From positions 682,001-746,000 of the forward strand of contig NZ_JANIDY010000001.1 of NCBI RefSeq assembly GCF_026385525.1: 64,000 nt of DNA, read 5' to 3'. Shown here piece by piece: positions 1-64,000 of the stretch. Under the pieces are notes generated by a model. The model had not been told where the DNA came from. It saw only the letters and a list, made by a program, of their open reading frames with translations, and did not search any database. Positions within the stretch are counted from its first letter, which is position 1. Each line of letters begins with the position of its first letter. Made by a program: the position numbers and the translations under genes. The DNA is from Bombella pluederhausensis. GTDB taxonomy: Bacteria > Pseudomonadota > Alphaproteobacteria > Acetobacterales > Acetobacteraceae.

Positions 1-840
1 ATTGGCGATATCAGCCCCCCGCCATGAGTAGATGGACTGGTCATCATCCCCCACACAGGCAATATTAGCGGGCTGTCCATCTTTTCGCCGGGCCAGAAGG
101 CGTAGCCAGAGATACTGGATGGCATTGGTATCCTGATACTCATCGACCAGAATATAGCGGAAACGGCTCTGGTAGCGTTCCAGCACTTCAGGATGCTGCC
201 TGAAGATTGTGACCATGTGCAGCATCAGGTCCCCGAAATCGCAGGCGTTCAGCTCTTTCAGACGGGCTTGATAAGCGGCGTAGATGGCTCGGACTTGCCC
301 GTTGGCGAGCTCAGTATCCTGTGCCGGTGTTATGGCATCAGGCAGAAGGGCTCGGTCCTTCCATAGCTGGATCTGGTGCATGATCCGTGCTGGTGGGTAG
401 CGTTTGGGGTCCAGCCTCCATGGTTCCATAACCTGCTTGAGCAGGCGTATCTGATCATCCGTATCAAGAATGGTGAAGTTGCGTTCCAGCCCAATGAGGG
501 CAGCATGCTGACGGAGCATGCGGACGCAGAGAGAATGAAAAGTCCCCAGCCATAGATTTTCCACGGGTCTGTCGAGAATGGCGCTGATGCGCTCTCGCAT
601 CTCTCTGGCAGCTTTGTTGGTGAAGGTGACAGCGAGTATCTGCTCTGGCCAGGCGAGTTGCTGGAGCAGAATATGAGCGAAGCGTGTCGTCAGAACACGG
701 GTCTTGCCTGTTCCGGCGCCTGCCAGAATGAGCAGAGGGCCTTGTGTTGTTTCAACGGCAAGGCGCTGCTCTGTATTCAGTCCCTCCAGATAATCGGGAC
801 CGGAAGGGGAAAAGCGGGGGGAAAAGAGATCATCAACCAC
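1..840 (-). CDS. UvrD/PcrA-family DNA helicase, 3' end missing
   Basis: ATP-dependent 3'-5' superfamily 1 helicase, used in nucleotide excision and mismatch repair or in clearing replication conflicts. Reading the minus strand, I see the Walker A motif AGAGTGKT near residue 37, then TFTNKAAREM, then Walker B as DEYQDTN, then motif III as DDQSIYSWRG close to the window edge. The frame is open across the edge, so only the N-terminal part (about 280 residues) is present. The start is uncertain: no ATG lies near the conserved N-terminal region, and I took the GTG at 840, which gives VVDDLFSP ahead of the LNTEQ motif. The gene diverges from the RadC-like gene at 895. PcrA and UvrD cannot be separated without the C-terminal half. 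Confidence 0.9.
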   Translation of the reverse strand, partial: MVDDLFSPRFSPSGPDYLEGLNTEQRLAVETTQGPLLILAGAGTGKTRVLTTRFAHILLQQLAWPEQILAVTFTNKAAREMRERISAILDRPVENLWLGTFHSLCVRMLRQHAALIGLERNFTILDTDDQIRLLKQVMEPWRLDPKRYPPARIMHQIQLWKDRALLPDAITPAQDTELANGQVRAIYAAYQARLKELNACDFGDLMLHMVTIFRQHPEVLERYQSRFRYILVDEYQDTNAIQYLWLRLLARRKDGQPANIACVGDDDQSIYSWRGADIAN

Positions 841-894
841 AATTATCTGATATAATGCGGCTTCAGCCCAATAGCTAGGACATAAGCTGAGATT

Positions 895-1557
895 GTGAGC
901 AAGGCAGACTCATCACGCCACGGGCATAGGGCCCGGATGCGGGAACGTATTCTCACCCATGGTGCTGAGACGTTGGCGGATTATGAGCTGTTGGAAGTTC
1001 TGTTGTTCTATGCTGTTCCCCGAAGGGATACAAAGCCACAGGCTAAAGCATTACTGGCGGCTTTTGGGTCTCTGGGGAAATTACTGCAAGCGTCCCCTGC
1101 TCAACTGAAGGGACAGGGGTTAAGCGAGCGACTTATTACCCTGTTACAGCTGCCTGTCATTGCGGCTCGGTCTCTCATGGAAAGTGATGAAGATGTGCCA
1201 CCTCAGTTGGGGAATGGTGAGGCTCTTTTACGTTATTTACGGGGGACGCTGCATAGAATGACAGAAAAGGCCATTGGGCTGATCTGTCTGGATAGTAATA
1301 ACAGCTTAATTCAGGAGGAGATACTACCGGTTGGTGGCGTGAATGGGTGCCATCGTCAGATCGCTCGGACACTCCTCGCTTGTCATGCTACGGCGGTTAT
1401 CATCGTTTATTATCATCCGCAGGCACCAGCAACAGCTTTAGCCCCTGAAGTGCGTGGTCTGAAGCAGGCTTTGCAGGCCCTTACGATTACCGTACATGAG
1501 GGCATTCTCATTGGTGATGGATGGCATGTCAGTATGAGTGAGGCAGGGTTATTGTAG
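895..1557 (+). CDS. RadC-like JAB-domain protein with degenerate active site
   Basis: A 220-residue RadC (UPF0758) family protein. The N-terminal half has the usual RadC helix-hairpin-helix layout (residues 12-70, with ETLADYELLEVLL), followed by the JAB/MPN fold. RadC proteins normally carry HNHPSG followed by PSxxD as metal ligands. Here the region at 171-186 reads YYHPQA and then LAPEV, so the first His/Asn pair and the Asp are lost. The fold is probably kept but zinc-peptidase chemistry is unlikely. The start is GTG. The gene ends 4 bases before a second RadC-like gene whose motif is intact, so the two are probably co-transcribed. The biological role of RadC is itself unsettled: its historical link to DNA repair is weak. 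Confidence 0.85.
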   Translation: MSKADSSRHGHRARMRERILTHGAETLADYELLEVLLFYAVPRRDTKPQAKALLAAFGSLGKLLQASPAQLKGQGLSERLITLLQLPVIAARSLMESDEDVPPQLGNGEALLRYLRGTLHRMTEKAIGLICLDSNNSLIQEEILPVGGVNGCHRQIARTLLACHATAVIIVYYHPQAPATALAPEVRGLKQALQALTITVHEGILIGDGWHVSMSEAGLL

Positions 1558-1561
1558 GCGC

Positions 1562-2206
1562 ATGAACGGCCCTTCCACACAGATACCGTCTCGTGAACAG
1601 ATTTTCCGGCTGATATCTTCTTTCTCAGTAGCTGGGAAGGAAGCTCAGGCAGAAATGGAACGCAACCTGCTGAGAGATTATCCCTCGTTTACGGCTTTAT
1701 TATGTGCCCAGCAGAAGGATAGTCAGACGATCCTCCGGAAATCTGTCTCTTTATCGGTGTTATGTGCCGTGCTGAAAGAATTAGCGCATCGTTATGGTCG
1801 TGCGCTTTTGCCAGAAGGTAATCTTATGGAACAGCCTGAGTTGCTGCGGGATTATCTGATGGTTCATATGGCACGGGAGCGGGTTGAACAGTTCCGCCTT
1901 TTGTTCCTTGATGAAAAGAATTGTCTCATACGGGATGAGCTACAGAGTAGAGGCACGATCAACCACGTATCGGTTTATCCGAGGGAAGTGGCCAAGCGTT
2001 GTCTGGAACTGAAGGCTGAACGTCTCATCATGGTTCATAATCACCCTGCGGGGCAGACAATGCCATCCCGGGCGGATGTTGTGATGACGCAGCATATTGA
2101 AACTGCGCTGAAAGTAATTGATGTGGTTCTGGTGGACCACTTCATCATTACAAGAAAAGCCCAAACCAGCTTTCGCCAGCTTGGGCTTTTGGCAGAACAA
2201 TTTTGA
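1562..2206 (+). CDS. RadC-like JAB-domain protein with intact metal motif
   Basis: A 214-residue RadC/JAB domain protein. The metal-binding motif is complete: HNHPAG at 159-164 and PSRAD at 168-172, followed by the typical DHFIIT segment. The N-terminal half (SREQIFRLISSF onward) is much less like canonical RadC than that of the preceding gene, so the pair looks complementary: one protein keeps the N-terminal domain, the other the active site. I chose the ATG at 1562, 4 bases after the stop of the first gene; an upstream in-frame start would overlap that gene. The last codons form a strong hairpin that looks like a terminator (2155-2190). Function unknown beyond a likely metalloprotease fold. 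Confidence 0.85.
   Translation: MNGPSTQIPSREQIFRLISSFSVAGKEAQAEMERNLLRDYPSFTALLCAQQKDSQTILRKSVSLSVLCAVLKELAHRYGRALLPEGNLMEQPELLRDYLMVHMARERVEQFRLLFLDEKNCLIRDELQSRGTINHVSVYPREVAKRCLELKAERLIMVHNHPAGQTMPSRADVVMTQHIETALKVIDVVLVDHFIITRKAQTSFRQLGLLAEQF
2155..2190. terminator. Bidirectional terminator-like hairpin inside the end of the second RadC-like gene
   Basis: A perfect 10-bp inverted repeat (AAAAGCCCAA at 2155-2164, TTGGGCTTTT at 2181-2190) with a 16-base loop, flanked by A and T runs on each side. It lies in the last codons of the plus-strand gene, and just beyond the stop of the convergent purK gene, so it can serve both transcripts. Seen directly; termination activity is inferred. Confidence 0.65.
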
Positions 2207-2222
2207 ATGGTACCGCAGTGGG

Positions 2223-3356
2223 TCAGTCAAGCGCTGGTTTATAATGAGTCAGCACCATGCTGCCCGGCATTCCCCCACGAGGGAAGATGCGGTTTACATG
2301 CCCCATCTTCCGGCCAGGACGGGCCTCCTCTTTGCCATATAGATGAACTGAGGCGTTTTCTTCCCGAAGGATCTCCGGAAGAAGGGCCATGTCATCAGGG
2401 CCGATCAGATTGTGCATGTAGGCATCGGAGTGGCGCCGGGCAGGTGGTAGGGGGAGACCGGTTACAGCACGGATATGCATTTCAAACTGATCCACGAGGC
2501 AGGCGTTCATGGTCCAGTGGCCAGAATTATGCGGGCGGGGTGCTATTTCATTGACCAGTAGCTGGCCATTCTGCTCTTCGAACAGCTCGACCCCCATGAT
2601 ACCCACCAGCTCCAGCTTTTCGGCAAGCTGTGTTGCCAGTGCCTGCGCTCTTTCTGCCAGATCGGGCATGACCAGAGCAGGGGCGATGGAAACACGTAGG
2701 ATACCATCCCGGTGATGATTTTCTGCTACGTCAAAACAGCGGACGGTGCCATCTGTGCCACGGACCACCATCACGCTGATCTCACGGGCAAAATTTATCT
2801 GCTGTTCTGCAACCAGAGGATAGGGGAGCTGGTCAGCCTTGGTCAGGATATCCTGAAAGGCGGCTTCATCAGCCAGACGGAACTGACCTTTCCCGTCATA
2901 ACCAAAGCGGGTTGTCTTGAGGATGCAGGGGAAACCAAATGAAGGCAGGTCCTTCAGCCCTTCAGGCCCGGTGATTTCCCGCCATGGCGCAACAGGAAGA
3001 CCATGAGACTGCAGCATGGTCTTCTCTGCAATGCGGTCTTGGCTTGTTTCCAGAATATGACCGGAAGGATGCACCGGGCAGAATTGGGCTAGATGTTTCA
3101 GCCCAGCTGCGCTGATATTTTCAAACTCGAACGTGATGACATCGCAGGAGCGGGCAAAGCCTTCCAGACAGGTGAGATCATCATAAGAACCCACCGTGAG
3201 CTTGGCAGATGTCTCAGAAGCTGGACTGGGTGTGCTATCGGAAAGGATATGAACCTTATAGCCCAGTCGTGCGGCCGCCACAGCGGACATACGACCAAGC
3301 TGGCCCCCACCAACAATACCGATCCATGCGCCGGGCTGTAATGGCTTGTCCCTCAT
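2223..3356 (-). CDS. purK: N5-carboxyaminoimidazole ribonucleotide synthase PurK
   Basis: Catalyses ATP- and bicarbonate-dependent carboxylation of aminoimidazole ribonucleotide to N5-CAIR in de novo purine synthesis. The 377-residue product begins with the glycine-rich GIVGGGQLGRM (13-23), followed by an ATP-grasp domain with PCILKTTRFGYDGKGQ and the metal-binding end region LLVNEIAPRPHNSGHWT. Length and order are normal for PurK. Its ATG overlaps the purE stop (TGATG), so purE and purK form a translationally coupled operon. Transcription probably ends at the hairpin in the neighbouring RadC-like gene. Confidence 0.97.
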   Translation of the reverse strand: MRDKPLQPGAWIGIVGGGQLGRMSAVAAARLGYKVHILSDSTPSPASETSAKLTVGSYDDLTCLEGFARSCDVITFEFENISAAGLKHLAQFCPVHPSGHILETSQDRIAEKTMLQSHGLPVAPWREITGPEGLKDLPSFGFPCILKTTRFGYDGKGQFRLADEAAFQDILTKADQLPYPLVAEQQINFAREISVMVVRGTDGTVRCFDVAENHHRDGILRVSIAPALVMPDLAERAQALATQLAEKLELVGIMGVELFEEQNGQLLVNEIAPRPHNSGHWTMNACLVDQFEMHIRAVTGLPLPPARRHSDAYMHNLIGPDDMALLPEILREENASVHLYGKEEARPGRKMGHVNRIFPRGGMPGSMVLTHYKPALD

Positions 3357-3847
3357 CAGACCGGGGCCTCCGCAACAGCGGCAGTCTGGTCGGCGCGGAA
3401 GGCTTCGAGGCGCTTAGAAATTCCGTTATCGGAGAGGGACAGGACGGAGGCGGCAAGCAGTGCTGCATTGATGGCGCCTGCTTTGCCAATGGCCAATGTT
3501 CCTACGGGTATGCCTGCGGGCATCTGAACAATGGAAAGAAGACTATCCTGTCCCTTGAGTGTCCGACTTTCGACCGGAACCCCGAAAACGGGCAGAGAGG
3601 TCCATGCGGCACACATCCCCGGTAGATGGGCTGCCCCACCAGCCCCAGCTATGATGACTTTCAGGCCACGCTCACGAGCCGTTTTCGCATAATGAGCAAG
3701 ACGATCCGGTGTTCTGTGAGCGGAAACAATCCGGACTTCGTAGGCAATGCCCAGTCGGTCCAGATGTTCACAGCCATGCCGCATGGTTTCCCAATCGGAC
3801 TGGCTGCCCATAATCACGCCCACTGAAGGTTTTGGTGAGGCATTCAT
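3356..3847 (-). CDS. purE: N5-CAIR mutase PurE
   Basis: Class I PurE, which moves the carboxyl group of N5-CAIR to C4 to give CAIR, the step after PurK. The 163-residue product carries [14 protein letters not shown] near the N terminus, SAHRTPDR and [11 protein letters not shown], the conserved motifs of the family. The frame stays open upstream, but I placed the start at 3847 because GGAGAAG lies a few bases before this ATG and the conserved part begins directly after it. It is the first gene of the purEK operon and lies 19 bases downstream of the TrcR-like gene on the same strand. Confidence 0.96.
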
Positions 3848-3866
3848 GATAATCTTCTCCGTTTTC

Positions 3867-4478
3867 TCAGAAACCGTTGCTTGTTTCATCGTGAGAACGG
3901 AAAAGACTGTTGGGGTCAATGTCCCCATGATCTTCCTGGAGGGGTTTGCCTTCCCGGACAAGACGGTCATTAGCGGCCTGTACGGCAGCGTTCAGGTCTG
4001 TCTGAGTGCAGAGACCAAGAATGACAGGATCACGAGGTTTGATGTTGGGGCTGTTCCAGTGCTCACGGTTGCGGATTTTGGCAATCGTGTCCTTGGTGGT
4101 ACCGAGCAGGCGAACGATCTGCGTATCGTTCAGCTGAGGGAACTGACGGAGCACGAAGGCAATTGCATCCGGACGGTCATGCCGCTTTGCTACTGGGGTA
4201 TAACGTGCGCCCTTGGCGCGGCGTGCCACAGGATTAGGTGTTGCAATCAGCTTGAGACGTGCGGAAGGGTTGGCTTCGCAGCGTTTGATCTCAGCCTCGG
4301 TCAGCTGATTGTTCTTGATGGGGTCATAACCATTGATCCCACCACCCACTTCACCATCCGCAATGGCCTGGATTTCCAACGGATGCATCCCGCAGAAAAT
4401 GGCGATCTGGTCGAAGGTAAGGCCGGTCTTTTCAATAAGCCAGACGGCGGTCGCTTTCGGCATCAAGGGCAGGGTCAT
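3867..4478 (-). CDS. DUF1013 protein, TrcR-like transcription regulator
   Basis: A 203-residue protein of the DUF1013 family, nearly confined to Alphaproteobacteria. Its Caulobacter member, TrcR, is reported to travel with RNA polymerase and influence cell-cycle transcription; I transfer that role by family only. Visible features are a short N-terminal region ([23 protein letters not shown]) that reads like a helix-turn-helix, the segment [10 protein letters not shown], and a second helical segment ([26 protein letters not shown]) resembling another helix-turn-helix. I chose the ATG at 4478, preceded by AGGA at normal distance, rather than the ATG 25 codons upstream. The next gene on this strand is purE. 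Confidence 0.88.
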
Positions 4479-4650
4479 GTCAATGCAGTCCTTTGCAGAG
4501 CGATAATATGGTCCGGCATCTGGCAGGGCCGGGCCACTCTGAAAAAGAATCACCCGCCACCCTCATGAGGGGCGGTGCCTGCGCAATGCACGACATTGCC
4601 GCCAAAATGCTCCAGAGCGTATGAGAGGTCAAGATGAGAAACGGAAGGAT

Positions 4651-4694
4651 AGAAAAAGAAAACCCTCCACCTCCAGAAATAGGAGGGGAGGGCT
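4651..4694 (-). terminator. Intrinsic terminator downstream of rpmE
   Basis: On the minus strand an inverted repeat of about 11 bp (CCTCCC/GGGAGG type, 4663-4674 with 4681-4692, one mismatch) is followed by a T-rich tract. It lies about 40 bases after the rpmE stop. Confidence 0.75.
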
Positions 4695-4730
4695 TATTCT
4701 TTTCAGGGCGTCCCGAATAGGCAGAAGGTC

Positions 4731-4958
4731 TTACTTCTTAATGTTGCCAATACCGGAGAAACGCTTGTTGAACTTGGCAACCTGGCCCCCTGTATCCAGA
4801 ATACGCTGGACGCCAGTCCAGGCCGGATGGGTCTTAGGGTCAACGTCCAGGCGCAGCTTGGCGCCAGGCTCGCCGTAGCAGGAACGGGTCTTGTATTCGC
4901 TGCCATCAGCCATCACGACTGTGATTTCATGATAGTCGGGGTGGATGCCGGATTTCAT
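4731..4958 (-). CDS. rpmE: 50S ribosomal protein L31
   Basis: Small-protein component of the large ribosomal subunit. The 75-residue product starts [19 protein letters not shown] and contains the typical HPAWTG segment of L31. It has a single cysteine (in [11 protein letters not shown]) and no CxxC pair, so it looks like the zinc-independent form used in most Alphaproteobacteria. AGGA precedes the ATG at good distance. It is monocistronic: a terminator follows it, and a hairpin with a T-rich tail lies in its leader, which may attenuate expression. Confidence 0.96.
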
Positions 4959-4970
4959 AATATTTCCTGA

Positions 4971-5004
4971 ACCTAAAAGAAAGAGCTCCGATACCGACCG
5001 GAGC
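4971..5004 (-). promoter_or_regulatory. Terminator-like hairpin in the rpmE leader
   Basis: On the minus strand, GCTCCG and CGGAGC form a 6-bp stem with an 8-base loop (4985-5004), directly followed by TCTTTCTTTT. This ends about 15 bases before the rpmE start. No minus-strand gene lies immediately upstream, so it does not look like the end of another transcription unit. Attenuation or L31 feedback is inferred, not shown. Confidence 0.5.
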
Positions 5005-5197
5005 AGACGGTGCCCTCATAAAGGATTTTGCCTGTAAAATAAAGTCTGGGAGCCATTCTTTTTCATCATCCTGTAAAGGTTAAAAACCTCATACAGTTTT
5101 GCCATAGTGCGCTATATGTTATGATGAGACCTGAATCACGGACCGTAAAATGCCTGCCAACGGTCTTTGTTCTCTATTTTTTGGAAATAGGATTTGT

Positions 5198-5665
5198 ATG
5201 AGTCTTCTCAAAACACCCGGTTTTAAATCACCTGGCTGGCTCACTGACTTCCAGAAATTCATCATGCGTGGGAACGTGGTGGATCTGGCGATCGGTGTGG
5301 TGGTTGGTGCTGCATTCAGCTCCATTGTCAGTAGTGCCGTGAAGGATATCCTGACCCCGGTTCTGGGATGTCTGACGGGTGGTGTGGATTTTTCCAATGT
5401 CTTCATTACTCTAAAGGGCCCTGTGAAGGCGACTTTAGCAGAGGCGCAGAAGGCAGGGGCCGTAACCATCAATATTGGGCTGTTCCTCAACGCTGTTATT
5501 CAGTTTCTGATCATTGCCTTCTTCATTTTCTGGGTGATGCGGTTGATCAGCAAGCTGCACCGTAAGGAGGAGGCTAAGCCTGCGGCTCCACCGCCGCCTT
5601 CCAAGGAGGAGGTGCTTCTGACAGAGATTCGCGATATTCTGGCGGCGCGTTCATCAGAAACATGA
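5198..5665 (+). CDS. mscL: Large-conductance mechanosensitive channel MscL
   Basis: Inner-membrane channel that opens under membrane tension and releases solutes during hypo-osmotic shock. The 155-residue product has the N-terminal amphipathic helix (WLTDFQKFIMRGNVVDLAIG), a first membrane segment with VVVGAAFSSIV (about residues 27-48), a periplasmic loop, a second membrane segment (LNAVIQFLIIAFFIFWVM) and a C-terminal helical bundle after a proline-rich linker. I chose the ATG at 5198, which fits family starts, instead of an in-frame ATG 16 codons upstream. Its stop overlaps the start of a small exported protein gene (ATGA). Confidence 0.96.
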   Translation: MSLLKTPGFKSPGWLTDFQKFIMRGNVVDLAIGVVVGAAFSSIVSSAVKDILTPVLGCLTGGVDFSNVFITLKGPVKATLAEAQKAGAVTINIGLFLNAVIQFLIIAFFIFWVMRLISKLHRKEEAKPAAPPPPSKEEVLLTEIRDILAARSSET

Positions 5666-6000
5666 GCTGTTTTTCGTTCGTAAAAGAAGCGGGACGTTGC
5701 CTTACGATAGGCGGCGTCCTGATGGCTGTGCTGTCCGTTCGAGAGGTGAAGGCAGATGATGCTGCTTTTGGGGTGCCGTTGTCCCCTAATGCGCATTTAT
5801 ATTCCTATTTCATCATCAATGGGATGGCTCGTGGTGCCTTTCTGATGGGACGATTGCATCAGAAAGATATGCCCACCCTCATTCAGATGGATGAGCAGAC
5901 GCGAAAAGTGATGATTCACAATCTGGATTCCCAGACCATTCGTTCGGATTTTAAGGCGGATCAGATACTGACCCGTTATCTTAGCCTTATTCAGAAGTGA
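5662..6000 (+). CDS. Small exported protein of unknown function, coupled to mscL
   Basis: A 112-residue protein I do not recognise. The N-terminal 32 residues look like a signal peptide: a hydrophobic run TIGGVLMAVLSV followed by VKADD, a plausible signal-peptidase site. The mature part is about 80 residues with no cysteines, contains NGMARGAFLMGRL and ends in a helical segment. Its ATG overlaps the mscL stop (ATGA), so it is very likely co-translated with the channel. A strong terminator follows. A periplasmic role linked to osmotic stress is only inference from position. Confidence 0.7.
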   Translation: MSCFSFVKEAGRCLTIGGVLMAVLSVREVKADDAAFGVPLSPNAHLYSYFIINGMARGAFLMGRLHQKDMPTLIQMDEQTRKVMIHNLDSQTIRSDFKADQILTRYLSLIQK

Positions 6001-6025
6001 CGGTTTGAGAGGGTATAGGGTGTAT

Positions 6026-6057
6026 AAAAAAGGGGGCTTTAATGAGCCCCCTTTTTC
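6026..6057. terminator. Bidirectional terminator between the mscL operon and secF
   Basis: AAAAAAGGGGGCT and AGCCCCCTTTTT form a near-perfect hairpin with a 5-6-base loop between convergent genes, with A and T tracts on both sides. It suits both the plus-strand mscL unit and the minus-strand secDF unit. Confidence 0.9.
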
Positions 6058-6062
6058 ATATG

Positions 6063-6992
6063 TCAGCCTTCCTTGCGAAGTCTTTTCTGCCCCATCAGGA
6101 GCAGAAGCGGTGCGGCAATGAAGATGGAGGATGATGTTCCAACAACAATGCCGAACAGCATAACCGTAGCGAAGCCGGTCAGAGTACTTCCTCCGAATAG
6201 GGCCAGTGGGAGCGCTGCCAGAAAGACCGTCATGGAGGTTCCCAATGTTCGGTTCAGCGTCTCATTGATGGAAAGGTCCAGCAGTTCCTTCAGGGGCATG
6301 GTGCGGTATTTACGCAGATTTTCACGCACACGGTCATAAACCACGACCTTGTCGTTCGTGGAGTAGCCCAGAATGGTCAGCAATGCTGCCACCATAACGA
6401 GATCAAACTCGAAACGTGTGACGACCAGAAAACCAATGGTTTTGGTCAGGTCCAACACCAGCGTGATGACGGCGCTCAGGGCAAATTCACGCTCAAAGCG
6501 GAACCAGATATAGATGAGGATCATGCCAAGGCTGAACAGGAGGGCCAGCACGCCATCCCGGAATAGCTCTGAGGAAACAGAGCCACCAACAGCATCGGCT
6601 CTCTGAATCTGCACACCGGGTACGGCCTGCACAATGACAGTTCTTACATGATCTACCAGCTGTTGGGTAACGTGCTCATCTTCACCACCACGGGGTAGGT
6701 TAATAGCGATGCGCATATCCTGCGGTGATCCAAAAGATTGTACGGATGCCGCATTGATATGACCAGCTTTGAGGATGGCCCTCATATGAGCAGGGTCTTC
6801 TGCAGTGGGAGAATGTGTTTCCACAATGACGCCACCACGGAAATCGAGCCCCAGATTAAGACCTGGTGTGAAGAATAGGATCACCGAGGCGATGGATAGA
6901 AGGGCAGAGATGATCAGACCGGCATGGCGTCCACGCATAAAGTGGATCTGTCGGTCATCACGTACGAAACGGAGAAGGGGACGAGAAAACAT
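6063..6992 (-). CDS. secF: Protein translocase subunit SecF
   Basis: Inner-membrane partner of SecD, which uses the proton gradient to pull secreted proteins out of the SecYEG channel. The 309-residue product has a first membrane segment, the conserved GLNLGLDFRGGVIVE, a periplasmic domain and then five membrane segments, with the family motif GYSTNDKVVVYDRVREN. It follows secD by 5 bases and is certainly co-transcribed. Length is normal. Confidence 0.96.
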   Translation of the reverse strand: MFSRPLLRFVRDDRQIHFMRGRHAGLIISALLSIASVILFFTPGLNLGLDFRGGVIVETHSPTAEDPAHMRAILKAGHINAASVQSFGSPQDMRIAINLPRGGEDEHVTQQLVDHVRTVIVQAVPGVQIQRADAVGGSVSSELFRDGVLALLFSLGMILIYIWFRFEREFALSAVITLVLDLTKTIGFLVVTRFEFDLVMVAALLTILGYSTNDKVVVYDRVRENLRKYRTMPLKELLDLSINETLNRTLGTSMTVFLAALPLALFGGSTLTGFATVMLFGIVVGTSSSIFIAAPLLLLMGQKRLRKEG

Positions 6993-6997
6993 GATGA

Positions 6998-8536
6998 TTA
7001 GACCGGCAATTCCTGTGGGCGTTTATGGGCGTACCAACGGACAATCAGCATGCGTGAAAGAACCAGTGTGGTGAACAGCGTGGTTGCAATACCGATGGTG
7101 ATGGTCAGCGCAAAGTTCCGGACGGCACCTGTGCCAAAGACAAACAGCATGACATGGGCCAGAAATGCCGTGGCATTACTATCAATGATGGTACCTGTAG
7201 CCCGCTGGAACCCTGCCTGAAGGGCCTGAAGGGGTTTACGCCCCTGACGGACTTCTTCACGGATACGCTCATTGATGAGAATGTTGGCATCCACGGCCAT
7301 GCCGAGGGTCAGCAGAATACCAGCCATACCCGGTAGGGTGAGTGTTGCCTCAAAGAGAGACAAGATTGCCAGAATCATAATGAGATTGGCAAAAAGGGCA
7401 ATATCTGCATACAGGCCGAAGCGGCCATAGAATAGCAGCATAAAGAGCACGACCAGCACGAAGCCGACTGTGAGGCTGATGACGCCTGCATGAATGGAGG
7501 CCACGCCAAGGCTCGGGCCGATGCTTCTCTGCTCTACAACGGTAAGCGGAGCGGGAAGGGCGCCAGCACGCAGCAGCAAGGCGAGGTCGGAGGCGGAGCG
7601 GGCTGTGAAATTGCCGGTAATGATTCCCCGGCCAGCCGTGATGGGGCCATTAATGACAGGGCTTGTTAGAACACGACCATCAAGAACGATAGCAAATGGC
7701 TTGCCGACATTCTGCGTTGTGATGCGTGCAAAATCGTCTGCGCCTTTATTATCAAATTTCAGTTCAACAACCCATTGGTTGTCACTCATGGTAGCGGCTG
7801 CATCTGCCAGGTTGGCGCCATCAACGTCAATTCGGTCTTCAACGGCAATCTCTCCACGACCCTCCGGCAGAGGCAGCATCGTTGCGCCCGGTCCGGCATG
7901 GGTTGGGTCTGGAGCGACCAGATGGAAGGTCATGCGGGCTGTTGTGCCCAGTAGAGACTTAATGCGTTGAGGATCGCTGATGCCGGGCAGTTCCAGCACG
8001 ATGCGATCTTCACCTTCACGGGCAATACTGGGATCAATAGCGCCGGTGCTATCAATACGGCGCCGAACGATCTCAATAGACCGTGAGACGGCTTCGCGAG
8101 CCCGGTTGCGAATGGACTCTTTTGTGAGGCTGACGACAAAATGGCCATCTTTTTCACTAATGGCTAATTCGCCTGGGGTAGAAGGTGTCAGGTCTTCCAG
8201 AACCTTCCGATCATTGTCCTTTTCACTTTCAGCACGAGGAGTGACTAAGACGGAGGTTGTGGCATCATCACGCTGGATAGCACCATAGCCTAGATGAGCG
8301 CTTAACAGGCCCTGACGGATTTCGCCTTCAAGTGACTGGAGACGGTCATGCTGGAGTGTCTTTGTATCCAGCTGCAACAGGAGATAGGAGCCCCCTCGCA
8401 GGTCAAGACCGAGATGCACTTGATGCCATGGCAGGGACTGTGAGGGAGATTTTATGAAGTTGGGGAGGCAGAGAAGGGCACTTATCAGGCAGATACCCAC
8501 CACGCCCAACATCCTGAGGCGGCTATAATACAACAT
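6998..8536 (-). CDS. secD: Protein translocase subunit SecD
   Basis: Partner of SecF in late-stage protein export. The 512-residue product has one N-terminal membrane segment, then HLGLDLRGGSYLLLQLD, large periplasmic domains (P1 and head, including TARMTFHLV and the GRGIITG region) and the C-terminal membrane block with GMAVDANILINERIREE. A protein of this size is usual for Alphaproteobacteria. It diverges from the dehydrogenase gene at 8679, with about 140 bases between them that must hold both promoters. Confidence 0.96.
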   Translation of the reverse strand: MLYYSRLRMLGVVGICLISALLCLPNFIKSPSQSLPWHQVHLGLDLRGGSYLLLQLDTKTLQHDRLQSLEGEIRQGLLSAHLGYGAIQRDDATTSVLVTPRAESEKDNDRKVLEDLTPSTPGELAISEKDGHFVVSLTKESIRNRAREAVSRSIEIVRRRIDSTGAIDPSIAREGEDRIVLELPGISDPQRIKSLLGTTARMTFHLVAPDPTHAGPGATMLPLPEGRGEIAVEDRIDVDGANLADAAATMSDNQWVVELKFDNKGADDFARITTQNVGKPFAIVLDGRVLTSPVINGPITAGRGIITGNFTARSASDLALLLRAGALPAPLTVVEQRSIGPSLGVASIHAGVISLTVGFVLVVLFMLLFYGRFGLYADIALFANLIMILAILSLFEATLTLPGMAGILLTLGMAVDANILINERIREEVRQGRKPLQALQAGFQRATGTIIDSNATAFLAHVMLFVFGTGAVRNFALTITIGIATTLFTTLVLSRMLIVRWYAHKRPQELPV

Positions 8537-8678
8537 AGGGGGTTAGAGAACCTCAAAAAACGTGGAAAAAGAGGCCAGAACTAATCTCGCAGATGGGTGC
8601 GACCATGCCCTTTTAAGTATTTTATTGCAACCATTATGCAGGGCTGGGTGGCGTCTTGCACAACCTTGCACCAGTGCT

Positions 8679-9671
8679 ATGATTCCGATGATGAAAAAGA
8701 GACAGACCCTTGATGTGGCAATTGTAGGGGCCGGTTATTTTGGCCGTTTCCATGCTTTGCAGGCTACCCGCCATGAACGTGAAAATCTGGTCGGTCTTTA
8801 TGACCCGGACCATGACCGGGCCCTTGTTGTGGCTAGAGAGGCGGGGACATCAGTTTTTAGAGATTATGAGAGCCTGTTAGCGCATTGCGAAGCGGTCATC
8901 ATCGCTTCACCAGCAGAAACCCATTATCATCTGGCGAGACAGGCACTGGAGGCCGGGTGTCATGTTCTGGTGGAGAAGCCTCTTTCATCGACAGGATGCG
9001 AAGGTGAAGCGCTGGTACGTTGTGCAGAGGAAACGGGGCGTGTTCTTCAGGTAGGGCATCTTCTGCGTTATTCGGCAGAGCATCATGCCATCAGCACCCG
9101 CATTAGGCATCCTCTTTATATCGAGGCAACACGGATTGCCCCCTATAAGGAGCGGGGCACAGATGTTTCGGTTGTGCTGGACCTGATGATTCATGATCTT
9201 GATTTCATCCTCTCCCTTGTGGACAGTCCGATCCTGCATATTGATGCTATGGGTGCTGCTGTTTCCAGTGCCCATGAGGATATCGCGAATGCCCGTGTGC
9301 GTTTTGAAAATGGATGTGTTGCGTCCATCACGGCCAGTCGTATTTCTCTCAAAACAGAACGGAAGATGCGTCTGTTCGCACAAGAGGGGTACCTGTCTGC
9401 GGATTTTATGAGTCGAAAGCTGGTGTTTATCAACCGTTATGAGGGGATGCCTTTGCCCGGCGGTAATGGCTTCCGGCGTCAGAGTGTTCACTGGCAGGAT
9501 CATGACAATCTTGCGGCCGAGCATGATGCCTTCGTGGCGTCCTGTCTGGATGGTGCGGCCGTGACTGTTGACGGGAAGGCGGGGCTTAGAGCTCTTGACG
9601 CCGCCCTGAGAGTTGGAAAAGAGATACGGGCTGCGCAGGACATGGTTCGGCGTTCGGGCCTGATTGATTGA
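8679..9671 (+). CDS. Gfo/Idh/MocA-family NAD(P)-dependent oxidoreductase
   Basis: A 330-residue dehydrogenase of the Gfo/Idh/MocA family, which acts mostly on sugars and sugar nucleotides. The Rossmann fingerprint is VAIVGAGYFGRFH, followed by the family motif VEKPLSS and the segment LDLMIHDLDFIL, whose MIHDLD matches the subgroup that includes UDP-N-acetylglucosamine 3-dehydrogenases. The substrate is not proven. There is no strong ribosome site; I took the ATG at 8679, with one 12 bases later as an alternative. The frame is open upstream to 8562, but that part has no family resemblance. The next gene starts 14 bases after its stop. Confidence 0.85.
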   Translation: MIPMMKKRQTLDVAIVGAGYFGRFHALQATRHERENLVGLYDPDHDRALVVAREAGTSVFRDYESLLAHCEAVIIASPAETHYHLARQALEAGCHVLVEKPLSSTGCEGEALVRCAEETGRVLQVGHLLRYSAEHHAISTRIRHPLYIEATRIAPYKERGTDVSVVLDLMIHDLDFILSLVDSPILHIDAMGAAVSSAHEDIANARVRFENGCVASITASRISLKTERKMRLFAQEGYLSADFMSRKLVFINRYEGMPLPGGNGFRRQSVHWQDHDNLAAEHDAFVASCLDGAAVTVDGKAGLRALDAALRVGKEIRAAQDMVRRSGLID

Positions 9672-9685
9672 GAAGGGATATCTTT

Positions 9686-10096
9686 GTGGACGTAACTGAA
9701 TATACGCATCAGATTAATGCGATAAATCCATATCTCAGCCTGCTCATTTTTGCGTTTTTGATGCTCGCTATGCTGGCACTGTATTTTCTGCCTAGCATCA
9801 TAGCTATCGTAAGGCATCATCCGCAGAAATGGTTGCTGGTTGCGTTGAACGTTTTTTCCGGCTGGACAGGTATATTATGGATTGGTCTGCTTATCTGGTC
9901 TCTGTGGTCAAAAGAGCAGCTGGTCTCTTTTCAAGACAAGCAGGGATGGGGACCGTATCAGGCTCATGACAGGACGCAGTCCTTCGGCGGCACGTCTGCT
10001 GATACGATGGAACAGCTTTATCAGATGAAGGAGCGTGGCGCCCTGACGGAAGCTGAGTTTTCCAAAGCTAAGGAACGCCTCATCAACAAGCTTTGA
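9686..10096 (+). CDS. Superinfection-immunity-like membrane protein with SHOCT-type C terminus
   Basis: A 136-residue membrane protein. Residues about 15-75 hold two hydrophobic segments separated by IIAIVRHHPQKWLLVALNVFSGWTGILWIGLLIWS, which is the signature of the superinfection immunity (T4 Imm-like) family. The C-terminal 30 residues (MEQLYQMKERGALTEAEFSKAKERLI) match a SHOCT-type short oligomerisation segment. I chose GTG at 9686 because AGAAGGGA lies 7 bases before it. This family is common in bacterial chromosomes and membership alone does not show phage exclusion. It sits just after the dehydrogenase gene. Confidence 0.75.
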   Translation: MDVTEYTHQINAINPYLSLLIFAFLMLAMLALYFLPSIIAIVRHHPQKWLLVALNVFSGWTGILWIGLLIWSLWSKEQLVSFQDKQGWGPYQAHDRTQSFGGTSADTMEQLYQMKERGALTEAEFSKAKERLINKL

Positions 10097-10104
10097 TAGG
10101 GGGC

Positions 10105-10138
10105 TTCTCTCCGGCCTTCTGATGTAGGTCGGAGAGAA
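10105..10138. terminator. Hairpin between convergent genes
   Basis: TTCTCTCCG and CGGAGAGAA form a 9-bp perfect stem, extended by weaker pairs, between the superinfection-immunity-like gene and the Uup-like gene. There is no clear T run, so termination is possible but less certain. Confidence 0.5.
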
Positions 10139-10159
10139 TAGGGTGTCGTGTGGGTGGCG

Positions 10160-11971
10160 TCAGCCTTCCAGTTCTTCCCGTTTGCTTTCTAGTTCAACCC
10201 AGCGTTCCTCTGCTTGACTGAGTTTCTGCTCGGTTTTTTCCAGTGTTACCGTAATCTTTTCAAACCGTACGGGATCACGATTGTAAAGCTCCGGATCGGC
10301 CAGAGCGTTCCGGCAGAGGGTGGCGTCCTTTTCCAGTTTTTCCATGAGTTCAGGCAACTGGTCGAGTTCCCGCTGTTCCTTATAGCTCAGCTTGGCGGCT
10401 GCCTTATTCGTGGGACGGGAAGAAGCGGGTTTGTCACCTGCTGAGGATGCAGAGTCTTTCTGCTGCCTCTCCGCTGGGGAACGTCCTTTACGCTGGGCCA
10501 GCATGTCGGAATAACCACCGGCATATTCAATCCAGCTGCCATCTCCTTCAGCTACAAGAGTGGACGTTGCCAGTCTGTCTAGAAAATCACGGTCGTGGCT
10601 GACAAGAAGAACCGTACCGGCATAATCGCCGATCATGTCCTGCAACAGGTCTAGAGTTTCGAGGTCCAGATCGTTGGTAGGTTCGTCCAGTACGAGAAGG
10701 TTGGAAGGGCGGGCAAGGGCGGCAGCAAGAGCAAGACGGCCTCTTTCCCCACCGGAAAGATGGCTGACAGGTGTGCGGGCCTGTTCGGGGCGGAAAAGGA
10801 AGTCCTTCATGTATCCGATGACATGACGTTTCTCCGTCCCGACCTGTACCATTTCCCCATGCCCATCCGTCAGGAAGCTGGCAACGCTCTGGTCGCCATC
10901 CAGAGCACTGCGCTGCTGGTCCAGCGTGACCATTTGGATGGAAGGACTGCGGCGGATTTCACCTGTCTGTGGTTCCATGTCACCGGTCAAAAGGCGGAGA
11001 AGGGTTGTCTTGCCGGCACCGTTGGCACCGCAGATGCCCAGCCGGTCTCCCTTGGTGATTTTCAGTGTCAGGTCATGGATGAAAGAACGGTCTGGATATG
11101 ACCAGCCTATTTCCTCGGCAGCGATAACGATCTTGCTGGTATTCTCAGCTTCACTTACGTCTAGTTTCAGTGTGCCCCTCTGGCGGGAGGCGATGTCACG
11201 CCGTTCGGCACGCAGAGCGGCGAGTTCGGCAACACGGCGGACATTCCGCTTTCGGCGGGCCGTGACACCGTAACGCATCCAGTCTTCCTCACGGGCGATC
11301 TGACGGTCAAGCTTGTGTGCGGCCCGTTCAGCCAGTTCGATCTGTTCGTCACGCCATGATTCGAAATGGGCAAAGCTGGCATCAAGCCGCTGGGTAGTGC
11401 CTTGCTCCAACCAGATGACGGCTTTGCATAATGTTTCCAGAAAACGTCGGTCATGACTGATGATGACCATACCTGCACCAGAAGCAAGAAGCTCTCTTTC
11501 CAGCCATGCAATGCAGGGGAGGTCCAGATGGTTGGTCGGTTCGTCAAGAAGAAGGAGGTCTGGTTCGGTTGCCAGTGCACGAGCTAAAGCGCTGCGCCGG
11601 GCTTCCCCACCGGAAAGGCTGGCGCATGTCTCATCGCCACTCATGCCCAGCTCGCTCAACATAGCACGGGCCCGGTAATGGGCTGTTTCAGCAAGGCCGG
11701 CCGTTACATAGTCGAAAACGGTCTTCCATGCGGAGAGGTCAGGTTCCTGCGGAAGGTAATGAACCTTCAGTCCGGGCTGAAGGAAGCGGTCGCCACTATC
11801 CTGTTCCAGCTCTCCGGCTGCAATGCGCAGCAGGGTGGATTTGCCAGACCCGTTCCGTCCGACAAGGCACAGCCGTTCGCCAGACATGACGGAAAATCCG
11901 GCGCCGTCCAGCAGGGGCCGGCCGCCCAGTGTGTAGGAGATGTTCTGGAGATTGAGAATTGGTGCAGACAT
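10160..11971 (-). CDS. ABC-F family ATPase, Uup-like
   Basis: A soluble ABC-F protein of 603 residues with two ATPase domains in one chain and no membrane segments. The first has GRNGSGKST, LSGGEARRSALARAL and LLLDEPTNHLD; the second has GANGAGKTT, LSGGERGRLALAAAL and LVLDEPTNDLD. The linker between them is helical and basic, and the C-terminal 70 residues form a charged coiled coil (ELMEKLEKDATLC), as in Uup. ABC-F proteins act on ribosomes, and Uup also affects DNA transposition and branched DNA. Assignment to Uup rather than another ABC-F branch rests on the C-terminal coiled coil. Confidence 0.9.
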   Translation of the reverse strand: MSAPILNLQNISYTLGGRPLLDGAGFSVMSGERLCLVGRNGSGKSTLLRIAAGELEQDSGDRFLQPGLKVHYLPQEPDLSAWKTVFDYVTAGLAETAHYRARAMLSELGMSGDETCASLSGGEARRSALARALATEPDLLLLDEPTNHLDLPCIAWLERELLASGAGMVIISHDRRFLETLCKAVIWLEQGTTQRLDASFAHFESWRDEQIELAERAAHKLDRQIAREEDWMRYGVTARRKRNVRRVAELAALRAERRDIASRQRGTLKLDVSEAENTSKIVIAAEEIGWSYPDRSFIHDLTLKITKGDRLGICGANGAGKTTLLRLLTGDMEPQTGEIRRSPSIQMVTLDQQRSALDGDQSVASFLTDGHGEMVQVGTEKRHVIGYMKDFLFRPEQARTPVSHLSGGERGRLALAAALARPSNLLVLDEPTNDLDLETLDLLQDMIGDYAGTVLLVSHDRDFLDRLATSTLVAEGDGSWIEYAGGYSDMLAQRKGRSPAERQQKDSASSAGDKPASSRPTNKAAAKLSYKEQRELDQLPELMEKLEKDATLCRNALADPELYNRDPVRFEKITVTLEKTEQKLSQAEERWVELESKREELEG

Positions 11972-12104
11972 GCGTCTGATGTGAGGAAAATAGAGAGGAT
12001 TTGCAATACAAAACAGGCTGAAGGAGGAGAGAAAGATTTTTCCGATGGAAAACTTTCATTCTGTCTGTTTTTCTTTTTCCATCTTCGCCTGTATATGTCT
12101 CCGC

Positions 12105-13805
12105 ATGAAGGCAGACAAGAAGATGCTCAAAGGCTGGGTACGGCAGCAAAATCGCGCCAATCGTCCAGCTACCATGATATTGGCCCTGATAGGGATGCTG
12201 AACGTCCTTGTCGGAATGATCCTGATATGGAGCCTTGCCTCCATTCTCGCACGACTTCTGACAGGGGGACAGGGTCTGGATTTCCGTTATCTGGGACTGT
12301 TCATTCTTGCCTCCGTTCTTCGTGTCCTGCTGGGGTATGCTCAGGAGCTTCTGGCCGTTGCCAGTGGAGAAAAAGCCCGTAAGCGTCTGCGCCGTGAACT
12401 GCTGGACCGTTTCTTTGCTCAGGGACCGTCACTGCTTCGGCATCAGCATAGTGCCTATCTCGCCTCTATGTTGACGGATCGTGTTGAGGCTTTGGAGGGA
12501 TATTTCTCTCGGTGGATGCCAGCCTCTGCACTCTGGGTCGTGGCGCAGTGGTCTGTTGTGCTGGTTGTGTTCTGGCAGAATCACAGGGCTGGTCTCATTC
12601 TTGGTGGGTGCTGCCTTTTCCTGCCTGTCTTTCAGGCTGTTTTCGGTATTGCCACGGCTGTGGCATCCCGGCGTCAGATTCTGGCTCTTAACCGTCTTCA
12701 GGTTCGTTTCCTTGACCGTATCCGGGGCATTGCGACCATCGTGCTGTCCGGAAATGCAGAGAAAGATGCGCAGGCTTTAGGGCATGCTGCTGACGAGCTG
12801 CGCCAACGTACCATGAAGGTGCTGCGTGTGGCTTTTCTAACGTCTGCTTCAACAGATATTGCGATGATTGTAGCTCTGGTCTGGATCGTGATTGATCAGC
12901 GCCATGGCCTTCTTCATGTCGGTTCCGTGCCGCAGACAACAGCTATTCTATTCGCTGTTCTTATGGTTCCGGAAGCCTTTGCGCCGTTCAGGGCTCTGTC
13001 CGCCGCCTATCAGGATAGGGCACAGATTACCAATAGCGGCGAAGCCATACAGAAACTTCCAGCCCTGCCAGTCTCTCAGGGAATAAAGACGGCTACTCAT
13101 CAGTCTGTCCCTCAGCGGTCAGACCGTGGGATAGAGCTGAACGTAAGAGATATTTCTTATAGATGGGTAGAGGATCGCCCTCTGGCTCTGGCCGATGTGT
13201 CATTTCATCTCAAGGCTGGAGATATTGCTCTTTTGACGGGCCTTTCCGGTGCTGGGAAGTCAACTCTCATAGAGATGCTTCTGGGATTCATCCGGCCTTT
13301 ACAGGGAGAAGTGCTGCTTGGGGGCGCTGATCTTCAGGGATTGAAACCGGCAGATGTGACCCGTCAGATTAGTTGGATCGGACAGAAGCCCGTCATTTTT
13401 GCGGGTACGTTGCGGGACAATATCATGTTTGCCGCTCCGGAGGCTTCCGAGGCGCAGCTTCGGGCGGCTCTGGAAGCATCATCAATTACGGACTACCTGC
13501 CTCTTTTGCCTGATGGTCTGGACACTCAGTTGGGTGAACGAGGGTTTGGCCTCTCTGGTGGGCAGGCTCAGCGTATTGCCATTGCCAGAGCATTCCTGAA
13601 AGATGCGCCTTTGCTCATTATGGATGAACCTACAGCTCATCTTGATCCGGCAACTGAGAAAGACATTCTGGTTGCTCTGCGGCGGCTTCTGGATGGGCGA
13701 ACGGCTCTGATTTCTACCCATTCTCCTCAGTTCCATAATATTGGTGAGACGGTGCGTCTTGTCATGGAAAAAGGGCGGATTACGGCACAGGAGACATTGT
13801 CATGA
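12105..13805 (+). CDS. cydD: Thiol exporter ATP-binding/permease protein CydD
   Basis: Half of the CydDC heterodimeric ABC exporter, which moves cysteine or glutathione to the periplasm and is needed for cytochrome bd assembly. The product has six hydrophobic segments in the first 300 residues, then an ATPase domain with LTGLSGAGKST, LSGGQAQRIAIARAF and LLIMDEPTAHLD. I chose ATG 12105, giving 566 residues. The frame is open further upstream, and another ATG lies 18 bases later. The last codons overlap the start of cydC (ATGA). No cytochrome bd genes lie next to it in this window. Confidence 0.92.
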   Translation: MKADKKMLKGWVRQQNRANRPATMILALIGMLNVLVGMILIWSLASILARLLTGGQGLDFRYLGLFILASVLRVLLGYAQELLAVASGEKARKRLRRELLDRFFAQGPSLLRHQHSAYLASMLTDRVEALEGYFSRWMPASALWVVAQWSVVLVVFWQNHRAGLILGGCCLFLPVFQAVFGIATAVASRRQILALNRLQVRFLDRIRGIATIVLSGNAEKDAQALGHAADELRQRTMKVLRVAFLTSASTDIAMIVALVWIVIDQRHGLLHVGSVPQTTAILFAVLMVPEAFAPFRALSAAYQDRAQITNSGEAIQKLPALPVSQGIKTATHQSVPQRSDRGIELNVRDISYRWVEDRPLALADVSFHLKAGDIALLTGLSGAGKSTLIEMLLGFIRPLQGEVLLGGADLQGLKPADVTRQISWIGQKPVIFAGTLRDNIMFAAPEASEAQLRAALEASSITDYLPLLPDGLDTQLGERGFGLSGGQAQRIAIARAFLKDAPLLIMDEPTAHLDPATEKDILVALRRLLDGRTALISTHSPQFHNIGETVRLVMEKGRITAQETLS

Positions 13806-15439
13806 CGCAGCTGCGCCCCTTGTGGAACGTATGGAAAGCTCGCTGGGCTCGCCTCCTGATCGGACTTCTTCTGGCTGAACTGTCAGTCTGTTCAGTCTTT
13901 CTCCTTATGGGGCAGACAGGCTCCCGGCTAGGGTTGATTGCTGTTGGAGCTGCGGCTGCCTTCGGTATTCTGCGGTTTGCGGGTGCAGCCCGTATCATCC
14001 TGCGTTATCTGGAACGTCTAGCAACGCATGATGCTACCTTCCGGGTGCTGGCTGATATCCGCCTCTGGTTCTATCGCCGGCTGGCTCATGGTGCTGCGGC
14101 AGGGTTGGGATTTCGGCGTTCTGGTGATTTGCTGTCACGCCTTGTTTTAGATGTTCAGAGTCTGGACAGTCTTTATCTGCGCATTCTGGTGCCACTGGCC
14201 ACGGCTCTGCTTAGCTTGCCGATTGTTATTCTGGTCTGTCTGAAGGGAAGTGTGCTGCTGGCCATTTGTGTTGGCGTCATTTTCTGTCTGACGGCCTTTG
14301 TTCTTCCGGCCTTCATGGCAAAACTGTCCTATCGTTGGGGACCAGAATTGCAGCGGACGCAGGCTGAGATGAATAATCAGGCCCTTGATCTTGTAGGGGG
14401 TATGCGTGAGCTGAGAATCTTCGGGCAGGAGGAAGCCGCTACTAAGCGTTTCCTGGATGCAGAGAGTGCCTTTTATACAGCACAAAGGCAGCAGGGACGG
14501 GCCATGGCGCATATTCATGCGCTCTCGCTCTTGCTGACACGGTTGGGTGTCATTTGTGCTCTGGGGGGCTGCGCCGGGCTGTTCTTCCCTAAAGAACAGG
14601 CAGTAGTGGGGATTACCGTTCTTTTTGTGGTTATGACGGCATTGGATAATGTTGTGGATTTGCCACGTGCCGGTCTCCTGTTCGGGCAGGTGCGTCATGC
14701 TGCTGAGCGTGTAGCAGAAGCGACAGTTGTACCGGAAGGTACCCCTGATGAGGGAACGCTGCCTGTGCCGGCTGGGTCTGAAATTGAGGTCAGAAATGTC
14801 ACGTTTGGCTGGACAGCAGAGCGGACGGTTCTGAAGAATATCAATTTCAGGCTTCGGGAAGGTGAACGGGCTGCACTGATCGGCCCCTCAGGTGCGGGTA
14901 AGTCCAGTCTTGCGGCTCTACTGCTTAAGGTTGTCTCTCCTCAGGAAGGGGAGATCATTCTTGGAGGTGAGGATATTGCCGACATCAGCACAGAGGCGTT
15001 GAGGAGTCGGGTTGCTTGGTTGTCTCAGGCAAGTCATTTATTTGATGATACAATCCGGTCCAACCTTCTTCTGGGGCGTGAGCATCTATCTGACGAGGCT
15101 ATGTGGGTAGCTTTGGAACAGGCGCAGATCGCTGACTTTGTTCGCTCTCTGCCGGATGGTTTGGATAGCTGGATTGGCGAAAATGGGTCGCATATTTCTG
15201 GTGGACAGGGGCGGCGTATTGCTCTGGCCAGAGTTCTTCTGTCTGATGCACCCGTCCTGATCCTTGATGAGCCGGGAACAGGGCTGGATGTGGAAACGGA
15301 ACGGGCTTTTCTTGACACGCTAAACAGTCTTGACCGTTCCCGTACCATTCTTCTTATAACACACCGTCTGACAGGTGTTGAGCAGCTGGATCATCTCTGG
15401 ATGCTGCAAGATGGTGTTTTGAAGTCTCATGCTCTGTGA
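13802..15439 (+). CDS. cydC: Thiol exporter ATP-binding/permease protein CydC
   Basis: Second half of the CydDC exporter. The 545-residue product has six membrane segments and an ATPase domain with IGPSGAGKSS, ISGGQGRRIALARVL and LILDEPGTGLD. The ATG overlaps the cydD stop, a sign of translational coupling and equal amounts of the two subunits. Length and order match the family. The helix-rich N-terminal region around GFRRSGDLLSRL is typical of CydC. Confidence 0.92.
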   Translation: MTQLRPLWNVWKARWARLLIGLLLAELSVCSVFLLMGQTGSRLGLIAVGAAAAFGILRFAGAARIILRYLERLATHDATFRVLADIRLWFYRRLAHGAAAGLGFRRSGDLLSRLVLDVQSLDSLYLRILVPLATALLSLPIVILVCLKGSVLLAICVGVIFCLTAFVLPAFMAKLSYRWGPELQRTQAEMNNQALDLVGGMRELRIFGQEEAATKRFLDAESAFYTAQRQQGRAMAHIHALSLLLTRLGVICALGGCAGLFFPKEQAVVGITVLFVVMTALDNVVDLPRAGLLFGQVRHAAERVAEATVVPEGTPDEGTLPVPAGSEIEVRNVTFGWTAERTVLKNINFRLREGERAALIGPSGAGKSSLAALLLKVVSPQEGEIILGGEDIADISTEALRSRVAWLSQASHLFDDTIRSNLLLGREHLSDEAMWVALEQAQIADFVRSLPDGLDSWIGENGSHISGGQGRRIALARVLLSDAPVLILDEPGTGLDVETERAFLDTLNSLDRSRTILLITHRLTGVEQLDHLWMLQDGVLKSHAL

Positions 15440-15455
15440 TGGGGGGAGTGTTTTT

Positions 15456-15505
15456 ACTGCCCCTGTAGCAAGAGCATATTGACCACAGGAAAAAGCACGG
15501 GCAGT
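15456..15505 (+). promoter_or_regulatory. Inverted repeat in the leader of the OmpA-like gene
   Basis: ACTGCCC (15456-15462) can pair with GGGCAGT (15499-15505), and CCTGT with ACAGG inside it. The structure lies between cydC and the lipoprotein start at 15547. No clear T run follows. It may be a weak terminator or an mRNA stabiliser; I cannot tell. Confidence 0.3.
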
Positions 15506-15546
15506 TAAGGATGGTATTTTCTGTAATGGATGGGAAGGATGTTACC

Positions 15547-15963
15547 ATGAAAAGGGTTTCTGCTATCGTGCGCCGTCTGGCCCCTGTGGGAGCAGCCTCC
15601 CTCGTGCTGGCCGGGATGCTTTCAGCCTGTGTTTCGCACCCGCCTCGGGATGATTATGTCGTCTTCTTCGACAGGGAGTCCGTTAATCTGAGCCCGACAG
15701 GGGAGGAGATTATCGCTGAGGCTGTGGATGCTGCTCACAAACGCCATATTTCTAAAATTACAGTGTCTGGTTCTGCCGGTAAAAGCGAAGACCCGGATGT
15801 GTTGAAGAAACTGGCTGACGCCCGTGCAGACAATGTCATTGATGTTCTGGTGAAAGATGGCATTAAGCGTGAGGACATCCATAAGGAGTCGTCCGTACCG
15901 ACAGCTGTTGAGGATTCCCGTGTTGCGCTTCGCCGTGTCACGGTTCATCTGGGGGCACATTGA
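15547..15963 (+). CDS. Putative OmpA-like lipoprotein
   Basis: A 138-residue predicted lipoprotein. The N terminus has basic residues (MKRVSAIVRRL), a hydrophobic run and the lipobox LSAC at about residues 20-23, so the mature protein probably begins at Cys and is membrane-anchored. The remainder reads like a short OmpA C-terminal domain that binds peptidoglycan: VVFFDRESVNLSPTGEEII, then ITVSGSAG and LADARADNVIDVL. I chose the ATG at 15547 because GGAAGGA lies before it at good distance. Its stop overlaps the TTG start of recQ. Confidence 0.75.
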   Translation: MKRVSAIVRRLAPVGAASLVLAGMLSACVSHPPRDDYVVFFDRESVNLSPTGEEIIAEAVDAAHKRHISKITVSGSAGKSEDPDVLKKLADARADNVIDVLVKDGIKREDIHKESSVPTAVEDSRVALRRVTVHLGAH

Positions 15964-17849
15964 CACTCGGGTATGATTATCAAGCTGGGGAAACGTGTCA
16001 GGGTATAGGAAACCCGATAGATCGTTTCCCTCGGCATGTTGGTGACACTCCAGAGGATGTCCTTCATCGGGTTTTTGGCTTCCAGACCTTTCGGGGGTTG
16101 CAGGAAGACGCCGTCAGCGCTGTAATGAATGGTGAGGACGTGTTGGTCCTCATGCCGACAGGGGGAGGCAAAAGCCTTTGCTATCAGGTGCCTGCTTTGT
16201 GCCGAAAGGGCGTGGGGCTGGTTATTTCCCCCCTGATAGCGCTCATGGAAGATCAGGTAGCCGGGTTACGCCAGCTGGGTGTGAGGGCGGCCTCTCTCCA
16301 TTCCGAAATGGACTATCAGGACCAGCAGACGGTTCAAGAAGATCTGACATGCGATCAACTGGACCTGCTCTATATTTCTCCTGAGCGCCTGCTCACATCT
16401 TACACGCTGAATCTTCTGAAACGATGCCGCTTGTCGCTCATTGCTATTGATGAAGCGCATTGTGTTTCTGCTTGGGGACATGATTTCCGGCCCGAATATA
16501 GAGAGCTTGCTAACCTGAAGCAGCTTTTTCCGGGCGTCCCACGGATAGCCCTGACAGCAACGGCTGACCCTCGGACACGCAGTGATATTCTCACGGCGTT
16601 GGATATGCCTCAGGCTCATGTTCTGATGGGAAGTTTCCATAGGAAAAATCTTTTTCTTCAGGCACAGCCAAAATTATCTGAAATCCGTCAGGTGCTGGAC
16701 GCATTGAGCCGCCATATGGGGCAGGGGGCAGCCATCGTTTATTGTGGTAGCCGTAAGAAAACAGAAACGATGGCCCGTCAACTAAGGGAAAAAGGCTATA
16801 CGGCCTTTGCCTTTCATGCCGGACTTCCCCCAGCGGAAAAGAAAAATGTTCTGCTGCGTTTCCGTTCCGGTGAGCCCATGGTTGTGGCAGCGACCATCGC
16901 TTTTGGGATGGGAATAGACCGACCTGATGTCAGGGCTGTTATTCATCTCGATATACCGGCTTCACCAGAAGGCTATTATCAGCAGATTGGCCGAGCTGGG
17001 CGTGATGGTGAGTCTTCTCATACATTGCTGCTCTATAGTGGTGAGGGTGTTGCGCGGGCTCGTTACTGGCTGGAGGAATCTCAGGCACCAGAGGGCGAAA
17101 AGCGTGCCATGCAGGGGCGGTTAGAGAGCATGATCTCTCTTACGGAAACAACAGGCTGCCGAACGCAGGCCATCCTTGCCTGTTTTGGGGAAACGCTGCA
17201 TGAGCCCTGCGGCCACTGTGATAACTGCTTACACCCTCCATCAACGTTTGATGCTACCGAGGCTGCTCAGAAAGTGCTTTCCACTATCTACCGGACAGGG
17301 GAGCGTTTTGGGGCATTACAGCTGATTGCTGTCCTTAAGGGAAAAATGACTGAAGCAGTGGAACGTCATGCCTTGCATCATCTTTCCGTCTTTGGGATAG
17401 GCAAAGACAAAACAGACACATGGTGGCGTATGGTCATACGGCAATTGATTGCACGTGGAGCCATCGGCATGACGGGCGATCATGGGGGGCTTGGCCTTCG
17501 GCGGGATACTGCCCGCCCCATATTGAGAGGGGATATTGTAGTCAGCCTGAGGGAAGATGCCTCTCTGCGCCATGCGATGGCAGCATCAAGCACGTCTCAG
17601 AGCGATCCGGCTGATGACCTCTCAGAAGAAGAACATCAGTATTTTCTGAAGCTGAAGATGTGGAGGCGGGAGGAAGCCTATCAACAGGGGATCCCGCCCT
17701 ACATCATCTTCCGTGATGTCACCTTACGTGACATCATTAAGGCCCGACCTGCTAGCAGGTCGGCACTGGGAGATATCCGGGGAGTTGGTCAGAGCAAAAT
17801 CGAGCGTTATGGCGATGCTGTCCTGACCATTCTGAACGGTCCTTCGTAA
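15960..17849 (+). CDS. recQ: ATP-dependent DNA helicase RecQ
   Basis: A 3'-5' DNA helicase of the RecF recombination pathway. The 629-residue product contains LMPTGGGKSLCYQ (Walker A), the DEAH box as AIDEAHCVSAWGHDFRPEY, motif VI in QQIGRAGRDG, the RecQ-specific zinc site (CxnC with CGHCDNC) and a C-terminal HRDC domain (GDIRGVGQSKIERYG). The start is TTG at 15960, because no ATG or GTG is in frame before the helicase core. A G-rich tract precedes it. It overlaps the end of the upstream lipoprotein gene by 4 bases. Confidence 0.93.
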   Translation: MTLGYDYQAGETCQGIGNPIDRFPRHVGDTPEDVLHRVFGFQTFRGLQEDAVSAVMNGEDVLVLMPTGGGKSLCYQVPALCRKGVGLVISPLIALMEDQVAGLRQLGVRAASLHSEMDYQDQQTVQEDLTCDQLDLLYISPERLLTSYTLNLLKRCRLSLIAIDEAHCVSAWGHDFRPEYRELANLKQLFPGVPRIALTATADPRTRSDILTALDMPQAHVLMGSFHRKNLFLQAQPKLSEIRQVLDALSRHMGQGAAIVYCGSRKKTETMARQLREKGYTAFAFHAGLPPAEKKNVLLRFRSGEPMVVAATIAFGMGIDRPDVRAVIHLDIPASPEGYYQQIGRAGRDGESSHTLLLYSGEGVARARYWLEESQAPEGEKRAMQGRLESMISLTETTGCRTQAILACFGETLHEPCGHCDNCLHPPSTFDATEAAQKVLSTIYRTGERFGALQLIAVLKGKMTEAVERHALHHLSVFGIGKDKTDTWWRMVIRQLIARGAIGMTGDHGGLGLRRDTARPILRGDIVVSLREDASLRHAMAASSTSQSDPADDLSEEEHQYFLKLKMWRREEAYQQGIPPYIIFRDVTLRDIIKARPASRSALGDIRGVGQSKIERYGDAVLTILNGPS

Positions 17850-17860
17850 TAAAAAAGGGT

Positions 17861-18346
17861 TCAGGGCCCGACATGAGGTTCTTCAACGATGGGCTGCATG
17901 GTGAAGGATGCAGTTACATCACCGATATTCTGGAAGTGAAAGATGAAGTCCATCTTGTTGCCCGGTTTAAAGGGTACCTTCAGGCTATGGCAGATCAGAT
18001 GATAGCCGGTTGTGGGGAAATATAGTGTTCCTTCATGCGGGACGGCCATTCTCTGAAAGATGTTATATGTTTCCCGCGGGGACTGGATTGCAACCTGACT
18101 ATTACGGTTTGACGTGACCGATGCGCAGCCGGGGGAGGAAATGCCTTGCAGTAGGAGGTCAGTCTGCCCCTGATTGGTCAGGGCAAAGGTCCCAAAGGCG
18201 AAAGGCGCATCCTTGTAGCGGGTGTGCAGCGCTGTATCGGTAATGGAAATGTCTTTGATGGAGGGGGTGGTGTTGTCGGCAGCGAGTGCGGTACCCGTAG
18301 CCAGGCTGGCCAGCATGGCCATCGTCATCAGGGAAGTACGCATCAT
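17861..18346 (-). CDS. PCuAC-like periplasmic protein with altered copper ligands
   Basis: A 161-residue secreted protein. A signal peptide is clear (LMTMAMLASLATGTALAAD). The rest follows the copper chaperone PCuAC (DUF461) fold: AFGTFALTNQGQTDLLLQGISSPG, then GTLYFPTTGYHLICHSLKVPFKPGN. Known PCuAC proteins deliver Cu(I) to cytochrome oxidase using a His/Met pattern that ends in HxM. Here that site reads HLIC and the spacing from the preceding Met is shorter than usual, so normal copper binding is doubtful, though Cys could contribute. Two ATG codons are adjacent; the second has the better GGA spacing. Confidence 0.7.
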   Translation of the reverse strand: MMRTSLMTMAMLASLATGTALAADNTTPSIKDISITDTALHTRYKDAPFAFGTFALTNQGQTDLLLQGISSPGCASVTSNRNSQVAIQSPRETYNIFQRMAVPHEGTLYFPTTGYHLICHSLKVPFKPGNKMDFIFHFQNIGDVTASFTMQPIVEEPHVGP

Positions 18347-18507
18347 TGTTTCCGTTATCCTTGTTTCTGCTACCTGAATTGAGGAAAATGTAGCGGGATC
18401 ATAAAGAAAAAGGCCCTTTCATATTCCTCAATGCTGCTATTTCCGATAAACTGCGTTGCATGTGGGGTCAAGTAAGACCCTGCTCTGGTTGCTTTTTGGA
18501 ATATGCC

Positions 18508-18987
18508 ATGCACTGCCCTTTTTGCGGAAATCAGGAAACGCAGGTCAAGGACAGCCGTTCTACAGAGGACGGAGCAGCTATCCGCCGGAGGCGTATCTGC
18601 TGTGCCTGTACTCAGCGTTTCACGACCATAGAGCGTGTGCAGCTTAGAGAGCTGACCGTTATAAAAGCGGATGGCCGTCGCATTCCTTTTGAACGTGACA
18701 AGTTGGCTCGTTCCATTCGTATCGCTTTGAGAAAACGCCCCGTTGATGAGGTCCGGCAGGAAAGGCTGCTTAATGGGCTTGTCCGGCAGTTGGAATCATC
18801 AGGAGATCAGGAAATTCCGTCTTATAAGATCGGAGAGCTGGTCATGGATGCTTTGCGTGATGTGGATGGTGTGGCCTATGTCCGTTTTGCCAGTGTTTAC
18901 AAAGATTTCAGGGAAATAGAAGCCTTCTCAAAGATTCTCGTGGATATGAGTAAGACTTCCAATCCTCCCTCTCAGGAGCCTTCATGA
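18508..18987 (+). CDS. nrdR: Transcriptional repressor NrdR
   Basis: ATP/dATP-sensing zinc-ribbon repressor of ribonucleotide reductase genes. The 159-residue product starts MHCPFCG, and its zinc ribbon uses CPFC and CCAC, followed by [12 protein letters not shown] and the ATP-cone domain ([20 protein letters not shown]). I chose the ATG at 18508 because it starts exactly at the family N terminus; the in-frame ATG 16 codons upstream gives unrelated residues. Its stop overlaps the start of nusB (ATGA). Confidence 0.97.
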
Positions 18988-19466
18988 CTGAATCGTCATC
19001 CTCTACACAGCGGAAACGCAGCCGGACCATTGCCCGTATGGCAGCAACGCAGGCGCTTTATCAGTGCGAGCAAACAGGGGCTAATCCTGAGAGTGTTTTG
19101 ATGGAGTTCATCCGGCATCGGCATATCGCTCCCACGGCCAGCTTTGAGGAAGGGCATATCCCTGATGCAGACCTTAACCTGCTAGAGGAGATCGTTAGGG
19201 GTACGGTTACTCGGCAGGATGCTATAGATCAGGCATTAACATCCCTACTGCCGGAAAGCTGGCCGCTGAATCGTCTTGATCCGGTACTCCGGGCTTTGCT
19301 GCGGACAGCTATCGGGGAAATTATGGCGGGTCTTCCGGCACAGATTGCCATTAATGAGTATCTGGACGTTGCTCATGGGTTCTTCAGTGGTGATGAGCCA
19401 AAGATGGTGAATGGTATTCTGGATAAATTTGCTCGTCAGAAAACTGGTGAGCGGGAGGCAGAATAA
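18984..19466 (+). CDS. nusB: Transcription antitermination factor NusB
   Basis: RNA-binding factor that, with NusE and NusA, prevents early termination in ribosomal RNA operons. The 160-residue all-helical product has the N-terminal arginine-rich stretch ([16 protein letters not shown]) and the C-terminal family segment [23 protein letters not shown]. It overlaps nrdR by 4 bases and is followed after 12 bases by thiL. nrdR-nusB-thiL is a common order in Alphaproteobacteria. Confidence 0.97.
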
Positions 19467-19478
19467 GGATCGAACGTC

Positions 19479-20423
19479 ATGGGAGAATTTGATTTCATAG
19501 CTCGCCATTTTCGTTCATTAGCGGGCGAGGGGGCTATGGAGCTTCGCAATGATGGAGCGACCATGCGTCTATCTGCTGGCGAGGAGCTGGTCCTTTCGAG
19601 CGATACCATGGTTGAGGGGCTTCATTTTCTCCCTGACGATCCTGCCGACACGATCGCCCGGAAGCTCCTGCGCTGCAATTTGTCCGATCTCGCCGCAATG
19701 GGAAGTCGCCCTCGGCATTATATGCTGAATGTCAGCCTTCCAGCCGGGCGTCATTATGATGATGGTTGGTTTGCACAATTCGCTGCTGGGTTGGCAGCAG
19801 ATCAGAAGCAATTCAACATTAGTCTGTTGGGAGGGGATACCACAGGTAGCCCATCTCCATTGATGCTGAATGTCACCATTCTGGGAACGGTTCGTCAGGG
19901 CGAAGCCTTGCGGCGTGATGGCAGCCGTCCAGGAGACGGGGTCTGGGTTACCGGGAATCTAGGTCGGGCAGCTCTTGGGTTGCAGGCACGGCTTGGCAGG
20001 ATTGATGGCGTTGATGAGGCGTTAGTGCAGTTTTATCGGGTGCCCATGCCGCGGGTTGGGCTATCGCTATATGGCATTGTCAGTGCGGCCATGGATATAT
20101 CCGATGGTTTGGTGCAGGACTGTGGTCACATAGCAGAGGAATCGGGAACAGCGATTACTCTGTTTGAAGAAAAACTGCCTTTTCTGCCTTCTGTTAAAGC
20201 TCATATGACCCATCACAGGGAATTGATCCTGTTGGGGGGAGATGATTATGAGCTGCTTTTAACCTGTCCGGTAGAGAAAGAGGCAGCCTTACAGGCTCAT
20301 TGTAGTGAGCGAGATGTTCCCGTTACACAAATAGGGGAAGTCACCGCTGGCAGCGGTGTGAAGATGCTGGATCGCCGAGGAGAGCCCATACAGTTTTCAC
20401 GGACGGGCTGGCAGCACTTTTGA
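19479..20423 (+). CDS. thiL: Thiamine-monophosphate kinase ThiL
   Basis: Phosphorylates thiamine monophosphate to thiamine pyrophosphate. The 314-residue product begins GEFDFIARHF and has the metal-binding SSDTMVEGLHFL, LLGGDTTGSP, MDISDGLVQDC and LGGDDYELLLTCP motifs typical of the AIR-synthase-like kinase fold. It is the last gene of the nrdR-nusB-thiL operon and is followed by a strong shared terminator. Confidence 0.96.
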   Translation: MGEFDFIARHFRSLAGEGAMELRNDGATMRLSAGEELVLSSDTMVEGLHFLPDDPADTIARKLLRCNLSDLAAMGSRPRHYMLNVSLPAGRHYDDGWFAQFAAGLAADQKQFNISLLGGDTTGSPSPLMLNVTILGTVRQGEALRRDGSRPGDGVWVTGNLGRAALGLQARLGRIDGVDEALVQFYRVPMPRVGLSLYGIVSAAMDISDGLVQDCGHIAEESGTAITLFEEKLPFLPSVKAHMTHHRELILLGGDDYELLLTCPVEKEAALQAHCSERDVPVTQIGEVTAGSGVKMLDRRGEPIQFSRTGWQHF

Positions 20424-20429
20424 AATGAC

Positions 20430-20468
20430 AAAGACCCTTCTTCCCAAAATCAGGAAGCAAGGGTCTTT
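20430..20468. terminator. Bidirectional terminator between thiL and the GNAT-like gene
   Basis: AAAGACCCTT pairs with AAGGGTCTTT (20430-20439 and 20459-20468), with an inner TTCC/GGAA pair and T/A tracts on both sides. It overlaps the last codons of the convergent minus-strand gene. Confidence 0.85.
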
Positions 20469-21628
20469 TCATAAAGACGATGTGTTTTGTGAGGGTGTGG
20501 CACGAGCGATTCAGCTAGATTACGCATGCCTGTATCGTTTTCCAGCACCCAGCCCAGTTCGACCCATTTGTAAGGCAGTGTATGGCCACGGCGCATGAGC
20601 TCAACAATGGCGAGTGAAGGTAAGAGTGATCCCAGCATGGTGCCACGCAGCTTGCTTGATACGCCAAGCAGAATGACGCGGGCAGAACGGAACTTATGCG
20701 TTGCTAGCCGGTAGCCCAGACGCATCCAGCCAAGAGGAGAGGGGGCACCACCCAAGTCACCGGCAATATCGTAAAGATTGGGTAGCACCATCGCCATGGC
20801 TACGGGCTCACCATTCTGGTCAATCTGTACATAGTGTTCAGGACGTAGAAGGGGCTTGATCTGCTCGATCATGGCCGACATTTCATAATCCTGCATGGGT
20901 ACAAAATTATATTTATGCGACCACGCATCATTATAAAGCTTGCGTAGAACTTCACCCTGCGCCGTTATTTCTTTCTTCGAGAGATCACGGGTCGTGATGC
21001 TGCTGAGACGTCCTTCGCCCAGCCTGAGATTGCCGGGGACCTTGAACTTATTTTCAGTATTTTCATCAAGCTCCAGTCGGTAGCTCAGCAGATCCTGTGC
21101 TTTTTCGTAACCGGATTGACGGATAAGCTCATCTAGTCCTTTTGGATGCCATGGAATGGCGATCATAGGGGCAGAAAGCTGCCCTTCCACCATCGTCCCA
21201 GTCTCCGCATTTCCACTGAGGGTTACTGGGCCACGCACCTTAGAAATCTGCCGTTTTTTCAGCCAATCTTCAGCAGCCTGTAGAAGTGCGGAAACAATTG
21301 GTAATTCAGGCAATGCATCTAGCGCCCCAAACTGACCGATCACTTCCTGCCAGTGCTCAATTGCCTTAAGATCGACTATAGCAGCGATTCGCCCAACAGG
21401 CCGATCACCACGCCAGGCGAGGAAGTACTGAATTTCCGCATGGCGAAAAACAGGCGCTTCCTTGGGGTTGAGCAGATGTCTCTGCTCCATGTCTAAGGGG
21501 GGAACGAACCCGTCCATTCCCTTATAGATATGGCGTGGAAGTGTGATAAAACGACGTAGATCTCCCCGTGTTGTAACGGGACGAACATCGACCTCGGCAG
21601 ACTGAGAGTTTGGCGCTTCACATTGCAT
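20450..21628 (-). CDS. GNAT-like N-acyltransferase, candidate ceramide synthase
   Basis: A 392-residue protein with the two-lobed look of a large GNAT (YghO-like) acyltransferase. The N lobe includes VPPLDMEQRHLLNPKEAPVF, followed by FLAWRGDRPVGRIAAI. The C lobe includes PVAMAMVLPNLYDIAGDLGG and ends with YKWVELGWVLENDTGMRNL. No membrane segment or signal peptide is evident. In Caulobacter, a GNAT-type protein (bCerS) acylates the sphingoid base. The pairing here with a divergent short-chain reductase, and a serine palmitoyltransferase operon elsewhere in the window, makes that a reasonable guess, but it is inference. No strong ribosome site precedes the chosen ATG. Confidence 0.7.
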   Translation of the reverse strand: MQCEAPNSQSAEVDVRPVTTRGDLRRFITLPRHIYKGMDGFVPPLDMEQRHLLNPKEAPVFRHAEIQYFLAWRGDRPVGRIAAIVDLKAIEHWQEVIGQFGALDALPELPIVSALLQAAEDWLKKRQISKVRGPVTLSGNAETGTMVEGQLSAPMIAIPWHPKGLDELIRQSGYEKAQDLLSYRLELDENTENKFKVPGNLRLGEGRLSSITTRDLSKKEITAQGEVLRKLYNDAWSHKYNFVPMQDYEMSAMIEQIKPLLRPEHYVQIDQNGEPVAMAMVLPNLYDIAGDLGGAPSPLGWMRLGYRLATHKFRSARVILLGVSSKLRGTMLGSLLPSLAIVELMRRGHTLPYKWVELGWVLENDTGMRNLAESLVPHPHKTHRLYEKTLAS

Positions 21629-21688
21629 AGCAATGGCTATACTCGTACACGGGCTTTCCCGCTAGAGGGCAAAAAAGAAAGGGGCTTC

Positions 21689-22504
21689 ATGTCCAGACCA
21701 GAAAAGAACACAACGACGCTCCGGCATCACATCCTCATAACTGGCGCTTCCAGTGGCATCGGAGCCGCCTTGGCGGAGTATTATGCTCGCCCTGGTGTTC
21801 ATCTGACATTGTGGGGCAGGAGTGAAGAAAGACTGGAAAAAACGGCGACTGCTGCGCGTACGAAAGGTGCCAGTGTCGATACACTCAGCATTGACCTGAC
21901 TCAGGCCGAAGTGGCTCTGAAGGAGCTTATCAAGGCGGATGATAAGCTGGCTGTTGATATTCTGATTCTTTCTGCTGGTATGGCTGATATTCGTCCTCAT
22001 AATGCTTTGGCAGAATCAGCTGATACGGCTCTCAAGATGTCGATGGTCAATTTTGCCACACCTGTTGCCATGGCGACTGAGATGGCTAACCGTATGGCTG
22101 CCCGCCGGCATGGCCGTATCGGGATCATGGGGTCTGTCGCATCTTTCCATGATCTGCCTCTGGCAACGGTTTACAGCGGTTCCAAAGCAGGGTTGGGGCG
22201 CTTTAGCACGGCACTTCAGGCGGCTATGACGCCGTATAATGTCCGTGTCTGTCTCATTGCTCCGGGTTTCATTGATACGCCCATGAGCCAGCGACTGGAT
22301 GGTGAACAGGCCTTTCTGGTGCCAGTGGAAAAGGCCGCTCGTAAAATTGCCCGTAGCATCAATTCAGGTAGAAGCGTGTTGGTGTTCCCATGGGTGTTCC
22401 AGCTGACCCGGCTGTTGGAAATGGCGTTGCCGCGGCCTATTGCACACAGAATTCTGCGCCGTTTGGATGTTATGCAGCACCCTGAAGGAGAGGGGGGGGC
22501 GTAA
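21689..22504 (+). CDS. Short-chain dehydrogenase/reductase, KDSR-like candidate
   Basis: A 271-residue classical SDR. The cofactor motif is TGASSGIG (18-25), and the catalytic Ser149, Tyr162 and Lys166 are in GSVAS and YSGSK. The C terminus has a hydrophobic/amphipathic stretch (VFPWVFQLTRLLEMALPRP) that resembles the membrane-associated tail of 3-ketodihydrosphingosine reductases. The ATG at 21689 has AAAGGGG before it. It diverges from the GNAT-like gene with only about 60 bases between them. A role in reducing a 3-keto sphingoid base or ceramide is an inference; general SDR function is firm. Confidence 0.75.
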   Translation: MSRPEKNTTTLRHHILITGASSGIGAALAEYYARPGVHLTLWGRSEERLEKTATAARTKGASVDTLSIDLTQAEVALKELIKADDKLAVDILILSAGMADIRPHNALAESADTALKMSMVNFATPVAMATEMANRMAARRHGRIGIMGSVASFHDLPLATVYSGSKAGLGRFSTALQAAMTPYNVRVCLIAPGFIDTPMSQRLDGEQAFLVPVEKAARKIARSINSGRSVLVFPWVFQLTRLLEMALPRPIAHRILRRLDVMQHPEGEGGA

Positions 22505-22609
22505 TTCATTTCAATATGATCGCCTTCCGGTAGGTGGGTGCTTGCAGCTATGAGGTTGGCGTGGGAAAAGGGGGCAATATGTCTCTCTGCGCATTGAAGG
22601 AAAGATCGC

Positions 22610-23593
22610 ATGAAAGAAATTGTTGCGCTTGATATCGGTGGGACCCACGCCCGATTTGCCCTTGCCAAAATTAAGGATGGGCATGTTGTATCCCTCGGGG
22701 AAGCCACAACGCTGAAATGTGCCGAACATGCCTCTCTCGCTCTGGCATGGGAAGCGTTCGAGCGGCAGCTGGGCCGACCTGTCCCACGTGAGGCTGGGAT
22801 TGCTGTTGCTTGTCCGATCACGGGTGACGTGCTGAAGATGACCAACAATCCGTGGATCATCCAGCCAGCTCAGCTTGGTAGCCGTCTGAAACTTGATGAT
22901 TTCGTGCTGGTCAACGATTTCGGGGCTGTAGGGCACGCTGTGGCCCAGGTTGGCCCCGAATATATGAACCACCTTTGTGGCCCTAATATTGATCTTCCTT
23001 CTAAGGGAACCATTACCATTCTCGGCCCAGGGACGGGCCTTGGTGTTGCTACCCTTTTGAGGGGGGAGAATGGGTATCATGTGATCGAAACAGAAGGCGG
23101 TCATATGGATTTCTCACCGTTGGATGCAATTGAAGATCACATTCTTCGCGCACTGCGTGATCGCTTCCGGCGTGTTTCTGTTGAGCGAATCGTTTCTGGT
23201 CCCGGACTGACCAATCTTTATGAGGTCATTGCTGAGCTGCAGGATCGGCCGATTACCATCAAGGACAATCGGACCTTGTGGACCACAGCGATGGAGGGAA
23301 GTGATACACTTGCTTCTGCTGCATTGGAGCGCTTTTTCCTGAGCCTTGGCGCAGTTGCTGGAGACTTGGCACTCGCACACGGAGCTCATGGTGTTGTTGT
23401 TGCTGGTGGGCTTGGTCAGCGTCTGGCGCATATTCTTCCGCAATCGGGCTTTGCTGAGCGTTTCCTTGCCAAGGGACGCTTTGAAGCCATGATGGGGGAG
23501 ATGCCTGTGAAGATCATTACCCATCCACAGCCGGGCCTGTACGGTGCTGCGGCTGCTTATGCAAGTAAGGTCGCTCATTCAGATATGGCATGA
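22610..23593 (+). CDS. glk: Glucokinase
   Basis: Phosphorylates glucose to glucose-6-phosphate with ATP. The 327-residue product has the ATP-phosphate motif DIGGTHARFAL at the N terminus, VNDFGAVGHAV, the ILGPGTGLGVA motif, ETEGGHMDFSP and GVVVAGGLGQRL, all of which fit the group A bacterial glucokinase family. A terminator with a T run follows closely. In acetic acid bacteria glucokinase feeds the pentose phosphate pathway. Confidence 0.95.
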   Translation: MKEIVALDIGGTHARFALAKIKDGHVVSLGEATTLKCAEHASLALAWEAFERQLGRPVPREAGIAVACPITGDVLKMTNNPWIIQPAQLGSRLKLDDFVLVNDFGAVGHAVAQVGPEYMNHLCGPNIDLPSKGTITILGPGTGLGVATLLRGENGYHVIETEGGHMDFSPLDAIEDHILRALRDRFRRVSVERIVSGPGLTNLYEVIAELQDRPITIKDNRTLWTTAMEGSDTLASAALERFFLSLGAVAGDLALAHGAHGVVVAGGLGQRLAHILPQSGFAERFLAKGRFEAMMGEMPVKIITHPQPGLYGAAAAYASKVAHSDMA

Positions 23594-23599
23594 GCGATC

Positions 23600-23634
23600 G
23601 GGGGCTGGTGATGGAGCTAGCCCCCATTCTTTTG
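23600..23634 (+). terminator. Terminator after glk
   Basis: GGGGGCT (23600-23606) pairs with AGCCCCC (23619-23625), followed by ATTCTTTT. Confidence 0.75.
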
Positions 23635-23656
23635 CTGCATCAGAGTGTATAATTTA

Positions 23657-24298
23657 ATGCGTTTTTCAACGGTAATTTTATCAGGTCTTGTTTTGCTGGC
23701 CGGATGTTACGGCTTTGTGACTGGTCAGTATCAGAATACTCACTCGGATGCGTGGTTGGCGCCACCACCTGATATGATGTCGGCAGAAGCTGCGGAAGAT
23801 AAAAAAGTCTATCTTGCAACTCGTCAGTTAGAAGGATCTGAACGGTGGCATCAGGCCATGTTGGATGCAACTCTAAGTGATGAGGAAACCGTTCAGAAGT
23901 TTTTGGATATAGGTCACCTGCGTCTGACCGATGCGGATAGACGAGAATTGAAAAGGCGTCTTGAAAAAGCTCAGGCGCTGGCTCGTTCGGCCATGTCACG
24001 AGAAAAAGATATCTGGCGCAGAAGGCGTCCTTTTATTGATTACGGAGGAAGAACGTGTGTTGTTAATTATAAGCGCTTCGTTACCAGTTGGTCTTATCCT
24101 TCAGGGCATACGGTGAGAGGTTACACAATTGCTTTGATATTGGGAGGAATGTTTCCCGATAAAGAGAAGAAGTTATTGGAACAGGCCCATGAATTTGCGG
24201 AAAGTCGTGTTATTTGTGGAATGCATTGGGTTTCAGATGTTCGAGCAGGGGAGCAGTTTGCACGTAAATTGTATGAAACGGTAAGGCGAGTAAAGTAA
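23657..24298 (+). CDS. PAP2-type acid phosphatase, predicted lipoprotein
   Basis: A 213-residue class A (PhoN-like) acid phosphatase of the PAP2 superfamily. All three catalytic motifs are present: KDIWRRRRP (117-124), PSGH (148-151) and SRVICGMHWVSD (183-194). The N terminus has a lipobox-like LAGC with Cys17, so the enzyme is probably anchored on the periplasmic face of a membrane rather than freely secreted. I took the ATG at 23657; a GTG 12 bases earlier is in frame. Substrate unknown; phosphomonoesters are usual for the family. Confidence 0.85.
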   Translation: MRFSTVILSGLVLLAGCYGFVTGQYQNTHSDAWLAPPPDMMSAEAAEDKKVYLATRQLEGSERWHQAMLDATLSDEETVQKFLDIGHLRLTDADRRELKRRLEKAQALARSAMSREKDIWRRRRPFIDYGGRTCVVNYKRFVTSWSYPSGHTVRGYTIALILGGMFPDKEKKLLEQAHEFAESRVICGMHWVSDVRAGEQFARKLYETVRRVK

Positions 24299-24398
24299 AG
24301 TCGTAAATCTATAGTTGGCATAATCATTATTTTATTTTCTTTTAAATTTTTAACTAATCACAGAAATGAAAGGTAATTTTAGATGTAGGGAAGAACAC

Positions 24399-24472
24399 TG
24401 GAGGTCTGGGCGGGAATCGAACCCACATACGCGGATTTGCAGTCCGATGCATAGCCATTCTGCCACCAGACC
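24399..24472 (-). tRNA. tRNA-Cys (anticodon GCA)
   Basis: On the minus strand a cloverleaf forms: acceptor stem GGTCTGG/CCAGACC, a D arm from TGGCAGAATGG, the anticodon loop CTGCAAA with GCA, and a T arm GTGGGTTCGATTCCCGC. The discriminator is T and CCA is encoded (24399-24401). Length 74 bases with CCA. Confidence 0.95.
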
Positions 24473-24625
24473 TCATGTGTTGCCCCCTTATTAAAGATAA
24501 ATGCATAAGGGTCAATAGGGAAAAACGCTGTAAGGCATTTTTCACTTATTTTCAGAGACATTCTCCCTTATAATCCGCCTCGAACCTATCCCAGTAACTG
24601 ATGATCAGACCGGCGATCCAATCAC

Positions 24626-26116
24626 ATGAAGTTTCTTCCTTTGTCATTTCCGAGAATCAAACGGTCCATTCATCTTGGGGGTAGCCTGTTCATATGCGTC
24701 AGTCTGATATCAGAAGGGGCCTATGCTCAAAACGCTCCAATGGCTGCAAACAATCCAGAATTTATCCCACATACGCTGAATGAAGCACTTTCCTTAGCTT
24801 ATTTAACAAACCCTCAATTACGTGAAGCCAGAGCTCAATTACGTGCGGTTGATGAACAAATGTCAGCGGCAATGGGAGGGTGGCGACCAACTATCTCAGG
24901 AAGCGGTGCCCTTACATATTATAAAGGGGAAAGCAGATATGAACAGCAAACTACAGTAAATGGACAAAAGGTAAAATTCCCCAATCTGCAACGCTATAAT
25001 AGCGGTGGATACAATACATCAGTGACACTCAACCAGCCTATCTATCAGGGTGGTAAAACAGTTGCTGGTATTCACATGGCTAAAAACCAGATTTTTGCAC
25101 AACGGGCCCGTTTAATCCAAATCGAGCAGGAAGTGCTTTATAATGCCATGGATGCCTACGTCCGCCTTGTTGGAAATAAGCAACTTTTGCAGGTCAGTAT
25201 CAATAATGAACGCTCTCTGCAGCAACAACTTGATGCTACAAACCGGCGCTTCAGATTAGGGGAACTCAGTCGAACTGATGTTGCACAGGCACAGGGGGCT
25301 CTGGCAACAGCGACAGCCGAACGGCAACAGATTGAAGGAACAATACAGTCTATCCAGGCAACTTATCTTCAGGCAGTTGGCGTTCCTGCTCCACCTGATC
25401 TAGTTCCACCTCAGCCGCTGGCACTTCCGGTGAAAACGGAACAAGAAGCGGTCATGGAAGCCGTACGAAATAACCCTAATGTTATCGCTGCTCTTTTCAA
25501 TGAGGCACAACAGAAAGATAACATTTCGGTGCAGATCGCAACCATCATGCCAAAACTATCAGCTGGTTTGGGCTATCAAAGATCTCGTGACCAAGGTCAG
25601 GATCATTCACTGCAGGATAATAAATACGCTTCGCTCAATCTTCAGGTGCCTATTTATCAGGGAGGGAGTGAGTACTCTGCTATCAGACAAGCTCGACAAA
25701 CTGCCATCGCTGCCCGGCATGAAGTTGATGTCCAGCGACGTTTAGCCCTTCAGCAAGCATCAGCAAGTTGGCAATTCTACGTAGCACTTAAGGAAACACT
25801 CGAAAGTCACAAAATTGCTGTCTCCTCCAATCTTGCAGCTCTTGCAGGTGTGGAGAGACAGGCTCTTGTCGGTACAGCTACAACTTTGTCCGTATTACAA
25901 CAGCAGGCAACATTACTGCAGGCACAGAGAGATTTAATCCAGAACGTCACATCACTGGTTACAGCATCTTATGATATTGCCCGTTCTATGGGTAGGCTGA
26001 CAGCTGTGGACCTTAAGCTGAATGTTCCTCTCTATGATGAAAAGGCTTATTACCGCGCTGTTAAAAATCGACTTTGGGGTATCGGAGACTATCAGACGAA
26101 TCTTCCGGGGCGCTAA
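24626..26116 (+). CDS. TolC-family outer membrane efflux channel
   Basis: Outer-membrane trimeric channel for type I secretion or multidrug efflux. The 496-residue product has a signal peptide (ending AYAQNA), then two repeated helical/beta blocks. Family motifs visible are TLNEALSLAYLTNPQLREARAQL and VTLNQPIYQGGKT, and the second-half equivalents NLQVPIYQGGSEYSAIRQA and SYDIARSMGRLTA. No inner-membrane partner genes lie nearby. The gene is richer in A than its neighbours and uses CAA and TTA codons more, which may point to different ancestry. Confidence 0.93.
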   Translation: MKFLPLSFPRIKRSIHLGGSLFICVSLISEGAYAQNAPMAANNPEFIPHTLNEALSLAYLTNPQLREARAQLRAVDEQMSAAMGGWRPTISGSGALTYYKGESRYEQQTTVNGQKVKFPNLQRYNSGGYNTSVTLNQPIYQGGKTVAGIHMAKNQIFAQRARLIQIEQEVLYNAMDAYVRLVGNKQLLQVSINNERSLQQQLDATNRRFRLGELSRTDVAQAQGALATATAERQQIEGTIQSIQATYLQAVGVPAPPDLVPPQPLALPVKTEQEAVMEAVRNNPNVIAALFNEAQQKDNISVQIATIMPKLSAGLGYQRSRDQGQDHSLQDNKYASLNLQVPIYQGGSEYSAIRQARQTAIAARHEVDVQRRLALQQASASWQFYVALKETLESHKIAVSSNLAALAGVERQALVGTATTLSVLQQQATLLQAQRDLIQNVTSLVTASYDIARSMGRLTAVDLKLNVPLYDEKAYYRAVKNRLWGIGDYQTNLPGR

Positions 26117-26214
26117 GAAAACAAAGATTTTCAAAGGCTGCCTATCGGCAAGTTTTTCTGCTGATGGTATGAAAAAACCCACCTTACACGATAAAATCAA
26201 CATTCTGGGAAACC

Positions 26215-28920
26215 ATGTCTGAACATACCCCCCATGCCGCTCTAACTGAATCTCAGCTGGAAAAGGCTTTTATCCCGGCAGACTACGAGACAACGCTATA
26301 TTCCCAGTGGGAAAAGGATGGCATTTTTACAGCTAAGGTAGAAAATGGTGCCCATCCTTATTCTATCATGTTCCCACCGCCTAATGTGACAGGGACATTG
26401 CATCTAGGGCATGCTCTGACATTCACATTGCAGGATATCCTGATCCGTTGGCAACGAGAGAAGGGGGCCAATGTACTCTGGCAACCCGGAACCGACCATG
26501 CAGGTATTGCCACCCAGATGGTCGTTGAACGAGCATTAGATAAAGAAGGCATTAACCGGAAAACTATTGGTCGCCCCGCTTTCATTGAGCGTGTCTGGGA
26601 ATGGAAAAAAGAATATGGCGGCACAATTATCCAGCAGCTACGCCGCCTTGGTGCCTCTGCTGACTGGACACGTGAACGCTTTACCATGGATGAGGGGCTT
26701 TCACGGGCTGTCCGTAAGGTTTTTGTTCAGCTTTATAACGAAGGCCTGATCTATCGTGATCGGCGTCTAGTTAACTGGGACCCTGTTTTTCGATCTGCCA
26801 TTTCCGATCTGGAAGTGGAGAACAAAGAAACAAAGGGCTCCATGTGGCATATCCGTTATCCTCTGGAAAACGGCAAAACAATTACCATTGCCACAACACG
26901 GCCGGAAACGATGCTAGGTGACGTTGCCGTAGCCGTTAATCTTGAAGATGACCGCTATGCCGATTTAGTGGGGCAAAAAATCATTCTTCCGCTAACGGGT
27001 CGTTCCATCGTCATAGTAGCCGATGAACACTCAGATCCGGAGAAAGGAACAGGGGCGGTCAAGATCACCCCAGCACATGATTTCAATGACTTTGAAGTTG
27101 GTAAACGGCATAACCTCCCTGCACCAACCATTCTTGATGAAAGCGCCTGCATCAGCCTGGATGAAATTCGCTCCGAGCTATCAGAGCATGATGGTATAAG
27201 CGATCTAACATTCGTTCAGTCTTTGGAAGGTCTGCATCGCGATGAAGCCCGTAAAAAAATCATCACACAACTGGAGGAAATGGGCTGGCTGGAGAAAGTT
27301 GAACCACACGTTCTGCAAGTCCCTACGGCCGAACGTGGTGGAGCCATTGTTGAGCCGAGACTAACCCTGCAATGGTACTGTGATGCGCCAAAGCTGGCAC
27401 AGCCTGCCGTCGATGCTGTCAAAAATGGCAAAATGGTTTTTGAGCCTAAACAGTGGGAAAATACTTTCTTTGCATGGATGAGAGAGCTCCAGCCATGGTG
27501 CATCAGCCGTCAGCTCTGGTGGGGACATCAAATTCCAGCGTGGTACGGCTCTGACGGGAAAACCTATGTCGCTGAAAGTGAAGCAGAGGCTCAGAAACAG
27601 GCGGGGCCCTCCGTAACACTGACACAGGACGAGGACGTGCTGGATACATGGTTCAGCTCAGCACTCTGGCCGTTCACCACACTGGGGTGGCCTGAAAAGA
27701 CCGCTGAACTGGAGTTCTATTATCCCACCAGCACATTGGTCACTGGCTTCGACATCATTTTCTTCTGGGTTTCCAGAATGATGATGATGGGTCTCCATTT
27801 CATGGGGGATGTACCCTTCCGCAAGATTCTCATTCATGGTCTCGTCCGTGACGAGAAGGGACAAAAAATGTCCAAATCGCGCGGCAATGGTATCGATCCA
27901 CTGGATCTGATTGCTGAATATGGCGCTGATGCAACTCGACTTGCTATCGCAGCCGGAGCGGGCTTAGGTCGTGATATTAAGCTGGGCAGGGGGCGTGTAG
28001 AAGAACATCGCGCCTTCATTACAAAACTGTGGAATGCTTCCCGCTTCTTACAGATGAATGATGTGAAGCCTCGTCCGGACTTCAACCCATCAGAAACAAA
28101 ATCCATACTTGCCCGCTGGATTCTGGAAGAAGCCCGTAAGGCCGTCACACAAGCAGATTCAGCGCTGGAAGCATCTCGCTTTGATGAATACACACGGTGC
28201 TGTTACCATTTCGTCTGGAATATCTTCTGTGATTGGTTTGTAGAATTTTCCAAACCGACCTTCCGGGTAGGAGGGGCTGAAGCAGAGGAGCTCAAAGCAG
28301 CAGGGGCTCATGTTCTGGGCATCATCCTGCGTATGATGCATCCGGTCATTCCTTTCGTTACGGAAACACTCTGGCAGAAGCTTGGTTATCAAGGCCCGTT
28401 CGCAGTTTCTAATTGGCCGGAACAGACACAGATTCCGGGCGCAGACGCTGCAGCAGATGAAGTGAATTGGGTTATCCGTCTCATCAGTGATGTGCGAACC
28501 GTTCGTTCTGAAATGAATGTGCCACCTTCACAGAAGGCACCTTTGTTGCTGCGTGACGCCTCTGCGCAAACGATTGAGCGTGCTCATAAATGGCAAGCAG
28601 CTATTGACCAAATGGCTCGAGCTTCTGAGGTGTCACCACTTACTACTGAACCTCCTCATATGGCTGCCCAGATCATTCTGGATGAGGCAACCATCTTCCT
28701 GCCACTTGAGGGAATCATTGACCTGGATGCTGAAAAAGCCCGCCTAAACAAAGAAATCGCACGACTGGAAACGGAAATAGGTAAGGTGGACAAGAAGCTT
28801 TCTAATGAAAACTTTATCTCCCGTGCAAAACCTGAAGTCGTGCAAGAAAACCGAGATCGCCTGTCCAGCTTCCAACAAGAACTAGAGAAACAGAAGATTG
28901 CTTTGGGGCGCATTAGTTAA
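26215..28920 (+). CDS. valS: Valyl-tRNA synthetase
   Basis: Charges tRNA-Val. The 901-residue product has PPPNVTGTLHLGHAL (containing the HIGH motif equivalent), the editing domain (TTRPETMLGDVAVAV), GQKMSKSRGN (KMSKS motif) and the C-terminal coiled coil (KARLNKEIARLETEIGKVDKKL) that is special to ValRS. Length is normal for the shorter bacterial type. A strong terminator follows. Confidence 0.97.
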   Translation: MSEHTPHAALTESQLEKAFIPADYETTLYSQWEKDGIFTAKVENGAHPYSIMFPPPNVTGTLHLGHALTFTLQDILIRWQREKGANVLWQPGTDHAGIATQMVVERALDKEGINRKTIGRPAFIERVWEWKKEYGGTIIQQLRRLGASADWTRERFTMDEGLSRAVRKVFVQLYNEGLIYRDRRLVNWDPVFRSAISDLEVENKETKGSMWHIRYPLENGKTITIATTRPETMLGDVAVAVNLEDDRYADLVGQKIILPLTGRSIVIVADEHSDPEKGTGAVKITPAHDFNDFEVGKRHNLPAPTILDESACISLDEIRSELSEHDGISDLTFVQSLEGLHRDEARKKIITQLEEMGWLEKVEPHVLQVPTAERGGAIVEPRLTLQWYCDAPKLAQPAVDAVKNGKMVFEPKQWENTFFAWMRELQPWCISRQLWWGHQIPAWYGSDGKTYVAESEAEAQKQAGPSVTLTQDEDVLDTWFSSALWPFTTLGWPEKTAELEFYYPTSTLVTGFDIIFFWVSRMMMMGLHFMGDVPFRKILIHGLVRDEKGQKMSKSRGNGIDPLDLIAEYGADATRLAIAAGAGLGRDIKLGRGRVEEHRAFITKLWNASRFLQMNDVKPRPDFNPSETKSILARWILEEARKAVTQADSALEASRFDEYTRCCYHFVWNIFCDWFVEFSKPTFRVGGAEAEELKAAGAHVLGIILRMMHPVIPFVTETLWQKLGYQGPFAVSNWPEQTQIPGADAAADEVNWVIRLISDVRTVRSEMNVPPSQKAPLLLRDASAQTIERAHKWQAAIDQMARASEVSPLTTEPPHMAAQIILDEATIFLPLEGIIDLDAEKARLNKEIARLETEIGKVDKKLSNENFISRAKPEVVQENRDRLSSFQQELEKQKIALGRIS

Positions 28921-28943
28921 ATTACCCCCGCTGGCACCATAAT

Positions 28944-28988
28944 AAAAAAGGGCCTGCCTCTCTTTTATGAGGCAGGCCTTCCTATTTT
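28944..28988. terminator. Bidirectional terminator between valS and ilvD
   Basis: AAAAAAGGGCCTGCCTC and GAGGCAGGCCTT form a stem of about 11 bp with an 8-base loop, with A and T tracts on the flanks, between convergent genes. Confidence 0.88.
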
Positions 28989-29001
28989 TATAGTTTCAGT
29001 T

Positions 29002-30861
29002 TTACTGCCGTTTTTTTACAACAATCTGAGATAGATCACGCACAGCTCCATGAGCAGCGCTGGTCGTCATGGCAGCATAGGCCTTCAGTGCGGTAGAAAC
29101 TTGCCGTTCACGGTCAGGCTGCCATCCTGCAGAGCCCTTTGCATTCATATCAGCCCGGCGTGCGTCTAGCTCATCCTCTGAAACATCCAGATGCAGCAGG
29201 CGTGCAGGAATATCAATGATGATGGAATCACCTTCATGGACAAGACCGATCAGGCCACCTTCTGCAGCTTCAGGTGAAATATGACCGACTGAAAGACCTG
29301 AACTGCCACCAGAAAAACGGCCATCAGTAATCAGAGCACAAGCCTCGCCCAGCCCCATGGACTTGAGATAACTTGTCGGATACAGCATTTCCTGCATCCC
29401 CGGCCCACCTTTAGGGCCTTCATATCGAATGACAACTACATCACCGGGAGCTATCTGCTTGCCCAGAATGGCGTTCACGGCAGCGTCCTGACTATCAAAG
29501 ACACGGGCACGCCCACGAAACTTCAAGATATTTTCTGCAACACCAGCCGTCTTCACAATGGCACCATCAACAGCCAGATTTCCGTACAGCACGGCAAGAC
29601 CACCATCCTGAGAAAAAGCGTGCTTCTTATCTCGCAGAACGCCTGTCTGACGGTCTTTATCCAGCTCCTTATAAGTACTGCTCTGAGAAAAAGCTTCGAC
29701 AGTTCTTACCCCTCCCGGTGCAGCCTGAAAAAGAGCAGCAGCTTCATCATCATTAGCCTGCATGATGTCCCAATGCTTGAGGGCTTCAGACAGGCTTGAG
29801 GAATGAACTGTCGGAATGCTGGTATCCAGCAGTCCTGCCCGATCCAGCTCTCCTAGAATGGCAGGAATACCACCAGCACGATGGACATCTTCCATATGCA
29901 CATTCGCAACGGAAGGTGACACCTTACAAAGATGAGGCACCTTGCGAGAGAGGGCGTCAATATCACTCATTGTGAAATCAACCCCGGCCTCATGCGCAGC
30001 CGCCAGAAGATGCAGCACCGTGTTCGTAGAACCGCCCATAGCAATATCCAGCGTCATGGCATTGGTAAAGGCTGCCTTTGTAGCGATGCCTCGGGGCAAA
30101 ACGGTTGCATCATCCTGCTCGTACCAGCGCTTGGCTAATTCCACACTCAGGCGCCCAGCCTGCAGAAAAAGGTTTTTCCGTTGGCTATGCGTGGCCAGCA
30201 AAGATCCATTACCCGGCAGAGATAAACCCAAAGCTTCGGTCAGGCAGTTCATTGAATTTGCAGTGAACATGCCGGAGCATGATCCACATGTCGGACAGGC
30301 AGAACGTTCCACTCGCTCGGACACGTCATCACTGACACGTTCATCAGCAGCGGCAACCATGGATGTTACAAGATCCACGGCCCGTTCAATGCCATCCATA
30401 TCCGCTTTGCCAGCTTCCATAGGACCACCAGAAACAAACACTGTAGGAATGTTCAGCCGCAGGGAGGCCATAAGCATTCCCGGTGTGATCTTGTCGCAGT
30501 TGCTGATACAGACCAGCGCATCAGCACAATGCGCACTGACCATATATTCTACAGAGTCAGCGATAAGCTCCCGTGAGGGGAGGGAGTAGAGCATTCCCCC
30601 ATGCCCCATGGCGATCCCATCATCCACGGCAATGGTATTGAATTCTCTGGCAACGCCACCGGCTTCCTCCACAGCAGAGGCAACCAGTGCGCCCATGTCT
30701 TTGAGATGAACATGACCGGGGACGAATTGGGTATATGAGTTAGCAATAGCAATAATCGGTTTGCTGAAATCACCATCCTTCATGCCCGTTGCTCTCCAGA
30801 GCGCACGGGCCCCTGCCATATTGCGGCCACGGGTGCTAGTATGGGAGCGGTAAACGGGCAT
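29002..30861 (-). CDS. ilvD: Dihydroxy-acid dehydratase IlvD
   Basis: Iron-sulfur enzyme that makes 2-keto acids for valine, isoleucine and leucine synthesis. The 619-residue product has [15 protein letters not shown] and [19 protein letters not shown], which supply the cluster cysteines, and the C-terminal [21 protein letters not shown] and [10 protein letters not shown] segments. Length matches the long E. coli-type enzyme. It is a single gene divergent from msrA; the 170-base gap must hold both promoters. Confidence 0.97.
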
Positions 30862-31031
30862 TAAAAACCTCTTTCAGATAGAAACGTTTGATGGCGTTTT
30901 ATAGCAAGAAACATAATGATAAAACAAAAAAACTGAAAGATATGAAAAGCGTGATCTACTCCCTCTGGTTTAAACCTGTTCCGGGCATCATATGCACGAT
31001 ACTCATCGTTTTATGTCTATAGGACCATATC

Positions 31032-31574
31032 ATGACACAGACATCATCCATCATTCTCGGAGGCGGCTGCTTCTGGTGTGTTGAGGCTATTTTTAACGGG
31101 TTGCGAGGTGTTGTATCGGCAAAACCTGGTTATGCTGGTGGGCATACGGAGCAGCCGAGTTATAAAGAGGTATGCACAGGCAAGACAGGCCATGCCGAAG
31201 TCGTACAGATTATTTTCAATCCCGTAGAGATCAGTCTTGAAGATATTCTACGAGTTTTCTTTACAACGCATGACCCCACCCAGTTAAACCGTCAGGGAGA
31301 TGATGTAGGTTCTCAGTATCGCTCCGTCATTTTTGGAGATAAAGCGCAACAGACTACGGCCCGCTCTATTCGAGACGAAATTGCTAACCAGAATATATGG
31401 GACGCTTCACTTGTGACTTCCATTGAAGGCCCTGCCCATTTTTGGGAAGCCGAGGAAAGTCATCACGATTATTTTGCCCGTAACCCAGAAACGGCTTACT
31501 GCTCTGCCGTTGTAGCCCCGAAAGTGGCCAAGGCTCGGAAACTATACCGAGACCGCCTGAAAACAGCTGAATAA
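31032..31574 (+). CDS. msrA: Peptide methionine sulfoxide reductase MsrA
   Basis: Reduces the S form of methionine sulfoxide in proteins. The 180-residue product has the catalytic GCFWC motif at residues 12-16, then GYAGGHTEQPSYKEVCTGKTGHAEVVQ and the conserved DPTQLNRQGDDVGSQYRS, which are typical MsrA motifs. AGGA precedes the ATG. A hairpin shared with the convergent ABC operon follows. Confidence 0.97.
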   Translation: MTQTSSIILGGGCFWCVEAIFNGLRGVVSAKPGYAGGHTEQPSYKEVCTGKTGHAEVVQIIFNPVEISLEDILRVFFTTHDPTQLNRQGDDVGSQYRSVIFGDKAQQTTARSIRDEIANQNIWDASLVTSIEGPAHFWEAEESHHDYFARNPETAYCSAVVAPKVAKARKLYRDRLKTAE

Positions 31575-31591
31575 CCAACCATTGGCCATCA

Positions 31592-31622
31592 GAATGAGGG
31601 AATAACTCACATTCCCTCATTC
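31592..31622. terminator. Hairpin between msrA and the ABC importer operon
   Basis: GAATGAGGGAAT pairs with ATTCCCTCATTC (12 bp, perfect) with a 7-base loop between convergent genes. There is no long T run. It overlaps the end of the minus-strand gene. Confidence 0.6.
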
Positions 31623-32939
31623 ATCATCTTCTAGCAGGACCCTGTCTGTCTCCTCATCATACCCAAAGAGGCTTGCATACCGGGCCCATGATATGGCCGT
31701 GTTCAGTGTCTGACGTGCGTAGGATGTGGACATGGTATCTTCCAGTTTCCGCCGGAAAATATCCGCATCCATGGCATGACTGCTGCGTTCGTCCAGAGTG
31801 CCACGAATCAGCCTCAATAGCGGTACGGCATGGAGCAGGGCTGTCCTCATAATGTCACGGCGTGCATCTGCATCGCCTTCTACAAATGTACGGCCCGTAC
31901 TGGTGAGCATAATGTCACCATCCTCAAGCTCAGCAAGATCGAGGAGCTGCAAGGTCTCGCCAAGGGGAAAAAGGTCATCCAATGTCATCTGAAGCTGGTT
32001 AGCGAGCTCAGGCAGATCGGCTCGGCCTGAAAGAGGCGCATGGTCCAACGCCTCCATCAAACCTACCAGCAGTTCAATCGAAATATCTGGCAGAACGATA
32101 AAGGAGCTACTTTCATCCTGTATCTCATCCTGCTTGGCAACAGACAAATCAGCTTCTGAAACACTGGGAGCTCGTAATGTCATGAGCGTGTAGATCTGAT
32201 CCACGAAATGCCGGAAGTCATTATCCTGCCTGTTACGTGGATGAGGGAAGGGAACCACAACCTCATGAGTGATACGACCCGGCCCAGAAGAAAAAAGCAA
32301 AATCCGATCGCACATGAGTACGGCTTCTTCAATGGCATGCGTTGCTAGAACCATTGCCTTCAATGGTCCAAGCCGGTGTTCCTGCCAGAGTTCTATCAGG
32401 TCAGTTCTCAGATTTTCTGCACTTAGATGATCGATATTTAGAAACGGCTCATCAAGCAGCAATATTTCTGGCTGTCGGGCTAAGGCACGGATAAGAGATG
32501 CGCGTTCTTCCAAGGCCCCGGAAAGCTCTCTAGGATACGCCCCTTCATAACCGTCCATATCAAGCACGGCGATGATGGCATCAGCGATCTTTTCCCGTTC
32601 CTCTTTTGGCTGACGTTTGGCTTCTAGAGCAAGAAGCACATTTTCTCTAACCGTCAGCCATGGGAAAAGCACATCATCCTGTAATATGATCGAAACAGCT
32701 TCCAGAGCCTGAATAGTAGCCTTTTTCTCTTTCCAGAAAACGTCCCCCGTTCTGGGAGTATCCAGCCCGGCCATGATTTTCAAAAGGCTCGATTTTCCCG
32801 AACCCGAACGCCCGACAAGGCCGAGAATCTCACCTTCTCGAACCTCCATATTGACCTGTTCAACAATTGGCACGTCCTGATTGCGTGATTTACGCGCAAA
32901 TTGTGCACAATCAGTCAGCCGTAAGAGTGTCGCACTCAT
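31617..32939 (-). CDS. ABC transporter ATP-binding protein with C-terminal AAA-associated domain
   Basis: A 440-residue ATPase of the nitrate/sulfonate/taurine importer type. Walker A is GRSGSGKSS (about 43-51), the signature region is replaced by LSGALEERASLIRAL, and Walker B is EILLLDEPFLNID. After residue 270 comes a second domain (LPDISIELLVGLMEALDH onward) of about 150 residues, matching the AAA-associated C-terminal domain of this group. It follows the permease gene by 3 bases. The LSGAL signature lacks the second Gly of LSGGQ, which is unusual. Substrate unknown. Confidence 0.85.
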   Translation of the reverse strand: MSATLLRLTDCAQFARKSRNQDVPIVEQVNMEVREGEILGLVGRSGSGKSSLLKIMAGLDTPRTGDVFWKEKKATIQALEAVSIILQDDVLFPWLTVRENVLLALEAKRQPKEEREKIADAIIAVLDMDGYEGAYPRELSGALEERASLIRALARQPEILLLDEPFLNIDHLSAENLRTDLIELWQEHRLGPLKAMVLATHAIEEAVLMCDRILLFSSGPGRITHEVVVPFPHPRNRQDNDFRHFVDQIYTLMTLRAPSVSEADLSVAKQDEIQDESSSFIVLPDISIELLVGLMEALDHAPLSGRADLPELANQLQMTLDDLFPLGETLQLLDLAELEDGDIMLTSTGRTFVEGDADARRDIMRTALLHAVPLLRLIRGTLDERSSHAMDADIFRRKLEDTMSTSYARQTLNTAISWARYASLFGYDEETDRVLLEDDE

Positions 32940-32942
32940 GAA

Positions 32943-34421
32943 CTAGATCCTATAACGATGCGCCATGCGTTCCTGAAGGGGGATGAAAATACCCCAGCGC
33001 ACACAGGCAGCTAACAAGGTCATCAGACACAGAAACAGAAGCTGCATTCCGTAAAGATGTTTCTGAAGCAGGCCAAGCAATACCGTATTATGCTCTGCAT
33101 CCAGGGTAGCGACCATATAGACACCATCCCAGAAGAAAGGCAGCACGATAGTACCAGCCTGAAGAAGAACCGGGCAGATTAACGGGAAACGAACATTCCT
33201 CCATAAAGAAAAAGAGGGCAGGCGCAAATGCTGCCCCATTGTTACGAACTGTTGCCCCATCGGTCCATTTGCATAGCCTAGGACAATCCAGCCACACATT
33301 CCCATAACTGCCATTGCGGGGAGTATCACCTGCGGTAGGTGGATGGCCAGCCATGGGAAAAGGAGAGGAACAGGGAGTAGAGCACCCGTTAAAGAGACTT
33401 TCCTAATCCAGCGTCTTGTTTGCCCAGTATATCCAAGCAACAGCCCTCCCACATAGGCCCAGAATCCCCCAACTATAAAAAGGGCAACAGCCAGATACCC
33501 TAAAGGCCCCAGAATGGTCAGAGCTCCTTCTGGCCATGGCCAGAATCGATAGGAAAGCAGAATTGCCGTCAGAATCATCCCGGATATTCCGACCCATATG
33601 ACATACCGGCCGGAACTTCTATTTTTTGCAGAATGCGCAAGGTCGCAGACTGCATAGCGCCGTCCGTATCCCCTTAATGGAGCGATCAACCCGTGCTGGA
33701 CCAGAAAGACCAACAGGATCATTAGGCTGAAAAGACCAACAACAGCTGATAGGTCATGCCCTCTGATGGCAGACAGAAATGTTCCCCCTAATCCCAGAGC
33801 TTTATGAGGCATGAATAGAGAAACAATCATCTCCCCACCGAAGATGCATAGCCAGAAATCCGGAAGATTTTGGAGAACAGACCTGACAAGGTCAGGAAAA
33901 GCGAACGGAACATGCAAGCGCCAAAAACTTTGCCAACGGCCTAATCGCAGCGCTCGGGCAGTCTTCAAAAAACCTGCAGGAATATCATGCCCGGCTTCAA
34001 GAGTAGCATTAACGCTTCTGGTCAACAGGCTGAACATGGCTATTGCAGCCACACTCCAGAATGCAGGGAAAAGAACGCACACAGGCCCGAGCAGACAAAG
34101 TGACGGTATTTCTGCCAACACGGCCGTCACTTTTGACAAAATCTGCCGGGCTCCTGCTGAACAGGCAGCCACAGATAATAAGACACAATGCCCCACAGCA
34201 GAAAGGAGCAATGCCACTACGACTTTTTCAAGAGACCAGAAGATTCCTTCCCACTGCACTGGAAAGGCTGCCGGAAAAGCATAACTGCGATAAAAGCCGT
34301 ACAATATGCCAATGGCCAACAAGGAGCAGGAAATGCCACTTCCTCGATAGGCCAGAAGCCAACGCATGAATTTACTTTCCAGTTTAGAAAGATACGCAAA
34401 AGGCCACGACTGTCTTCTCAT
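32943..34421 (-). CDS. Double-length ABC transporter permease, NitT/TauT type
   Basis: A 492-residue membrane protein of two permease units in one chain, about 11-12 hydrophobic segments. The first half has an EAA-type loop (FLKTARALRLGRWQSFWRLHVPFAFPDL), and the second half has a comparable loop (GQHLRLPSFSLWRNVRFPLICPVLLQ). This suggests that a single chain replaces the usual permease dimer. It is followed by its ATPase gene after 3 bases. No substrate-binding protein gene is nearby, so the substrate and even the direction of transport cannot be told. It lies 93 bases after dut on the same strand. Confidence 0.82.
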   Translation of the reverse strand: MRRQSWPFAYLSKLESKFMRWLLAYRGSGISCSLLAIGILYGFYRSYAFPAAFPVQWEGIFWSLEKVVVALLLSAVGHCVLLSVAACSAGARQILSKVTAVLAEIPSLCLLGPVCVLFPAFWSVAAIAMFSLLTRSVNATLEAGHDIPAGFLKTARALRLGRWQSFWRLHVPFAFPDLVRSVLQNLPDFWLCIFGGEMIVSLFMPHKALGLGGTFLSAIRGHDLSAVVGLFSLMILLVFLVQHGLIAPLRGYGRRYAVCDLAHSAKNRSSGRYVIWVGISGMILTAILLSYRFWPWPEGALTILGPLGYLAVALFIVGGFWAYVGGLLLGYTGQTRRWIRKVSLTGALLPVPLLFPWLAIHLPQVILPAMAVMGMCGWIVLGYANGPMGQQFVTMGQHLRLPSFSLWRNVRFPLICPVLLQAGTIVLPFFWDGVYMVATLDAEHNTVLLGLLQKHLYGMQLLFLCLMTLLAACVRWGIFIPLQERMAHRYRI

Positions 34422-34514
34422 GATGTGCCCAAAGTTAGATGGACTTTCATAACTGGACCTTAACAGTTAGCCTCATAGCTCCACGGGCGGCCTATTCAAC
34501 GTGGGCTCGATCGG

Positions 34515-34967
34515 TCAGTGACCAGTGCTGCCAAAGCCACCTTGTCCTCTTTCCGTTTTATCAAGGCTGGTACATTCCTGCCACTGCATTCTTACTACAG
34601 GCGCCAGAACGCCCTGCGCCACACGCATGCCACGTTCAATCACAAAATCTTCTGTCCCGGCATTAATGAGAATAATGCGGATTTCACCCCGATAATCCTC
34701 ATCAATTGTCCCCGGACTATTAGGCACCATAATTCCATGTTTCAGGGCGAGCCCAGAGCGGGGCCGTATCTGCAATTCATACCCTTCAGGCAAGGCAATA
34801 CATAATCCCGTTGGAACAAGAACACGTTCACCTGGCTTGATGACGAGCGTTTCATTCACAGCGGCTTGGAAATCCACACCGGCGGCTCCGGCCGTTCCGT
34901 AAGCTGGAAGTTCCAGACCTTCAGAATGAGGGAGGCGAAGAATGCGAACATCCACGATATCTGACAT
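34515..34967 (-). CDS. dut: dUTP diphosphatase
   Basis: Hydrolyses dUTP to dUMP, which keeps uracil out of DNA and feeds dTMP synthesis. The 150-residue product has all five Dut motifs, including [45 protein letters not shown] and the C-terminal [10 protein letters not shown] arm. It follows coaBC on the minus strand, a usual order in this family. Confidence 0.97.
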
Positions 34968-34995
34968 GGCTCTTAATATTCCTCAAAATGACGTT

Positions 34996-36186
34996 TCAGA
35001 CTCGTGCCTGAAAAAATTGTGCTACTCGATCAGCCAGACGATGGGCCAGAGACGGCTTATCCATTTCCGGCCATGCTTCTGTTTCATCACCTGTTAGAAA
35101 GAGAACCTGATTCCGCTTTCCACCAAAGCGGTGTTTGGTCACATCATTGGCAAGAAGCCAATCACAGCCCTTTCTAAGCCGTTTCTGTTCAGCATGTTTT
35201 CTCAGGTCATCCGTTTCTGCAGCAAAGCCGACCACGAGAGTAGGGCGTTGGTCATGTCTGGATAGCGTTGCCAAAATGTCAGGATTTTCAACAAGCTTTA
35301 AAACAGGAGGAATACCATCACCAGATTTTTTCATCTTGCTGGCATATGCGACATCAGGCCGCCAGTCACTGACAGCTGCCACGCAGATAGCCGCATCTGC
35401 TGGCAACTGCTCGAGACAAGCGGCTTTCATGTCCTCCGCTGTTCGCACATGAATACATGTCACATTGGCAGGAGGGGATAATGAAACAGGACCGCTAATA
35501 AGCCTCACATCAGCACCATGTTGTGCCAAAGCGTCCGCAACAGCATAACCCTGTATCCCAGACGAATGATTGGAAATGAAACGTACCGGGTCGAGAGGCT
35601 CTACGGTAGGACCAGCTGTAACAATGATCCGCTTTCCAGATAGATCAGTTCTTTTGGAGAGCAGATTACGAACGGATGACACGATATTTTCTGTCTCAGC
35701 CAGTCGTCCGGTACCTTTTTCCCCACACGCAACATCACCCGGTACGGGCCCTATGAACGTCACCCCTCTCTGCCGGAGCAGAGAATAGTTAGCCTGAGTA
35801 GCTGGATGGCTCCACATATGCGGATTCATAGCAGGGGCAACAATGATAGGTGCCTCTGTTGCCAACAGAATGGTTGTTGCCAGATCATCAGCCATGCCCT
35901 GCGCCATACGGGCCATCAAGTCTGCGGATGAAGGGCAAACCAGCACCATATCTGCCGATCTGGCCAAGGCAATATGACCGATCCTGCTCTCCTCACCCGG
36001 GCGGAAAAGATCGGTATGAACAGCCTGCCCACATAAAACTTCCAACGATAGTGGCGTTAAGAACTGTTGGGCGGCTTCTGTCATGACAGGAATGACTTCC
36101 ACCCCATCACGCTGAAGCTCTCTAGCAACATCCAGAGCTTTATAGGCAGCAATACTACCACTCAGAATGAGGATAATCCGTGCCAT
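34996..36186 (-). CDS. coaBC: Bifunctional phosphopantothenoylcysteine decarboxylase/synthase CoaBC
   Basis: Carries out two steps of coenzyme A synthesis: CTP-dependent joining of cysteine to phosphopantothenate (CoaB) and FMN-dependent decarboxylation (CoaC). The 396-residue product has the CoaC domain first (ILSGSIAAYKALDVARELQR, then APAMNPHMW, and the Cys loop GDVACGEKGTGRL) and the CoaB domain second (IIVTAGPTVEPLDPVRFISN, then SDWRP). It lies between ubiE (5 bases upstream) and dut. Confidence 0.97.
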   Translation of the reverse strand: MARIILILSGSIAAYKALDVARELQRDGVEVIPVMTEAAQQFLTPLSLEVLCGQAVHTDLFRPGEESRIGHIALARSADMVLVCPSSADLMARMAQGMADDLATTILLATEAPIIVAPAMNPHMWSHPATQANYSLLRQRGVTFIGPVPGDVACGEKGTGRLAETENIVSSVRNLLSKRTDLSGKRIIVTAGPTVEPLDPVRFISNHSSGIQGYAVADALAQHGADVRLISGPVSLSPPANVTCIHVRTAEDMKAACLEQLPADAAICVAAVSDWRPDVAYASKMKKSGDGIPPVLKLVENPDILATLSRHDQRPTLVVGFAAETDDLRKHAEQKRLRKGCDWLLANDVTKHRFGGKRNQVLFLTGDETEAWPEMDKPSLAHRLADRVAQFFQARV

Positions 36187-36191
36187 GCTTG

Positions 36192-36980
36192 TTAGAGCCG
36201 CCAGCCTGAATGAATTGCCACGATCCCACCGGAGAGATTCTGATAGGTTACACGTTCCATCCCTGCATCACGCATCATTCCGGCAAGTGTTTCCTGATCC
36301 GGGAACATACGGATGCTTTCTGCCAAATACTGGTAACTTTCTGCATCACCAGCAATCATCTGCCCCATACGTGGCAGAACCTGAAAGGACCATGCATCGT
36401 AGATAGTCGAAAGAGCCGCAACGTCCACTTTAGAAAACTCAAGACAGAAAAAACGTCCACCCGGCTTCAGAACACGCTGGACTTCTCTAAGAACGGCATT
36501 TTTGTCCGTGCAATTCCTCAGCCCGAAAGCCATTGATACCCGATCCATAGACGCATCAGGAAAGGGAAGCGCCTCGGCATCGGCCACGCAGACATCCATA
36601 CTCCCGATCAGCCCGGCTTTAATGGCACGTTTTCTACCGACTTCAAGCATAGCTTCATTAATGTCGGACAAGACCGCATGTCCGCCACCACGACGCAGCC
36701 ACCCGAAGGTAATGTCCCCCGTGCCGCCGGCTAAATCGAGCAGTTTATGCCCCGGCTGAGGAGAAAGCATGGTGACGAAAATACGTTTCCAGACCCGATG
36801 AATACCAAGTGACATGGCATCATTCATGACATCATATTTGCCAGCAACGCTTTCAAAGACCTGCCGGACAAGTGGCTTTTTCTCGTTTCGCGGTACGTCA
36901 CGATAGCCGAAATCAATCGTATCAGCCTCGAAATCAGCTGACTGAGAAGATGAGGTGTGAGAGGAATGGTTTTCTGTCAT
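36192..36980 (-). CDS. ubiE: Ubiquinone/menaquinone C-methyltransferase UbiE
   Basis: S-adenosylmethionine-dependent methylation of the benzoquinone ring in ubiquinone synthesis. The 262-residue product has VFESVAGKYDVMNDAMSLGIHRVWK, the SAM motif LLDLAGGTGDI, and FGLRNCTDKNAVLREVQRVLKPGGR, all typical of UbiE. It is the first gene of ubiE-coaBC-dut and diverges from mutM, with only 30 bases between start codons, so the promoters overlap. Confidence 0.97.
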   Translation of the reverse strand: MTENHSSHTSSSQSADFEADTIDFGYRDVPRNEKKPLVRQVFESVAGKYDVMNDAMSLGIHRVWKRIFVTMLSPQPGHKLLDLAGGTGDITFGWLRRGGGHAVLSDINEAMLEVGRKRAIKAGLIGSMDVCVADAEALPFPDASMDRVSMAFGLRNCTDKNAVLREVQRVLKPGGRFFCLEFSKVDVAALSTIYDAWSFQVLPRMGQMIAGDAESYQYLAESIRMFPDQETLAGMMRDAGMERVTYQNLSGGIVAIHSGWRL

Positions 36981-37010
36981 GCGACCATCGTTATCTCATT
37001 GTGGATATTT

Positions 37011-37865
37011 ATGCCAGAACTCCCAGAAGTCGAAACCATCCTCCGAAGTATGAAGCCTGCTCTGGAAGGGCAGTATATAACCTCTATTGAGGTCAAACGC
37101 CCTGATCTTCGTACACCTTTCCCTCCCGGCCTATCGACCATTCCGCTCCACAAAACCGTCATTCAGTTACGCCGCAGGGCCAAATATATCCTGATCGACT
37201 TCCAGCATGGCTGGAGTCTGCTCATCCATCTGGGAATGTCTGGACGATTATTTATCGATCCTGCTTCGCAGAACATCCCACCACGCAGGCATGAACATCT
37301 CGTGATATGGACGAATAATGGCCACCGTATCGGCCTAGTTGATCCCCGCAGGTTCGGCATGGTCTGTCTTTTCCCGACAGATCAAGAAGCACAGCAGCCT
37401 CAATTGAAACATTTAGGGGTAGAGCCTTTATTAAACACATTTACACCGGAACGGCTCGCAACCCTTTGTGCTACAACACGTATGCCCATTAAGAACGCCT
37501 TGCTGGACCAACGTAAGGTAGTGGGATTAGGGAACATCTATGTCTGTGAAGCCCTATTTAAGGCTCGCATTCATCCTGCAAAAGCAGCAGCTGATCTGAC
37601 TCGGAAGGAGATCAGGCGGCTGCACGGATTTGTGAGAGAGATTCTACAAGCCGCCATAGCGGCAGGAGGGTCCACTCTACGAGATTATGTCCGTACAGAC
37701 GGTCAGCCCGGAGCTTTTCAAGAGCTTCATCTTGTCTATGGCCGAGAAGGGGAAGAATGCCCCGTATGTCGTTCAGAAAATCGTCATTCTGTGATCATGC
37801 GTATAGCACAAAGTGGTCGTTCCACATTTTTCTGTCCACACTGTCAGAAAAATCCGCATAAATGA
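37011..37865 (+). CDS. mutM: Formamidopyrimidine-DNA glycosylase MutM
   Basis: Removes 8-oxoguanine and formamidopyrimidines from DNA. The 284-residue product starts MPELPEVE, which gives the catalytic Pro2 and Glu3, contains the LGMSGRL segment and the helix-two-turn-helix (GLGNIYVCEALFKARIHPAK), and ends with the zinc finger CPVCRS...FFCPHCQ. I set the start at 37011 because Pro2 must follow Met directly; the longer frame would bury it. Confidence 0.97.
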   Translation: MPELPEVETILRSMKPALEGQYITSIEVKRPDLRTPFPPGLSTIPLHKTVIQLRRRAKYILIDFQHGWSLLIHLGMSGRLFIDPASQNIPPRRHEHLVIWTNNGHRIGLVDPRRFGMVCLFPTDQEAQQPQLKHLGVEPLLNTFTPERLATLCATTRMPIKNALLDQRKVVGLGNIYVCEALFKARIHPAKAAADLTRKEIRRLHGFVREILQAAIAAGGSTLRDYVRTDGQPGAFQELHLVYGREGEECPVCRSENRHSVIMRIAQSGRSTFFCPHCQKNPHK

Positions 37866-37897
37866 GTGTCCATATCGGTGCAGAATAAAGACAGAGC

Positions 37898-37926
37898 TTG
37901 ACGCAACGCTGGCAGGAGAGTAGAGG
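37898..37926 (+). promoter_or_regulatory. Candidate sigma-70 promoter for rpsT
   Basis: TTGACG (37898-37903), then 17 bases, then TAGAGG (37921-37926), about 48 bases before the rpsT start. The -35 fits well and the -10 poorly. Prediction only. Confidence 0.4.
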
Positions 37927-37973
37927 GTCAGACATTATTTTTTAGCGAACTATCCGCAGGAAACCTGAAGCCC

Positions 37974-38246
37974 ATGGCAAACAACGCATCTGCCCGTAAA
38001 CGCATCCGTCAGAACGAGCGCCGCCGTCTGCGCAATGCTTCTCGCCTGTCCCGTATGCGTACCTTCATCAAGAGTGTTGAGAAGGCTATCCTGTCCGGCG
38101 ACAAGGCAGCAGCAGCAGAAGCTCTGCGGGCTGCTCAGCCTGAGATGCAGCGTGCAGCTGGCAAGGGCGTTATTGCTCGCAACACGGTCAGCCGCAAGCT
38201 GTCTCGTCTGTCTGCCCGCATTAAATCCCTTTCTGCTGCTGCCTGA
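37974..38246 (+). CDS. rpsT: 30S ribosomal protein S20
   Basis: Small-subunit ribosomal protein that binds 16S rRNA during early assembly. The 90-residue product starts [21 protein letters not shown], is highly basic and helical, and carries the segment HKNTASRKKSRL-like variant [17 protein letters not shown]. It follows mutM by about 110 bases and precedes dnaA, the usual order in Acetobacteraceae. A terminator follows. Confidence 0.97.
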
Positions 38247-38301
38247 TCAGTCTTCAGAGCAGGGAACCGTTCTGCTGCATTGTCGGCAGGACGGTTTTGG
38301 G

Positions 38302-38330
38302 CGCGCCTCTTAGGGCGCGTTCTTTTTTTG
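38302..38330 (+). terminator. Terminator after rpsT
   Basis: CGCGCC and GGCGCG form a short GC-rich stem with a 6-base loop, followed by TTCTTTTTTTG, about 55 bases after the rpsT stop. Confidence 0.8.
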
Positions 38331-38444
38331 CCACCTCAAAAACAGTCAGAGCATTCTGCTGTCCAGGCAAAAACACTTGATTACCCCTCCCGCCGGGCTC
38401 TACCCTAGCTGGAGGCACGTGAGACCAGAGTACGGAGATCAGAA

Positions 38445-39920
38445 GTGGAAAAAGCTCAGTCCCAGGACGCTGCTATGGCCCCTTCTGAAACAGACTCTCT
38501 CAAAATATCCTGGTTGCGCATCTGCGAACGCCTGAAAAGCGAAGTAGGTGATGTAGAATACAGGATGTGGATTCAGCGCATCACACTTGGCCCGCTGGAT
38601 GAAGATGAAATCGTGCTGTACCTGCCGGAACGCTTCCTTAGGGACTGGGTGAGGGCACAATATGGTCAACGACTGCAATCTCTTTGGCGTGAAGAAAGTC
38701 CTCTCGTTCAACATGTTGAGCTGAGAGTTGATAAAAAAGCCCAGCGCGCAGCATCAGCCGATGAAACGCCAGCCCCATCCGAACCCACCATGCCTGCCCG
38801 TTCAAACATCAGCATAATGGCAAAGGAAGATGCAGCCGCTTTAGAGCGTGAGAGTAGCTCTCCATCCCACTCGACAGGGGGGGAAGTCCGAAATGATTTG
38901 GCTGTCCCATTAGACCGCCGCTTTACGTTCGATAATTTTGTGGTCGGCAAACCGAATGAATTTGCCTATGCCTGTGCTGGCCGTGTTGCTGATCATCCGG
39001 CAAGCCCCGGTTTCAATCCTCTATTTCTTTATGGGGGCGTTGGATTGGGGAAAACGCACCTTATGCATGCTATCGGCCTTAAGCTAATCAGCCGTGGCAA
39101 TATCTCGGTCGCCTACATGTCGGCTGAAAAGTTCATGTATCGTTTCATTGCCTCCATGCAGTCTAAATCTCAGATGGAGTTTAAAGAACAACTTCGATCA
39201 GTTGATGTTCTGATGATTGACGATCTTCAGTTCCTGATCGGGAAGAACAGCACGCAGGAAGAATTTTTTCATACATTCAATGCGCTGGTTGATGCAGGAA
39301 GGCAGATCATTGTCAGTGCCGACAAAAGTCCTTCCGATCTATCTGGTCTAGAAGACAGGCTTCGTACACGACTGGGCTGCGGCATGGTGGCAGACATTCA
39401 TGCCACAACCTTTGAACTCCGTATCTCTATCTTGGAGGCTAAAGCCAAAGCTTCCGGTACGCCTGTTCCACCGAAAGTTCTGGAGTATCTGGCTCATAAA
39501 ATCACGACCAACGTACGCGAGCTCGAAGGCGCTTTGAATCGCCTTATCGCACATGCTGATCTGGTAGGCCGACCTGTCACGCTGGAATCAACACAGGATG
39601 TCCTCAAGGACATGCTCAAAGCACATGAACGCCGCGTCACGATTGATGAAATTCAGAGGAAAGTTGCCGAGCATTTCAATATCCGACTGACAGATATGTC
39701 GTCTGCTCGTAGGGCAAGGGCCGTAGCACGTCCGAGACAGATAGCTATGTTCCTCGCCAAACAGCTTACGAGCCGAAGCCTACCAGAAATTGGGCGAAAA
39801 TTCGGAAATCGTGATCATACAACTGTCATGCATGCCGTTAATCGTGTTTCTGAGTTGATGGAACAGGATCCCGGTCTGGCAGAAAGTGTGGAGCTGCTAC
39901 GGCACATGCTGGAAAGCTGA
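38445..39920 (+). CDS. dnaA: Chromosomal replication initiator DnaA
   Basis: Binds DnaA boxes and unwinds the replication origin. The 491-residue product has N-terminal domain I, a linker, the AAA+ domain with LYGGVGLGKTHLMHAIG and LMIDDLQFLIGK, and the C-terminal DNA-binding domain with GRKFGNRDHTTVMHAVNRV. I chose GTG at 38445 because GGAGA lies before it; an in-frame ATG sits 10 codons later. dnaN follows after 74 bases. I saw no exact DnaA boxes in the flanking gaps. Confidence 0.97.
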   Translation: MEKAQSQDAAMAPSETDSLKISWLRICERLKSEVGDVEYRMWIQRITLGPLDEDEIVLYLPERFLRDWVRAQYGQRLQSLWREESPLVQHVELRVDKKAQRAASADETPAPSEPTMPARSNISIMAKEDAAALERESSSPSHSTGGEVRNDLAVPLDRRFTFDNFVVGKPNEFAYACAGRVADHPASPGFNPLFLYGGVGLGKTHLMHAIGLKLISRGNISVAYMSAEKFMYRFIASMQSKSQMEFKEQLRSVDVLMIDDLQFLIGKNSTQEEFFHTFNALVDAGRQIIVSADKSPSDLSGLEDRLRTRLGCGMVADIHATTFELRISILEAKAKASGTPVPPKVLEYLAHKITTNVRELEGALNRLIAHADLVGRPVTLESTQDVLKDMLKAHERRVTIDEIQRKVAEHFNIRLTDMSSARRARAVARPRQIAMFLAKQLTSRSLPEIGRKFGNRDHTTVMHAVNRVSELMEQDPGLAESVELLRHMLES

Positions 39921-39994
39921 AGGCACCTTTTCAAACAAGATGTTATTTTGCTAAAGGGACATATTACTCGTCCCGATAAGGCTGTGGGGTTGTC

Positions 39995-41119
39995 ATGAAG
40001 TTTACGGTTGATCGCGCACCGCTCCTGCGTGCACTGTCCCATATTCAGGGTGTTGCCGAAAAGCGCAATACTATCCCCATTCTGGCCAATGTTCTGATGG
40101 AACATGACGGCGAAATTCTGCGCCTGACGGCAACGGATATGGAAATTGCTGTTGTTGAAGAAGTGCCGTCAGAGGCGACCCGTGCAGGGTCAGTAACAGT
40201 ACCGGCTGCTGTCCTTTTCGAAATTGTCCGTAAACTGACCGATGGTGCCTTGATCGAATTTGAGCAGGCAACATCTGAAGACCCGCTGCACCTGCGGGCA
40301 GGCCGGTACGCCACCAGCCTGAACGTTCTTCCGGTTGATGATTTTCCAGCCATGGTCGCAGGGGATTTGCCACATCATTTTGACATTCAGGCAGGTGATC
40401 TTCGTGGGCTGATTGATCGGACCCGTTTTGCCATGTCCAATGAGGAAACCCGTTATTACCTGAATGGCATCTACCTCCACATTGTTCTGGAGGGAAAGAA
40501 GAATTATCTGCGTGCCGTAGCAACAGATGGCCACCGCCTCGCCAAGGTGGATACCCCAGCACCCTTTGGTGTCAAAGGCATGCCGGGCATCATCGTACCT
40601 CGTAAAACGGTTACCGAAGTACGTAAGCTACTGGATAATGATGGTGCTTCTGTTGAAGTGGCTCTTTCTGAAACACGTATCCAGTTCCGCATCGGCTCCA
40701 TTCTGCTGACATCCAAACTTGTTGATGGCACCTTCCCAGAATATATGAGGGTCATTCCTCAGAACAATTCACGCATTCTTCGTGTCAGTAAGCAGGACCT
40801 TGCCGCCGCTGTGGGCCGTGTCGCAGCCATTAGTCAGGAACGTTCCCGACCGGTAAAACTGACTATCACAAAAAATCATCTAACACTTTCTGCAATCAGC
40901 CCTGATCAAGGGATTGCACAGGAGGAGCTGGATGAAAATAGCGTCACGTATGACAGTGATGACGTGGAGATTGGTTTTCAGGCCCGCTATCTCACGGATA
41001 TCACCGATCAAATCGATGCCGAAGCTGAATTCGCACTGGCCGATAGCTCATCTCCAACCCTGATACGGGACACGGGACATCCGGACGCCTTGTATGTCCT
41101 GATGCCTATCCGGGTCTAA
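39995..41119 (+). CDS. dnaN: DNA polymerase III beta sliding clamp
   Basis: Ring-shaped clamp that tethers DNA polymerase III and other partners to DNA. The 374-residue product begins MKFTVDRAPLLRALSHIQGV and shows the three repeated clamp domains, ending ALYVLMPIRV. Length is normal. It lies 74 bases after dnaA and 6 bases before the recF start, so dnaA-dnaN-recF-gyrB may be largely one transcription unit. Confidence 0.97.
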   Translation: MKFTVDRAPLLRALSHIQGVAEKRNTIPILANVLMEHDGEILRLTATDMEIAVVEEVPSEATRAGSVTVPAAVLFEIVRKLTDGALIEFEQATSEDPLHLRAGRYATSLNVLPVDDFPAMVAGDLPHHFDIQAGDLRGLIDRTRFAMSNEETRYYLNGIYLHIVLEGKKNYLRAVATDGHRLAKVDTPAPFGVKGMPGIIVPRKTVTEVRKLLDNDGASVEVALSETRIQFRIGSILLTSKLVDGTFPEYMRVIPQNNSRILRVSKQDLAAAVGRVAAISQERSRPVKLTITKNHLTLSAISPDQGIAQEELDENSVTYDSDDVEIGFQARYLTDITDQIDAEAEFALADSSSPTLIRDTGHPDALYVLMPIRV

Positions 41120-41125
41120 GACCCT

Positions 41126-42235
41126 TTGCGGTTACGGCGTCTAACTCTAACGGATTTCCGTAATTATGGACGCTGTGTCTGGAGGCCTTCATCTGCACTC
41201 TCTGTGCTAACAGGAGAGAATGGCAGCGGTAAAACCAACCTCCTAGAGGCCCTCTCTCTGCTCGCACCAGGGAGAGGGCTTCTCGGATCTCCTTCTCATC
41301 TTTTACCAAGGCATGGCCGTACCCAATGGGGTGTGACGGCTGACCTTGAGAAGAATGGACACCAGTTTCATCTTTCCACAGGCATGACAGAGGGTAGAGG
41401 GCGGCGCACTTTCCTTCTGGATGGAGAAAAGCCCCGGACACTCAGTGAGGTAGCTCAGCTTTATCCCTGTGTCTGGCTTACCCCACAGATGGACCGTCTG
41501 TTTCTTGATGGAGCCTCAGGGCGGCGACGCTTTCTTGATCGTCTGACAGTCGCTCTTATTCCCGATCATACCCAACAGATCATGGCGCATGAGCGCTCTG
41601 TTATGAGCCGGAATCGTGTCCTTCTCGAACAGCCCCATGAAGCTGCCTGGCTCGATTCACTGGAAACATCCATCAGCCGTCACGCAGTTGCGGTAACGGC
41701 GGGCCGCATGAATCTGATCGAGACTCTGAAAGAAACCCCCTTCGGGAACAAGGCCTTCCCTGGTACTGCACTAGAGCTTCACTGTCCCATTGCTCAAGCG
41801 CTGGAAAAGAGACCTGCCCTTGAGGTTGAAGATTGGCTCCGTCATTCTCTCCAGCAGGCACGTTCCCATGATAGAAACCGCAAAAGTACATCTCTAGGGG
41901 CACATAAAGCTGACATCAGCCTACAGGATGCAGAAACAGGTAGGGATGCAACTCAATCCAGCAGTGGGCAAAAGAAGATCATGCTGCTCAGCATCATTCT
42001 GTCTCACGCGCAGGCTATCAACAGAACGTGGGGCGTTCCCCCCATCATTCTTCTGGATGAGCCGCTAACCCACCTTGATGAACGATGTCGCCGCATTTTG
42101 ATGGAAAGCCTTTTAACTTTGCAAACAACCACCATCATGACAGGAACAGAAGCTGACCTTTTTTCGCCCCTCCAAGGTATGGCTGAGTTTCTGCATATCC
42201 GTGATGGTTCGCTTCAATCTGACTCAACCTGTTGA
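41126..42235 (+). CDS. recF: DNA replication and repair protein RecF
   Basis: ABC-type ATPase that helps load RecA at gaps. The 369-residue product has LTLTDFRNYGRC, GENGSGKTNLLEALSLLAPGRGL (Walker A) and the C-terminal signature SSGQKKIMLLSIIL with ILLDEPLTHLDE. The start is TTG at 41126, the only suitable codon ahead of the conserved N terminus. It begins 6 bases after dnaN. Confidence 0.95.
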   Translation: MRLRRLTLTDFRNYGRCVWRPSSALSVLTGENGSGKTNLLEALSLLAPGRGLLGSPSHLLPRHGRTQWGVTADLEKNGHQFHLSTGMTEGRGRRTFLLDGEKPRTLSEVAQLYPCVWLTPQMDRLFLDGASGRRRFLDRLTVALIPDHTQQIMAHERSVMSRNRVLLEQPHEAAWLDSLETSISRHAVAVTAGRMNLIETLKETPFGNKAFPGTALELHCPIAQALEKRPALEVEDWLRHSLQQARSHDRNRKSTSLGAHKADISLQDAETGRDATQSSSGQKKIMLLSIILSHAQAINRTWGVPPIILLDEPLTHLDERCRRILMESLLTLQTTTIMTGTEADLFSPLQGMAEFLHIRDGSLQSDSTC

Positions 42236-42334
42236 AACGAGGAGATTCATAGGGATAAGGGAAGGGCAGCACTGGTCATTGCAGGCCTCACGCAGTATAT
42301 TCAGTTCTCATATCCGTCATTGTACCCGGAGTAA

Positions 42335-45653
<3,319 letters not shown>

Positions 45654-45728
45654 TGTCATTGCCCCCTGATGGGGCATCCCAGTTTTTACTTTCCCATGGC
45701 CTATAATAGGCTTCAGGAGGCATGACTT

Positions 45729-47054
45729 ATGAGTTCTACGACCACAGCCGTAATTCTGGCCGCCGGTATGGGGACACGTATGAAATCCCGCCATCCCAAA
45801 GCCATGCAGCGTCTGGGAAACCAGCCGATGATCTGTCATCTTATCAAGACAGCTCAAAGGGTTGTGGATCGTATCGTGGTGGTCATTGGACCAGATATGG
45901 ATGAACTGGCCAGACTGGTCGCACCACATAAAACGGTGATCCAAACTGAACGTCTTGGGACCGGACATGCAGCTAAAACGGGGTTGGATATACTGGATGC
46001 AGGAAAAGCCATTATCCTTTATGCAGATAATCCTCTTTTAACAGCATCCACCATGCGAGAGCTGCTTGCATCACAGAGTGATAACGAGCTTTCTCTCTTA
46101 GGTATGAAACCTCGTGATCCGGGCCAATATGGCAGGATTGTTACGGGAGATAATGGTCACGTTAAACGGATCGTTGAATATAAAGATGCCTCAGAAGATG
46201 AGAGAAAAATTTCTCTATGCAATGCGGGTATGATGTGTGCTGATGTTCAACATTTTAAAAAATGGCTGGCAGATATTAAGCTCAACAACGCACAAAATGA
46301 ATATTATCTAACGGATGTAGTGGCTTTGGCTGCTCAACAAGGATCAGTCACGTATGTTGAAGGCACAGAAGATGAACTGGCAGGCGTCAATTCCCGTGCC
46401 GAGTTAGCTCAGGCAGAACTGAGATTACAGCAGAGATTACGGCGACAAGCTATGGAGCAGGGGGTAACTTTGGTTGACCCCTCAAGCATTTTCCTTAGCT
46501 CTGATACTATCCTTGCACAGGATGTTATAATCGAACCTAATGTGTTTATCGGTCCAGGCGTTGTTCTGGAGGAAGGATGCACAATCCGTGCCTTTTCTCA
46601 CCTTGAAGGATGCACCGTAAAACCAGGAGCAATGGTTGGTCCTTACGCCCGTCTACGACATGGAACAGTCTGCCATGAAAATAGTCATGTTGGTAATTTC
46701 GTAGAACTAAAAAATACCAACCTTGGCAAAGGTGGGAAAGCCAATCATCTCACTTACCTGGGGGATAGTGAGATCGGTGCTGGTAGCAATATTGGCGCAG
46801 GCAGCATCACATGCAATTATGACGGCGTGTTTAAACACAAGACTGTCATAGGGGAACGCTGTTTTATAGGGTCGAATAGTGTCATGGTGGCCCCTGTTAA
46901 AATAGACGATGAGGCCATGACGGCAGCAGGAAGTGTCATCACTAATGATGTTCCTTCTGGCGCCTTAGCATTTGGGCGGGCACGACAGACAAACAAGGAT
47001 GGTAAGGGGCGAACCCTTCAGGAAACATTGCGACAGAAAAAGGAGCAAGGCTGA
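45729..47054 (+). CDS. glmU: Bifunctional UDP-GlcNAc pyrophosphorylase/GlcN-1-P acetyltransferase GlmU
   Basis: Makes UDP-N-acetylglucosamine for peptidoglycan and lipopolysaccharide. The 441-residue product has the pyrophosphorylase domain first (AVILAAGMGTRMKSRHPKAM, then ERLGTGHAAKTG, YADNPLL), and the left-handed beta-helix acetyltransferase second with GGKANHLTYLGDSEIG and SITCNYDG. Slightly shorter than the E. coli enzyme. A Shine-Dalgarno AGGAGG lies before the ATG. Its stop overlaps the glmS start (TGATG). Confidence 0.97.
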   Translation: MSSTTTAVILAAGMGTRMKSRHPKAMQRLGNQPMICHLIKTAQRVVDRIVVVIGPDMDELARLVAPHKTVIQTERLGTGHAAKTGLDILDAGKAIILYADNPLLTASTMRELLASQSDNELSLLGMKPRDPGQYGRIVTGDNGHVKRIVEYKDASEDERKISLCNAGMMCADVQHFKKWLADIKLNNAQNEYYLTDVVALAAQQGSVTYVEGTEDELAGVNSRAELAQAELRLQQRLRRQAMEQGVTLVDPSSIFLSSDTILAQDVIIEPNVFIGPGVVLEEGCTIRAFSHLEGCTVKPGAMVGPYARLRHGTVCHENSHVGNFVELKNTNLGKGGKANHLTYLGDSEIGAGSNIGAGSITCNYDGVFKHKTVIGERCFIGSNSVMVAPVKIDDEAMTAAGSVITNDVPSGALAFGRARQTNKDGKGRTLQETLRQKKEQG

Positions 47055-48877
47055 TGTGTGGTATTTGTGGCGTTGTCGGGTATCAGCCTGCTACTCCGAT
47101 TGTATTCGAGGGGCTACGGCGTCTGGAATATCGTGGTTATGATTCTTCTGGCATTGCTACCGTAAATCATGGCCAACTTTCACGCTGTCGAGCCGCTGGT
47201 AAGCTTGATAATCTGAAACATGCCCTGGAAGAAACTCCACTTACTGGCACGACAGCTATAGGCCATACAAGATGGGCCACTCATGGAGCTCCCACAACTG
47301 GCAATGCCCATCCGCATCAGGCGGGGCAGGTAGCGATTGTCCATAATGGGATCATCGAGAACTTTTCTGAATTAAAAAGTCTTTTGGAGGCAAAGGGGCG
47401 CTTCTTTGAGACCGAGACAGACTCTGAGGTAGTAGCCCACCTTTTGGATGAGCATATTCAGCAAGGGATGCCCCCTAAAGAAGCTGCTTTTGCAACCATC
47501 CGGCAGTTAAGAGGTGCTTACGCCATTGCCATGATCTTTGAAGGGCATGACAATCTGCTTATTGGTGCCCGTCATGGTGCGCCGCTGGCAGTCGGGTACG
47601 GTAATGGCGAAATGTTTCTTGGGTCAGATAGTCTGGCTCTGGCACCGCTCTCTAACCGTATTACCTACCTTGAAGATGGCGACTGGTGCGTCTTAACACG
47701 AGAACAAGTTGAAATTTTTGATGCAACCGGCAATGCGGTTAACAGGCCAGTGCAGACAACATCTCTTTCAACGGGGCAGATTGGGAAAGACGGATATCGT
47801 CATTTCATGGAGAAAGAACTTCATGAGCACCCTGTCGCCATTGGTCAGACATTACAGCGGATCATAGACCCTGTAACCCGCCGCATTGTACTGCCTGAGA
47901 TGCCGTTTGATGTAGCTAACCTGTCCCGTGCTACAATTACGGCCTGTGGTTCTGCTTTTTATGCCGGTATGGTTGGGCGTTACTGGCTGGAAGAATTAGC
48001 CCGTCTTCCTGTTGATATTGATGTTGCTTCGGAATTACGTTACCGGCAGCCACCGCAGCCAGATCGTGGCCTTGCTCTACTTATTTCGCAGTCAGGTGAA
48101 ACAGCGGATACGCTCGGTGTTCTGCGAGAACTCAAAGCCGCAGGGCAGAGTATCGTCTCTGTTCTTAATGTAGAACACTCTACCATGGGGCGGGAAAGTG
48201 ACCTCGTTTTGGGGATGGTCGCAGGGCCTGAGATTTCCGTAGCCTCCACTAAAGCTTTCACAGCTCAGCTATCCGTCCTTGCTGCTCTGACGATTGACTT
48301 CGCTCGTAAGCGGAATCTCATTGATGAACAGAAAGAGCGTGAGCTGACTGACAGCTTGTTAGACCTGCCGTCTCATGCACTGGAAGTCCTTAATCTTTTT
48401 GAGCAGATACGCACTATGGCACGTGTTATCGCCCAAGCTCGTGATGTTCTTTATCTTGGTCGTGGCATATGTATGCCAGTTGCACAGGAAGGTGCTCTGA
48501 AGCTTAAAGAAATCAGCTATATCCATGCTGAGGCTTATGCAGCAGGTGAGCTGAAACATGGTCCTATCAGTTTGATTGATCAAAGCGTGCCTGTGGTGGC
48601 CATTGCACCCTCTACCATCCTTTTTGACAAGACACTCTCCAACCTTCAGGAGGCCCGTGCCCGTGGGGGACGGATTCTCGTCTTTACGGATGCCAAGGGG
48701 ACAGAACGGCTTAAAGACGTTGCTGAACACGTCATCGTGCTGCCTGATGTCAATGCATTTGCAACGCCTATCCTATACGCCATACCTGTTCAGATTCTAG
48801 CTTATGAGGTCGCCCTTCTTAAGGGAACAGATGTGGATCAGCCTCGTAATCTGGCCAAATCTGTTACCGTAGAATGA
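47054..48877 (+). CDS. glmS: Glucosamine-fructose-6-phosphate aminotransferase GlmS
   Basis: Makes glucosamine-6-phosphate from fructose-6-phosphate and glutamine. The 607-residue product begins MCGICGVVGYQ, giving the catalytic Cys at the N terminus (after Met removal), then GHTRWATHG, and two SIS sugar-isomerase domains (TACGSAFYAG, SQSGETADTLG). It ends with NLAKSVTVE. It overlaps glmU by one base and is certainly co-transcribed. No glmS ribozyme is seen upstream, as expected since it follows glmU directly. Confidence 0.97.
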   Translation: MCGICGVVGYQPATPIVFEGLRRLEYRGYDSSGIATVNHGQLSRCRAAGKLDNLKHALEETPLTGTTAIGHTRWATHGAPTTGNAHPHQAGQVAIVHNGIIENFSELKSLLEAKGRFFETETDSEVVAHLLDEHIQQGMPPKEAAFATIRQLRGAYAIAMIFEGHDNLLIGARHGAPLAVGYGNGEMFLGSDSLALAPLSNRITYLEDGDWCVLTREQVEIFDATGNAVNRPVQTTSLSTGQIGKDGYRHFMEKELHEHPVAIGQTLQRIIDPVTRRIVLPEMPFDVANLSRATITACGSAFYAGMVGRYWLEELARLPVDIDVASELRYRQPPQPDRGLALLISQSGETADTLGVLRELKAAGQSIVSVLNVEHSTMGRESDLVLGMVAGPEISVASTKAFTAQLSVLAALTIDFARKRNLIDEQKERELTDSLLDLPSHALEVLNLFEQIRTMARVIAQARDVLYLGRGICMPVAQEGALKLKEISYIHAEAYAAGELKHGPISLIDQSVPVVAIAPSTILFDKTLSNLQEARARGGRILVFTDAKGTERLKDVAEHVIVLPDVNAFATPILYAIPVQILAYEVALLKGTDVDQPRNLAKSVTVE

Positions 48878-48921
48878 ACATATTCCCGTAACAGGGAATA
48901 ATCTGTCTGTTTTTACAGAAT

Positions 48922-48957
48922 AATGGCAGGGCTTTCCTATGGAAGGCCCTGCTGCCT
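48922..48957 (+). terminator. Hairpin after glmS
   Basis: GCAGGGC and GCCCTGC form a 7-bp stem, extended by TCC/GGA inside, about 45 bases after the glmS stop. There is no clear T run, so it may act weakly. Confidence 0.5.
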
Positions 48958-49039
48958 GACCGCAGGAGGCTTGCTTGCGGTCTGTTTTATGCGTAGTCTC
49001 CAGAAGCTACAATGCGGATGACAGGAAGGGAAATACCAG

Positions 49040-51625
49040 ATGGAGATAGGGCTTGCTGCTGTTTTGCTGACCCTTGTTTTTCTCCTTTTTCTTATCAGTT
49101 TCATTCCGCCGCTGGCCAAGAAAATCAACCTACCTGAAACGGTCATCATCGCCCTTCTGGGTATTGCGCTGGGAAGCATTTCGTCTCTCATAAACAATTC
49201 CATGGGACTGGACCTTCTTGAAGGACCAGCAGGGGCCTTATTATCCTTTCCAATTAATAGTGAGGGGTTTCTTCTCATATTCCTGCCTCTCCTTGTATTT
49301 CAGGGGGCAATGGGAATTAATGTCAGAAGTCTGACGCATGAGATTGCAACGGTTCTCTTGTTGGCGATCGTAGCCGTCATCGTATCCACGGCAACTATCG
49401 GGTTTGCCCTTTATCCCTTTGCCCAACAGAGCCTTGTAGCCTGCCTGCTTCTTGGGGCCATCGTGGCCACGACTGACCCTTCAGCTGTGGCCAGTATCTT
49501 CCGGGAAATTGGTGCAGCGGCACGGCTCAGCCGTCTGGTGGAAGGGGAGGCCCTGCTGAATGATGCCGCTGCCATTGCCATTTTCACCATTCTGGTAGCA
49601 GCAATTACCGCTCATCATCAAATCAGTTTCAGTGAAGCCTGCATCGACTTCCTAACTAATTTTGCCGGAGCCGTCATTATCGGTGTGGCCGTGGCCCGGC
49701 TGGCCCTTTTCATGATTACGGCCATCAGTGGTTATCCTGCAGCAGAAATTACCCTATCCCTTGTTCTGCCTTATGGGGTCTATATTCTTTGTGATGACAT
49801 TCTGGGCTTTTCCGGGGTTGTTGCAACGGCTTCCGCTGGTTTGACGATATCCGCTTTCGGTCCATCCACGTTCCGTCCTCAGACATGGCGCTTCCTTCGG
49901 GAGCTTTGGGAGCAGATTGAGTTCTGGGCTAGTACACTCGTTTTCATGCTGGCAGCCATGCTCGTTCCCCGCATGATGATCGGTATTACCCGCTGGGATC
50001 TACTTCTGATTCTCATTGCCAGCTTGGCAGGCCTTTTTGCTAGAGCAGCCGTCATTTTTGGGCTCCTGCCCATTCTAATCGTGACCCGTCTATCACCGCC
50101 CGTGCCAACACGGTTTAAAACGACCATGGCATGGGGGGGGCTGCGCGGCGCCATTACGTTGGCACTAGCACTAGCTGTGAATGAAAATCCGCATATCAAT
50201 GATTCCATCACACATTTCGTAGGTATTGTTGCTACGGGGTTCGTACTGGTTACGCTGCTCATTAATGGAACAACACTACGTTCTCTCGTGCTATTCTTAA
50301 AGCTGGATAAGCTGTCTCCCATTGATGAAGCTCTACGAAACCAGATTATCGGTATCGGCCTTAGTCATGTGGCTCAGCGTGTTGCTCACGTGTCCGATGA
50401 ACTCAGTTTTGGCACTCGTACACGGGGTGGGGTCATCAGCCGATTGGAGCAAAGGGCTGAAAAAGAGAAAGCCAGCAACAGCTTTGAGACAGCCCTGACA
50501 GATAAAGACCGTGTCAACATGGCGCTTCTAACCATCGCCAACCAGGAGCGTTCTTTGCTGCTGGACCTGTTCCGTGTTCAGGGCCTTTCAAGCAGACGTG
50601 TTATTGAGACACTCCTGCGGGCAACAGAAGCTATTGTGGATGCAACCCAGCTGGAGGGACGCTACGGCTATGCAAAGACACGCCGTAAGAGCCTCCAACC
50701 CTCATGGCGCCTCCGCTTTGCACAGATGTTGCATAAGCGCTTGCATATAGACCGTCCTCTCACAGTCTGCATGATGGAACGCTTTGAGACGCTTATTATT
50801 TCTCATCTAGTATCTACGTCTCTGATCCGCTTTGTACGGGAACGTATGGAGCCCACTCTGGGACTGCGTATTACAGAAATCGTTTCTGAAGTTTTGGGAC
50901 GTCAGCGCAAACTTTTGGATGATGCCTTAGCTACCCTGAGGCTGCATTACTCAGGATATTCGGAAGCGCTGGAAAGCCGCCTGCTGCGCCAGATTGCCCT
51001 TCGTCTGGAAGATGAGGAATATGCCACTCTGGCTAAGGATAATCTCATCTCACAGGAGCTACATCGTGAACTGCATCGCTCCATTGAACGGCAGAGAAAC
51101 CGACTGGATACACCGCTTCGCTTTAACCTGCGTAGCGGGATTGAGCAGCGCCTTCGTTCTTTCCCTGCCTTTAATGGCGTGCCAGATGGAGCGCTGCATG
51201 ATCTGGCTGGGCGGGTTTTCATCTGTTTTCTTTCACCCGGTGAGGTGCTGATCCGCAAAGGTGAGCGTATTCATACAATTTATGCTCAGGTTGCCGGTCT
51301 GGTTGAAAATACAACCAGTGCAGACGAGCATGAAGTCATGCTAGGGGCAGGGGACCTGATTGGAGCCAATAGCCACATTCAGGGATTGCGTGCACAGAAT
51401 ACCGTACGCTCACTACAGTTTTCCCACATGCTGGCTATTCCAAGAGCAGATTTTGACAGGCTGTTGAAGCGTTTCCCCATCGTGAAACGTCAGATCATGA
51501 AACGTCATGACATGCGCTTGAAAGGCTCATTGGAGGCAAGTGTCGTTGTAACACGAGATGGCAACACCATCTCACCAGCTCATGAAGCCGGGTTCATCAT
51601 CTCGCCATTCATAGAGAAACGCTAA
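49040..51625 (+). CDS. Na+/H+ antiporter with C-terminal cyclic-nucleotide-binding-like domain
   Basis: An 861-residue CPA1-type cation/proton antiporter. The first 400 residues hold about 12 membrane segments, with IVATTDPSAVASIFREIGAAARLSRLVEGEALLNDAAAI, the family's core ion-binding stretch. A long helical middle region follows (about residues 420-690). From about residue 700 there is a cNMP-binding-like fold: FPAFNGVPDGALHDLAGRVF, then LSPGEVLIRKGERIHTIYAQVAG. The PRxS-type phosphate-binding cassette is not evident, so ligand binding is unproven. A role in pH or Na+ balance is the likely function, regulated by the fused domain. Confidence 0.88.
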   Translation: MEIGLAAVLLTLVFLLFLISFIPPLAKKINLPETVIIALLGIALGSISSLINNSMGLDLLEGPAGALLSFPINSEGFLLIFLPLLVFQGAMGINVRSLTHEIATVLLLAIVAVIVSTATIGFALYPFAQQSLVACLLLGAIVATTDPSAVASIFREIGAAARLSRLVEGEALLNDAAAIAIFTILVAAITAHHQISFSEACIDFLTNFAGAVIIGVAVARLALFMITAISGYPAAEITLSLVLPYGVYILCDDILGFSGVVATASAGLTISAFGPSTFRPQTWRFLRELWEQIEFWASTLVFMLAAMLVPRMMIGITRWDLLLILIASLAGLFARAAVIFGLLPILIVTRLSPPVPTRFKTTMAWGGLRGAITLALALAVNENPHINDSITHFVGIVATGFVLVTLLINGTTLRSLVLFLKLDKLSPIDEALRNQIIGIGLSHVAQRVAHVSDELSFGTRTRGGVISRLEQRAEKEKASNSFETALTDKDRVNMALLTIANQERSLLLDLFRVQGLSSRRVIETLLRATEAIVDATQLEGRYGYAKTRRKSLQPSWRLRFAQMLHKRLHIDRPLTVCMMERFETLIISHLVSTSLIRFVRERMEPTLGLRITEIVSEVLGRQRKLLDDALATLRLHYSGYSEALESRLLRQIALRLEDEEYATLAKDNLISQELHRELHRSIERQRNRLDTPLRFNLRSGIEQRLRSFPAFNGVPDGALHDLAGRVFICFLSPGEVLIRKGERIHTIYAQVAGLVENTTSADEHEVMLGAGDLIGANSHIQGLRAQNTVRSLQFSHMLAIPRADFDRLLKRFPIVKRQIMKRHDMRLKGSLEASVVVTRDGNTISPAHEAGFIISPFIEKR

Positions 51626-51635
51626 TTTCCTGCTT

Positions 51636-53021
51636 CTAAGCGGGGGCGGTGGAGAAAAGTCGGCTAGCCATACGGCTTGAAGCAAGCAGTAGAATGGTGG
51701 AAAGCAGAGCTGCACCAGAATGAAGCCCCCAAAACAGAATATCGGGAATCTGGTGCAGCATTCCTGCCAATTTGCCAACCATCAGATTTCCCAGAAAAAT
51801 ATGGAGCGTAAAGCAGGAGATTAGTGTCGTATTATGTCGCTCTGGGGCATAACGGGAGAAAAGAGCCATACCAATCGGGAATGTCATCCCGCAGCCAATA
51901 TCATTGACGGTATGGAAGGCCACGCCCCACCATAAGCTTACCTGATGAGGTTCCGGGCAGACATACTCTCCGGCGGCCAGAAAAAGCGGACCGGATGTGG
52001 CAATGGCACTCCCAATGATGATTTTGGTCATATCATGCACAGTGCCATAACGACCATCGTACCAACGCCAGAACCAGAGCACGAGAAAGCCCGTAATCAT
52101 GCTTATGACGCTATCCAGCGATACGAGCGTGCTAACTGGGCAGGTAATACCAAGCACCGTCAGCCGGTAATGTTCTCCGCCCCAAAGAAGATAACCATCC
52201 ATGATCTCCTGATTAGGCAGAACACCAAGCGCAAACACGACAACAAGCCAGAGCAGGAAAAGGATGCGCTGTTTCTCCACTCTGGAGCAGCCTGTCTGTT
52301 GGGTGTTACTATCAACGGTATGGAAAGGACGTTCTACCGGAAGGTACCGGCGCCCTATGATATAACCTCCCAGTCCCATCATCATGGCACAGACTGTTGT
52401 GATGAAGGCCCAACGCCATGCAATCGTACCTAGGAAAGCACAGAGCAGGGGGGAGATAATGGCCATGATCTGAATACTCTGGCTATAAATCTGATAGGCA
52501 TCCGACCGACGACGATCTTCCAGATGATAGAGCGCACCAACCTGTGCCTTAAGGCTCCCTGAAAAACCAACACCAAATAGAAACAGCCATAAAGCCAGAA
52601 CAAAACAGGCTTCTATCGCCATAAGGCAAAAACTAAGCGTCAGCAGACTGATACCAATGACGCCAGAACGTGTCCGCCCTAACCCACGGTCGGCAATGAA
52701 ACTCCCCAGAAAAGGCGCCGCAAAAATAACCGCCATAATGAGACCGGAAAGACTACCTGCCGTGGCATCCAACCCTTTCGGCGCATATAAGGCGTGGTTG
52801 ATGCCAAGCAAAGAAGGAAGACCTACGACCTTTGCTGCTCGCTCTGGATGCTGGAGCATGTCTTTCAGATAGACCACCAGTACGGAGAGCATCCCATATT
52901 GAGCAAAGGACAGCCAGCCTTCTGTCCAAAATAAAACCCATAAGCCTTTGGGATGGCCCCAGCTATTTTCTAATGCGAGAGATTGATGAACAAGAGCAGG
53001 GGGAGGCTGGGTATGTGGCAT
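51636..53021 (-). CDS. POT-family proton-dependent oligopeptide transporter
   Basis: A 461-residue major facilitator protein of the POT/PTR family, which imports di- and tripeptides with protons. About 12-13 hydrophobic segments are seen. Family motifs are FWTEGWLSFAQYGMLSVLVVYL in helix 1 (the E-R-F-type region is changed to TEGWLSF) and FLGSFIADRGLGRTRSGVIG, the loop 2-3 signature. It is shorter than many members. It is convergent with the antiporter gene, 10 bases apart, and the accessory region begins at its 5' side. Confidence 0.85.
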   Translation of the reverse strand: MPHTQPPPALVHQSLALENSWGHPKGLWVLFWTEGWLSFAQYGMLSVLVVYLKDMLQHPERAAKVVGLPSLLGINHALYAPKGLDATAGSLSGLIMAVIFAAPFLGSFIADRGLGRTRSGVIGISLLTLSFCLMAIEACFVLALWLFLFGVGFSGSLKAQVGALYHLEDRRRSDAYQIYSQSIQIMAIISPLLCAFLGTIAWRWAFITTVCAMMMGLGGYIIGRRYLPVERPFHTVDSNTQQTGCSRVEKQRILFLLWLVVVFALGVLPNQEIMDGYLLWGGEHYRLTVLGITCPVSTLVSLDSVISMITGFLVLWFWRWYDGRYGTVHDMTKIIIGSAIATSGPLFLAAGEYVCPEPHQVSLWWGVAFHTVNDIGCGMTFPIGMALFSRYAPERHNTTLISCFTLHIFLGNLMVGKLAGMLHQIPDILFWGLHSGAALLSTILLLASSRMASRLFSTAPA

Positions 53022-53098
53022 GGAGGTCTATTATCTATGACGGATGGGGAGTTTACAGCTTAAAAAATACCGCATTATATGAGTGACAATTCTTTTAA

Positions 53099-53221
53099 TC
53101 AGATCATCTGAAAAATGTCATCCATGTAGGCCTTTTTATCTATCATACAACCATCTTTAAGGTGCTTGCCACTACATCCAGTCCATTGGCAGTCTGTCTG
53201 TTCTACCAGTATGCTTTTCAT
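53099..53221 (-). CDS. Possible 40-residue cysteine-containing peptide
   Basis: An open frame of 40 residues. It starts MKSILVEQTDCQWTGC and has three cysteines (C-x4-C-x8-C, in TDCQWTGCSGKHLKDGC), followed by an acidic helix-like tail ending DDIFQMI. No strong ribosome site is seen and I do not recognise the family. It is listed because the composition is protein-like and it lies in the AT-rich region with other small frames. Could be chance. Confidence 0.35.
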   Translation of the reverse strand: MKSILVEQTDCQWTGCSGKHLKDGCMIDKKAYMDDIFQMI

Positions 53222-53255
53222 GAATTACTGAGACCAGAGAAGACATAGAGAGTTT

Positions 53256-53441
53256 TCATCTGATCTCGGTTCGTTCTGTGCTAATTTTCCTGTTTCTAAG
53301 GTATTTCTTTTCAATAAATCGTCTTCCTTTTTCTGCAACGACTACATAAGAGGCGATTTTTCCACGCTCTATCAGTTCGTTCTTTATTATGTCATTATTA
53401 GATTAGTGCCTTATTTTCTCGTCAATATTTAAGGTTTTCAT
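53256..53441 (-). pseudogene. Small gene interrupted by an in-frame stop
   Basis: A strong ribosome site GGGAGA lies 5 bases before an ATG at 53441, which opens MKTLNIDEKIRH; a TAA follows at codon 13, and the same frame then continues for 48 residues (SNNDIIKNELIERG onward, with VVVAEKGRRFIEKKYL) to a TGA at 53256. The continuing frame is strongly protein-like and basic. This reads as a 61-residue gene broken by a single nonsense codon. Family not recognised. Recoding cannot be excluded but is unlikely. Confidence 0.5.
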
Positions 53442-53531
53442 GACTATCTCCCAAGATTGCCTGAATGACGCCAGAATATCACAAAAAGCAGTCCAACGAA
53501 TGGAGATTCTTTGCCCATCATATGACCGCTT

Positions 53532-53810
53532 TTGACGTTCCAGACTGATATTCTGACGGGTTTACCTGTGCATGTCTATTCCGCCTATCATCGGTTAAGG
53601 CAGCGTTCTATCGGCCTTACGGCACACGCTTTCTTAACCGGGCAGGGGTTCATCATTCGTCCAGCCGCAAGGGCGTGTCCGTATGAGAAGGAACCAGCAT
53701 ACAGCCATAAACGCATATACGGGCCTTTCTGGGCATGTTTCTGTCTGGCTAAGTTGATGCGGGGCAGGGGAGTAATCAAAGAAAAGGGTCTCTATACTTT
53801 ATATAGGTGA
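53532..53810 (+). CDS. Possible 92-residue protein of the accessory island
   Basis: An open frame starting at TTG 53532 that ends 3 bases before the next small gene. It reads VYSAYHRLRQRSIGLTAHAF and later FWACFCLAKLMRGRGVIKEKGLYTLYR, basic and aromatic, resembling no family I know. The codon choice is similar to neighbouring chromosomal genes rather than random. No ribosome site is seen before TTG, so the true N terminus may have been lost. Its stop codon lies within the ribosome site of the following 41-residue gene. Confidence 0.4.
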   Translation: MTFQTDILTGLPVHVYSAYHRLRQRSIGLTAHAFLTGQGFIIRPAARACPYEKEPAYSHKRIYGPFWACFCLAKLMRGRGVIKEKGLYTLYR

Positions 53811-53813
53811 CTT

Positions 53814-53939
53814 ATGGAAAAAGATTTAAACGCAATGACACGAGATGAATTAATTGAATATATTATTGTATTACAGAAAGAACACGAAGAAGAAATTGAT
53901 GCAATAATTAAATCGTATGATGAGATAGAGCCATTTTAA
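53814..53939 (+). CDS. Small acidic 41-residue protein
   Basis: A short open frame with a good ribosome site (AGGTGA, 3 bases before ATG). It reads MEKDLNAMTRDELIEYIIVL and continues as a charged helix (QKEHEEEIDAIIKSYDEIE), ending at PF. The composition is low GC and helix-forming throughout, with a coiled-coil-like pattern and an L-x-x-M-T-R-D-E-L start typical of small plasmid or phage proteins. Function unknown. It is tightly spaced behind the 92-residue frame, so the two may form one unit. Confidence 0.6.
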   Translation: MEKDLNAMTRDELIEYIIVLQKEHEEEIDAIIKSYDEIEPF

Positions 53940-54023
53940 TAATATTGACCCTATCTCATTACTAATTCACCGCAAAACTGTCAGAAGATTGGACTGCCCA
54001 ACAATTCTGCGATGTTCTGTTAA

Positions 54024-55007
54024 TCAGACAAACCACATTTTTGATTTGCCCGTCTTTTTTTTAAAGTCTTCACATTCTTTATCAAAGTCTTTTCTTACCT
54101 TATCCATATACCAATAAAATTTTTCTTCCTTTGCCAACCAATCATTTTTTGCGATCCCATTTTTCTTGATATAGTCCTGCGTGTGATCAAAAACTTCACC
54201 CCATCTAGGACGATATTTTTCCATGACACTTTTGCGACCTTCTTTTTCTTCACGATCAAGGTCAACCGCATCATTATAAATCTGCTTGAAAGTCTGTTCT
54301 CTAAGACTGCTTATAGAGACCATCGCTTTCATAGCCAGTTCATCATTTCTCTCAACTGCTTCATTCCACAATAAAGAGGCTCTATTCCAGAACCCTCTCA
54401 GGAACATTTCTTCATACACTGACAGATAAATATAGCCATCTACCGGTTCTATGAACTTAGGCTCCTCCTCATAGAACCTCTTATGCAGCATGTCATCAAT
54501 ATCAGGAAGATCAGTTTTTTTAAGACGGACACCTGAACGATGTTCATAAACTGGCACAACAGCACCATTTGAATGATAATAATAAGCCATGTTTAATTTA
54601 CGACCAAAGGTGTCCTCTTGTGTTTCCTGAAAGTCAATAAACGCTTTCAGCATACCAATGACACGCATATAGCCAAAACGCTGACAGTCATGAATAATCT
54701 TTTCACGCTTTTCCAGAATCAGTTCACGTTCCAGACGAGCGCATTTGGCATCAGATTCATCAATTTGACGGTCTTTGAGCATAATGGTGTCAGAATAACT
54801 GTTACGGCGTTCAACTTCCTTGACGAGAACTTTTTTCCACTCATCAGAGGCAACTTGCAGTCCTTCTCTGTAGGCATCAGCAACAGCTTTATTCAGATGT
54901 TTTACATTACGTCTTTCAATCAGATAATCAACGACAGAACTGGCACCCTCATACAGTGCCCCACCCAGACCTTCAACTAAGGCTCCACCAAAATATTCAA
55001 TAGCCAT
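54024..55007 (-). CDS. Unrecognised 327-residue protein
   Basis: I do not recognise this family. The first 30 residues are glycine-rich (GGALVEGLGGALYEGASSVV), which could be a membrane-interacting glycine zipper. Residues about 60-110 are highly charged and probably coiled coil (LKDRQIDESDAKCARLEREL). The rest is helical and aromatic with many Trp, Tyr and Lys, and there is no signal peptide. The start is firm: GGAGG lies before ATG 55007. Base composition is lower in GC than the surrounding housekeeping genes, which suggests horizontal arrival. It stands alone on this strand; the small genes at 53.8 and 55.1 kb are on the other. Confidence 0.75.
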   Translation of the reverse strand: MAIEYFGGALVEGLGGALYEGASSVVDYLIERRNVKHLNKAVADAYREGLQVASDEWKKVLVKEVERRNSYSDTIMLKDRQIDESDAKCARLERELILEKREKIIHDCQRFGYMRVIGMLKAFIDFQETQEDTFGRKLNMAYYYHSNGAVVPVYEHRSGVRLKKTDLPDIDDMLHKRFYEEEPKFIEPVDGYIYLSVYEEMFLRGFWNRASLLWNEAVERNDELAMKAMVSISSLREQTFKQIYNDAVDLDREEKEGRKSVMEKYRPRWGEVFDHTQDYIKKNGIAKNDWLAKEEKFYWYMDKVRKDFDKECEDFKKKTGKSKMWFV

Positions 55008-55148
55008 TTTTCTAACCTCCACACCAAGAAAACAGGTTTATAATGGAGAGTGTTCTGTCGCTCTGTCTATACGGTAACGGTTCATTTTCCAATTTTCACA
55101 CTTTTTTAATTTAGCCTCATACAAGAAGGTCGCTCTAGGATTAAGACA

Positions 55149-55301
55149 ATGGCTCATATGAAGATTGCAAAGACCGCCCATAAGGAAGACGGTTTGCGCC
55201 CCAACCAGAAGACACTAGAGGCCATCACACGTCTCAATCGGGGTGAGGGGCAGCGTTATTCCAGTTCTGATGAGATGTTCAAGGCTCTGGATAAGCTGTG
55301 A
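55149..55301 (+). CDS. Truncated RelB/DinJ-like antitoxin
   Basis: A 50-residue frame whose C-terminal half (RPNQKTLEAITRLNRGEGQ then SSSDEMFKALDKL) reads like the C-terminal toxin-binding tail of RelB/DinJ antitoxins. The ribbon-helix-helix DNA-binding N terminus normally present is missing, and the frame upstream meets stop codons. TAGGA lies 7 bases before the ATG. Its stop overlaps the next frame's GTG start, as in toxin-antitoxin pairs. Probably a remnant that can no longer bind DNA, though it may still be translated. Confidence 0.55.
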   Translation: MAHMKIAKTAHKEDGLRPNQKTLEAITRLNRGEGQRYSSSDEMFKALDKL

Positions 55302-55674
55302 AGGTTCGGCTGGTTTCTGTTCCTGATGCTGCTTTTCTAGATGATTATAAGGGCCACTTACAGAAGCCCTTGGTTGGGTTTAATTTTAAATACGGCCAGC
55401 CAGTGAACAAAAAAGATTGTGAGTCGATTAGCTTCAATCATCTTTCTCTAAAAGCTCATAAATATGCAGCGGGGGAGGCTAGGACAGTACACGAGCTCCG
55501 TTAATCCTTCATGAGCAGTATGATCTGCACGAGGGTAAATGTGGCGATGGTGAGGTTCGTAAAGTTCTCGACATTGTGGGCAATGGTCAGCTTCAGTTCA
55601 GATATGCGGTTCTGACTGGTGGGCCTTGTGTTGATGTGGACTCACTGGAAAGTCGCATAATATATATTATGTAA
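55298..55674 (+). pseudogene. Frameshifted partner gene of the antitoxin-like frame
   Basis: Starts at GTG 55298, overlapping the antitoxin-like stop, and reads VKVRLVSVPDAAFLDDYKG to a TAA at 55502-55504. In another frame, the sequence from about 55470 continues as LILHEQYDLHEGKCGDGEV then RKVLDIVGNGQLQFRYAVL and ends at TAA 55672-55674. Together they would make about 120 residues, so the original gene seems to have suffered a frameshift near 55490. It does not look like a standard RelE or YafQ toxin. A programmed frameshift is possible but no slippery site is evident. Confidence 0.5.
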
Positions 55675-55827
55675 ACTCATATATACTAAAAAATTCATTC
55701 CCAGCCATCCATTCAGGTTACATTGCCAAATTGACCCTTCCTCATTTCAATGTATGCTTGTTTTTAAAAATTTAAAAACCCTATTAATTATGCCAACTTT
55801 ATTTATATAAGACCATCCTAACCCTTC
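55675..55827. other. AT-rich spacer before alr
   Basis: About 150 bases of AT-rich sequence between the frameshifted remnant and the end of alr. No gene or clear terminator seen. Confidence 0.5.
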
Positions 55828-56907
55828 CTATCCTACCTCTCGATAAAAACGTTCAAATCTACCACCTAATGCAGTCAATACCTCATAACCAATCGTGCCA
55901 GCTTGTCTGGCAATCTCAGCAAAACTTTGTTCCTGTCCAATAACTGTCACCCAATCACCTTCCTCCAGCTCTGTTCCCGTCACATCCACCGAAAGACTAT
56001 CCATAGAAATACGCCCTAACACCGGCAAACATTCCTTCCCCTTCCACAAAGCACCGCCTCGCGAAAATGATCGAAACACACCATCAGCATAACCAATACC
56101 AACAGTTGCCACGCGCATGGCCCCCTCAGCTTTGTAAGTTAATCCATAGCCAATACGCGTCCCCTCTCTTATCTGTCGAATTTGTAGAATCTGTGCTTCC
56201 AGACCTATGGCCGAAATGAGACGTTCTTTTTCACCTTCCTGAGGAGCAAGACCGTAAAGAGCTATCCCGGGACGAACCATTTCAAAGTGATAAGCCTCTC
56301 CCAGAAAAATCCCAGAAGATGCCGCCAAAGACCGTGGAACACCGGGGAAAGCAGCGCTCATTTTCAAAAAACATGCCAACTGTTCTTCGTTAGCACGATC
56401 CTCGGGCTGGTCAGCACAAGCTAGATGACTCATCACCAAGACAGGCTTCAGCTCTTTAACAGCCTCATCCCTCATATCTTCCCATGAAATGCCAAAACGA
56501 GACATCCCAGTATCAAACTGCAGAGCCGCCGGATGCTCCCTTCCCGCCTTTTGACAAAAATCCCGCCACTGTCGAACCTGTCCAAGACTATTGAGTACTG
56601 GAATCAACCCATACTTCACCATAAAGTCCGGCTGGTGTGGCAGGAAACCATGAAGGACAAAAATCCGCTTCTCAGGGCAATAACTCCTGAGCTGACGCCC
56701 TTCTTCCGGGTGTGCCACGAAAAAGGTCTGAACAGTATCTGCAAGGCATGAAGCGACCTCCCGCATGCCCACCCCATAAGCATCCGCTTTTATAACAGCA
56801 GCGCACTCTGCCTTCGCAGCATATTCTGCCAGATAAGCATGGTTCTTCCGAATGGCGGACAGATCCACCATTAGGCGCGCACTTGTCTGCTTGCAGGATT
56901 GCGTCAC
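55828..56907 (-). CDS. alr: Alanine racemase
   Basis: Pyridoxal-phosphate enzyme that makes D-alanine for peptidoglycan. The 359-residue product has the cofactor lysine in AAVIKADAYGVGM (Lys40), the RPGIALYGLAP segment, IGYADGVFRSFSRGG and ISMDSLSVDVT; the order is that of fold III racemases. The start is GTG with AAGGA before it. It borders the accessory island on one side and the FAAL-ACP-Spt operon on the other. Confidence 0.95.
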   Translation of the reverse strand: MTQSCKQTSARLMVDLSAIRKNHAYLAEYAAKAECAAVIKADAYGVGMREVASCLADTVQTFFVAHPEEGRQLRSYCPEKRIFVLHGFLPHQPDFMVKYGLIPVLNSLGQVRQWRDFCQKAGREHPAALQFDTGMSRFGISWEDMRDEAVKELKPVLVMSHLACADQPEDRANEEQLACFLKMSAAFPGVPRSLAASSGIFLGEAYHFEMVRPGIALYGLAPQEGEKERLISAIGLEAQILQIRQIREGTRIGYGLTYKAEGAMRVATVGIGYADGVFRSFSRGGALWKGKECLPVLGRISMDSLSVDVTGTELEEGDWVTVIGQEQSFAEIARQAGTIGYEVLTALGGRFERFYREVG

Positions 56908-57263
56908 GCCAGATCCTTCATATTGTTGCTCTACCGAATTACCTAACCAATCTTACAGAAAAGATCTTCATGGGAAATTGTTATTTAACAATAAATTTTT
57001 TGCCATTTGTCTTATTCTTTCAGGGGGTTCTGATGCCTCTCACAGCAGAAAAGATAAGATTTTTCCTACCAGTTGCAATTTTGTCCGTGAAATTTGTGAC
57101 ATATGCTTGAGGCATGAGGGAGTTTTGTATTAGAGAGCATGGCACGCCATGCTGTCCTGCGCCTGCCGGACAGTCTTTGCCCTGATATGCAGGGGTTAAG
57201 AATTTTTGATTTCGCAGGGGCCTCAGGATTTCATCCGATGGTCCAAACGGAGCTAGTCCAGGT

Positions 57264-59012
57264 TTGACCGAGGCCAATCAGAAACCCAATTCCACGCTTT
57301 CCATTACGCCCAGCCGTTCAGGGATTGAACGCCGTTATGGAGACTTCCCCAGCTTCCCCGCTGCCCTTGATTATGCGGCACAGGGCAAGAGTGGCTTCAA
57401 TATCTATTCTGGGCGCGGCACCCTACTGGAAGCCCTCCCGTACAGCAAACTGCGCCAACAGGCGCACGCTACGGCACGCCGCCTGCTTGGCCTAGGTCTC
57501 AAAACAGGTGACCGGGTTGCTGTTATTGCCGAAAGTGATGGCGATTTTGCTCGTATTTTCTTCGGCTGTCAGTATGCGGGCCTCGTCCCTGCTCCCCTAC
57601 CCTTGCCGGTCGCCTTTGGGGGCAAAGAAGGCTATATCAACACGCTAAGGGGTATGATCACCAGTGCGGATGCTCGTGCTGTTGTCATACCGGATGTCAT
57701 AAGCGGGTGGACAGCTGATATTGTCGCTGACTTCCCACTACTCTTTGGCGGATCTCCCTCCGAATTGATGGCCCTTGAGGAAAAAGATATTCCTCTCCCT
57801 GAAATCGATGGAGATGCTCTTTCATACCTGCAGTTTTCCTCTGGCAGTACCCGTTTCCCTATGGGGATCAGCGTCACGCAGAGGTCCGGTATGGCCAATG
57901 CGCATGCTATCGCCAAATATGGATTGCAAGTCTATCCCAGCAGCGATGAAAGAGACGATCGCTGTGTATCTTGGTTGCCACTCTACCACGATATGGGCCT
58001 TGTCGGGTTCTTCCTGACTCCCATGACCTGTCAGCTCTCGGTAGACCTACTCCCTACACGTGAGTTCGCCCGCCGCCCTCATGTATGGCTGGAACTTATC
58101 GCCCGCAACAAAGGGACCATGTCTTACAGCCCATCCTTTGGGTATGAGCTCTGTGCCCGCCGTGGGGTGCGAGAGGAGCTTGACCTCTCCTCATGGCGCA
58201 TTGCTGGCATTGGCGGGGATATGATTCGTCCCCACATCATCCAGAATTTTGCCACTGTATTCGAGCAGTGCGGTTTCAGTGGCAAAGCCTTTGTTGCAAG
58301 CTACGGCATGGCAGAATCAACGCTAGCTATCAGCTTCGCTCCATTGGATGTGGGTCTGCGGGTAGATACAATTGATCTTGCTGCCATGGAACAGAAAGAC
58401 TATGCCAGCCCTGCTGATGAGACGACCCAAGCAGCTCGTGATTTCGTGCTGTGCGGTGTATGTCTGCCAGAACATCAAATTGAGGTCCGTAGTCCGTCTG
58501 GGCGCGTTCTGAAAGAACGTGAAGTCGGCACTGTCTATGTACGTGGTCCCAGCCTGATGTCCGGCTACTTTAACCGCCCTGAGGAAACAGCCAAGGTCCT
58601 GTCCGCCGATGGATGGTTGAATACTGGTGACATCGGTTACATGTTGGATCAGCAGATCGTCATCACTGGCCGTGCAAAAGACCTCATCATCATCAATGCC
58701 CGAAACATCTGGCCGCAAGATCTTGAATGGGCTGCTGAGCACGAAATTGCTTCTCTGCGCTCACGCGATGTTGCTGTATTTTCGGTTGATGAAAATGAAG
58801 GGGAAAAAGTCGTTGCTCTGGTTCAGTGTCGCTTCACTGAAGAAGAACCACGCACCAAGCTGAAAAACGATCTGGTTGCCCTCTTTCGCCGTTTGCATAG
58901 CATCGATGTTGATGTCGTTCTTGTCCCGCCACGCTCCCTTCCACAGACCTCCTCTGGAAAGCTGACGCGTGCACGCGCCAAGACCATGTATCTTAACGGA
59001 GAGTTTACGTAA
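57264..59012 (+). CDS. Fatty acyl-AMP ligase/acyl-ACP synthetase of the sphingolipid operon
   Basis: A 582-residue adenylating enzyme of the FAAL type. It has SYLQFSSGSTRFPMG (ATP-binding loop), WLPLYHDMGLVGFFL, ASYGMAESTLA and the C-terminal DWLNTGDIGY-type segment with RAKDLIIINARNIWPQDLE. It probably activates fatty acids and loads them on the small carrier protein encoded after it, giving acyl-ACP for serine palmitoyltransferase. Caulobacter has such a pair (AasR/AcpR) for ceramide synthesis; transfer of that role is inferred. The start is TTG with GGAG before it, the only available codon ahead of the conserved part. Confidence 0.85.
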   Translation: MTEANQKPNSTLSITPSRSGIERRYGDFPSFPAALDYAAQGKSGFNIYSGRGTLLEALPYSKLRQQAHATARRLLGLGLKTGDRVAVIAESDGDFARIFFGCQYAGLVPAPLPLPVAFGGKEGYINTLRGMITSADARAVVIPDVISGWTADIVADFPLLFGGSPSELMALEEKDIPLPEIDGDALSYLQFSSGSTRFPMGISVTQRSGMANAHAIAKYGLQVYPSSDERDDRCVSWLPLYHDMGLVGFFLTPMTCQLSVDLLPTREFARRPHVWLELIARNKGTMSYSPSFGYELCARRGVREELDLSSWRIAGIGGDMIRPHIIQNFATVFEQCGFSGKAFVASYGMAESTLAISFAPLDVGLRVDTIDLAAMEQKDYASPADETTQAARDFVLCGVCLPEHQIEVRSPSGRVLKEREVGTVYVRGPSLMSGYFNRPEETAKVLSADGWLNTGDIGYMLDQQIVITGRAKDLIIINARNIWPQDLEWAAEHEIASLRSRDVAVFSVDENEGEKVVALVQCRFTEEEPRTKLKNDLVALFRRLHSIDVDVVLVPPRSLPQTSSGKLTRARAKTMYLNGEFT

Positions 59013-59036
59013 GAGCCGAAGGGACTATCCCCTAAC

Positions 59037-59060
59037 GGGGGAAGATTATATACTTCCCCC
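59037..59060 (+). promoter_or_regulatory. Hairpin between the FAAL and ACP genes
   Basis: GGGGGAAG (59037-59044) pairs perfectly with CTTCCCCC (59053-59060) around an 8-base AT-rich loop, 30 bases before the ACP start, followed by pyrimidine-rich TTCTTC. A partial terminator or an mRNA processing site that sets the ratio of the two products is possible. Confidence 0.5.
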
Positions 59061-59089
59061 TTCTTCGCTTGGTCACAGAGGGACAAGAC

Positions 59090-59344
59090 ATGACAGACAG
59101 TGTTTCCGATATCTCCCATATGATTCTCCAGAAACTTCTGGAAAATCCAAAGGTGCCGCGTGACATCTCTGGAGAAAGCCGCATCGTTGAAGATCTGGCC
59201 TTTGACAGTCTTGCCGTCATGAACTTTGTGATGGAAATTGAAGATACACTTGATGTCTCCGTTCCTCTCGATAAACTGGCAGACATCCGTACAATTGATG
59301 ATCTGGCAGCCTGCTTGCATGCCATCAAGGCGGAGCAGGTATGA
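59090..59344 (+). CDS. Acyl carrier protein of the sphingolipid operon
   Basis: An 84-residue acyl carrier protein. Ser40 in DLAFDSLAVMNFVMEIED is the phosphopantetheine attachment site. It is clearly different from the fatty-acid-synthase ACP in that it lacks the typical DSLDTVE run. I chose the ATG at 59090, with GAGGGA before it, over an in-frame GTG or TTG 21 bases upstream. Its stop overlaps the start of the serine palmitoyltransferase gene (ATGA). It is probably the AcpR equivalent that hands the acyl group to serine palmitoyltransferase. Confidence 0.9.
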   Translation: MTDSVSDISHMILQKLLENPKVPRDISGESRIVEDLAFDSLAVMNFVMEIEDTLDVSVPLDKLADIRTIDDLAACLHAIKAEQV

Positions 59345-60540
59345 GCGCAGGACTTTTTGACAAATACGCTACGTTAAGGGGGAACTATGAGTCCCTCATG
59401 GCAACAAGTCCCAGAAACCCTTTTGGAGTTGTTATTGAACGCCCTCTCTCTGCTACCGTAGGTATCATCGAGGGGCGTGAAACACTCCTGTTTGGGACCA
59501 ACAACTATCTGGGTCTTAGCCAATCAGAAGCAGCACGTGATGCCGCTATCCGTACTGCCGAGAATATGGGTGTAGGCACAACCGGATCACGTATCGCCAA
59601 TGGCACATTTGGCCTGCATCAAAAACTGGAAAAAGCTCTGGCAGACGTGTTTCAAAGAAAACACGCCATGATTTTCTCCACTGGCTACCAAGCCAACTTG
59701 GGCACAATTTCGGCTCTAGTCAATAAAGATGACATCCTCTTTCTTGATGCTGACAGTCATGCCTCCATTTACGATGGTGCCCGCCTTTCAGGCGCACAGG
59801 TAATTCGCTTCCGTCATAACGATCCGGCTGACCTCGAGAAGCGTGTTGCCCGAACCGACAAAGCAACAGGTGCTCGCCTCATCATTGCCGAAGGCATTTA
59901 TTCCATGACAGGGAATATTGCCCCTCTCAATGAATTTGTTGAGGTTAAGAAGCGCCATAACATTCCTCTGATGGTTGATGAGGCCCATTCTTTTGGCGTG
60001 CTGGGTGCCCATGGGCGTGGTGTCGCCGAACTTCAGGACTGTGAAAAAGATATCGACTTTATCGTTGGTACATTTTCCAAATCCTTGGGAACAGTGGGCG
60101 GTTACTGCGTAACTGATCATGATGAAATTGATCTGATGCGCCTCTGCTCTCGCCCTTATATGTTCACGGCCTCCCTTCCCCCCGAAATCATCGCGGCTAC
60201 ACTTGCGGCTCTGGAGGAAATCAAAGACAGGCCGGAACTGCGCCAGAAACTACAGGACAATGCAGCCCGTCTGCATGGTGGTTTCAAGTCTGTTGGGTTG
60301 AACACGAGCAACTTCATTTCTCCGGTCATTGCCGTGACCTTAGAAGATGTCCCACAGGCCATAGCATTCTGGAATGCCCTTCTGGATGCTGGCGTTTATG
60401 TCAATCTTTCCCTACCTCCTGCAACACCGGACAATCGTCCTCTACTGCGCTGCTCCGTGATGGCCGCTCACTCTGCGGAAGAAATCGACCGTGCTGTGGA
60501 CGCATTTGGTAAAATTGCCAAAAAACTGAATCTCACCTGA
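59341..60540 (+). CDS. spt: Serine palmitoyltransferase
   Basis: A soluble 399-residue alpha-oxoamine synthase that condenses serine with an acyl thioester to give a 3-keto sphingoid base. Features: NNYLGLSQSEAARDAAI, GTTGSRIANGTFGLHQKLE, MVDEAHSFGVLGAHGRG (His216 region) and the cofactor lysine Lys247 in TFSKSLGTVGGY. The family also includes 2-amino-3-ketobutyrate ligase and 8-amino-7-oxononanoate synthase; context (dedicated ACP and acyl-AMP ligase before it, lipid kinase after it) strongly favours serine palmitoyltransferase. It overlaps the ACP gene by 4 bases. Confidence 0.9.
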   Translation: MSAGLFDKYATLRGNYESLMATSPRNPFGVVIERPLSATVGIIEGRETLLFGTNNYLGLSQSEAARDAAIRTAENMGVGTTGSRIANGTFGLHQKLEKALADVFQRKHAMIFSTGYQANLGTISALVNKDDILFLDADSHASIYDGARLSGAQVIRFRHNDPADLEKRVARTDKATGARLIIAEGIYSMTGNIAPLNEFVEVKKRHNIPLMVDEAHSFGVLGAHGRGVAELQDCEKDIDFIVGTFSKSLGTVGGYCVTDHDEIDLMRLCSRPYMFTASLPPEIIAATLAALEEIKDRPELRQKLQDNAARLHGGFKSVGLNTSNFISPVIAVTLEDVPQAIAFWNALLDAGVYVNLSLPPATPDNRPLLRCSVMAAHSAEEIDRAVDAFGKIAKKLNLT

Positions 60541-60554
60541 TTTCTCAGTAACAA

Positions 60555-60604
60555 TAAAAAAGCCCCTTATCCGTCCTTAACAAGGCGTTGGATAAGGGGC
60601 TTTG
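60555..60604. terminator. Bidirectional terminator between spt and the NTase-like gene
   Basis: AAAGCCCCTTATCC pairs with GGATAAGGGGCTTT (14 bp) around a 17-base loop, with A/T tracts on both sides, between convergent genes. Confidence 0.85.
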
Positions 60605-60615
60605 TGCATTTTGGG

Positions 60616-61557
60616 TCAGGCATCTGACCTGAAACGCAATCTTCGGGCCCTCCAAAGAAATAAAGGTAATGTCAGAACCGGGTGTTTTCGTTCAAAATTG
60701 GAAACTTGAATGACCTGCCCCGTATGACGCTGTATCTTCCATAGAAGATACGAAATACCATCTGTAAACGTAAAGGCTGCTTTTATCAGACGCACTACAT
60801 TCAAAGGCTTTCCGGTAGCAGCAACATGCTGCCAACGTCTTATAGCTTTAACGCGAGCCTTCTCTGTTAAGACAGGATACAGGCAGGCATTTTCATCCTC
60901 CTGATAAGGGATAGATGCCTGTTCCCATGCGTGTAGAAGAAGCTCCCTATATCGTTCTTCCCGGCCTGCCAGTAAATTACGGCTTCTACCTTTTTTCTCA
61001 ACGCGCAATTCTGCCGCATACGTCTTGGTAAACAACTCATGCCAGTATGTTGCAGCCTGTCCCTTCTCGGGGCCAAGGAGAGCAGCCCAGCATGAAGCTG
61101 TCACAACACACTGACTGACAGCCTTAAGAATATGATCGGCGCTTTTCCCATCTCGTACCCAAACCATTCGGACTGGCTGACAAAACCGGGCCCAAATCGT
61201 TGTATCAAGCGTAAATAACGTACTGCGCTTCAGAAACTGACCGATGGAGAGGAAGGCAACCTTGGCCCGAAGAACACGTGTGCCTACCTCATGTTCCATA
61301 TAATAGACGTTGGGTGGCAGAATATGATTTGCCCAGCGCGCAAAACCGTTCCCGCTCAAGCTGACAGGACGATCCGTGATAACGTAAAAATCCAGTATCC
61401 CATCGAAATCCACATCCCGCAAAACCGAGCCATAAAACAGTATGCCCAGCGGATGGGTTTTCAACGTCCCGGCAATTGCTCCGGCAAAATCGGACACTTC
61501 ATCAGGAACAGAAGTCGTCAGCTCCTTTATAAGAAGCTGGTTGATGGCCTCAGACAT
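60616..61557 (-). CDS. Nucleotidyltransferase-like protein linked to lipid kinase
   Basis: A 313-residue soluble protein of uncertain family. Residues 39-62 (ILFYGSVLRDVDFDG then ILDFYVITD) resemble the polymerase-beta nucleotidyltransferase fingerprint, GS followed by a metal-binding Asp pair; however, the second Asp position appears as Tyr58, so activity is uncertain. The remainder is helical with basic stretches and no signal peptide. Its start overlaps the stop of the lipid kinase by 8 bases, so the two are translated together. A role in attaching a head group to a sphingolipid or in lipid phosphate turnover is a guess from position. Confidence 0.65.
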   Translation of the reverse strand: MSEAINQLLIKELTTSVPDEVSDFAGAIAGTLKTHPLGILFYGSVLRDVDFDGILDFYVITDRPVSLSGNGFARWANHILPPNVYYMEHEVGTRVLRAKVAFLSIGQFLKRSTLFTLDTTIWARFCQPVRMVWVRDGKSADHILKAVSQCVVTASCWAALLGPEKGQAATYWHELFTKTYAAELRVEKKGRSRNLLAGREERYRELLLHAWEQASIPYQEDENACLYPVLTEKARVKAIRRWQHVAATGKPLNVVRLIKAAFTFTDGISYLLWKIQRHTGQVIQVSNFERKHPVLTLPLFLWRARRLRFRSDA

Positions 61558-62518
61558 GCAGGAACCTGAAGGCTGGTCCCTTTTCCAGCATTACCCGACC
61601 ACTTGTTGAAGCCGGAAAGACCTCACCATCCAACACAAACTCACTCTCGGTTTCAAGCAACATGTTTCCAACTACATCGCTGATATAGTCATCATGCGCT
61701 CTCAACCACTCCGGTGCCCGCCCCCTGAGGAGGTTATAGCAAGCCCTAGGCAGGTCCTTCGGACAGGACCGTACATTCAGAAAATGAAAGCCTTCCTTAT
61801 GAGCTTCATCACTCCAGAAAGGCCAGATACCATGAGAAAGCTTCTCTAACCCTGTCACCATATAAAGGAAGCTTCTTCCAATATTCTTCACAGCATTTGA
61901 GCCATCGGCATCTTTCATCGACCAGCTCAGACCGCTGCCATACATCCATGACTGACGACTACGCCGAAACAGAAGATTCACGAAACTACTAAAAAGCGTG
62001 AAAAACACTGCCAGATCATGCGGGGCAAATTTCAGAACCGTTGGGGAGTGGGCAATCCTTACGGCACGGGCATACCCAGCACAACCTCCAAACATACCCA
62101 ATACGGACTCCCGATCATCATCGGGCCAGGATAATCTAATCGGAGTGCGGACCTTACTTTTAAGCCCTGCCGGACGCATAATTCGATCAATGGCATCTTC
62201 ACCCTGCAAACCGAACCCTACATCTCCGGCAATCAGATTAGTATTGCCAGCGGGAAGAATAGCCACAGCTGGCAAGGGGCCATCACAATACGTGTTGGCG
62301 ATAGCCGTCAGACAAGCGCTGACCGTCCCATCCCCCCCACTGATGACAATGAAATCCACCCCTTTACGTTTCAGTTCAGACAGATGTTCTGGAAGATGAC
62401 TATCATTCAAAGCAGAAACACAGAAATCCCCCATCTTCCGCTGTGCCATGCGCACAAACCGGCCTTTATCCTGCGTATTTTTGCGACTATTGGGATTATG
62501 TATCAAGGCTGGCTGCAC
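61550..62518 (-). CDS. Diacylglycerol kinase-like lipid kinase, candidate ceramide kinase
   Basis: A 322-residue lipid kinase of the diacylglycerol/sphingosine kinase fold. The nucleotide site ISGGDGTV is at about residues 60-66, followed by AILPAGNTNLIAGDVGF, and the C-terminal domain carries VLDGEVFPA (the family's second conserved acidic site). Bacterial ceramide kinases such as Caulobacter CpgB share this fold; with the neighbouring serine palmitoyltransferase, this is a reasonable inference, but diacylglycerol or undecaprenol could be the substrate. It is the first gene of a two-gene minus-strand unit with the nucleotidyltransferase-like gene. Confidence 0.8.
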   Translation of the reverse strand: MQPALIHNPNSRKNTQDKGRFVRMAQRKMGDFCVSALNDSHLPEHLSELKRKGVDFIVISGGDGTVSACLTAIANTYCDGPLPAVAILPAGNTNLIAGDVGFGLQGEDAIDRIMRPAGLKSKVRTPIRLSWPDDDRESVLGMFGGCAGYARAVRIAHSPTVLKFAPHDLAVFFTLFSSFVNLLFRRSRQSWMYGSGLSWSMKDADGSNAVKNIGRSFLYMVTGLEKLSHGIWPFWSDEAHKEGFHFLNVRSCPKDLPRACYNLLRGRAPEWLRAHDDYISDVVGNMLLETESEFVLDGEVFPASTSGRVMLEKGPAFRFLHV

Positions 62519-62681
62519 GGTCTTTACTAATCTCTGTATCTATCCATCACAAACCCGCCCAGAAACAATAAAACCCTGCTGTTTCACAAGCTGGTCGAAC
62601 CCCTTTAACATGGCTATGCTAAGGGAGCCAGCAGGGAGTTTCCCTGAAAAGACCGTTTCCCATCATGATCATGGTGCCATA

Positions 62682-63599
62682 ATGCCTTCCGCTCTGTCCG
62701 CCACCTCTTTTTCCCGGCGTGACCCCTCCGTTTGTCTGGCTCACATGTCAGACCCTCATCTACCACCTCCCGCTATTGCATGGTCCTCTTTTCTCAACAA
62801 AAGATTGCTCAGCCGTATTTTATGGCGCAGCAAACGCCGTCACGTCTTGCGTCCTGATGTCACCGCACAACTGATTGAAAACATTGCAACACACAAAGAG
62901 GTTTCCGCTCTCCTCATCAGCGGGGACATCACCAATTTCGGCACCAGAGAGGAATATGAACAAGCTGCCAGCTGGCTAGGTAAACTGCCCATCTCTCCTA
63001 TAGTCGTACCTGGCAACCACGACTTCATGGCACCCATCACATATGGAAACAGCCTTGCCCTATGGGAGAACTGGGCCGAAGGTAGCTTCCCTTTTGTCCG
63101 TTGTTTCGGAAAAGTCGCCGTAATCGGTCTCAATTCTGCACTGCCTACTCTGCCCTTTACCGCCTATGGCTATATTGGCAAGAAACAACGCCAGAAACTG
63201 GCAAAGCTTCTTGCAGAGCTGGGTAAAGAGGGATACTGCCGGGTAGTCATGCTTCATCACCCCCCTCATAAAGGGCTGCTTCCTTACAGAAAATCCCTTA
63301 TAGACACAGCCGCCCTTGCTAGAGTTCTACAGTCTCATGGGGCAGAGCTTGTTCTACACGGGCATTCCCATAATGCTACTCTGACAACGGTGGAAGGCAC
63401 TGACATTCCTCTCCTTGGCATCAGTGCAGCGGCCATGGACAGCCATCACCTTGAACGTAAGGCAGGATGGAACCATTTAACGTTCACACCACATGAAGAT
63501 GGCTGGCAGATAAAACTGCTACGCAAAGATTATACAGGAACTGTTTTTTCCCGCATGAAGTGGCTCTCCACAACCCCAACAAGGCAGGCTGAATGTTGA
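62682..63599 (+). CDS. Calcineurin-like metallophosphoesterase
   Basis: A 305-residue two-metal phosphoesterase. Motifs are in order: AHMSDPHL (D-x-H), LLISGDITNFG (GD at 81-82), VVPGNHDF (GNHD at 111-114), MLHHPPH and VLHGHSHN (GHxH). It may be a phosphohydrolase of nucleotides or lipids. The start is uncertain: I used the ATG at 62682, whose product starts 20 residues before the first motif; the frame is open to 62448 but those residues are not family-like. It overlaps the lptF start by 7 bases, which suggests the two are co-expressed. Confidence 0.82.
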   Translation: MPSALSATSFSRRDPSVCLAHMSDPHLPPPAIAWSSFLNKRLLSRILWRSKRRHVLRPDVTAQLIENIATHKEVSALLISGDITNFGTREEYEQAASWLGKLPISPIVVPGNHDFMAPITYGNSLALWENWAEGSFPFVRCFGKVAVIGLNSALPTLPFTAYGYIGKKQRQKLAKLLAELGKEGYCRVVMLHHPPHKGLLPYRKSLIDTAALARVLQSHGAELVLHGHSHNATLTTVEGTDIPLLGISAAAMDSHHLERKAGWNHLTFTPHEDGWQIKLLRKDYTGTVFSRMKWLSTTPTRQAEC

Positions 63600-64000
63600 T
63601 TCGAAGCTCCCTGCCAACTCTGGATCGTTATCTGCTGCGTCAGATGGTTCCGCCCTTTGCTATCGCTCTGGGCACCATGCTGATCGCTCTGCTGCTGGAG
63701 CGGTTACTAACACTCTTTAACCACCTTGCCAGCAGTGGCAGCTCTGTTGCCACACTCATCACTCTCCTGAGTGATCTCTTACCCCATTATATGGGGCTGG
63801 CCCTTCCAGCGGCGCTCTGCATTGCTATCTTCATGACGGTAAACCGCATGAGCGAGCATAACGAAATTGACGTCCTATGTGCCGGTCATATTTCCCTGCT
63901 CCGCATCAGCCAGCCTTATATCAAAGTTGGGGCCATTCTAGCGGTTCTTAGCGTACTGCTTTATGGCTATATTCAGCCAATTGCACGTTATGATTATCGT
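63593..64000 (+). CDS. lptF: Lipopolysaccharide export permease LptF, 3' end missing
   Basis: Inner-membrane part of the LptB2FG transporter that moves lipopolysaccharide toward the outer membrane. The visible 136 residues start MLIRSSLPTLDRYLLRQMV, with hydrophobic segments FAIALGTMLIALLLERLL and ALPAALCIAIFMTV, and the family motif NRMSEHNEIDVLCAGHISLLRISQP. The frame is open at the window edge. LptF is preferred over LptG because of the position of the NRMSEHNEIDVL segment, but without the C-terminal half the choice is not certain. Confidence 0.85.
   Translation, partial: MLIRSSLPTLDRYLLRQMVPPFAIALGTMLIALLLERLLTLFNHLASSGSSVATLITLLSDLLPHYMGLALPAALCIAIFMTVNRMSEHNEIDVLCAGHISLLRISQPYIKVGAILAVLSVLLYGYIQPIARYDYR

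Follow-up and report, generated by a model that had tools for sequence, protein, structure and literature searches.

The window, meaning the whole stretch of 64,000 nucleotides that was analysed, contains a pair of divergently oriented genes and, at some distance from them, an spt operon. The pair is arranged as follows:

20450 to 21628, minus strand: GNAT-family N-acyltransferase of 392 amino acids, proposed to be a ceramide synthase of the bCerS type (open reading frame and a weak Pfam GNAT match)
21629 to 21688, no strand: spacer of 60 bp between the divergent starts, taken from the sequence with the SDR start set at the ATG at 21689
21689 to 22504, plus strand: classical SDR, proposed to be a 3-keto-sphingolipid reductase that replaces CerR (adh_short, 128 bits)

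Both open reading frames are present as the divergent neighbours that a sequence-only reading of this DNA had described, with 60 bp between their starts. The TTG listed as the start of the SDR reading frame, at 21623, is probably wrong, because the alignment of close relatives begins at the ATG at 21689 (MSRPE). The same reading had placed the spt operon about 35 kb away; the operon is real and begins 34.8 kb from the SDR:

57264 to 59012, plus strand: fatty acyl-AMP ligase (FAAL, aasR-like; NF006624, 870 bits, cut-off 600)
59069 to 59344, plus strand: acyl carrier protein (ACP, acpR-like; PP-binding, 41 bits)
59341 to 60540, plus strand: serine palmitoyltransferase (spt; NF047599, 600 bits, cut-off 500)
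60616 to 61557, minus strand: conserved cluster gene with no Pfam or NCBIfam match, which recurs beside spt in relatives
61550 to 62518, minus strand: lipid kinase (DAGK_cat, 55 bits), which recurs in the clusters of relatives
62448 to 63599, plus strand: metallophosphoesterase (Metallophos, 59 bits), whose true start is later than listed and which recurs in the clusters of relatives
63593 to 64000, plus strand: start of an LptF/LptG permease (Pfam; locus L082) that crosses the window end

Beyond the window end, the cluster continues with a second LptF/LptG permease, an FA_hydroxylase and a MobA-like NTP transferase (L082, G000:C1:736000-755900). Upstream of the operon and of an alanine racemase gene lies an open reading frame of 332 amino acids (54024-55022) for which neither Pfam nor NCBIfam gives a match at E 0.01.

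The published gene order in Caulobacter is aasR-cerR-acpR-spt (CC_1165 to CC_1162); the same region holds the ceramide synthase CC_1154, the nucleotidyltransferase-like CC_1153 that carries the adjacent number, the ceramide kinase CC_1160, and LptF2 and LptG2 (PMC11324152). The ceramide synthase of Caulobacter crescentus, bCerS or CerS (CC_1154), is needed for ceramide and is described as a GNAT or N-acyltransferase (PMC11324152, PMC11087976). CerR (CC_1164) is NDUFA9-like and periplasmic, and its electron source is described as unknown (PMC11087976). By analogy, the DAGK_cat kinase of the window is a candidate counterpart of CC_1160.

In relatives, GNAT homologues have an FA_hydroxylase or an NTP-transferase gene as neighbour, frequently along with FAAL, CerR, ACP and spt. 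Some members of the window's family have the GNAT adjoining the hydroxylase gene (L072-L077, L079) and the FAAL adjoining a CerR-like Epimerase-type SDR (L072-L076, L078, L081). In the window's own cluster the hydroxylase and NTP-transferase genes are adjacent, without an intervening GNAT, and CerR is absent from between the FAAL and the ACP. A CerR displaced to another site was rejected, as the window's genome gave no match at E 1e-12, and no second GNAT appears in that genome at E 1e-10. In a sample of the class, a GNAT match is present in 41 of 289 genomes, and 37 of the 40 loci drawn from it contain at least one other panel gene (mainly permease genes in L127, L148 and L149); the remaining loci are a window-type pair (L139), a 3.1-kb contig with the GNAT only (L142) and a weak match with no panel gene (L150). 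Among the best 80 of at least 584 named loci, many of them short and none of them from Caulobacter, 42 have CerR and 5 have a window-type SDR; no locus has both, and 33 lack the two. Most of the cluster lies in one region in Pseudomonas asuensis (L194), as is likewise described for P. luteola (PMC11324152). A GNAT of the same family also occurs, with two LptF/LptG permeases, a fatty acyl-AMP ligase, an ACP and an SPT-like gene, on plasmid pDCB2 of Diaphorobacter sp. JS3051 (L244, NZ_CP065408.1 45620-64735), which is typed as conjugative IncP; this is a sphingolipid-type cluster on a plasmid that is probably self-transmissible.

The window GNAT gives a weak match to Pfam Acetyltransf_1 (24.1 bits, cut-off 20.7), and its structure model (mean pLDDT 91.9) matches tandem GNAT structures, so that domain search and model both indicate a GNAT-type acyltransferase fold. 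It is homologous to the GNATs of sphingolipid clusters, with 18 invariant columns in an alignment of 53 sequences. Its identity to the cluster-borne homologues is 29-39%, and its substrate could therefore differ. The phylogeny called for by the sequence-only reading was run against these cluster homologues and places the protein in a subclade of the sphingolipid-cluster GNAT family. The Caulobacter enzyme, known here by description, resembles the window GNAT in family and in the gene neighbourhood of its relatives; it lies in its cluster, whereas the window GNAT lies outside the cluster and in a separate subclade. Sequence searches of the PDB returned nothing specific, the SDR query retrieving general SDRs. 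In Roseomonas plasmid records (H2, H4-H7), the bCerS-type GNAT is annotated as 'dATP pyrophosphohydrolase' in several cases and as 'hypothetical protein' in others.

The SDR is a classical, adh_short-type protein with the nucleotide-binding glycine motif TGASSGIG and the catalytic residues N121, S149, Y162 and K166, as would be required of a 3-ketosphinganine reductase. The CerR counterparts in relatives are Epimerase-type SDRs of the spt cluster, in line with the earlier view that CerR is of a different SDR type. The two share the wider SDR superfamily and the proposed 3-keto reduction; however, CerR is NDUFA9-like and periplasmic, whereas the window SDR shows no signal or membrane segment by hydropathy. 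The 'KDSR-like hydrophobic tail' ascribed to the SDR from its sequence holds in part: the model (pLDDT 89.7) ends in two short C-terminal helices, but there is no obvious transmembrane span, since the highest 19-residue hydropathy is only 1.34. The best PDB matches of the model are HSD17B13 and 11beta-HSD1, with TM scores on the query of up to 0.83 and 0.76. Both are membrane-associated reductases, and at about 22-24% identity the likeness is one of general SDR fold that by itself carries no functional inference. The Bacteroides 3-ketosphinganine reductase BT_0972 and the eukaryotic KDSR/TSC10, compared here by description, are classical SDRs with the Ser-Tyr-Lys residues and glycine motif, as is the window SDR, and 'KDSR-like' is used as a statement on the likely mechanism only. 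BT_0972 is reported as NADPH-dependent, as having needed detergent and as not clustered with SPT (PMC9278070); it stands apart from SPT, whereas the window SDR is paired with an acyltransferase.

Across the family, survey thresholds of E 1e-50 for the GNAT and E 1e-120 for spt gave 142 genomes with both, 7 with the GNAT only, none with spt only and 248 with neither, in a set of 397 genomes from one family that includes many close relatives, each genome being counted singly. The GNAT is thus present in 149 genomes and spt in 142, and every genome with spt also has the GNAT, the genomic association expected of a bCerS. With related genomes entered one by one, a Fisher value for these counts does not give a fair probability. 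The sequence-only reading had named the pair in genomes lacking spt as a finding that would count against it. An spt match is present in 103 of the 110 genomes with a window-type GNAT, among them two with partial matches below the cut-off (G411 and G612). Of the seven without a match, four carry a divergent SPT-like gene next to the SDR (G010, G056, G105 and G502), one (G571) has an spt split over two frames and one (G417) is represented by a contig of 3.9 kb whose end lies shortly after the SDR; in G647 the pair is present and no SPT was found, with only 31-35% matches. Free occurrence of the pair without SPT is therefore rejected, as it lacks any SPT-like gene in at most one or two of the 110 genomes (G647, and G417 at its contig edge). 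In the single-contig genome G411 (L236, L237), spt, the lipid kinase, one permease, the GNAT and the SDR each run over two frames; joint decay of the pair and spt was set aside as an explanation, sequencing error being indistinguishable from decay.

In the genomes compared, the SDR and CerR exclude each other. The two were looked for in 119 of the 149 GNAT-bearing family genomes (the other 30 all have the window-type GNAT), with matches of at least 212 bits for CerR and at least 195 bits for the SDR. CerR was found in 37 genomes and the window-type SDR in 79; none has both and 3 have neither, so that 116 of the 119 have exactly one. A first set of 39 genomes gave 8 with CerR, 30 with the SDR and 1 with neither, and the further 80 gave 29, 49 and 2, respectively; the best CerR-like match among the first 30 SDR genomes reaches 96 bits. 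The three with neither are a genome with a CerR cut at a contig edge (G519), G411 with its SDR in two frames and one with a related SDR in the spt cluster (G021). The exchange can also be seen within genera: under genus code g53, CerR is found in G415, G464 and G534 and the SDR in G502, and under g56, CerR is found in G466 and G536 and the SDR in G056 and G417.

The two genes of the pair are neighbours in 78 of the 79 genomes that carry both, an arrangement that is not due to chance. In the first set all 30 are divergent, with gaps of about 28-544 bp; in the second, 48 of 49 are neighbours by coordinates, with gaps of 63-282 bp, and the sole exception (G408) has them on two contigs. Two genomes (G500 and G532) each have two copies of the window-type GNAT, on the same contig and far apart.

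Such constancy bears on the possibility that the GNAT is a ceramide synthase while the SDR acts elsewhere and some other enzyme reduces the keto group. The NCBIfam matches of the SDR, which are unspecific and below their cut-offs, would leave room for this, the third best being to DprE2, which reduces a different lipid-linked ketone (107 bits against a cut-off of 250). However, the adjacency to the GNAT, the presence of exactly one of SDR and CerR in nearly every genome compared, and the position of the SDR between the GNAT and the SPT-like gene in G010, G056, G105 and G502 make a separate role for the SDR unlikely.

Comparable gene sets occur with divergent SPT-like enzymes. In G056 the order is SPT-like gene, SDR and GNAT, beside kinase, phosphoesterase, permease, hydroxylase and NTP-transferase genes; ACP and CerR are both missing from this locus, which has only a 22% match to the FAAL. 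The SPT-like proteins of G056 and G010 fall below every curated cut-off and score best with BioF. In Acidisoma sp. PAMC 29798, an SPT-like gene, the SDR and the GNAT lie with a sterol desaturase family gene on a plasmid of 204,534 bases, typed as non-mobilizable in PLSDB. Distant GNAT homologues (27-32% identity; L091-L102 without L101) have a divergent SPT-like enzyme next to them in 10 of 11 loci, L095 being the exception, and three loci have a related SDR about 4-9 kb away. Other Alphaproteobacteria likewise have related SDRs in the vicinity of SPT-like and GNAT genes (L141, L143, L175, L188, L227, L228), and in the SDR tree the pair-type and related SDRs stand apart from background SDRs (support 97). 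A tentative proposal, held with somewhat less than even confidence, is that Alphaproteobacteria possess a second, self-contained ceramide route, in which a divergent SPT-like enzyme works with a classical SDR and a GNAT of the bCerS type, with no FAAL, ACP or CerR adjacent, and which has passed between lineages as one module (plasmid-borne in Acidisoma); its SDR and GNAT would have joined the standard spt operon in the window's relatives, with keto reduction in the cytoplasm, and not in the periplasm as is proposed for Caulobacter, and possibly before N-acylation, as in eukaryotes.

The same enzymes could instead be taken to mean that the pair serves another aminolipid pathway, acting on the product of the divergent SPT-like enzyme, perhaps derived from alanine or glycine, and that it has met the standard spt through ancestry only. 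The BioF-like scores of the SPT-like proteins and the company kept by the distant GNAT homologues are in line with such a role. It is nevertheless very unlikely given the standard spt match in 103 of 110 genomes and the module of G056, which has as neighbours the usual cluster's genes for a kinase, a permease, a hydroxylase and an NTP transferase. Moreover, in the 30 of these 103 genomes that were searched, no second GNAT (E 1e-10) and no CerR was found, and the ceramide steps would on this reading be left without known enzymes.

With regard to the origin of the pair, the GNAT and spt trees disagree, which suggests an arrival from outside and not a move out of the cluster. In the spt trees (54 rows of at least 300 amino acids and a subset of 32, both quick trees), G100 is the neighbour of the window clade (support 99) and G071 that of G001 (92); G100 and G071 both have CerR and a cluster-borne GNAT. 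A single spt clade of pair carriers is rejected by the AU test (p 0.0004). The careful GNAT tree, which covers 37 of 89 rows, unites the GNATs of the window clade with those of G001, G056, G010 and G105 in a single clade (100/100), and G056 and G001 are joined in both the GNAT and the SDR trees. Uniting the pair-GNAT clade with the cluster-borne GNATs of the family is rejected (p 0.0008; with added relatives, p 0.003 for four and 0.011 for five), as is grouping the G001 GNAT with the GNATs of its spt relatives (p 2e-30), in tests whose groups were set by gene content, with relatives joined to some of them after the trees had been seen. The idea that the GNAT arose by a 35-kb move of the bCerS native to the cluster is disfavoured by these trees, and so is a single early relocation followed by transfers. 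The pair was probably acquired and not relocated, the simplest history being at least two entries with loss of CerR and of the old bCerS; the trees support few events. Beyond what the sequence-only reading had proposed, the pair thus looks to have been brought in and to replace bCerS as well as CerR.

Taken as a whole, the GNAT and the SDR very probably catalyse the last two steps in the synthesis of the membrane lipid ceramide, with the SDR in the cytoplasm and the pair acquired in place of bCerS and CerR. The GNAT is best read as the ceramide synthase and the SDR as the replacement for the periplasmic CerR, parts of one explanation that is judged highly probable on comparative grounds. The earlier proposal of a ceramide synthase and a non-CerR reductase that complete a pathway split over two loci is in this way supported by co-occurrence, by phylogeny and by the exclusion between SDR and CerR. 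Spt would make the sphingoid base and the GNAT would add the second acyl chain; the divergent SDR would reduce the 3-keto group in an NADPH-dependent reaction in the cytoplasm, so that the pair would convert the Spt product to dihydroceramide. Modification and export of this lipid would fall to the remainder of the spt cluster. The pair would have entered together and displaced the cluster's own bCerS and CerR, both of which are gone. We infer both reactions, their substrates, the use of NADPH, the cytoplasmic site and the history of acquisition from comparisons of this kind. The order of acylation and reduction in bacteria is disputed (PMC11087976). A cytoplasmic SDR would permit reduction before acylation, and acylation first, followed by cytoplasmic reduction, fits equally.

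Replacement of bCerS and CerR by non-homologous proteins has been named as a possibility for Cloacimonadota that have spt without a nearby bCerS or CerR (PMC11334938). The present case differs in that a specific replacement of CerR is proposed, in another group, with an acyltransferase that is a homologue of bCerS. Among acetic acid bacteria, the genus Acetobacter is reported to contain ceramide (PMC8268314). A literature search conducted largely at the level of titles and passages found no ceramide synthase or ceramide reductase named for acetic acid bacteria and no paper on the genes of the GNAT-SDR pair. A cytoplasmic, NADPH-dependent SDR would avoid the electron-source problem of the periplasmic CerR, and the apparent swap of CerR for a probably cytoplasmic SDR with its acyltransferase would make the disputed order of steps testable by gene deletions. 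Furthermore, searches that demand spt, bCerS and CerR together would miss producers of this kind.
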